A program made the position numbers and the translations under genes. Below the pieces are notes generated by a model, which was not told the DNA's origin, made no database searches, and saw only the letters and a program-made list of their open reading frames with translations. From Burkholderiaceae bacterium (GTDB lineage: Bacteria > Pseudomonadota > Gammaproteobacteria > Burkholderiales > Burkholderiaceae): a stretch of 33,081 bases of DNA. The stretch spans positions 1 to 33,081 of the forward strand of contig CANGWV010000007.1 of NCBI GenBank assembly GCA_947457875.1, in the 5' to 3' direction. Shown here one piece after another: positions 1 through 33,081 of the stretch (the first letter of the stretch is position 1; each line of letters opens with the position of its first letter).

Positions 1-156
1 GCACTTGAGGGAGGCAGAATTCGGGGAAATGGAATTGAGTTCAAGTTTGAAGTGAATTCTAAAGAGTATTCATTCAAGGGACAAATGATCGGGTCTCAAA
101 TGAGTGGCATTCTAAATGGCGATCCTAAATTGGTGGTCAATGGTAAACGGCTTTGA
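1..156 (+). CDS. C-terminal fragment of a protein paralogous to the methyltransferase-like lipoprotein at 8626..9468 (5' end outside window)
   Basis: Frame 1 is open from base 1 to TGA at 154-156: ALEGGRIRGNGIEFKFEVNSKEYSFKGQMIGSQMSGILNGDPKLVVNGKRL. It aligns with the C-terminus of 8626..9468 (FEDGRIRGADLEFAFAYQKMNYVFKGRVNGASMIGNLNNNPALAVSGKR). Confidence 0.75.
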   Translation, partial: ALEGGRIRGNGIEFKFEVNSKEYSFKGQMIGSQMSGILNGDPKLVVNGKRL

Positions 157-310
157 TCAGAGCGCCCCTGAGTCGATAGAGAGGGGGGATTGAAAACTCT
201 TGATCCCAGTCGATTCCACCTCTGGCCCACGAGGATTCTATAAACCACTTTCGGGTAGTTTTTTTATATATAGATCTGCTATAAATTACATAACTATAAA
301 TGGAGTCAGT

Positions 311-1417
311 ATGACGCAATCTTCCCGCCGTAATTTCTTGAAAACATCCGCTGCCGGCTCTCTGGCTATCGCCGGTGCTTCTGGCATTGTGACTAATCCT
401 GCTAATGCGCAAGCAACGCCTCTAAAGTCAAACATTCAAACCAGAGCCAATGAAATATCAAGCAAATTATTTGCCGATGATGGCTTAGCAATACCCATTT
501 CCACCAAGCCCATGATTTCAAGCTTTGCGAAAGGCTTGGATCGCACGATGGTGCTCGGCGGCGGCGGAGAATATTACATTGCGTGGTACTGCGGATTTTT
601 TCATGGACTTATTGAGGCAGGTTTGGATATGGCTCGACTTCCTGAGATGGTGGTTGGCACTTCCGCCGGATCTTATATGGGGTCGTCGCTGCTTTCGGGC
701 GAATTTAATCGTCTTCGCACCGAGTTTGATTTTTTTGGGAAGTTTCCCGAGATTTTTGCCAAGATTGCGCCTTTAGCTAAGCCCAATATAAGCCAGATAA
801 GAGCCGATCAAATTAATATGAGTGCAACCGATGGCAGTATTGAGACACGCAAAATAATCGGTAATGCCGCATTAGCAGCCAATAATAAATTGAATGGTGA
901 TCATGTTGAAAGGGTGGCCGCATTACTAACAGGCGATAGCAAAAAAGATTGGCCCACAAGTCGAATGTACACAACCGGTATTGATTGCTATACAGGTGAA
1001 CGCATTGTGGTGGGACAACAAACCGCCAGAAAGAATGCAATACCATTAGCGTATGGTGCGGCTGCAAGTAGCTCCCTACCAGGGGTAGCTGGACCCACAC
1101 TATTAGGGCAGCGGTATGTGATGGATGGGGGCATTTGTTCAAATCCAGCCCACGTGGATTTGGTGGCGGGCTCTAAAAGAGCGCTCATCATCACCTTAAC
1201 GGACGGGGTGACGGGTGCGATTCTGACAACAATCCCTCATCCCGTCGCGCAAAACATAGAAGACATCAAGGCGACTGGTACAAAGGTAAAGTGGATCGTT
1301 GCTGGCACACCTAAAGGCCTTAACTTACTTGACCCAAAACAAATTGCTGGGGCATTGCGCACAGGATATGACCGGGCAAAAGTGGAGGCACCAAAAATCA
1401 AAGCATTCTGGGCATGA
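311..1417 (+). CDS. Patatin-like phospholipase with Tat signal peptide
   Basis: Start MTQSSRRNFLKTSAAGSLAIAGASG (SRRNFLK twin-arginine motif), GGGG oxyanion-type loop, GTSAGS nucleophile elbow, DGG motif (YVMDGGICSNP). Confidence 0.85.
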   Translation: MTQSSRRNFLKTSAAGSLAIAGASGIVTNPANAQATPLKSNIQTRANEISSKLFADDGLAIPISTKPMISSFAKGLDRTMVLGGGGEYYIAWYCGFFHGLIEAGLDMARLPEMVVGTSAGSYMGSSLLSGEFNRLRTEFDFFGKFPEIFAKIAPLAKPNISQIRADQINMSATDGSIETRKIIGNAALAANNKLNGDHVERVAALLTGDSKKDWPTSRMYTTGIDCYTGERIVVGQQTARKNAIPLAYGAAASSSLPGVAGPTLLGQRYVMDGGICSNPAHVDLVAGSKRALIITLTDGVTGAILTTIPHPVAQNIEDIKATGTKVKWIVAGTPKGLNLLDPKQIAGALRTGYDRAKVEAPKIKAFWA

Positions 1418-1469
1418 GGCTAGTATTTTTGGACTTGGTTATTTCTGCCCCGTGCCATCCAGAGTCTGA

Positions 1470-1490
1470 ATAGTCCATTTGCTGGACTAT
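1470..1490. repeat. 8-bp inverted repeat (ATAGTCCA-TTTGC-TGGACTAT)
   Basis: Perfect palindrome with 5-nt loop in the intergenic region after the patatin gene; no U-tract. Confidence 0.5.
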
Positions 1491-1576
1491 CGATTAAAAG
1501 AGAACCAATCAGGTGGATAACTTAGTTAACCCTCTATCAAGCGCAGCTGCGAAGGCTAAAGATTACCATTCACGAG

Positions 1577-1975
1577 TTAAATCAAACCATCGTTCGTAAT
1601 TGCCAGCTCACCCCACATCACAATATCGATATCTGCCAATTGCCATCCTTTGTGCTGAAAGCCAATATCAAAGTCATCTGTAGTTTTACTGTTGTTAAAG
1701 ATAAGAGATAGGGCATCTTGTTCTTCTTTTGGCGTAGTCTCTGAAAAGTAGATGTGCTTGTTGCCTTCATCCGAAAGACGAACCTCCGAATAGTCTTGAT
1801 CGCCCACACTAATCCCTATGTGTTGTTCGTACTCGTTTAGAAAATTAGGAGGTGTATCGATCAGGAATGAGCCATTTTTCCAAAGAAATCCACAATTAAT
1901 TTCTTTATTTTCTTTGCGATAAGTCATCCGCTCCGAGATATGAAACTCACTTTTGGGGCTAATCATAAATGCCAT
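1577..1975 (-). CDS. Hypothetical protein
   Basis: ORF; the internal ATG at 1975 (MAFMISPKSEFHISERMTYRKENKE...) is preceded by AAAAGGAGTAGCC, so it is preferred over the 2005 start. Confidence 0.6.
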   Translation of the reverse strand: MAFMISPKSEFHISERMTYRKENKEINCGFLWKNGSFLIDTPPNFLNEYEQHIGISVGDQDYSEVRLSDEGNKHIYFSETTPKEEQDALSLIFNNSKTTDDFDIGFQHKGWQLADIDIVMWGELAITNDGLI

Positions 1976-2252
1976 GGCTACTCCTTTTAGGAATGACGGC
2001 GACAAGACAAGTTATCAGATTCAGAGATAAATGTGAATAAATTAGTTTATAGAGTATTGCTAGTAAAAAAAGTAGCAGATTTCCAGTCTAGAAAGCGTTA
2101 TTTCAAAGAAAAGTGCTGTATTCACCCAACAGCCAATAGAGTTGCCGGAGTTTCAAATCTAGAATCATAAAAAAATAAAGCCTTCGTTCGCAATACCAAT
2201 TAAACAAAGAAGACGAATAGGCTCTATTAAATAAAGCCGTGGAGCGAGAAAA

Positions 2253-2687
2253 ATGTATAAAAAAACCACAAAATTAACCGCGCACCAAAACATTAAATAC
2301 ACCAATGAAATTGGCGCCGGATCAAGCATTCTTGGAAACCTTGAAGGAGTGGGTAACTATAAAATTGCTGGCGGTTTATTGGGCAACATTTCTGAGGCCT
2401 CATCGGCGGGCGCAACTTTGGTCATTGATCAAGGGGGATACGTCCAAGGCGACATTCAGTACTCCAACTTGATCGTTATTGGAACAGTGGATGGCTCCAT
2501 CGACGTAAGCAGCCGAATTGAGGTATATCCCAGCGCTGTAATACGGGGGAATATTAAATACAAGCAATTGAATATCCATCCCGACGCTAAAGTGAACGGC
2601 AGAATAACCTGCTCGAATTTGCAGGACAAAGACCAGGATTTAGCGGAAGTAATCAATTTAAGCACTGCGTCAAAAACAGGCACCTAA
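2253..2687 (+). CDS. Bactofilin-family (polymer-forming cytoskeletal) protein
   Basis: Repeating beta-helix pattern, e.g. GAGSSILGNLEGVGNYKIAGGLLGNI, GGYVQGDIQYSNLIVIGTVDGSIDVSSRIEVYPSAVIRGNIKYKQLNIHPDAKVNGRITC; GGAGCGAG RBS upstream. Confidence 0.85.
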   Translation: MYKKTTKLTAHQNIKYTNEIGAGSSILGNLEGVGNYKIAGGLLGNISEASSAGATLVIDQGGYVQGDIQYSNLIVIGTVDGSIDVSSRIEVYPSAVIRGNIKYKQLNIHPDAKVNGRITCSNLQDKDQDLAEVINLSTASKTGT

Positions 2688-3002
2688 GCCAACCATTAAA
2701 GGATAACTTTCCCCCAGCGTAGGGCTGGGAGAATTAAATCTTCAAAATGGTGAGGCGGATGTCGAATTGGATATCATTTAAAACTAAGGTAGTTCGAGTA
2801 AATCACCGATATTTCGTTTGCCTTAAGGCTAAGAAAATAAACTCAGCTTAATACCTGCGTTCATCAAAAAATAGGGCGCAACACTCCGTCATCAAGTGCT
2901 AACTAATTAATCGCTAAGAAAATAATTCCCTGCTAGATGCAGGATATATTCTGAGCCCGGACTATTATTGGGGCGTCTCTTCGTTGATGTTAAGGTTTGA
3001 TG

Positions 3003-3170
3003 ATGGACTGTAAAAAATGCCAATTTTTCTATATCACCTGGGACAAGAAGTTTCCCTATGGCTGTAAGCTGTATGAAATTAAATCCAAGACAACTCCAGA
3101 CGCCCAAGTTTTAATAAATACTGGAATTGCCTGTCTGGGCTATCAACCCAAAACCTCAAAGAATCCCTAA
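3003..3170 (+). CDS. Small 55-aa four-cysteine protein (below the length cut of the supplied ORF track)
   Basis: ATG 3003 to TAA 3168-3170: MDCKKCQFFYITWDKKFPYGCKLYEIKSKTTPDAQVLINTGIACLGYQPKTSKNP; CxxC plus two further Cys; AAGG upstream. Confidence 0.7.
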   Translation: MDCKKCQFFYITWDKKFPYGCKLYEIKSKTTPDAQVLINTGIACLGYQPKTSKNP

Positions 3171-3242
3171 GCTCAGCATCCTTTAAGTGATGGCCGTAAG
3201 AAATCAAATGCGATAGCGCTTACAACGACCTTACTCTTTCAT

Positions 3243-3256
3243 TTGATTTAAATCAA
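3243..3256. promoter_or_regulatory. FNR/ANR-type binding site, TTGAT-N4-ATCAA
   Basis: TTGATTTAAATCAA matches the symmetric FNR/ANR consensus exactly; 83 bp upstream of the SHP-like cytochrome start, followed by an AT-rich stretch. Confidence 0.75.
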
Positions 3257-3339
3257 CCGGGGAGACATTATTATTTTTATTGCAGTAATGGAGCCTAAAT
3301 AGAGCGCATACTGGAAAAAAGTAAGCGAGGTACCGCATC

Positions 3340-3723
3340 ATGATTAAAAAAGCATTTCTAGTTTTAGTAATGATGGGTTTAGTAAAGGCGACATTCTCTG
3401 CGACCCCTCAAGCATTATTGATGGGTTACGAAGCTTTATCGAGTAAAGCATCATCAGCCCGTGGGGAGCAATTCTTTAATGCGAAGCATGGCAAGGAATG
3501 GAGCTGCGCTTCATGCCATGAAAATCCCCCCAATCACGATACCAAGCATATTGTTACTGGTAAGGTCATTAAACCTTTATCCCCCAACACGAATCCAGAG
3601 CGATTTGTTGATCAGGCCAAGGCCGACAAGTGGTTTAAGCGTAATTGCAATGATGTCTTGGCTCGCGAATGTACTGCCCAAGAAAAAGCGGATGTGCTTG
3701 CTTGGTTAATGACGGTCAAATAA
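3340..3723 (+). CDS. shp: DUF1924 / sphaeroides heme protein (SHP)-like cytochrome c
   Basis: Signal peptide, single CASCH heme motif, C-terminal RNCNDVLARECTAQEKADVLAWLMTVK typical of DUF1924/SHP. Confidence 0.8.
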   Translation: MIKKAFLVLVMMGLVKATFSATPQALLMGYEALSSKASSARGEQFFNAKHGKEWSCASCHENPPNHDTKHIVTGKVIKPLSPNTNPERFVDQAKADKWFKRNCNDVLARECTAQEKADVLAWLMTVK

Positions 3724-3730
3724 GGCTTAT

Positions 3731-4189
3731 ATGAAGATGTACTTTCTCATGCCATTCTTGACACTCTTGGCAATACCAGTTTCTGCCGCAAAAATGACCA
3801 TGCCATCGGATGCCCCCAAGTCGTATGAGACCGAATGCGCAAGTTGCCATATGGCATATCCGCCTGGATTACTGGGTCAGAAAAATTGGCAAAACATAAT
3901 GTCGGGCCTTAATAAACACTTTGGTACAGATGCAAGCCTTGACGCAAAAACACAAGCGGAGATTACCCAGTGGCTGATAAAAAATGCGGCCACTAGGGAA
4001 AAGTATGCCGCTTTTGCTCCGGAGAATCGAATTACTAAAACAGCGTGGTTTATTCGTAAGCACGATGAAGTAGGGGCTGATGTATGGAAGAGGGCCGGAG
4101 TCAAGAGCCCAGCAAACTGCTCCGCTTGTCATGCGGATGCAGCGAAAGGGGATTTTGAGGAAGACCGTGTTCGGATACCAGCAAAATGA
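3731..4189 (+). CDS. dhc: Diheme cytochrome c (DHC-like)
   Basis: Signal peptide and two CxxCH motifs (CASCH, CSACH); immediately follows the SHP-like gene. Confidence 0.8.
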   Translation: MKMYFLMPFLTLLAIPVSAAKMTMPSDAPKSYETECASCHMAYPPGLLGQKNWQNIMSGLNKHFGTDASLDAKTQAEITQWLIKNAATREKYAAFAPENRITKTAWFIRKHDEVGADVWKRAGVKSPANCSACHADAAKGDFEEDRVRIPAK

Positions 4190-4833
4190 ATACCTCAGAT
4201 AAAAAACAATCCGTTCTTGTGTGGGACTTTCCCGTCCGGGTTTTTCATTGGCTTTTAGTGATTTCATTTACGGGCGCTTGGCTCACATCGGAGGGCGAGG
4301 CGTTCCAACTGATTCACTATGCATTCGGCTATTCGGCTTGCGCCATCATTCTATTTAGAATAATTTGGGGAATAGTGGGCACTCGGTATGCCCGGTTTAC
4401 CGAGTTTGTTAAAGGCCCGGCTGAAACATGGCAGTACATCAAGTCCTTATTAGTAGGAAAACAGGCCGTGAGCCCTGGGCATAATCCTGTGGGCGCCTTG
4501 GTAATGATTTCATTGGTGATTTTGATCCTACTAATTGACTTGACGGGCTATTGGATTGTCAAGGATGTTCTTGGGAGTTTAATGAGCGGGGCGCATGAAG
4601 CAATCTCCAATCTCGCATTTGGCTTCGTTTTACTGCACGTTGCCGCCGCAATCATCATGAGCTTTGTACAAAAAGAAAATTTAGTGAAATCCATGTTTAC
4701 GGGCATAAAACAAGGATCCCCGGAGCAAGCAATTCGCTATCCAATGTACATTGTTGGTATGGGCCTGACCCTTGCATACATGTATTGTTTTTATTTAGTC
4801 GTTAGTGGCTCTTTGCCAAGCCTAACGCAGTAA
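4186..4833 (+). CDS. Cytochrome b561-family protein
   Basis: VWDFPVRVFHWLLVISFTGAWLTSE N-terminus plus membrane helices with His; start overlaps the DHC stop (ATGA), suggesting translational coupling. Confidence 0.85.
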   Translation: MNTSDKKQSVLVWDFPVRVFHWLLVISFTGAWLTSEGEAFQLIHYAFGYSACAIILFRIIWGIVGTRYARFTEFVKGPAETWQYIKSLLVGKQAVSPGHNPVGALVMISLVILILLIDLTGYWIVKDVLGSLMSGAHEAISNLAFGFVLLHVAAAIIMSFVQKENLVKSMFTGIKQGSPEQAIRYPMYIVGMGLTLAYMYCFYLVVSGSLPSLTQ

Positions 4834-4981
4834 GTAAGTTAAAGCACAGCCAGCCTAGTGCCAGCATCCTGCTAGTCGCCATGATTTAGGAGGAGAGGGC
4901 TTCTGTACCCTGTTTGTTTCTATCCTTGCCATAGCGCATGGAAACCTGCCCGATTTTCTAAGAGTAGTAATATTTAGCTTA

Positions 4982-6400
4982 ATGAAATACGCCAATGAAA
5001 TATTCTTCTTTGTTGTTGCTCTAATCGCATGGGGATTGCTGTACGGTTCACGATTTATATTAACGCTGGGCAAAGCAAGCCAAGCAGAAAAGCTATGGCT
5101 AACCGCCCTTACGCTGACTGCCTCTTCATTTACGATCTTCGCAGCAGCATCAACCCTATCCTTATCTTTGCTGACATTAGCAAACACCTTTTTTATTGCG
5201 AGCTTTATTTACTTTGGCTTATTTTGCCGATCCCTAAACGGCCCGGTAACGAAAAATGTGCATTTTATTGTAGTTGCAGGCCTCTTGGTCTTCGCCGCTG
5301 TATTTGAATACTTAAGACAAAACGGATTATTTATACACAGGGTTGGTTTGATCAGCCTAATCGGAGCATCTTGTTTTGTCTGGGAGCTAAAGGAGTTAAG
5401 GCGTCTAAAAGGAATTCAATCCACCCAACTCCGATTTTTGGTTTATACCATTGCGATCGAATTAGTCCTTACCATCGCCAGGCTTGTCGCTTTGTACATT
5501 GATGGTGGGCTAAATACTCCAAACTTGTATCAAGAGGGTGTCATTAGCTCCTCTATTCGGTGGGCGTGGCTTGGTATAACAATCCTGTCACATGTTGCAG
5601 TTCTTGGTTACTGGCTAGAAAAAATAAGCCTTGAAAAGACCCAAGCAATACAAGAGAGCTCCAGAATTAGTGCGCTGTTAAAAGAAAAAGAGCGCCTTAT
5701 TTATGGACTACTCAAGGCCAATAAGACCGCGGCTACCGGCGCTTTATCGGCATCGATTGCACATGAACTCAATCAGCCGCTTGGGGCATCTAATCTCAAT
5801 ATTCAGTTTCTCAAAATGAAATTAGAAAAAGGCATCCTCAATCCAGAGCTAGGTAAGGAGATTTTAGATTCCCTAGAGGCCGACAACCAGCGCGCAGCAT
5901 CTATTGTTAAATCACTAAGATCAATATTTGCCGAAGGTGAGTCGAGCACCGAAAAGGTTCGAATGGGCGATTTGATATCCAATGTATTGGATATTGTTAC
6001 GCCAGAACTAAAGTCAAAGAATATCCAAATTCAACTTCGAGCAGATGATCGATTGGCGATTAAGGTTAATCCAGCCGAAATTGAACAAGTGATATTGAAC
6101 TTGCTGAATAACGCCATACAATCCTTAGCAAACTCAGGAACATTACTGCGCCGGATTACCATCGAAGCCACTCAATCTGGCCGGTTGGCACGCCTCAGCA
6201 TTTCTGACAATGGGGGTGGTGTGTCTGCTGAATTTAGGCCCCAGCTATTTGAATTGCTCAGTACCACCAAACAATCCGGCATGGGTTTGGGTTTGTGGCT
6301 TTGTAAGCATATTGTCACTCGGTATGGCGGTTCAATTCATTACGAAGATGCCCTTGGCGGCGGCGCTACATTTGTATTTGAGCTCCCTTCAGCATCCTAG
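4982..6400 (+). CDS. Membrane sensor histidine kinase (no adjacent response regulator)
   Basis: Multi-helix N-terminus; H-box SIAHELNQPLGASNLNI; N-box NLLNNAIQSL; G-boxes DNGGGV and GMGLGLWLCKHIV. Confidence 0.88.
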   Translation: MKYANEIFFFVVALIAWGLLYGSRFILTLGKASQAEKLWLTALTLTASSFTIFAAASTLSLSLLTLANTFFIASFIYFGLFCRSLNGPVTKNVHFIVVAGLLVFAAVFEYLRQNGLFIHRVGLISLIGASCFVWELKELRRLKGIQSTQLRFLVYTIAIELVLTIARLVALYIDGGLNTPNLYQEGVISSSIRWAWLGITILSHVAVLGYWLEKISLEKTQAIQESSRISALLKEKERLIYGLLKANKTAATGALSASIAHELNQPLGASNLNIQFLKMKLEKGILNPELGKEILDSLEADNQRAASIVKSLRSIFAEGESSTEKVRMGDLISNVLDIVTPELKSKNIQIQLRADDRLAIKVNPAEIEQVILNLLNNAIQSLANSGTLLRRITIEATQSGRLARLSISDNGGGVSAEFRPQLFELLSTTKQSGMGLGLWLCKHIVTRYGGSIHYEDALGGGATFVFELPSAS

Positions 6401-6447
6401 TAGATGGGCCCGCTAAGAAATACCAAATGATTTTGTAGAATGGCTAT

Positions 6448-7011
6448 ATGACCAACCTTAATCAGCTGCCTAGCGACTTACCCATTCCGCACAATGATGG
6501 TTCAACCAATCATTTGAAGGGCATGAAATTACCTAATGTTTCTTTGAATGCCACCAATGGTAAGGCCATCAATTTTGGAGACATCAAAGGTAAATTGGTG
6601 ATCTACTGCTATCCCATGACAGGGCAGCCAAATGTTGCTTTACCCGATGGTTGGGATCAAATTCCCGGAGCACGGGGGTGCACACCTCAAAGTTGTTCCT
6701 ATCGCGATCACTATCAAGAACTAAAAGCGCTGGGCGCAGAGGTGGTCGGCTTGAGTGTTCAGTCTACTGAGTATCAAAAAGAGATGAGTGATCGACTTCA
6801 CCTGCCATTTTCTGTGGTGAGTGATGAAGGCTATCAATTTCAAAAGGCATTGAATATGCCAACTTTTGAGGCCGCCGGCATGACGCTGTTAAAGCGAGTC
6901 ACGCTCATTGCAAATAATGGCGTGATTGAAGCGGTGCACTACCCCATCTTCCCAAGCGATAGTGACCCAGCCTGGGTAATGAACTATTTAAAAACCCATT
7001 CAGTTGCTTAG
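6448..7011 (+). CDS. Peroxiredoxin (AhpC/TSA / BCP-like)
   Basis: LPNVSLNATNGKAINFGDIKGKLVIYCYPMTG...GCTPQSCSYRDHYQELKALGAEVVGLSVQS. Confidence 0.85.
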   Translation: MTNLNQLPSDLPIPHNDGSTNHLKGMKLPNVSLNATNGKAINFGDIKGKLVIYCYPMTGQPNVALPDGWDQIPGARGCTPQSCSYRDHYQELKALGAEVVGLSVQSTEYQKEMSDRLHLPFSVVSDEGYQFQKALNMPTFEAAGMTLLKRVTLIANNGVIEAVHYPIFPSDSDPAWVMNYLKTHSVA

Positions 7012-7038
7012 TCTAGGGCGGCCCCAGTTGCTTGATTG

Positions 7039-7527
7039 CTAGACTCTAGTGAGTGCATGTATTGCCTTAATGTGTTTTTCGGATGTTCCGTAGCGATCCA
7101 GAAGCAGTTGCCGCTGCCCCATTTCAAACTCAGTAAACGTAAATGCAGGCCCGACCACACAGCTGACTAAGCAAAAGGAGTCGGCTCGAATGGGTTTTGC
7201 GGCAAACCAAGTGCCAGCAGGGATCGTTGCTTGAAACTGCATGGACTCCAGGCCAATCTGAACCGCAGTTAACTTATTTTGCGGATCAAAGTAGTGGATG
7301 GCGATATCACAGCCCAAATGAAAGAACCAGGTCTCATCAGACTGAATGCGATGCCATGCTGAAAAATCGTGCCCCGATAAAAGGTAGTAAATGCTGGAAT
7401 AGGCATTCTTGCTATTGCCATTGGCCTCCGTTACAAGGGGGCTTGCCCGATGCATTTCACGGTAGAAACCGCCTTCTGGGTGGGGTTGCAGCTGAAGTAC
7501 GTCAATTACGGCGTTTATGTCGTTCAT
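7039..7527 (-). CDS. Cupin-superfamily DUF985 protein
   Basis: MNDINAVIDVLQLQPHPEGGFYREMHRAS...SSIYYLLSGHDFSAWHRIQSDETWFFHLG; the start at 7629 in the ORF track would run through the riboswitch, so 7527 is preferred. Confidence 0.82.
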   Translation of the reverse strand: MNDINAVIDVLQLQPHPEGGFYREMHRASPLVTEANGNSKNAYSSIYYLLSGHDFSAWHRIQSDETWFFHLGCDIAIHYFDPQNKLTAVQIGLESMQFQATIPAGTWFAAKPIRADSFCLVSCVVGPAFTFTEFEMGQRQLLLDRYGTSEKHIKAIHALTRV

Positions 7528-7580
7528 AAAGGAATGCCTTTTCCATATACCCAATTCGATAAAAGTACGATAAACTGTTT

Positions 7581-7766
7581 GCAAGCAGGAGAGTGAGGCT
7601 ATGCCTCCACCGAAGGCGCAAACTCCCATGAACGCTCAGGTATCCACCCGGAAGGTACTGCTTATCCTAAATAGCCGTCTGGAGAGTCGCCATCGTATGG
7701 CGCACCGAAGGAGCAAATACTAAGCTGGGCTTAGTGTGAATCTCTCAGGTATCAGGGACAGGGGGA
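7581..7766 (+). ncRNA. Tandem glycine riboswitch (two aptamers, about 7581-7662 and 7678-7766)
   Basis: Aptamer 1: GGAGAGTGAGG...CCACCGAAGGCGCAAACTCCC...CGCTCAGGTA. Aptamer 2: GGAGAGTCGCC...GCACCGAAGGAGCAAATAC...TCTCTCAGGTATCAGGGACAGGGGGA. These are glycine aptamer core motifs. Confidence 0.9.
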
Positions 7767-7776
7767 GCGGCAAGCT

Positions 7777-7799
7777 TGCAATCAGCCAGTCTGATTGCA
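7777..7799 (+). promoter_or_regulatory. Hairpin in the putative riboswitch expression platform (TGCAATCAG-CCAGT-CTGATTGCA)
   Basis: Perfect 9-bp stem 11 nt after the second aptamer, just before an AGGAG/ATG. Confidence 0.5.
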
Positions 7800-7918
7800 T
7801 GGTGCTATTAGGAGCCCTGCAATGACACGTTATTCCGGTTAATTCAGTTAATTGATTTTTTGGAACATTGGCCATCCATTTGGTCACCATTACAACCTAC
7901 TGAATGAAAGCAATTCCC

Positions 7919-8122
7919 ATGTCGAATCAATATGCACACGAAGCCCCATACCACCCAGGTTATGAGGATGCCTCATTTAAAAACGAAGTATCGCCACAAA
8001 TTGCAGAGTTAAACGAATACCGCAAAATGAGTGCCCGGCACTTGCAGTTCTCCAATACCATCGTCCAGTTCTGCAAGTCTGATGTAAACCACCATGCCCA
8101 GCAAAGGCCTGCAAAAAGCTAA
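7919..8122 (+). CDS. Small hypothetical protein (67 aa; alternative start 7904)
   Basis: MSNQYAHEAPYHPGYEDASFKNEVSPQIAELNEYRKMSARHLQFSNTIVQFCKSDVNHHAQQRPAKS, followed by a terminator; weak RBS. Confidence 0.45.
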   Translation: MSNQYAHEAPYHPGYEDASFKNEVSPQIAELNEYRKMSARHLQFSNTIVQFCKSDVNHHAQQRPAKS

Positions 8123-8151
8123 GCAGGACAGCAAACAAGGAGTTGGATGGT

Positions 8152-8175
8152 AAACCACCTGCGGGTGGTTTTTTC
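8152..8175 (+). terminator. Rho-independent terminator
   Basis: AAACCACCTGCGGGTGGTTTTTT: 7-8 bp stem then T6. Confidence 0.85.
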
Positions 8176-8218
8176 ATGGCGATGTACTATAGCAATTCAT
8201 CATTCCTAAAGGCAAAGC

Positions 8219-8617
8219 ATGCTTCTCGTCACCACATTGATTGCCTGCATTTTGGCGGCCCTCTTTATTCGCCTATCTTTTGGCGTTATTCGTCTGCGAC
8301 GACACCATAAAGTAGGTCTGGGTAGCGGTGGCGTTGACGATTTAGAGCGTGCCATTCGGGCTCAAGCTAACTTTGCCGAATACGTACCGATTGCATTAAT
8401 TCTCATGGCTTGCCTCGAGCTCAATGGCGCGCCGCTATGGCTGATCGCCATCCTTGGCATTACCTTGGTGGCTGGCCGAGTGATTCATGCAAAGGGAATT
8501 AATCAACCACCGCCACACTTTCGCAATCGCGTCATCGGCATGAAATTCACGATCACGACCCTCATTATGTTGGTGGTATTTAATCTAGCCTGGTTGCTGT
8601 TGCAGCTCTGGTCATAG
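8219..8617 (+). CDS. MAPEG-family membrane protein
   Basis: RRHHKVGLGSGGVDDLERAIRAQANFAEYVPIALILMACLELNGAPLWL...GRVIHAKGI. Confidence 0.85.
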   Translation: MLLVTTLIACILAALFIRLSFGVIRLRRHHKVGLGSGGVDDLERAIRAQANFAEYVPIALILMACLELNGAPLWLIAILGITLVAGRVIHAKGINQPPPHFRNRVIGMKFTITTLIMLVVFNLAWLLLQLWS

Positions 8618-8625
8618 GAAAAGAT

Positions 8626-9468
8626 ATGCAAACGAAGCGTTATTATTTGGTTGTAGCGTGCTGTGTCGCACTACCGCTGTTATACGGATGTAGTACGACG
8701 AATTATGGTGATAATCAATTTAAGCTCAGTATGGCGAGCTCAGGCAAAGACGTCATGTGGGTGCCAACCAAAGTCGAGATGGCCGATCAAATGCTCTCGC
8801 TCGCACAAGTACGATCAGGGGACCGTGTATATGACTTAGGCTCGGGCGACGGCGTCATTCCGATTGAAGCGGCAAAAAAGTACCAGGTGCGTGCAGTCGG
8901 TATTGAATACAACCCCGATTTAGTAAAGCTATCCCAGCGCAATGCAGAGCGGGCTAAAGTCCAAAACCTCGTGACATTTAAGCAAGGCGATATTTTTGTG
9001 GAGGATTTTTCACAAGCCACTGTGCTGACCTTGTATCTGGGCGAAAATCTCAACACTAGGCTGATGCCGACCATTTTAAAAATGCAAGCCGGTACGCGGG
9101 TGGTATCTAATACATTTCGGATGGAGTCGTGGATACCCGATCAGGAGGTGCGCATTTCCAACGGAGAAATGGCCTATCTTTGGATTGTTCCCGCCAATAT
9201 TGATGGTGGCTGGCAATGGAATGGCCCGGCTGGACTGGGCGATCTTCGCCTCGTGATTCGCCAGAAGAAACAATTCTTTGATGGCACCTTGTATCAGGGC
9301 AATAAGCGAATAGCGCACTTTGAAGATGGCCGCATTCGAGGAGCTGATTTGGAATTTGCCTTTGCATACCAAAAGATGAATTACGTTTTCAAGGGTCGCG
9401 TCAATGGGGCCAGCATGATAGGCAACCTGAACAATAACCCCGCATTGGCCGTTAGCGGTAAACGCTAA
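8626..9468 (+). CDS. SAM-dependent methyltransferase-fold protein with lipoprotein-like signal
   Basis: N-terminal LPLLYGCSTT lipobox-like; motif I DRVYDLGSGDGVIPIEAAKKY, VGIEYNPDLVKLSQRNAERAKVQNLVTFKQGDIF. Confidence 0.8.
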   Translation: MQTKRYYLVVACCVALPLLYGCSTTNYGDNQFKLSMASSGKDVMWVPTKVEMADQMLSLAQVRSGDRVYDLGSGDGVIPIEAAKKYQVRAVGIEYNPDLVKLSQRNAERAKVQNLVTFKQGDIFVEDFSQATVLTLYLGENLNTRLMPTILKMQAGTRVVSNTFRMESWIPDQEVRISNGEMAYLWIVPANIDGGWQWNGPAGLGDLRLVIRQKKQFFDGTLYQGNKRIAHFEDGRIRGADLEFAFAYQKMNYVFKGRVNGASMIGNLNNNPALAVSGKR

Positions 9469-9482
9469 GGATAAGTCTGGCG

Positions 9483-10526
9483 ATGTTTAGCTTCACTCAA
9501 TTAACGCTGCCACTGATTCAGGCTCCAATGGCCGGCGGAATTACTACGCCACAATTGGTTGCGGCAGTAGCAAATCATGGCGGTGTCGGCAGCTTTGGTT
9601 TTGCATACAGCACACCAGAAAAAATTCATACGGATTTAGTAGCTGCACAGTCACTGACAAGCGGGCCTATTAATGCTAATTTTTTTGTGTTCAGTCCAGT
9701 TAGCTTGCCAAGCGATCAGACCCAAGTAAATGCCCTGCATGCGCTACGTTCGCTGAGCGTAGACGGAGTCAAGACGCTCACCATTCCAGCAGAACCCTTC
9801 TATCCCAATCTGATAGAACAATTAGAGCCTGTCTGGAAAGCTCGACCAGCCATCCTCAGTTTTCATTTTGGTTTGCCGCCAGATGGAGTTATTAAAAAAG
9901 CACATTCGCTCGGAATTGCGGTCGGCATCAGCGCTACTAACCTTGCCGAAGCCTTAGCCATTGAATTAGCCCATGCCGATTTTATTGTTGCCCAGGGGAT
10001 CGAAGCGGGTGGGCATCGCGGCCAATTTGATTGGCAGGCAAACGATGAGGCCTTAAGTGCCTTAGATCTAACGGCTCAGCTGGCTAAGCATTGCCGAATA
10101 CCAATTGTTGCTGCGGGCGGCATCATGAATGGCGCCCATATACAAAACGCTCTAGCAAAGGGTGCGCAGGCAGCGCAAATGGGAACAGCATTTTTATGTT
10201 GCGATGAGTCAGGGACCCCGCCTAGTTATCGCCACTATTTATTGCACAAACAAGACAGGCCAACGACGCTAACAAAAGCTTTTTCTGGGCGACAAGCGCG
10301 CGGCCTAGAAAATACCTTTACACGTGCGATGCGTGATAAACCTTGCTTGCCTTTCCCTATCCAAAATACCCTGACGGGGCCGCTACGGCAGTGGGCTGTG
10401 GTGCAAAACGATGCCGAGTACCAAAGCCTATGGGCAGGTATGGCGTATGCGCAGGTTCGGAGCATGTCGACAGCAGCATTGCTGCAAAAACTGCACGACG
10501 AGATTGATGCTACAAAACAGATGTAA
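9483..10526 (+). CDS. Nitronate monooxygenase-like (NPD family) flavoprotein
   Basis: LPLIQAPMAGGITTPQLVAAVANHGGVGSFG; GIEAGGHRG; PIVAAGGIMNGAHIQNALAKGAQAAQMGTAFL. Confidence 0.85.
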   Translation: MFSFTQLTLPLIQAPMAGGITTPQLVAAVANHGGVGSFGFAYSTPEKIHTDLVAAQSLTSGPINANFFVFSPVSLPSDQTQVNALHALRSLSVDGVKTLTIPAEPFYPNLIEQLEPVWKARPAILSFHFGLPPDGVIKKAHSLGIAVGISATNLAEALAIELAHADFIVAQGIEAGGHRGQFDWQANDEALSALDLTAQLAKHCRIPIVAAGGIMNGAHIQNALAKGAQAAQMGTAFLCCDESGTPPSYRHYLLHKQDRPTTLTKAFSGRQARGLENTFTRAMRDKPCLPFPIQNTLTGPLRQWAVVQNDAEYQSLWAGMAYAQVRSMSTAALLQKLHDEIDATKQM

Positions 10527-10647
10527 TGATCACCCAGAACGTTGCAGTAAGCCCTAGAGAATCGAGGCGCTTCAAAACAGTGCCTATGCTGGTAAGATAA
10601 AAAAATGCCTTTTTACAATCCACGATACCTAAAACGTATGCAAACGC

Positions 10648-12351
10648 ATGCCGCATGATGTCGGCTTAATTGCCCTGCTTGCGGTCGGCTTTGGCCTTGC
10701 CCTTGTTTTAGGGATGGCCGTCTCGTATCTAAAAATGCCCCCATTGGTTGGTTACTTATTGGCGGGTGTCATGATCGGTCCAGCAACGCCCGGTTTTGTG
10801 GCAGACATTAGCCTATCAACCCAGCTTGCTGAAATTGGCGTGATGCTATTGATGTTTGGGGTTGGCCTGCATTTTTCAATTAATGACCTCTTATCAGTCA
10901 AGAAAATTGCGATACCTGGCGCCTTATTTCAGATGGCGGTCGCTACTGCGCTTGGGTTTTTTGTGGGCAGCTGGTGGGGCTGGTCATTTTTGGGCTCGAT
11001 TGTATTTGGCCTAAGCCTCTCGGTTGCTAGTACGGTCGTGCTGCTGCGCGCACTCGAAGCAAAGGGCCTATTAGAAACGCCGAACGGCAAAATTGCTGTC
11101 GGCTGGCTTGTTGTCGAAGATTTGGTGATGGTACTGGCCTTGGTGCTCTTGCCAGTTATGGCCGATATTTTTCATACTCAGCCAATGGACGGTGCCGACA
11201 AAAATGGCATGGACATTGTGCAAGCTGTTGGAATCACTTTAGCCAAAGTAACCGCATTTATTGTCTTGATGTTGGTGGTGGGTAAGCGTCTCCTGCCCAA
11301 AATTCTATGGCTGGTTGCAAAAAACGGATCACGCGAGCTCTTTACGCTCGCCGTCATCGCATCGGCGATTGGCATTGCATTCTTAGCGGCTTCGCTCTTT
11401 GACGTTTCATTTGCCTTGGGTGCTTTCTTTGCCGGAATGATGCTGGGTGAGTCTGAACTGAGCAAGCGAGCTGCGGATGAGTCATTGCCACTGCGCGATG
11501 CCTTTGCCGTACTCTTTTTTGTTTCCGTTGGCATGCTCTTTAATCCAGAAATCCTGTGGAACGAACCGCTCAAACTACTGATTGTGATTTTGATTATTAC
11601 AGTTGGTAAAACACTGGCTGCAGTGGCTTTTGTTTTGCTCTTTAAGTACCCACTCAACACAGCAATGACGGTCGGTATTAGCTTGGCTCAAATCGGCGAG
11701 TTCTCGTTCATCTTGGCAGGCATGGGCTTAGCTATGGACTTAATACCGAATGATGCATACAGCCTCATTTTGGCAGGTGCGATTATTTCGATTGCGATGA
11801 ATTCATTTCTATTTAGCGGTATTACCCCTGCAATCGAGTGGGCGCGCAAGCGTTCGGTCTTAGCGCGTAAATTAGATAGCCGCATTGATCCACTCGCATT
11901 GTTGCCGACCACCGTCAATCAATCCCTCTTGAGTGGGCAGGTTGTGATTGTGGGTCATGGCCGAGTTGGAAAAAGCGTTTTTCAAAAACTGCGGGAGAAA
12001 AACATTGCTTGCGTTGTGGCTGAGATAGACCGCGCAGTAGTACAAGAATTGCGCACACAAGACGTTCCCGCTGTAGTGGGCGACGCAGCCGATCCGTTTG
12101 TTCTGATTCAGGCGCATATTGCGCAAGCAGCAATTCTAGTGATCGCAACCAAAGATGCAATGAATATCGGCAAGATGGTCGAGACAGCAAGGGCGCTCAA
12201 TCCGAATATTGCTATATTCATTCGCGCACAAGATGGTGAATCTATTGCGATTTATGAAAAAGAGGGCTGGGGCAAGTCATTTACTGCAGAGGAAGAGTTG
12301 GCGAATCGCTTGAGTAATGAGGTAGTGCAAAAACTCCAACAAGCACACTAG
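10648..12351 (+). CDS. Kef-type monovalent cation:proton antiporter with C-terminal TrkA-N domain
   Basis: MPPLVGYLLAGVMIGPATPGFV membrane exchanger domain; VVIVGHGRVGKSVFQKLREKNIACVVAEID Rossmann domain. Confidence 0.9.
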   Translation: MPHDVGLIALLAVGFGLALVLGMAVSYLKMPPLVGYLLAGVMIGPATPGFVADISLSTQLAEIGVMLLMFGVGLHFSINDLLSVKKIAIPGALFQMAVATALGFFVGSWWGWSFLGSIVFGLSLSVASTVVLLRALEAKGLLETPNGKIAVGWLVVEDLVMVLALVLLPVMADIFHTQPMDGADKNGMDIVQAVGITLAKVTAFIVLMLVVGKRLLPKILWLVAKNGSRELFTLAVIASAIGIAFLAASLFDVSFALGAFFAGMMLGESELSKRAADESLPLRDAFAVLFFVSVGMLFNPEILWNEPLKLLIVILIITVGKTLAAVAFVLLFKYPLNTAMTVGISLAQIGEFSFILAGMGLAMDLIPNDAYSLILAGAIISIAMNSFLFSGITPAIEWARKRSVLARKLDSRIDPLALLPTTVNQSLLSGQVVIVGHGRVGKSVFQKLREKNIACVVAEIDRAVVQELRTQDVPAVVGDAADPFVLIQAHIAQAAILVIATKDAMNIGKMVETARALNPNIAIFIRAQDGESIAIYEKEGWGKSFTAEEELANRLSNEVVQKLQQAH

Positions 12352-12354
12352 CCA

Positions 12355-13215
12355 ATGAAAAGCGTAATCAGAATACACAGCAATAATCAGGCGCATTGGG
12401 TCGGGGATGGATTCCTCGTGCGGACCTTGTTTTCATATCAGTCGATGGGCGAAGATCTCAGTCCATTTTTAATGCTGGATTATGCAAGTCCAACGGCATT
12501 TCTTCCCAGTACAACAGCCAAAGGTGTTGGCCCGCATCCGCACCGTGGATTTGAGACAGTCACGATTGCCTTTGAGGGGGAGCTTGAGCATAAAGACTCG
12601 GCAGGCAACAGCGGCACGATTGGTCCGGGTGATGTTCAGTGGATGACGGCTGGAGCTGGAATTTTGCACGAAGAAATGCATTCAAAGCAATTCACGCAGC
12701 AAGGCGGCATGCTCAGCATGGCGCAGCTCTGGGTTAACTTGCCAGCAAAACAAAAGATGGCGCCACCGGGCTACCAAGCAATCGAAAATCAAACCATCCC
12801 GACAATCTATTTAGAAGATGATCAGGGCGCGGTCCGCCTGATTGCAGGGGGCCATGCCGGATTTTCCGGGCCAGCGAAAACCCATACAGCCATGCAGGTT
12901 TGGGACCTGCGGATTAAAAAAGGGGCGGTGATTTCATTGCCCGCACCCAATCATTGGAGTGCTGCGTTGGCCATACTGCAGGGTCAAGTCGAGACTGATA
13001 AAGGGGTCGCAGGAGATGCCAGTCTGATCGTCTTTAGTCGGCTGGGCACTGGCATTGAAGTACGCGCCAGTCAAGATACACATGCCCTCTTTTTGAGTGG
13101 AGAGCCAATTGCGGAGCCAATCGTGGGCTATGGCCCTTTTGTTATGAATACAAAGGCAGAAATCGTCAAAGCAATGGATGATTTTAATAGTGGCCAGTTT
13201 GGAAGGCTTGGTTAA
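12355..13215 (+). CDS. Pirin-family protein
   Basis: PFLMLDYASPTAF, GVGPHPHRGFETVTIAFEGELEHKDSAGNSGTIGPGDVQWMTAGAGILHEEM. Confidence 0.9.
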   Translation: MKSVIRIHSNNQAHWVGDGFLVRTLFSYQSMGEDLSPFLMLDYASPTAFLPSTTAKGVGPHPHRGFETVTIAFEGELEHKDSAGNSGTIGPGDVQWMTAGAGILHEEMHSKQFTQQGGMLSMAQLWVNLPAKQKMAPPGYQAIENQTIPTIYLEDDQGAVRLIAGGHAGFSGPAKTHTAMQVWDLRIKKGAVISLPAPNHWSAALAILQGQVETDKGVAGDASLIVFSRLGTGIEVRASQDTHALFLSGEPIAEPIVGYGPFVMNTKAEIVKAMDDFNSGQFGRLG

Positions 13216-13216
13216 G

Positions 13217-14164
13217 CTAGAAGCTGGCGGCTAAGCCAATCGAAGTGCCGCGTACGTTTTGCCCAAATTGATAACGAAACACAATTCGCACTCGACTAAA
13301 TAGAGGCTCCGATTGGCTGCGGTCAAACTCGATACCAGTACCTACCGACGACAGTGAATTAAAGCCGAGCGCGCCGCGCAGATCCCCTAAAAATTCGGTG
13401 TGTGCCAGTTCCATGACAGCTCGAATAGGCATTGTAAAAAAGGTAAGCGGTGTAGGCACTCGATTGCGCGCCCACAAGCTCAGACTTTGGGAGTTCGCGG
13501 AGCCCTGAACTGCCTTCGAGGTATCAAAGGTATTTATTTCAATATTGGTATAGCGTAATTCAATATCAATTTCACGCTCTGGCTTGTAATTCTCGTAGTC
13601 CAGCATCAGCGACCCGCCCAGGCCATAGGTGTTCATGCGCCCTTTCTGTAAAAACTGCAGATCAGCACCCGTTTGATTTTCAATGATCCGAGACGCAATC
13701 GAGAGATCGCTTTCTAGATGGCCTAGCATGACGTTAGCAATCGGCCTGATGCGCAGTTCGTTTGTGAGTGGAAAATCCCAGCCCACACCACCAGTGCCGG
13801 TGATGCTATTCCAGTGCACAGGGACATTAATGCTTGTATTGCCGACGGTCCCGATAAAACTCGGGTTATATCGATTAACCGCGAGAGTGCCTTCAAGATA
13901 AAGTGGCACATTTCTACTTAGGCGATCTCCGCCACCCAAGGAAATCATTTGTAAGTTGGGATTGTTCCCGCTGCGGTCAGTAATGGATAAAGATCCAGTG
14001 GTGACATCAGGCGTTAAAGAATAGCCAGTAATCACCATAAACGCATCTGCCCGTTTCTTTAAAAAGGAATTGAGGGCATCTGCGCCTTGTGCGTGCGCGC
14101 CCGACATTAGTGCGCACCAAAACACAATAAGGCAAATCAGACGGCTTTGAATGGGGCGTAGCAT
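13217..14164 (-). CDS. Putative outer-membrane beta-barrel protein
   Basis: Signal peptide MLRPIQSRLICLIVFWCALMSGAHAQG from internal ATG at 14164; alternating beta-strand pattern; C-terminal Phe. Confidence 0.6.
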   Translation of the reverse strand: MLRPIQSRLICLIVFWCALMSGAHAQGADALNSFLKKRADAFMVITGYSLTPDVTTGSLSITDRSGNNPNLQMISLGGGDRLSRNVPLYLEGTLAVNRYNPSFIGTVGNTSINVPVHWNSITGTGGVGWDFPLTNELRIRPIANVMLGHLESDLSIASRIIENQTGADLQFLQKGRMNTYGLGGSLMLDYENYKPEREIDIELRYTNIEINTFDTSKAVQGSANSQSLSLWARNRVPTPLTFFTMPIRAVMELAHTEFLGDLRGALGFNSLSSVGTGIEFDRSQSEPLFSRVRIVFRYQFGQNVRGTSIGLAASF

Positions 14165-14263
14165 CGGTGTGGTGTTTAGCGGGCAAGTCTTAGAGGTTAC
14201 GGGCGTGTGCGGGCAGAATAATGAGCCCACAAGATCCCAGAAATTATAAGACGGCTAGACCCC

Positions 14264-15244
14264 ATGGCAACCCGTTATCATATGATTGTGAATAACTTTC
14301 TTGATCCCGCCATTCTCTTTTTTGTGTTTGGAGCTTTTGCTGGTCTGATTAAGTCCAATTTAGAGATTCCGCAACCGATTGCACGTTTTCTGTCGCTGTA
14401 TTTGTTAATGGCCTTAGGGCTAAAGGGCGGATTTGCACTGCAGAAGTCGGGCTTCACTCAAGAGATTGGTTTAGCGCTGGGCCTCGCTATCTTTCTGGCC
14501 ATCATTATTCCAGTCATTGCCTATGCGGTTCTGCGAACCCGGCTAAATAACTATGACTCTGCCGCCATCGCAGCAACCTATGGTTCGGTAAGCGCAGTTA
14601 CCTTTATTACGGCAACCCAGTTTTTGAGCAATCAAGAGATTCCCTATGGCGGTCATATGGCTGCGGCTATGGCTCTGATGGAGTCGCCCGCAATTATTTT
14701 GGCCATTGTATTGGCTAATAAAGCCCGTGTGAGTAGTACAAGCAAAGCTCAGTCCATTGGTTTGTCGAAGGTATTACATGAATCATTTACTGACGGTGCG
14801 CAACTTTTGTTACTCGGATCAATGGCTGTTGGCATGCTCAGCGGGGAAGATGGTCAGCGCATCATGGCGCCATTCTCAATTGATTTATTCAAGGGAATGT
14901 TGGCATTCTTCTTATTAGATATGGGGCTGATGGCAGCAAAAAATTTCAGCGGCATTAAAGGCAAGCCCCTAATCGTATTGATTTATGCGCTGGTTGCGCC
15001 TTTAGTGCACGCGGGTATTGCTTTGGTTCTTTGCACTCTATTGGAATTGCCATTGGGAGATACGATCTTATTAATGGTGCTTGCCGCGAGTGCGTCGTAT
15101 ATTGCAGTGCCGGCCGTATTACGCCATGCCTTGCCTGAAGTCAATCCAGCCCTTTACATGGGTATGTCCCTGGGCATCACTTTTCCCTTCAATATCATTA
15201 TCGGCATACCGCTGTACTCATATGTAGCGCAACTGTTGCGATAA
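14264..15244 (+). CDS. SbtA-type sodium-dependent bicarbonate transporter family
   Basis: NNFLDPAILFFVFGAFAGLIKSNLEIPQPIARFLSLYLLMALGLKGG...YGSVSAVTFITA...MALMESPAIILAI; alternative start 14282. Confidence 0.82.
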   Translation: MATRYHMIVNNFLDPAILFFVFGAFAGLIKSNLEIPQPIARFLSLYLLMALGLKGGFALQKSGFTQEIGLALGLAIFLAIIIPVIAYAVLRTRLNNYDSAAIAATYGSVSAVTFITATQFLSNQEIPYGGHMAAAMALMESPAIILAIVLANKARVSSTSKAQSIGLSKVLHESFTDGAQLLLLGSMAVGMLSGEDGQRIMAPFSIDLFKGMLAFFLLDMGLMAAKNFSGIKGKPLIVLIYALVAPLVHAGIALVLCTLLELPLGDTILLMVLAASASYIAVPAVLRHALPEVNPALYMGMSLGITFPFNIIIGIPLYSYVAQLLR

Positions 15245-15308
15245 CGCGTTTTCATACTAAGGCCCTTTGGCTTGGTATAGTTATTAATCCATTAACTAAA
15301 GGACTGAT

Positions 15309-15545
15309 ATGACCCACCACGAAAAACTCATTGCTGCGTTTGAGGCCTATAAAGAAGAGAACACCAAGTTTCAGGAAAAAGGCATAAAAGCATCTGCTGC
15401 ACGCGCACGCAAAGCACTTCAGGAAATTGCTGGGTCATGCAAAGAGCGCCGTAAAGAAATTACAGCAGAAAAAGAAGTGCTTGAGGGCAAAAAAGGCGAA
15501 GGCATGTCACAAGATGCCGCTCGTCACGCCCACGTTCGTAAGTAA
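15309..15545 (+). CDS. Small basic Hc1 (histone H1-like)-type protein, copy 1
   Basis: MTHHEKLIAAFEAYKEENTKFQEKGIKASAARARKALQEIAGSCKERRKEITAEKE; resembles the Hc1 N-terminal helical hairpin; paralog of 21203..21382; AAAGGA RBS. Confidence 0.65.
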   Translation: MTHHEKLIAAFEAYKEENTKFQEKGIKASAARARKALQEIAGSCKERRKEITAEKEVLEGKKGEGMSQDAARHAHVRK

Positions 15546-15651
15546 TTAACGCGCACCTAATTGGTGCCGCTTCAAGAAAGCGACTGGCTTCGGTGTATTA
15601 ATATTTGAATGTAGTCGATTTATTCATTTTTACCCTCCATAAGCATTCTTT

Positions 15652-15681
15652 GGCCATTCCTCGGGATGGCCTTTTCTTTTT
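15652..15681. terminator. Rho-independent terminator-like hairpin
   Basis: GGCCATTCC-TC-GGGATGGCC (one G-T pair) followed by TTTTCTTTTT. Confidence 0.75.
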
Positions 15682-15689
15682 ATAGATGC

Positions 15690-16388
15690 TTATTTCATTG
15701 CGGTTGGTGTTGGGTTGGCGGAGACTTCCATGGCTAACTGAACTGCGCGCTTGGCCATTTCCTCAAATGAGGCAATGGAGCCCGAGCCGGTTCTGAAGGT
15801 TTCGCCCTCTAAGGAAATCACGCCACCACCGATAAAGTCATTGGACTGACTATCGGTAATTTTGCTCTCAATGACTAGCGCAGGTGTTTTGGAGTTAACG
15901 CCAGAAGCGTAAGCCGCCGCATTTGCTGCCAGACCAATGGGCGTAAAGTTCCATGGCTTTAGTCCATCTGCAGAAACCTCAGCGCCCGTAATGCCGACCG
16001 ATATGCGCGCCACCCCAGGACCGGGCTTTGTAACGATACGCATGCCGCGCCGACCTTCAACAGCTTCACGCATCGACATTTCTAGGGCGCGTTTTGCTTG
16101 CGCAACCACTTGAGGAGTGATTGCGCTCGTGAATTGCGATTGATTCAGGTAAATGGGATCCAAAATAACGGCAGTGTAGGTATTGGGATTCACGCCTGCT
16201 TTGCGATAGCGCCAAATGCGCGTTCCATCGGGAGTATTCGTAACGGGCTGCAACAGGCGATAGTTGGGTAAAAAACCTGACTCAGGCATCGCAGTCGTAG
16301 ACATAATTTTGGGTCCGCCACTACAGGCAAGCAAAGTGCTAATAAGTGGTGTCGTTACGAGGAGTGTAAGGAATGTTCTGCGCTTCAT
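15690..16388 (-). CDS. DUF3313-family lipoprotein
   Basis: Lipobox STLLACSGG; YRKAGVNPNTYTAVILDPIYLNQSQF...ARISVGITGAE...PALVIESKITDSQSNDFIGGG. Confidence 0.75.
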   Translation of the reverse strand: MKRRTFLTLLVTTPLISTLLACSGGPKIMSTTAMPESGFLPNYRLLQPVTNTPDGTRIWRYRKAGVNPNTYTAVILDPIYLNQSQFTSAITPQVVAQAKRALEMSMREAVEGRRGMRIVTKPGPGVARISVGITGAEVSADGLKPWNFTPIGLAANAAAYASGVNSKTPALVIESKITDSQSNDFIGGGVISLEGETFRTGSGSIASFEEMAKRAVQLAMEVSANPTPTAMK

Positions 16389-16503
16389 GAATAGATCCTT
16401 TTGAGGTCATGCGGCACATGATGTACATTCATTCTACGGCTGATTTGATTGAAGCACCCGCAGCAGCAGTAAATACGTTAAATAAACAAAAAAAGGTAAA
16501 AAG

Positions 16504-16893
16504 ATGTCAAAGAGTGATCGATTTGAAAAAGGAATGGTATTGCGCCGCAAGGTATTGGGCGATGCCTATGTCGACCAAGCCATGCAGAAAGCAGATGATT
16601 TTTCGATGCCGCTGCAGGATTTTGTGACTGAAAATGCCTGGGGCACGGTGTGGGTGCGAGAAGGCCTAACGCTCAAGCAGCGCAGCTTAATTACGGTGTC
16701 CGCCATAATTGCCATGAACCGACCACATGAATTGAAGTTACACATTCGCGGCGCCCTCAATAATGGCGTAACCAAGGAAGAGCTTCGCGAAGTCTTTTTG
16801 CACTGCGGTGCCTATTGCGGCGCGCCCGCTGTGGTCGATTCGTTTCGGATCGCGCGCGAAGTATTTGCAGAATACGCTAAAGCAGCAGGCTAG
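16504..16893 (+). CDS. Carboxymuconolactone decarboxylase (CMD)-family protein
   Basis: MSKSDRFEKGMVLRRKVLGDAYVDQAM...WGTVWVREGLTLKQRSLITVSAIIAMNRPHELKLHIRGALNNGVTKEELREVFLHCGAYCGAPA. Confidence 0.88.
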   Translation: MSKSDRFEKGMVLRRKVLGDAYVDQAMQKADDFSMPLQDFVTENAWGTVWVREGLTLKQRSLITVSAIIAMNRPHELKLHIRGALNNGVTKEELREVFLHCGAYCGAPAVVDSFRIAREVFAEYAKAAG

Positions 16894-18035
16894 TAAGTAC
16901 CGGGATACAAAATATCCTTCGTCACGTTTTGAATATCACGGTGACCTGTAAAGGCCATCGTGATATCGAGCTCTTTGTGAATAATCTCCAGGCACTTCGT
17001 TACGCCCGCCTCACCCATGGCGCCTAGACCATATAAGAATGGACGTCCAATCAGGGTGCCACGAGCGCCTAACGCCCAGGCTTTTAATACATCCTGACCA
17101 GAACGAATGCCGCCGTCCATCCAGACCTCGATATCCTTACCTACTGCATTGACAATGCCGGGCAAGGCATGAATGCTCGACACAGCACCGTCCAGTTGAC
17201 GGCCGCCATGGTTTGAAACGATCAATGCATCGGCGCCGGAGTCTGCTGCCAGGCGAGCGTCACTCTCATCCAATATTCCCTTGATGATTAGTTTTCCGCC
17301 CCAGCGTTTTTTGATCCATTCAACATCGCCCCAATTCAGGCCCGGATCAAACTGCTCGGCAGTCCATGAAGATAGGGATGACATATTACCCACGCCAGTA
17401 GCGTGACCCACAATGTTACGAAAGGTTCTGCGCTGTGTCATCGCCATGCCTAAGCACCAGCGGGGCTTAGTCATCATGTTAATAATGTTGGGGATGGTTA
17501 GCTTAGGGGGCGCGCTCAAGCCATTTTTTAGATCTTTATGGCGCTGACCCAAAATTTGTAGATCCAAAGTAAGCATAAGGGCAGAACATTTAGCGACACG
17601 CGCACGCTCAATTAAACGCTCAATGAAGGCGCGGTCTTTCATGACGTACAGCTGAAACCAAAATGGTTTTGTGGTGTGCTCTGCAACATCTTCAATCGAG
17701 CAAATGCTCATGGTCGATAGACAGAAGGGCACGCCAAACTTTTCAGCTGCTTTGGCTGCCAAAATTTCGCCGTCGGCACATTGCATACCAGTTAGCCCAG
17801 TTGGAGCCAAGGCAACCGGCATGGCCACTTCTTCACCAATCATGGTTGTTTTGGTGTTGCGGTTCACCATGTTGACAGCAACGCGCTGGCGCAATTTGAT
17901 TTTCTGAAAATCCGATTCGTTGGCGCGGTAGGTTGATTCAGTCCACGAGCCCGAATCCGCATAGTCATAAAACATCTTCGGCGTGCGTTTTTTGTGCAGT
18001 ACGCGCAAGTCTTCAATATTGGTAATAACGGGCAT
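16890..18035 (-). CDS. FMN-dependent alpha-hydroxy acid dehydrogenase (L-lactate dehydrogenase LldD-like)
   Basis: FYDYADSGSWTESTYRANESDFQKIKLRQRV; LIIKGILDESDARLAADSGADALIVSNHGGRQLDGAVSSIHALP; GGIRSGQDVLKAWALGARGTLIGRPFLYGL. Confidence 0.9.
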   Translation of the reverse strand: MPVITNIEDLRVLHKKRTPKMFYDYADSGSWTESTYRANESDFQKIKLRQRVAVNMVNRNTKTTMIGEEVAMPVALAPTGLTGMQCADGEILAAKAAEKFGVPFCLSTMSICSIEDVAEHTTKPFWFQLYVMKDRAFIERLIERARVAKCSALMLTLDLQILGQRHKDLKNGLSAPPKLTIPNIINMMTKPRWCLGMAMTQRRTFRNIVGHATGVGNMSSLSSWTAEQFDPGLNWGDVEWIKKRWGGKLIIKGILDESDARLAADSGADALIVSNHGGRQLDGAVSSIHALPGIVNAVGKDIEVWMDGGIRSGQDVLKAWALGARGTLIGRPFLYGLGAMGEAGVTKCLEIIHKELDITMAFTGHRDIQNVTKDILYPGTY

Positions 18036-18133
18036 GAATAATCCTTGTTAATTCGACTCTGAATGACAGCATTGTATGGGCTTTAGTCTAGCCTTGAATT
18101 CTGGTACGAGCAAAGCGTAGTTACCCTCGGGGA

Positions 18134-18433
18134 TTAGGCGCTAGGCAGCAGACCAAATAAGGTTAATTGCATGGCCTGATTGCGAATTGGCACCAAGGCT
18201 AGGTATTCGGGGCTGGCAGCCCAGCGCTGGGCATCAATTGCAGCAGGAAATTCAAGTTGTACGTAGGCAGAGAATGGCTTGCATTCAAGTTCATTCCAAA
18301 AAACGTCGCCACGTACGCCGCGCTGCATAACACGCCCTCCATACTGTTCCACGGTGGCGCCAACCTGCGCTCGGTATTCCTCAAACGCCGATGCGTCCTT
18401 TAGTTCGATTAAGCCAAGTACGTGCACAGCCAT
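18134..18433 (-). CDS. DUF1330-family protein
   Basis: VLGLIELKDASAFEEYRAQVGATVEQYGGRVMQRG...FWNELECKPFSAYVQLEFPAAIDAQRWAASPEYLAL. Confidence 0.75.
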   Translation of the reverse strand: MAVHVLGLIELKDASAFEEYRAQVGATVEQYGGRVMQRGVRGDVFWNELECKPFSAYVQLEFPAAIDAQRWAASPEYLALVPIRNQAMQLTLFGLLPSA

Positions 18434-18509
18434 TGAGTTGCTCCGGTCCTAGTATTGATCTGAATGGAAGTTGAATAGGTATAGTACTGAATACACACAA
18501 GGGAATCCA

Positions 18510-19400
18510 GTGAAGAGTGATACCAAGGGGATGTTGATCGGGTTTGGTGGCATAGCCATCTTTAGCTTGACCTTACCGGTAAGCAAAATAGCAGTTCAAG
18601 TGCTTGACCCGTATTTCATCGTGTTTGGTAGGGCGGCCTTGGCGGGATTGGTTGCCTTGGCATACCTTCTCATCATTCGAGCCCCCTTGCCTGGCCGCGC
18701 TACCCTGCCAGGATTTGCTTGGATTGCGCTCGGTGCAGTATTTGGATTTCCGTTGTTTATTACGATCGCCATGACGCAAGGGCCTTCGTCCAATGGTGCA
18801 GTGATCTTGGGCATCTTGCCCTTGGTAACTACCGTGCTGGGCGCCGTGCGCTTTAAAGAGCGGCCATCCCTTGGGTTTTGGCTGAGCTCACTCGTTGGCA
18901 CAGGATTAGTTTTGCTCTACGCTCTGATGCAAGGTGCTGGACAGTTTTCTTTTTTCGATGGCTTGCTGATCGCAGCCTGTGTGTGTGCTGCTGTCGGTTA
19001 TGTCGAGGGTGCCAAGTTGTCCGCCATTATGAAGCCGAAAATCGTCATCTCATGGGCATTGGTCTTTTCACTACCCATCAGCCTGCTGTTCAGTGCCCTG
19101 AGCTACCAGGCAGACTACATAAATGCAGGCCTTGATATTTGGCTCAGCTTTGCCTATTTGGGCATTTTTTCCATGTTTGTAGGCTTCTTTTTTTGGTATG
19201 AGGGCTTGCGTATTGGCGGCATAGCGCGCGTCAGCCAAGTACAGCTTCTTCAGCCCTTTTGCACCCTGCTTGCATCCAGCGCCCTATTGGGCGAGCCCTT
19301 GACCTTGCTTAATTTAGTATTTGCCGCCCTGGTTGTTTCAACCGTCATGGTTGGTAAACGCATGCTTATCAAGGCCCCTGAGCCAACACCGCCGGTGTAA
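18510..19400 (+). CDS. EamA-family (DMT) transporter
   Basis: Two EamA repeats, about 10 helices. The ORF track starts at TTG 18471; GTG 18510 has AAGGGAA upstream and is preferred. Confidence 0.82.
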   Translation: MKSDTKGMLIGFGGIAIFSLTLPVSKIAVQVLDPYFIVFGRAALAGLVALAYLLIIRAPLPGRATLPGFAWIALGAVFGFPLFITIAMTQGPSSNGAVILGILPLVTTVLGAVRFKERPSLGFWLSSLVGTGLVLLYALMQGAGQFSFFDGLLIAACVCAAVGYVEGAKLSAIMKPKIVISWALVFSLPISLLFSALSYQADYINAGLDIWLSFAYLGIFSMFVGFFFWYEGLRIGGIARVSQVQLLQPFCTLLASSALLGEPLTLLNLVFAALVVSTVMVGKRMLIKAPEPTPPV

Positions 19401-19492
19401 GTGGCTATTTTTAAGGGGCATTAATCCAAGGTAGATTTGCCATTTTTATTGGATAATCATGGGCTAAATCTATAAAGAGTGAGACACACACC

Positions 19493-20677
19493 ATGTTGAA
19501 ATTAGATGCACACGCCTCAGGACGCCATTTTTTACATATTCCTGGGCCAAGTCCCGTCCCTTCTCGGGTTCTGCGCGCAATCAGCTATCAAACCATCGAT
19601 CACCGCGGCCCCGAGTTCGGCCGGCTTGGACTAAAGCTGCTCGAGGACATTAAGCGTATTTTTAAAACCAAGCACCCCGTGATTATTTATTCCTCATCGG
19701 GAACGGGCGCATGGGAAGCCGCTTTAGTAAACACCCTCTCGGCCGGTGACCACGTGTTGATGTATGAAACCGGTCAGTTTGCAACCCTGTGGAAAAACAT
19801 GGCCGACAAGCTTGGCATTCATGCTGAGTTCTTGGGTAAGCCTGGGCTTGAGGGCTGGCGCAGGGGCGTCGATGCGAAGCTAATTGAAGAGCGCCTTAAA
19901 AAAGACACTGAGCACAAAATTAAAGCGGTGTGTGTGGTGCACAACGAAACCTCCACTGGCGTTACTTCGAATATTGCTGCCGTCCGCAAAGCAATGGACG
20001 AAGCCAAGCATCCTGCATTGTTGATGGTAGATACCATTTCTGGTTTGGCGTCAGCAGACTATTGCCACGATGCCTGGGGCGTCGACGTGACGGTGAGTGG
20101 CTCCCAAAAAGGCTTAATGTTGCCGCCCGGCTTAGGCTTTAATGCCTTGTCGCCTAAAGCCCTAGAGGCCAATAAAACAGCAACGCTACCAAAAGCATTT
20201 TGGGCCTGGGATGAGATTCTGGTATCGAATAAAACCGGATACTGGCCAACTACGCCATCAACCAACTTGCTGTATGGCTTGCATGAAGCCATTGCGATGA
20301 TTGAGTCAGAAGGTATGGATGCGGTATTTGCCCGTCACCAGCGCTTGGCTAAAGCCTGCCGAGCTGCAGTGACTGCATGGGGCCTCGAAATTCTGTGCCA
20401 AGAGCCAGAGGTTTATTCGCCGGTCTTGACTGGTGTAATGCTGCCCGAGGGCTTTGATGCGGATGCATTGCGTAAGCTCATTCAGGAGCGCTATAACTTA
20501 TCCTTGGGTACCGGCCTTGGCAAGTTAAAAGGCCGCGCATTCCGAATTGGTCACTTGGGCGATTGCAACGAACTCAGCCTCTTGGCGGCATTGAGTGGCT
20601 GCGAAATGGGCATGACCGCGTTTGGCATTCCGTTGAAAGGCAGCGGCGTTTTAGCAGCCCAAGAGTTGCTGCGCTAA
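19493..20677 (+). CDS. Class V aminotransferase, serine-glyoxylate aminotransferase family
   Basis: HIPGPSPVPSRVLRAISYQTIDHRGPEF; SSSGTGAWEAALVNTLS; VVHNETSTGVTSNI; VDTISGLASADY; GSQKGLMLPPGL (PLP Lys). Confidence 0.88.
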   Translation: MLKLDAHASGRHFLHIPGPSPVPSRVLRAISYQTIDHRGPEFGRLGLKLLEDIKRIFKTKHPVIIYSSSGTGAWEAALVNTLSAGDHVLMYETGQFATLWKNMADKLGIHAEFLGKPGLEGWRRGVDAKLIEERLKKDTEHKIKAVCVVHNETSTGVTSNIAAVRKAMDEAKHPALLMVDTISGLASADYCHDAWGVDVTVSGSQKGLMLPPGLGFNALSPKALEANKTATLPKAFWAWDEILVSNKTGYWPTTPSTNLLYGLHEAIAMIESEGMDAVFARHQRLAKACRAAVTAWGLEILCQEPEVYSPVLTGVMLPEGFDADALRKLIQERYNLSLGTGLGKLKGRAFRIGHLGDCNELSLLAALSGCEMGMTAFGIPLKGSGVLAAQELLR

Positions 20678-20697
20678 ATAGCTTTCATGTTTATGTG

Positions 20698-20729
20698 AAA
20701 AAGCCGCCATGGTATTGGCGGCTTTTTTA
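20698..20729 (+). terminator. Rho-independent terminator
   Basis: AAAAAGCCGCCATGGTATTGGCGGCTTTTTTA. Confidence 0.85.
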
Positions 20730-20777
20730 TTTCCGGGTGAAGAGCCTGCTGTGCTGACTAAGCCTTAAAAGCCTGGA

Positions 20778-20978
20778 TTATGCAAGCGAAACTGCTGGCG
20801 CAACTGCTGGACCACGCTTGCTTAGCTCGCGCCGTACTTTGTCTTTGATTTTCGGCTTGGTTACCGTTTCCATTAACTTTGTCAGTTGAGCCACATTGAG
20901 TGGTCCCAGGCGTGCTTTGCCTGTTTTGGTGAGCATGGGATCGTTCTTGCGATTGCGCTGATTTTGACCTGCGGCCAT
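20778..20978 (-). CDS. Small basic hypothetical protein
   Basis: MAAGQNQRNRKNDPMLTKTGKARLGPLNVAQLTKLMETVTKPKIKDKVRRELSKRGPAVAPAVSLA; intact ORF upstream of an AT-rich region. Confidence 0.6.
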   Translation of the reverse strand: MAAGQNQRNRKNDPMLTKTGKARLGPLNVAQLTKLMETVTKPKIKDKVRRELSKRGPAVAPAVSLA

Positions 20979-21202
20979 AGGTAACCCTTATAAAGATTCA
21001 ATGGCGCAAGGGAGGAAGTAATTTCGTCCAATTAACCCCCCAATTAGGGCACAAAATAGTGATTCAATTCAGAATAACAGCAATTTTTTGCTAAAAAAAT
21101 GTATATTTTCTGAAATCTGCTATAAATATTTGTAGTATTAAGGAAGCATTAGCAGTGCATTACCCCAATTTAGATCAGAACAACGTAAAGCAAAGGAAGA
21201 TC

Positions 21203-21382
21203 ATGTCATCACACGAAACCATCATCGCTGCGTATGAAACCTATCTGGCTGAAAATGAAAAGTTCAAAGTAAAGGGAGTTAAGGCATCTGCTGCTCGAGC
21301 GCGTAAAGCGTTGCAAGATATTGCCACCGCATGCAAAGAGCGCCGTAAAGAAATCTCTGCTGAAAAAGAAGCGCTCGCATAA
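21203..21382 (+). CDS. Small basic Hc1 (histone H1-like)-type protein, copy 2
   Basis: MSSHETIIAAYETYLAENEKFKVKGVKASAARARKALQDIATACKERRKEISAEKEALA; AAAGGAAGATC RBS; near-identical core to 15309..15545. Confidence 0.7.
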   Translation: MSSHETIIAAYETYLAENEKFKVKGVKASAARARKALQDIATACKERRKEISAEKEALA

Positions 21383-21422
21383 GGTGCGAGTACCGCATCC
21401 TGTGCGAATCAAACTGATTGGC

Positions 21423-21668
21423 ATGAGCACGGTGCGGGGGTTATTTAAGCTTGGAATAGCGCTGCTGATAGGCTTTCAATTATCGGCATGCGCAACCATC
21501 TATACCGATGCGTCGGACTCCAATAAGGTGACGTTTTTAAACTCGACCAATGAGTCGCGCGCGGACTTGCAAAATAAGGCACAAGCTTACTGCATGCAGT
21601 ACGGCAAAAAGGCGATTTACCGAGAAACGGATGGCGGTGTGGTCACCGTCTTTGACTGCAGGCCCTAG
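21423..21668 (+). CDS. Small lipoprotein
   Basis: MSTVRGLFKLGIALLIGFQLSACATIYTDASDSNKVTF...; lipobox LSAC; internal ATG chosen. Confidence 0.65.
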   Translation: MSTVRGLFKLGIALLIGFQLSACATIYTDASDSNKVTFLNSTNESRADLQNKAQAYCMQYGKKAIYRETDGGVVTVFDCRP

Positions 21669-23297
21669 CTAGCCGGCGAGCTCTGATTGATAAATCAGGC
21701 CAGCATGCTCACGCAGAGCATGAAATTCGATGCTTTCCCAGCGCTGCTGCGCGACATCGAGTTCTGATTTATGGGTTGCTAAAAATACTGCAGCACCAAC
21801 AACGTCTTCAGCCATGCGGTGAATATTTTCTTGGGTAAATTTTTTCAGGGCAGTGGGGTCAGCCGAGCTAACCCATCGCGCTAGGCTGTAACGGGATGGC
21901 AGTAGCCGTACTTCGGCGCCATATTCGCTCTTGAGGCGATGTGCGACAACTTCAAACTGCAGTTGACCAAATGCGCCCAATAGCATGATGCCACCGGCCA
22001 TGGGCCTAAAGACCTGAATGGCACCTTCTTCACCGAGCTGCATGAGGCCCGTACGCAATTGCTTGGAGCGCAACGGATCAGCCGACTCCACTAATTTGAA
22101 AATCTCCGGCGCAAAAAAAGGCAGACCTGTAAATTGAAGTTGCTCACCCTCGGTCAGCGTATCGCCTAAGCGAAGCAAGCCATGATTCGGCAAGCCAATG
22201 ATGTCGCCAGGAAATGCCTCATCCAGAATGTCGCGCCGCTGCGATAAAAAAGATAAGGCATTGTTGGTTCGCACTTCTTTGCCGTTACGGCAAATCTTCA
22301 GACGCATGCCGCGCTGAAAGTGCCCAGAACAAATTCGCAGGAATGCAACGCGATCCCGGTGTGCCGGATCCATATTGGCTTGAATCTTAAAAACCACCGC
22401 TGAAAACTTACTCTCAGATGGCACTACTTCGCGCTGAATCGCCTTTCGAGAGCCAGGGGGCGGAGCAAGCTCAACCAAGGTGTTGAGAATTTCACGTACG
22501 CCAAAGTTGTTAATCGCGGAGCCAAAGAACACAGGAGATTGCTTGCCGGCTAAAAATGCCTCTAGATTAAATTCAGGCATGGCGTTTCGAATCAAATCAA
22601 CCTCGGCCAGCGCTTCTTTCAGATCAGAACCAAGCCGTTCTTGCAGGGCTGGATCATGTATATCAATTAACGTGTCAGAGCTATCGGAGACGCGATCCTC
22701 TCCAGCTTTAAAGAGGCGCATCTTTGACTTGGCAATATCAATCACGCCAGCAAAGGATTTACCCATGCCCACTGGCCAAGTAAATGGCACCACTTCCATG
22801 CCAAGGGCATTTTCAATTTCATCCATTAGCTCAAGGGGTCGCTTGACTTCGCGATCCATCTTGTTAATGAAGGTAATCAGCGGTGTATTGCGGGCGCGGC
22901 ATACTTCTAAGAGGCGCAAAGTTTGTGATTCCACGCCGTTGGCAGCATCAATCACCATGAGTGCGGAGTCCACTGCAGTGAGCACGCGGTAGGTATCTTC
23001 GGAAAAGTCTTGGTGGCCAGGCGTATCTAACAAATTAATGATGCAGTCGCGGTATTCCATTTGCATCACTGAGCTGGCAACGGAGATGCCGCGCTGCTTT
23101 TCTATTTCCATCCAGTCCGATGTCGCGTGGCGACTCGCCTTGCGGGCCTTGACGCTGCCCGCAATTTGGATTGCCCCAGCGTACAGCAATAGCTTTTCGG
23201 TCAGCGTCGTTTTACCGGCATCTGGGTGGGAGATGATGGCAAAGCTGCGGCGACGAAGGACTTCTTGGCCTGGGGATTGGGACTGCTGTGGATCGAT
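21669..23297 (-). CDS. prfC: Peptide chain release factor 3 (RF3); apparent non-canonical ATC start
   Basis: (M)DPQQSQSPGQEVLRRRSFAIISHPDAGKTTLTEKLLLYAGAIQIAGSVKARKASRHATSDWMEIEKQRGISVASSVMQ...LLDTPGHQDFSEDTYRVLTAVDSALMVIDAANGVE. The TTG start in the ORF track (23189) would delete the P-loop. Confidence 0.85.
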   Translation of the reverse strand: MDPQQSQSPGQEVLRRRSFAIISHPDAGKTTLTEKLLLYAGAIQIAGSVKARKASRHATSDWMEIEKQRGISVASSVMQMEYRDCIINLLDTPGHQDFSEDTYRVLTAVDSALMVIDAANGVESQTLRLLEVCRARNTPLITFINKMDREVKRPLELMDEIENALGMEVVPFTWPVGMGKSFAGVIDIAKSKMRLFKAGEDRVSDSSDTLIDIHDPALQERLGSDLKEALAEVDLIRNAMPEFNLEAFLAGKQSPVFFGSAINNFGVREILNTLVELAPPPGSRKAIQREVVPSESKFSAVVFKIQANMDPAHRDRVAFLRICSGHFQRGMRLKICRNGKEVRTNNALSFLSQRRDILDEAFPGDIIGLPNHGLLRLGDTLTEGEQLQFTGLPFFAPEIFKLVESADPLRSKQLRTGLMQLGEEGAIQVFRPMAGGIMLLGAFGQLQFEVVAHRLKSEYGAEVRLLPSRYSLARWVSSADPTALKKFTQENIHRMAEDVVGAAVFLATHKSELDVAQQRWESIEFHALREHAGLIYQSELAG

Positions 23298-23330
23298 GGT
23301 TGTTCTACTTATGGTCTACGTTCTGACGCA

Positions 23331-23336
23331 ATTATA
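23331..23336 (-). promoter_or_regulatory. Candidate -10 element (TATAAT) for prfC
   Basis: Exact TATAAT on the minus strand about 34 nt upstream of the proposed ATC start; no good -35 seen. Confidence 0.35.
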
Positions 23337-23359
23337 AGCGGCAGGGTTTGCGGGCTCGG

Positions 23360-24091
23360 TTAGAAGCGCTCTTCTGGCCGCAAAAACCGCCATTGACCAA
23401 CAGGCAGCGGGCCTAAGGAAATCCGGCCCATGCGCACCCGTTTTAAACCTAAGACCCGAAGGCCAACGAGCTCACACATTCTACGGATCTGGCGTTTACG
23501 GCCTTCACGCAATACGAAGCGTAATTGATCTTCATTCTGCCAACTGACCTTAGCAGGCTTGAGTTCTTGATCATCGAGGATCAGTCCGTGCCGGAGCAAA
23601 TCAAGGTCATCAAACGATAGCTTGCCCTCCACCCGCACTAAGTATTCTTTTTCAATGGGGCTATTTTCACCAATCAACAGTTTGGCTATGCGCCCATCTT
23701 GCGTTAAGACCAGCATGCCGCTGGAATCAATATCTAGCCTACCTGCCGGCGCTAGACCTTTGGTATTAAAGCGACCAGTATGTTTCGAATCGCCCGAAAA
23801 AAAGTTTTCTGGGGTAATCAGCGATGCTGCTGGCTGGTACTCTTGATCATCATCCCGATGGGAGATATAGCCAACGGGCTTATTGAGGATGACGGTGACG
23901 CGGGCAGCCTGCTGTTTCTGGGCGTCTAAGCGCAATTCAATTTTTTGACTGCGGTATGCGCGTGAGCCGAGTTCAGAAACAACCTTGCCATCCACCGTAA
24001 CAAGGCCTTGCTCAATGTAAGAGTCAGCCTCGCGCCGCGAGCACAGGCCAAGCTCAGAAAGCAGTTTAGAGACGCGAAATTGTTCCATCAC
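23360..24091 (-). CDS. S4-domain pseudouridine synthase (RsuA/RluB/E/F family)
   Basis: FRVSKLLSELGLCSRREADSYIEQGLVTVDGKVV S4 domain; APAGRLDIDSSGMLVLTQDGRIAKLLI; REGRKRQIRRMCELVGLRVLGLKRVRMG. Confidence 0.88.
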   Translation of the reverse strand: MMEQFRVSKLLSELGLCSRREADSYIEQGLVTVDGKVVSELGSRAYRSQKIELRLDAQKQQAARVTVILNKPVGYISHRDDDQEYQPAASLITPENFFSGDSKHTGRFNTKGLAPAGRLDIDSSGMLVLTQDGRIAKLLIGENSPIEKEYLVRVEGKLSFDDLDLLRHGLILDDQELKPAKVSWQNEDQLRFVLREGRKRQIRRMCELVGLRVLGLKRVRMGRISLGPLPVGQWRFLRPEERF

Positions 24092-24133
24092 GCTATTATG
24101 AATTACACAGCACCTTGCTAAACTGAATTCAGA

Positions 24134-25081
24134 ATGAATGCGCCCAAAAAACAGTCCAAACCGGAGGCAGACCCAATAAAACTGCCGGGCGATCGGAAGT
24201 CGAGCTTGGATTTACAAGCAATTATCCTGATAACGGGGTGTTGCTTGATTTGGGGCTATCAACAGATCGCCATTCAGGCGATTACAGATGAAGTGCCGCT
24301 ACTGATGCAATTAACCATTCGTTCAATTATTGCCAGTGCATGCGTATGGGCTTGGATGGCATTTAAAGGCATTAGACCGTTTCAGCCGGATCGCACATTC
24401 ATACCAGGCCTGATTGCTGGCCTCCTCTTTTTTGCTGAGTTTGTATTGCTGTATTCGGCGCTCGAGTACACCAATACATCGCGCGCCATCACCTTTTTAT
24501 ACTTAGCCCCGTTTATTGTGGCCTTGGTATTGCCCATCTTTATTCCGGCAGAGCGCCTAAACTGGACGCAGTCAAGCGGATTACTCATTGCCTTTGGCGG
24601 CCTGGCCTTCGCTTTTCAGGATGGATTTTCGAGTGGAGCGACCCACTTTTTGCTGGGCGATATTGCCGTCATTGGCGCCGCTGCGGCATGGGCATTTACT
24701 ACCATTGTGGTGCGCACCACTACCCTTGGCCAAATTCAGCCAGAGCGCACTCTGTTCTTCCAATTGTTTTTCTCGTCTATTGCCTTAATTGGTCTTTGCT
24801 TTTTGGCTGAAGTCCCTTTACCAGAAACGCTATCGATCAATGCAATGGCCTCTTTATTTCTTCAGTCCGTGATTATTGCAGCCGCCAGTTATTTATTTTG
24901 GTTTTGGCTTTTGCGCCACTACCTTGCAAGCAAGGTATCTGCATTTAGTTTTCTCACGCCGATGTTTGGATTGCTCTTCGGATTTTTTCTCGCAGGCGAC
25001 CCAATCAACAGTACCCTGATCGCTGCTTTTGTTTCAATTGTGCTGGGTATTTGTTTGGTCAATCGCCGGCATGGAACCTAG
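24134..25081 (+). CDS. EamA-family (DMT) transporter
   Basis: ILITGCCLIWGYQQIAIQAITDEVPLLMQLTIRSIIAS...; YSALEYTNTSRAITFLYLAPFIVAL; second EamA repeat. Confidence 0.85.
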   Translation: MNAPKKQSKPEADPIKLPGDRKSSLDLQAIILITGCCLIWGYQQIAIQAITDEVPLLMQLTIRSIIASACVWAWMAFKGIRPFQPDRTFIPGLIAGLLFFAEFVLLYSALEYTNTSRAITFLYLAPFIVALVLPIFIPAERLNWTQSSGLLIAFGGLAFAFQDGFSSGATHFLLGDIAVIGAAAAWAFTTIVVRTTTLGQIQPERTLFFQLFFSSIALIGLCFLAEVPLPETLSINAMASLFLQSVIIAAASYLFWFWLLRHYLASKVSAFSFLTPMFGLLFGFFLAGDPINSTLIAAFVSIVLGICLVNRRHGT

Positions 25082-25104
25082 ATCTAGATTGCTTACCGGC
25101 CAAC

Positions 25105-26058
25105 TCAGTAGGGACTGGCTTGCCCATCTGGGCGATTCTTAAAGCGCTTATGCACCCAGTAGTACTCTGCAATATGCTGGCGGACTTCAGCTTCATAAAT
25201 TGCATTTAGCCGCGCCGCATCAGCAATAACATCATCGCCTGGAAAGCCATCAATGGGTTTGCTGATCACACAGCAATAGCGCGAACGGTCTGGTAGCAAA
25301 GTAGTAACCATCATGCACACCTCTGCTTGAGCAATCAAGGCGAGGCGAGACACGGCCGTAATGGTATTGGTTGGAATACCAAAAAAAGGCACAAATACTG
25401 AATCCCTAAGGCCAAGATCTAAATCGGGCGCAATGATGATGAGATTGCCTTTGCGAATTTCACGAATCAGTGGCAACAGGTTGCCTTGACGATCAATCGC
25501 GTTTCCACCAAAGCGATTTCGCCAGCGAATGATCCGCTCATTGAAAAAAGAATTCTTCATGCGCTGAAAGAGTCCGGATGTTCGAGGCCAGCCACGCTCG
25601 GCCGCAAGTGCGCTAATCACAATACTGCCTTCGATTCCCGTAAAGTGCATATTGACTAGAATGCGGGGCTTTTGATCGCGCAAGTCGACGGCTGAGCGAA
25701 CCTCAATCATCTTGGATACGGCCTGCGCACTGCCCAGCCAAATAATCCCGCGCTCTGCAATGCTGCGGCCCAATAGTTTCCAGTGGTCGTACGCGATGAC
25801 ATCGATTTCGGAATTGCTTAGCTGCGGAAAGCATAGTCGTAAATTGGTTTTAACAACCCGGTTGCGTTTCCCGGGGATGCGCGCTGCAACAGCGCCGAGT
25901 CCATATCCAAATAGCACTACCAAGCGGTATGGTAGAACCGATAGAAGCGCCAAAAAGCCTACGCTCACATAATTAAGCGCCGCTTTAATCAAGATTGGCT
26001 TTGTTATACCGAAGAAGGCTTTGGCCAGTGAGCGATTTAACATCATCGGCTGGCCCAA
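25105..26058 (-). CDS. LpxL/HtrB-like lauroyl acyltransferase family
   Basis: LPYRLVVLFGYGLGAVAARIPGKRNRVVKTNLRLCFPQLS; ILVNMHFTGIEGSIV; APDLDLGLRDSVFVPFFGIPTNTITAVSRLA; YWVHKRFKNRP. Start uncertain: overlaps the carbonic anhydrase gene. Confidence 0.83.
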   Translation of the reverse strand: MGQPMMLNRSLAKAFFGITKPILIKAALNYVSVGFLALLSVLPYRLVVLFGYGLGAVAARIPGKRNRVVKTNLRLCFPQLSNSEIDVIAYDHWKLLGRSIAERGIIWLGSAQAVSKMIEVRSAVDLRDQKPRILVNMHFTGIEGSIVISALAAERGWPRTSGLFQRMKNSFFNERIIRWRNRFGGNAIDRQGNLLPLIREIRKGNLIIIAPDLDLGLRDSVFVPFFGIPTNTITAVSRLALIAQAEVCMMVTTLLPDRSRYCCVISKPIDGFPGDDVIADAARLNAIYEAEVRQHIAEYYWVHKRFKNRPDGQASPY

Positions 26059-26662
26059 CGGTCATACCAAGATCATGGAGGCCGCCATCTTCTAGCCGGT
26101 ATACCCAGCCATGAATAGTCAGGTCTTGGCCACGTGACCAAGCATCTTGGACGATAGTAGTTTCACATACATTAGTAACTTGTTCGATTACATTGAGTTC
26201 GCAGAGGCGCTCTTGGCGTTCGTGTTTAGGCAAGACCTCGCCCAAGTAGCGCTCGTGTTTTTGATGGACGTCTTTCACATGCCTGAGCCAATTATCAGCC
26301 AGGCCAACACGTTTGTCGCCCAGCGCAGCGTGCACGCCAGAGCAGCCATAATGGCCACAGACAATCACGTGTTTTACTTTTAAAAGATCAATCGCAAATT
26401 GCAAAACGGAAAGGCAGTTCAGGTCAGTGTGGACCACCACATTAGCGATATTGCGATGAACAAAGAGTTCTCCGGGCAACAGGCCAACGATGGCATTGGC
26501 AGGTACGCGGCTGTCAGCGCAGCCGATCCATAAAAACTCAGGAGCCTGTTGTGACACGAGACGGGTAAAAAAATCCGGATCTTCCTGAACCATAGAGCTA
26601 GCCCACTCCCGATTCTTTACAAAAAGGTGTTCCAACACGTTTGCCGAATTGGGTATAGTCAT
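25985..26662 (-). CDS. can: Beta-class carbonic anhydrase
   Basis: WIGCADSRVPANAIVGLLPGELFVHRNIANVV; VKHVIVCGHYGCSGVHAAL. Confidence 0.92.
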   Translation of the reverse strand: MTIPNSANVLEHLFVKNREWASSMVQEDPDFFTRLVSQQAPEFLWIGCADSRVPANAIVGLLPGELFVHRNIANVVVHTDLNCLSVLQFAIDLLKVKHVIVCGHYGCSGVHAALGDKRVGLADNWLRHVKDVHQKHERYLGEVLPKHERQERLCELNVIEQVTNVCETTIVQDAWSRGQDLTIHGWVYRLEDGGLHDLGMTVGPADDVKSLTGQSLLRYNKANLD

Positions 26663-26684
26663 GATTTGATTTTAAAGTAGATTG

Positions 26685-26981
26685 ATGACACCACACTGGT
26701 TAAAACAAACGGAAGTCGGAATAGAGCTGAGTATCTATTGTCAGCCTGGCGCCAAGGTAATCAAAATTGTGGGCACGCACGATGGTCATTTAAAGGTATC
26801 GCTGCAACAGCCTGCAATGGATAACCGCGCAAATGAAGCCCTGCTGCAGTGGTTATCAAAGCAGCTGCGTATCCCGCAGAGGCAGATTCACCTTATCTCT
26901 GGTCAAGCCAGCAAAGTAAAGCGCATCGAGTTATGGGCGCCCATTTCGAAGGAGCACGTACTGGAAAGTCTCAAGCCCTAG
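26685..26981 (+). CDS. DUF167/YggU-family protein
   Basis: YCQPGAKVIKIVGTHDGHLKVSLQQPAMDNRANEALLQWLSKQLRIPQRQIHLISGQASKVKRI. Confidence 0.88.
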   Translation: MTPHWLKQTEVGIELSIYCQPGAKVIKIVGTHDGHLKVSLQQPAMDNRANEALLQWLSKQLRIPQRQIHLISGQASKVKRIELWAPISKEHVLESLKP

Positions 26982-26985
26982 GCAT

Positions 26986-27888
26986 TTACCAAAAGAGTAG
27001 CCAAAGAATGCCCAGAATCAATACCCATTTACCGATGTAGTAAACGCTGCGCTGCTTTGCTTTAAGTTGCTTTGCCTTGCTGCGTAACTGGTAAACATAG
27101 GCAAATAGAACATTAACAAAGCCGACTTGCTCAGAGTCGACGTTTTTCGATGCGGCGGCACTCATCACGTGCTTTCCAAACCAACGATTAAATGCCTGCA
27201 CTACCTTGGTGTACACGGGACGTTCGATATCGCAAAATAGGACGATGCGCTGGTGATCGGTTTTATTGGCAGCGTAGTGAATGTAGGTCTCGTCAAACAT
27301 CACGGCCTCACCGTCTTTCCAATAGTAGCGTTCACCATCAACATCAATAAAACAGTCGGGACTATTCGGGGTTACTAATCCCAGGTGGTAGCGCAGTGAG
27401 CCGGCGTAAGGATCACGATGCCGCACTAAAGTTGCTCCTGGTGGCAGTGATGCAAACATTGCTGCTTTCACAGACGGAATGGATTTGAGCAAAGCCACGG
27501 TTTTTGGGCAGGCAGCTTCTGCGGAAGCTAAATCTTTGCCATACCAGTACAGATGAAAGCGTTTCCAGCCGGTTCGAAAAAAGGAGTTAAAGCCAATATC
27601 GTTGTAACCAGTTGCGGCTGCAATGGAGCCGCCCTCATTTAAGGCTAGTGCCTCAGCACGAATCACTTCCCAGTTGTCTTGCAATTTTTTTAACTCAGGG
27701 AACTGCGTCACAGGAATGTATGCCCCTGCCTTCACTTTAGAAAAAAGATAGAGCAGGGAATTGACTGGCGCCAACAGAACAACATAGTCTGTGAGTGAGC
27801 GCATGAAGCCAAATCGCACGCGGCCCCTAAAATACACATAGAGTGCAGAACTCACAAAGATCAACAGAACAGCGTGGCGAATTTCCAT
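26986..27888 (-). CDS. Aspartyl/asparaginyl beta-hydroxylase family (LpxO-like)
   Basis: LVRHRDPYAGSLRYHLGLVTPNSPDCFIDVDGERYYWKDGEAVMFDETYIHYAANKTDHQRIVLFCDIERP; start MEIRHAVLLIFVSSALYVYF. Confidence 0.82.
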   Translation of the reverse strand: MEIRHAVLLIFVSSALYVYFRGRVRFGFMRSLTDYVVLLAPVNSLLYLFSKVKAGAYIPVTQFPELKKLQDNWEVIRAEALALNEGGSIAAATGYNDIGFNSFFRTGWKRFHLYWYGKDLASAEAACPKTVALLKSIPSVKAAMFASLPPGATLVRHRDPYAGSLRYHLGLVTPNSPDCFIDVDGERYYWKDGEAVMFDETYIHYAANKTDHQRIVLFCDIERPVYTKVVQAFNRWFGKHVMSAAASKNVDSEQVGFVNVLFAYVYQLRSKAKQLKAKQRSVYYIGKWVLILGILWLLFW

Positions 27889-28014
27889 AACAGCAACGTT
27901 TACTTTCAATAAAAAGGGAGTGCCGTTTAAAACAAGGCAAAATAAACCATTACCCATTTTAAGTGAGCCAATCGCTTTCGTGCAGCATAAATAGCGATCT
28001 CAGTCGGAGTTTTT

Positions 28015-29352
28015 ATGTCTTTATATAAAAAATTACAACAAAGGGCCCATGCGTCCCAGCCAATTCGGATCGCATTGATTGGTGCCGGCAAATTTGGATC
28101 CATGTATTTATCCCAAATACCGCGTACACCGGGGATTCATTTGGTCGGGATTGCCGATCTGTCGCCGGATCGTGCGCAGGCTGCTTTGCGGCGCGTAGGC
28201 TGGCAGGATGATCAGTTTAAAGCGGCCTCGGTTGCCGAAGCGCTGCGCAAAGGCACTACCTTCATTACCAACGATGCAAGCACATTGATTGATGACAGCT
28301 CTATTGATCTGGTGATTGAGGCAACGGGTGTGCCTGCCGCGGGAATAGAGCATGCCCTGAACTGCATTCAGAATGGTAAGCACATCATCATGGTCAATGT
28401 CGAAGCCGATGTATTGGCAGGCCCTTATTTGGCAAGGCGAGCAGCTGAAGCTGGCGTTATCTATTCGATGGCTTCAGGAGATCAACCGGCTTTAATTGCA
28501 GAAATGGTCGATTGGGCCCGAACAATTGGCCTCGAAGTAGTGTGTGCTGGTAAGGGCACAAAATACCTTCCGGCTTACCATGCGTCGACCCCCGAAACCG
28601 TATGGGGGCACTACGGCTTTAGTGACGAACAAGTCGCGGGCGGTGATTTTAATGCGCAAATGTTCAATTCGTTTTTGGATGGCACCAAGTCCGCACTGGA
28701 AATGGCCGCGGTTGCTAATGCCTGTGATTTACAGGTCCCTGAGCACGGCTTAGGTTTTCCGGCATGCGGCGTTGATGACTTACCAGCCCTCCTAAAGCCT
28801 ATTCAGGATGGCGGACTATTACCACGCAAGGGCATGGTTGAGGTAGTGTCGTCGGTCGAGCGAGATGGTCGCCCAGTCTTCCGAGATTTGCGCTGGGGAG
28901 TGTATGCGGTATTCCATGCGCCAAGCAACTACGTCAGAGATTGTTTTCTGCAATACGGTTTAAAGACCGATGCTTCCGGGTGGTATGCCGCCATGTATAA
29001 GCCGTATCACTTGATTGGTCTTGAATTGGGAATCTCGGTAGCGAGTGTAGCCTTGCGCAAGGAGGCAACGGGCGCGACCGGCGCCTTTGTTGGCGATGTT
29101 CTTGCTTGCGCTAAGCGCGATTTAAAGGTGGGCGAAGTGCTGGATGGCGAAGGCGGCTTTACCGTCTATGGAAAGTTAATGCCGGCTGCCGAATCGCTGC
29201 GCATTAGTGCATTGCCGATTGGCTTGGCGCATCGCCTGACTTTACGAAACAGCATTCAAGCTGGACAGATTGTGACCTGGAATGATGTGGATTACGATGC
29301 CACTCAATCTGCGATACGCATTCGGCGACTGATGGAGGCCGAGTTTAAATAA
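28015..29352 (+). CDS. NAD(P)-binding oxidoreductase with C-terminal SAF domain (homoserine dehydrogenase-like)
   Basis: IRIALIGAGKFGSMYLSQIPRTPGIHLVGIADL; EATGVPAAGIEHAL; C-terminal IGLAHRLTLRNSIQAGQIVTWNDVDYD. Confidence 0.82.
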   Translation: MSLYKKLQQRAHASQPIRIALIGAGKFGSMYLSQIPRTPGIHLVGIADLSPDRAQAALRRVGWQDDQFKAASVAEALRKGTTFITNDASTLIDDSSIDLVIEATGVPAAGIEHALNCIQNGKHIIMVNVEADVLAGPYLARRAAEAGVIYSMASGDQPALIAEMVDWARTIGLEVVCAGKGTKYLPAYHASTPETVWGHYGFSDEQVAGGDFNAQMFNSFLDGTKSALEMAAVANACDLQVPEHGLGFPACGVDDLPALLKPIQDGGLLPRKGMVEVVSSVERDGRPVFRDLRWGVYAVFHAPSNYVRDCFLQYGLKTDASGWYAAMYKPYHLIGLELGISVASVALRKEATGATGAFVGDVLACAKRDLKVGEVLDGEGGFTVYGKLMPAAESLRISALPIGLAHRLTLRNSIQAGQIVTWNDVDYDATQSAIRIRRLMEAEFK

Positions 29353-29379
29353 GGGCGCTGTGATAAAAGTAAATCACCC

Positions 29380-29757
29380 TTATTTTTTCTTGGCGCTTTC
29401 TCGCTTAGTAATTTCTGCGTTAATACGCTCGAGTGTTTTGGCGTCTGGATTCTGCCAGTTGCCACCAGACTGATTCACCATAAAAACAAGTGAAGCAGCA
29501 AAATCAGCAACACTCAAATCGGCTTTGCCGCCTTTTGCCGGCATCCCCCGAACGCCAACATAGCCATGGGCAGTTAACTGGACTTGGCCTTCTTTAATTA
29601 AAGGAGCCCATTTAGCTTTATCACCCACCTTTGGTGCGCCAGCAATGCCATTTTGATGGCACACGGCACATACTTGTTTGTAAGTGTTTTCCCCAGTTGC
29701 GACAGCACTTTGCGTATAAAAAATTAGACCAAGAGAAGCGAATAAAAAACGGAACAT
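29380..29757 (-). CDS. Monoheme cytochrome c (c5-like)
   Basis: Signal peptide; YKQVCAVCHQNGIAGAPKVGDKAKWAPLIKEG; VRGMPAKGG. Confidence 0.87.
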   Translation of the reverse strand: MFRFLFASLGLIFYTQSAVATGENTYKQVCAVCHQNGIAGAPKVGDKAKWAPLIKEGQVQLTAHGYVGVRGMPAKGGKADLSVADFAASLVFMVNQSGGNWQNPDAKTLERINAEITKRESAKKK

Positions 29758-29957
29758 AAAGTACTCTCATAAAAAGTTACACAAACACCACAATACCGCT
29801 TCGCAATATGAATGCAATGTTTGTAGGCTTACAGCGTTATGATAGATCTAGATGGGCACAGCACAGTCATTATTTTGAGTAATGCCGTATGCATTCACAT
29901 ACATGTAACGCCGCCATGGGGCGCAGATTTAACGCAAATTGCGATCGAGAAAAAGCA

Positions 29958-30326
29958 ATGAATGGATTTGTTAAAAGCCTAATAGGCCTTATATTACTTG
30001 GACTTACGCTTATTTCAGCCTATACCTGGGTGATGCTAAATTGGAGCTATGCCGATGGAGAGCGTGCCGGTTATGTGCAGAAATTCTCAAGCAGGGGCTA
30101 TCTATGCAAGACCTGGGAGGGTGAGCTGGCGATGGTCTCGATGCCTGGAACGATGTCCGAGAAATTCTTCTTTTCGGTGCGTGATGATGCTGTGGCGCAA
30201 AAAATTAATGCCAATTTAGGTAAAAAAGTCGCGCTAAAATATGAACAGCATATCGGCCTGCCAACCAGCTGTTTTGGGGAAACAGAGTACTTTGTGATTG
30301 ATTTGCTTGTTTTAGATCAATCTTAG
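29958..30326 (+). CDS. Hypothetical membrane-anchored protein
   Basis: MNGFVKSLIGLILLGLTLISAYTWVMLNWSYADGERAGYVQKFSSRGYLCKTWEGELAMVSMPG; internal ATG chosen. Confidence 0.65.
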   Translation: MNGFVKSLIGLILLGLTLISAYTWVMLNWSYADGERAGYVQKFSSRGYLCKTWEGELAMVSMPGTMSEKFFFSVRDDAVAQKINANLGKKVALKYEQHIGLPTSCFGETEYFVIDLLVLDQS

Positions 30327-30436
30327 TTCGAATGCGCAGCAGAAATAATTCAAACAACTTTATTTTTATTATTTTTTGTGTTTAAAATCATGTCAGCGCG
30401 TTGTGCGCCAACATACATACCAACAAGGAGCTTCAC

Positions 30437-30721
30437 TTGAACAAAGCAGAACTTATCGCAGCGATTGCTGACGATGCTGAGATTTCAAAAGCCAAAGCAG
30501 AATTCGCATTGAATTCAGCAATTGAGCACATCATTAAAGCCGTTACCAAGGGCGACTCCGTTCAATTGATCGGTTTTGGTACATTTAGCTCCGGCAAGCG
30601 TGCTGCACGTATGGGCCGCAATCCTAAGACTGGCGAGCCACTCAAGATTGCCGCAGCGAAGACTGTGAAGTTTTCTGCTGGTAAAGCATTCAAAGACTCA
30701 GTCAACAAGCGCAAGAAGTAA
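30437..30721 (+). CDS. hup: DNA-binding protein HU
   Basis: TTG start preceded by [96 protein letters not shown]. Confidence 0.93.
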
Positions 30722-30738
30722 TTCGCGCAAGCTGAAAC

Positions 30739-30766
30739 AAAAGCCCGGTTAATCCGGGCTTTTTTA
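30739..30766 (+). terminator. Rho-independent terminator
   Basis: AAAAGCCCGGTTAATCCGGGCTTTTTTATT just after hup. Confidence 0.88.
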
Positions 30767-30776
30767 TTGACACGAT

Positions 30777-31919
30777 TTAGCTTTGAACTAATCGTCGATG
30801 ACGATGAATACTCATCAAAATACCGGCACCAAATCCTAAGGTAACGAGCGCAGTGCCACCATAGGTCATGAGCGGCAATGGCACGCCTACGACTGGCAAG
30901 ATGCCGCTCACCATGCCAATATTGACGAAGGCATAGGTGAAAAAAATCATGGTGATTGCGCCACCCAATAATCGGGTAAACATGGTGGGCGCGCCAGCTG
31001 CGATCGCAAGGCCGCGCCTGATTAAAGCAAAGAACAGGCCGAGCAATAAGAGGTTGCCAAGAAATCCGAATTCTTCGGAATAAACAGCAAAAACAAAATC
31101 CGTATGCTTCTCCGGAATAAATTCCAGGTGGGATTGTGTACCCTGACCCCAGCCTTTACCAAAAAAACCACCGGAACCAATTGCAATGGCAGATTGAATC
31201 GTATGAAATCCTTTGCCTAGGGGATCAGAGGATGGGTCAAGTAAGGTACAGACACGATTTTTTTGATAGCCATGCAGTAGTGGCCAAGTGACATCGCTAG
31301 CGCAAATGCTGCTGCGGAAAATAATCAGCAGTAATACTCCAACCCCAAGAACGCCAATCACCGGCAAAATCCAGCGCCACGGAAGACCTGCAAAAATAAT
31401 AACGTAGAGACCAGCAGCAAATACGAGTAAAGCCGTACCTAAGTCAGGTTGACGTGCAATCAGCATCACGGGGATGGCAAGAATAACTGCCGCAACTAAA
31501 TAATCCCAGCCATTCTGAATGCCTTCGCGTCGCTGAAAGTACCACGCCAACATTAGCGGCATCGCAATCTTCATCAGCTCAGATGGCTGAATAACAATGC
31601 CCACATTCACCCACCGCCGCGCCCCTTTTTTAATTAGACCAAAAATAGCAACCGCAATAAGTAATACAACTCCAATGACATAAACCCATACGGCTGCGGT
31701 TTCAAGCCACTTGGGGGGGATATAGGAAACCACCCACATTACTAAAAAAGCGAGGATGAGATTTCGTAATTGATCGCTGAGTTGTACGGGCGTATTTTGA
31801 CTTGCCGATAGAAAAGTAATCGAGCTCAAAATAGCGATACCTAAAAAAATTAGTCCGAGCTGAGGATCAAGCCCAGAAAAAAATTGATAGATGCGTTTCT
31901 TTATGGCGCCCTTTTCCAT
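30777..31919 (-). CDS. rodA: Rod shape-determining protein RodA
   Basis: SEDS family: GARRWVNVGIVIQPSELMKIAMPLMLAWYF; QPDLGTALLVFAAGL; VGVPLPLMTYGGTALVTLGFGAGILMSIHRHRR. Confidence 0.93.
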   Translation of the reverse strand: MEKGAIKKRIYQFFSGLDPQLGLIFLGIAILSSITFLSASQNTPVQLSDQLRNLILAFLVMWVVSYIPPKWLETAAVWVYVIGVVLLIAVAIFGLIKKGARRWVNVGIVIQPSELMKIAMPLMLAWYFQRREGIQNGWDYLVAAVILAIPVMLIARQPDLGTALLVFAAGLYVIIFAGLPWRWILPVIGVLGVGVLLLIIFRSSICASDVTWPLLHGYQKNRVCTLLDPSSDPLGKGFHTIQSAIAIGSGGFFGKGWGQGTQSHLEFIPEKHTDFVFAVYSEEFGFLGNLLLLGLFFALIRRGLAIAAGAPTMFTRLLGGAITMIFFTYAFVNIGMVSGILPVVGVPLPLMTYGGTALVTLGFGAGILMSIHRHRRLVQS

Positions 31920-33081
31920 TCCGGAATCTCCTTAGGCCATTTGCCATTAATGTAATAGTCAAGTGCTTTACGCGCAATCGGTGCAGCATGCTGCGCACCA
32001 AAGCCAGCATTCTCCACAATTAAAGCAATCACAATCGTGGGCTTTTCTGCGGGCGCAAAGGCAACAAAAAGGGCGTGGTCACGTAAAAACTCGGGGGTAG
32101 TGGCGTGGTTATATTCTTTCGCGTTCAAGCTAAAGACTTGGGATGTGCCCGTTTTTCCTGCGTTGGTATACGGTGCATCCTTAAAGGACCTTGCGGAAGT
32201 GCCAACTTGGTTTACGGCAACCATCGATTTCTTGATAACTTCAATATTTTCGGGCTTAAAGTTGAGGCGATAACTTTCTTTAGGCGTGGTCAGTTTTTGT
32301 TGACGCGTAAATGGATCCTCTACCGCCTTCACTAAATGCGGTTTCATCACTACGCCTTCATTGACAACGTTAGCTAAGGCATGCGCCACTTGCAAAATGG
32401 TAAAAGAGTTGTAACCCTGCCCAATGCCCAGCGAAATCGTTTCGCCCTCAAACCACTTCTGCTGCTCTGGTTTCTTAAAGTATTTTTTCTTCCACTCGGT
32501 AGAGGGCAAAATACCAGTGGCTTCGCCCTCAAGGTCTATGCCCGTTTTCTGTCCAAAGCCCAGCGGACCCATAAAATCATGCATCATGTTGACGCCCATT
32601 TCCCTCGCCAGTAGGTAGTAATAGGTATCGCACGACTCCACAATGGATTTCTCCATATCCACCATGCCATGCCCACCCTTCTTATCATCGCGGAAAGTAT
32701 GCGTGCCCAAGGTAAAGAATCCGGGGTCTGCGATCGCCTGCGAAGGGGTTCTAATGCCCAGCTCAAGAGCAGCTAATGCCATAAAGGGTTTGTAAGTAGA
32801 GGCGGGCGGATAGAGGCCTTTAAGCGGGCGGTTGTAGAGTGGCCTGCTCTTGGATTCATTCAGCTCTTTCCAGGTTACGGCATCAATCCCCTCTACAAAG
32901 TCGTTTGGGTTGAAATTAGGTTTAGAAACAAATGCCAACACATCGCCAGTAGCGGGTTCGATTGCAACAAAAGCGCCGCGGAAATTACCGTACAACTGTT
33001 CTACCAAGTACTGCAATTTAATATCAACCGATAGGATGATATTTTTCCCGGGCGTTGAGGGGAAACTGGAAAGCGTTCGAA
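31901..33081 (-). CDS. mrdA: Penicillin-binding protein 2 (5' end beyond window)
   Basis: PPASTYKPFMALAAL (SxxK), SCDTYYYLL, GKTGTSQ (KTG). The frame stays open to the window edge (LSSFPSTPGKNIILSVDIKLQYLVEQLYG), so the ATG at 33016 is internal. Confidence 0.92.
   Translation of the reverse strand, partial: RTLSSFPSTPGKNIILSVDIKLQYLVEQLYGNFRGAFVAIEPATGDVLAFVSKPNFNPNDFVEGIDAVTWKELNESKSRPLYNRPLKGLYPPASTYKPFMALAALELGIRTPSQAIADPGFFTLGTHTFRDDKKGGHGMVDMEKSIVESCDTYYYLLAREMGVNMMHDFMGPLGFGQKTGIDLEGEATGILPSTEWKKKYFKKPEQQKWFEGETISLGIGQGYNSFTILQVAHALANVVNEGVVMKPHLVKAVEDPFTRQQKLTTPKESYRLNFKPENIEVIKKSMVAVNQVGTSARSFKDAPYTNAGKTGTSQVFSLNAKEYNHATTPEFLRDHALFVAFAPAEKPTIVIALIVENAGFGAQHAAPIARKALDYYINGKWPKEIPEWKRAP

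Follow-up and report, generated by a model that had tools for sequence, protein, structure and literature searches.

Glycine riboswitches are a textbook class, and their targets are treated as known, namely the cleavage system and transporters. A locus in the window (the whole stretch of 33,081 nucleotides of Burkholderiaceae DNA that was analysed) raises the question of what such a riboswitch controls when no glycine gene adjoins it. The original prediction had described intact tandem glycine aptamers that lack an adjacent glycine gene and are followed by a 6-codon ORF, an ORF of 67 aa and a terminator, and all of these elements were borne out. All features of the unit lie on the plus strand. 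Aptamer 1 (7576-7670; 46.6 bits, E 1.3e-8) and aptamer 2 (7669-7771; 58.1 bits) both match the sequence and structure model of Rfam family RF00504 above its gathering score, the curated cut-off of 32 bits, and this check also set the aptamer boundaries. In the window-wide cmscan, aptamer 2 was listed alone; the output states that one overlapping match was omitted, and the weaker match was probably dropped owing to the 2-nt overlap. The two aptamers adjoin each other and are followed on the 3' side by a single leader with its expression platform. Judged by model score and tandem layout, the RNA at 7576-7771 is a true glycine riboswitch. Additionally, a hairpin formed by TGCAATCAG and CTGATTGCA (7777-7799) separates aptamer 2 from the leader ORF in the minimum free energy (MFE) fold, and inspection of folded homologues displayed a hairpin of differing sequence at the same position. 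Neither gcvT nor another glycine-cleavage gene is found directly downstream, where the small ORF and a MAPEG gene come first.

The answer depends first on whether the 67-aa ORF (7919-8122), whose product begins with MSNQYAHEAPYHPGYEDASFKNEVSPQ, encodes a protein. An in-frame ATG at 7904 would extend it to 72 aa. The named relatives are members of Polynucleobacter, and of 101 genomes of this genus, 42 yielded relatives in a search with the query protein. A profile search returned the identical 42 genomes and one weak partial match inside a 502-aa frame. Among 399 order-level genomes from 158 genera and 300 family-level genomes from 25 genera, no genus other than Polynucleobacter carried the small protein. 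Members of the family are 58-67 aa long, and the aligned sequences have the motif E-A-P-[YF]-H-P-G-Y-E-D in common, with rare exceptions. The invariant residues include E8, A9, H12, P13, G14, Y15, D17, R35, I48 and V49, and the dN/dS values of 11 pairs range from 0.03 to 0.15. Comparison with Pfam, NCBIfam, PHROGs and PDB sequences gave sub-threshold chance matches, none of them significant. The AlphaFold model (mean pLDDT 74, pTM 0.38) displays a confident C-terminal helix and a loose N-terminal motif, and it had no match in the PDB by Foldseek. As far as conservation and substitution patterns can tell, the ORF encodes a genuine protein that belongs to a new family and is under purifying selection.

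The protein and the riboswitch are closely linked throughout the genus. In 38 of the 42 genomes that carry the small ORF, a tandem glycine riboswitch precedes it at a distance of 135-185 nt. When only the MSN/MTN-type of the small ORF is considered, linkage to the riboswitch was observed in 38/38 genus genomes and in 45/48 named loci. The named collection of 48 loci comprises 44 with two intact cores, 1 with a single core and 3 of the MNSK type. The remaining four genomes (G078, G087, G093 and G124) carry a divergent MNSK-type paralogue with a strong ribosome-binding site of its own and without the riboswitch, which indicates that not every member of the small-protein family is controlled by glycine. 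Purifying selection together with linkage in 38/38 genomes strongly supports the suggestion made earlier that the glycine regulon has a new member in the 67-aa protein.

Several individual loci were also noted. The MNSK-type paralogue (L112, L116, L118 and L187-L190) has neither riboswitch nor leader ORF and is preceded by the strong Shine-Dalgarno sequence TTTGGAGGATTT; a conserved stretch, CTATGCTACATTGA, lies upstream and may be the promoter. The single-core locus (L119, contig CAIVXR010000049.1) has lost one aptamer core, starts with GTG and has its motif degraded to EALYHSGYEGA, and it is apparently a decaying copy. Polynucleobacter sp. 71A-WALBACH carries two units of riboswitch, leader ORF and small protein (L080 and L081), which belong to different sequence groups.

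Between the riboswitch and the small ORF lies the 6-codon leader ORF ATGACACGTTATTCCGGTTAA (7822-7842), which encodes MTRYSG and a stop, with the Shine-Dalgarno sequence AGGAG at 7810-7814. All 54 distinct leaders contain a leader ORF of 5-6 codons with a GGAG site, and the start codon is ATG in 53 of them and GTG in 1. Among the closest pairs, codon third positions vary most, and the ratio of nonsynonymous to synonymous changes per site is 0.40. Divergence per nucleotide is 0.175 in the leader ORF vs 0.267 and 0.379 in its flanks. A leader ORF of 5-6 codons was not found in 30 Polynucleobacter glycine-riboswitch leaders that precede gcvT, dadA-like or NAD-binding-protein genes. The distance from the second aptamer core to the leader ORF start is 102-121 nt and resembles the 86-90 nt that separate the second core from the gcvT start in those gcvT units where the start was located, suggesting that the leader ORF is what the expression platform acts on. 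For the small ORF, the distance from the second core is 178-248 nt. The gap between the leader stop and the small ORF measures 55-108 nt, and there is no AUGA overlap of stop and start. The leader ORF is probably the direct target of the glycine switch. Its presence had been recognised in the original prediction; its conservation in every leader and this likely role had been missed.

A putative coupling stem would connect the two ORFs. The 5' arm, ATTCAGT (7842-7848), begins at the leader stop codon, and the 3' arm, ACTGAAT (7899-7905), lies directly 5' of the small-ORF ribosome-binding site, which is weak in the clade of the window (GAAAG). Both the MFE and the centroid fold of the window pair 7842-7848 with 7899-7905 and place an inner hairpin at 7861-7889 (core pairs 7869-7874 with 7881-7886); inner hairpins were also seen in folded homologues. 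Across the leaders, pairing between the two native arms averages -9.1 kcal/mol vs -7.4 kcal/mol with permuted partners, and 0 of 20,000 permutations reached the native value. The register is specific, with 69% standard pairs vs at most 42% in slid registers, and pair changes on both sides (C-G to T-A, T-A to G-C and A-T to G-C) can be observed. In most lineages, the position of the leader stop is fixed relative to the 5' arm. The row-shuffle test for covariation, run on fixed columns, gave a marginal result (102 of 2000), bulges are needed in one clade, and the stem of the window itself is no more stable than shuffled sequences (z -0.9). When a ribosome was modelled at the leader stop, the small-ORF site became more accessible in 43 of 52 leaders; the site is predicted to be about half-open in all modelled states, with means of 0.43-0.56. 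That the coupling stem is real is supported but not proven by these comparisons.

We consider it moderately probable that the locus forms a self-contained glycine-responsive unit, in which the riboswitch gates the leader ORF and the output is relayed to the Polynucleobacter-specific small protein by what would be an ON switch. The tandem aptamer would directly gate translation of the 5-6-codon leader ORF. The stem that extends from the leader stop to just before the small-ORF Shine-Dalgarno sequence would keep that site closed, and a ribosome completing the leader ORF would cover the 5' arm and free the site. High glycine would then lead to more small protein. The ON direction is taken from GCV-type glycine riboswitches, which have been described as activating degradation at high glycine (PMC6944388), and it is from the arrangement of the stem that we infer the relay from leader ORF to small ORF. 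The strongest competitor to this relay, in our estimation unlikely, accepts the conserved unit and lets the aptamer act directly on the small ORF, or on the access of Rho to the leader, while the leader ORF insulates or modulates and coupling is not obligatory. Such direct action agrees with the marginal column-wise covariation and the half-open small-ORF site, and Rho-linked and uORF-modulated riboswitches are known (PMC12810186, PMC11260477). However, it does not account for a leader stop held against the 5' arm in most lineages or for arm pairing well above the permuted level, and the distance from aptamer to start suits the leader ORF rather than the small ORF. The relay is retained as the preferred reading.

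Strand complementarity and folding were examined for a route by which the aptamer would reach the leader ORF. In the window, CAGGG at 7759-7763, part of the 3' strand of P1 in aptamer 2, is a candidate switching strand by duplex prediction, and CCCTG at 7815-7819, between the leader Shine-Dalgarno sequence and the start codon, is its weak candidate partner. It is plausible that pairing of 7759-7763 with 7815-7819 would make an ON switch in the window. Across the leaders, the P1 strand is barely more complementary to the initiation region of the leader ORF than shuffled sequences are (mean z -0.39), and the difference is not significant. Thermodynamic folding of the bound and unbound aptamer revealed no consistent change at the leader Shine-Dalgarno sequence, with an increase in 28 of 52 leaders. 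In leaders of the MTNKFVEE group (such as L091, L094 and L101), the P1 3' strand GGAGCGGC can pair with GCTGCTTT or GCCGTTTT directly 5' of the leader Shine-Dalgarno sequence, so that the partner changes and complementarity is kept. This pairing is possibly an expression platform specific to that group.

The unit ends at an intrinsic terminator (8152-8174), in which AAACCACC and GGTGGTTTTTT enclose a TGCG loop and a T run follows. It was identified by folding; a consensus terminator scan did not report it, since some of the Ts in the run are part of the stem. Nearly all homologues inspected have a comparable hairpin, likewise with a T run, behind the small ORF. The upstream neighbour, a cupin of the DUF985 type on the minus strand, has no link to glycine, nor do the downstream neighbours, which encode MAPEG, methyltransferase and nitronate monooxygenase proteins. 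In other clades, the genes downstream are different ones, among them a gene for an ABC substrate-binding protein and, on the opposite strand, a phosphatase-like gene. In Polynucleobacter sp. 78F-HAINBA (L057 / L084), foreign-looking sequence near a contig end, possibly the end of a mobile element, interrupts the terminator after the small ORF.

Given this layout, read-through of the terminator with the MAPEG gene (8219-8617) as the real target was considered. This gene is the next one on the plus strand after the terminator and remains nearby in several relatives; the explanation is nonetheless very improbable, since it must pass a terminator present in nearly all homologues, and since the genes behind the unit vary by clade whereas its riboswitch and its two ORFs remain linked. 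Equally improbable is a role for the terminated leader as a trans-acting small RNA that responds to glycine, with the small ORF secondary to it. A short terminated transcript without a metabolic gene would suit such a function, and riboswitches acting on antisense or regulatory RNAs are treated in a review (PMC9943018), but the strong coding signal in both ORFs and the great difference in intergenic sequence between clades speak against it. No support was found for the trans-acting RNA that had been offered as one option in the original prediction.

The glycine metabolism genes of the genus give the unit its background. As had been suggested for checking, gcvT and gcvP were sought in the genome of the window, and no match was found in this 1.58 Mb assembly, which is 79% complete; near-complete relatives with the matching locus likewise lack gcvP. 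Within Polynucleobacter, gcvP is present in 17 of 101 genomes, all 17 of which have a glycine riboswitch, and where the loci were inspected this riboswitch precedes gcvT. The gene gcvP and the small protein never occur together: they are found in 17 and 42 of the 101 genomes with an overlap of 0, compared to 7.1 expected (hypergeometric p 3.5e-5, uncorrected for phylogeny). The idea that a gcv operon was lost or moved, leaving the aptamer stranded as a relic, fits the absence of gcvT and gcvP here and is compatible with the mutual exclusion, but it is scarcely credible for a unit conserved across the genus. Dozens of species have two well-scoring aptamers, selection on the downstream protein is strongly purifying, a synteny comparison with gcv loci revealed no neighbouring gene families in common, and the degraded L119, with its lost core, illustrates what a relic looks like.

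Other targets of glycine riboswitches were observed in the genus. A flavoprotein resembling D-amino acid dehydrogenase (NF009074, PF01266) lies behind glycine riboswitches in L003, L004, L006, L008, L012, L150-L159, L161 and L184, outside the cleavage-system and transport contexts. Tandem glycine riboswitches also lie upstream of an uncharacterised NAD-binding-like protein (L005, L164, L167, L182, L183 and L186), which has no Pfam match and a faint signal of 2-dehydropantoate reductase; it is possibly another member of the glycine regulon. The dehydrogenase unit and the small-protein unit coexist in some genomes, for example G013, G020 and G104.

As for the role of the protein in the preferred self-contained unit, it would help cells whose genomes lack the glycine cleavage system to handle a surplus of glycine, and it is probably a glycine-excess effector. 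By analogy, it most likely binds and adjusts an enzyme or transporter of glycine metabolism. A regulatory role is favoured by the short N terminus bearing the motif, the long helix, the lack of an enzyme-like fold, the control by glycine and the occurrence in species without gcv genes, as well as by the resemblance to IF17, an inhibitor under the control of a glutamine riboswitch in cyanobacteria (PMC6316151). The full chain, in which a two-step relay from riboswitch through leader ORF to main ORF yields a glycine-induced regulator that binds and lowers the synthesis or uptake of glycine and takes the place of the missing cleavage system, is possible, yet we regard it as rather doubtful.

The sensor and the general idea of a uORF relay are known, and the target family and the arrangement are new. 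A lineage-specific small protein as the sole target, found only in species without the cleavage system, suggests another route for coping with excess glycine. Since the RNA names the signal, it also provides a handle on an uncharacterised protein family, and the leader ORF of 5-6 codons would be a small, naturally occurring example of translation relaying the output of a riboswitch. Moreover, Polynucleobacter is abundant in freshwater, which implies that the unit of riboswitch and small protein is ecologically widespread.

In the literature searched, no publication was found that describes a Polynucleobacter glycine riboswitch which has a leader ORF or targets a small protein, and no precedent was found for a uORF relay of glycine riboswitches. 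Other Polynucleobacter motifs (icd-II, carA and HRC-28-1) are reported in PMC8632094, which does not include the glycine leader-ORF unit. Published surveys of glycine riboswitches centre on GCV and transport contexts (PMC6944388, PMC12452182). The tandem riboswitch of the GCV context, of which gcvT-type examples also exist within Polynucleobacter, is similar to that of the window in its adjacent aptamers, intact cores, single downstream platform, proteobacterial occurrence and position near a translation start. It differs in its target, as the locus in the window controls no gene of glycine degradation or transport, its first ORF is a leader and its product is novel.

Among riboswitches of other classes, the closest parallel in target is the glutamine riboswitch located upstream of gifB, which encodes IF17, and of other small proteins with DUF4278 in cyanobacteria; according to the available sections of PMC6316151, glutamine raises the synthesis of IF17, which shuts the glutamine-making enzyme. 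In both cases, an amino-acid riboswitch lies in the 5' UTR of a gene for a small protein and not an enzyme. The gifB system, as described in those sections, has another aptamer and no leader-ORF relay; the proteins are without detectable similarity, and no Pfam or NCBIfam match to DUF4278 or IF7-like sequences was found in the Polynucleobacter small protein. For the leader, parallels are found in Mycobacterium tuberculosis. The first target of the Mbox riboswitch is a conserved small ORF with a translational platform, and the Mbox differs in its Mg2+ ligand and Rho-dependent termination (PMC12810186). At ppe2, a B12 riboswitch acts via a short uORF whose translation is needed for the downstream gene (PMC11260477). 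Polynucleobacter has the corresponding element, a short uORF conserved as coding, with its own Shine-Dalgarno sequence, between aptamer and main ORF. The ppe2 system is an OFF switch that responds to B12 and operates by termination-reinitiation at an AUGA overlap (PMC11260477), whereas in Polynucleobacter 55-108 nt separate the leader stop from the following start, and the putative stem would bridge this gap.
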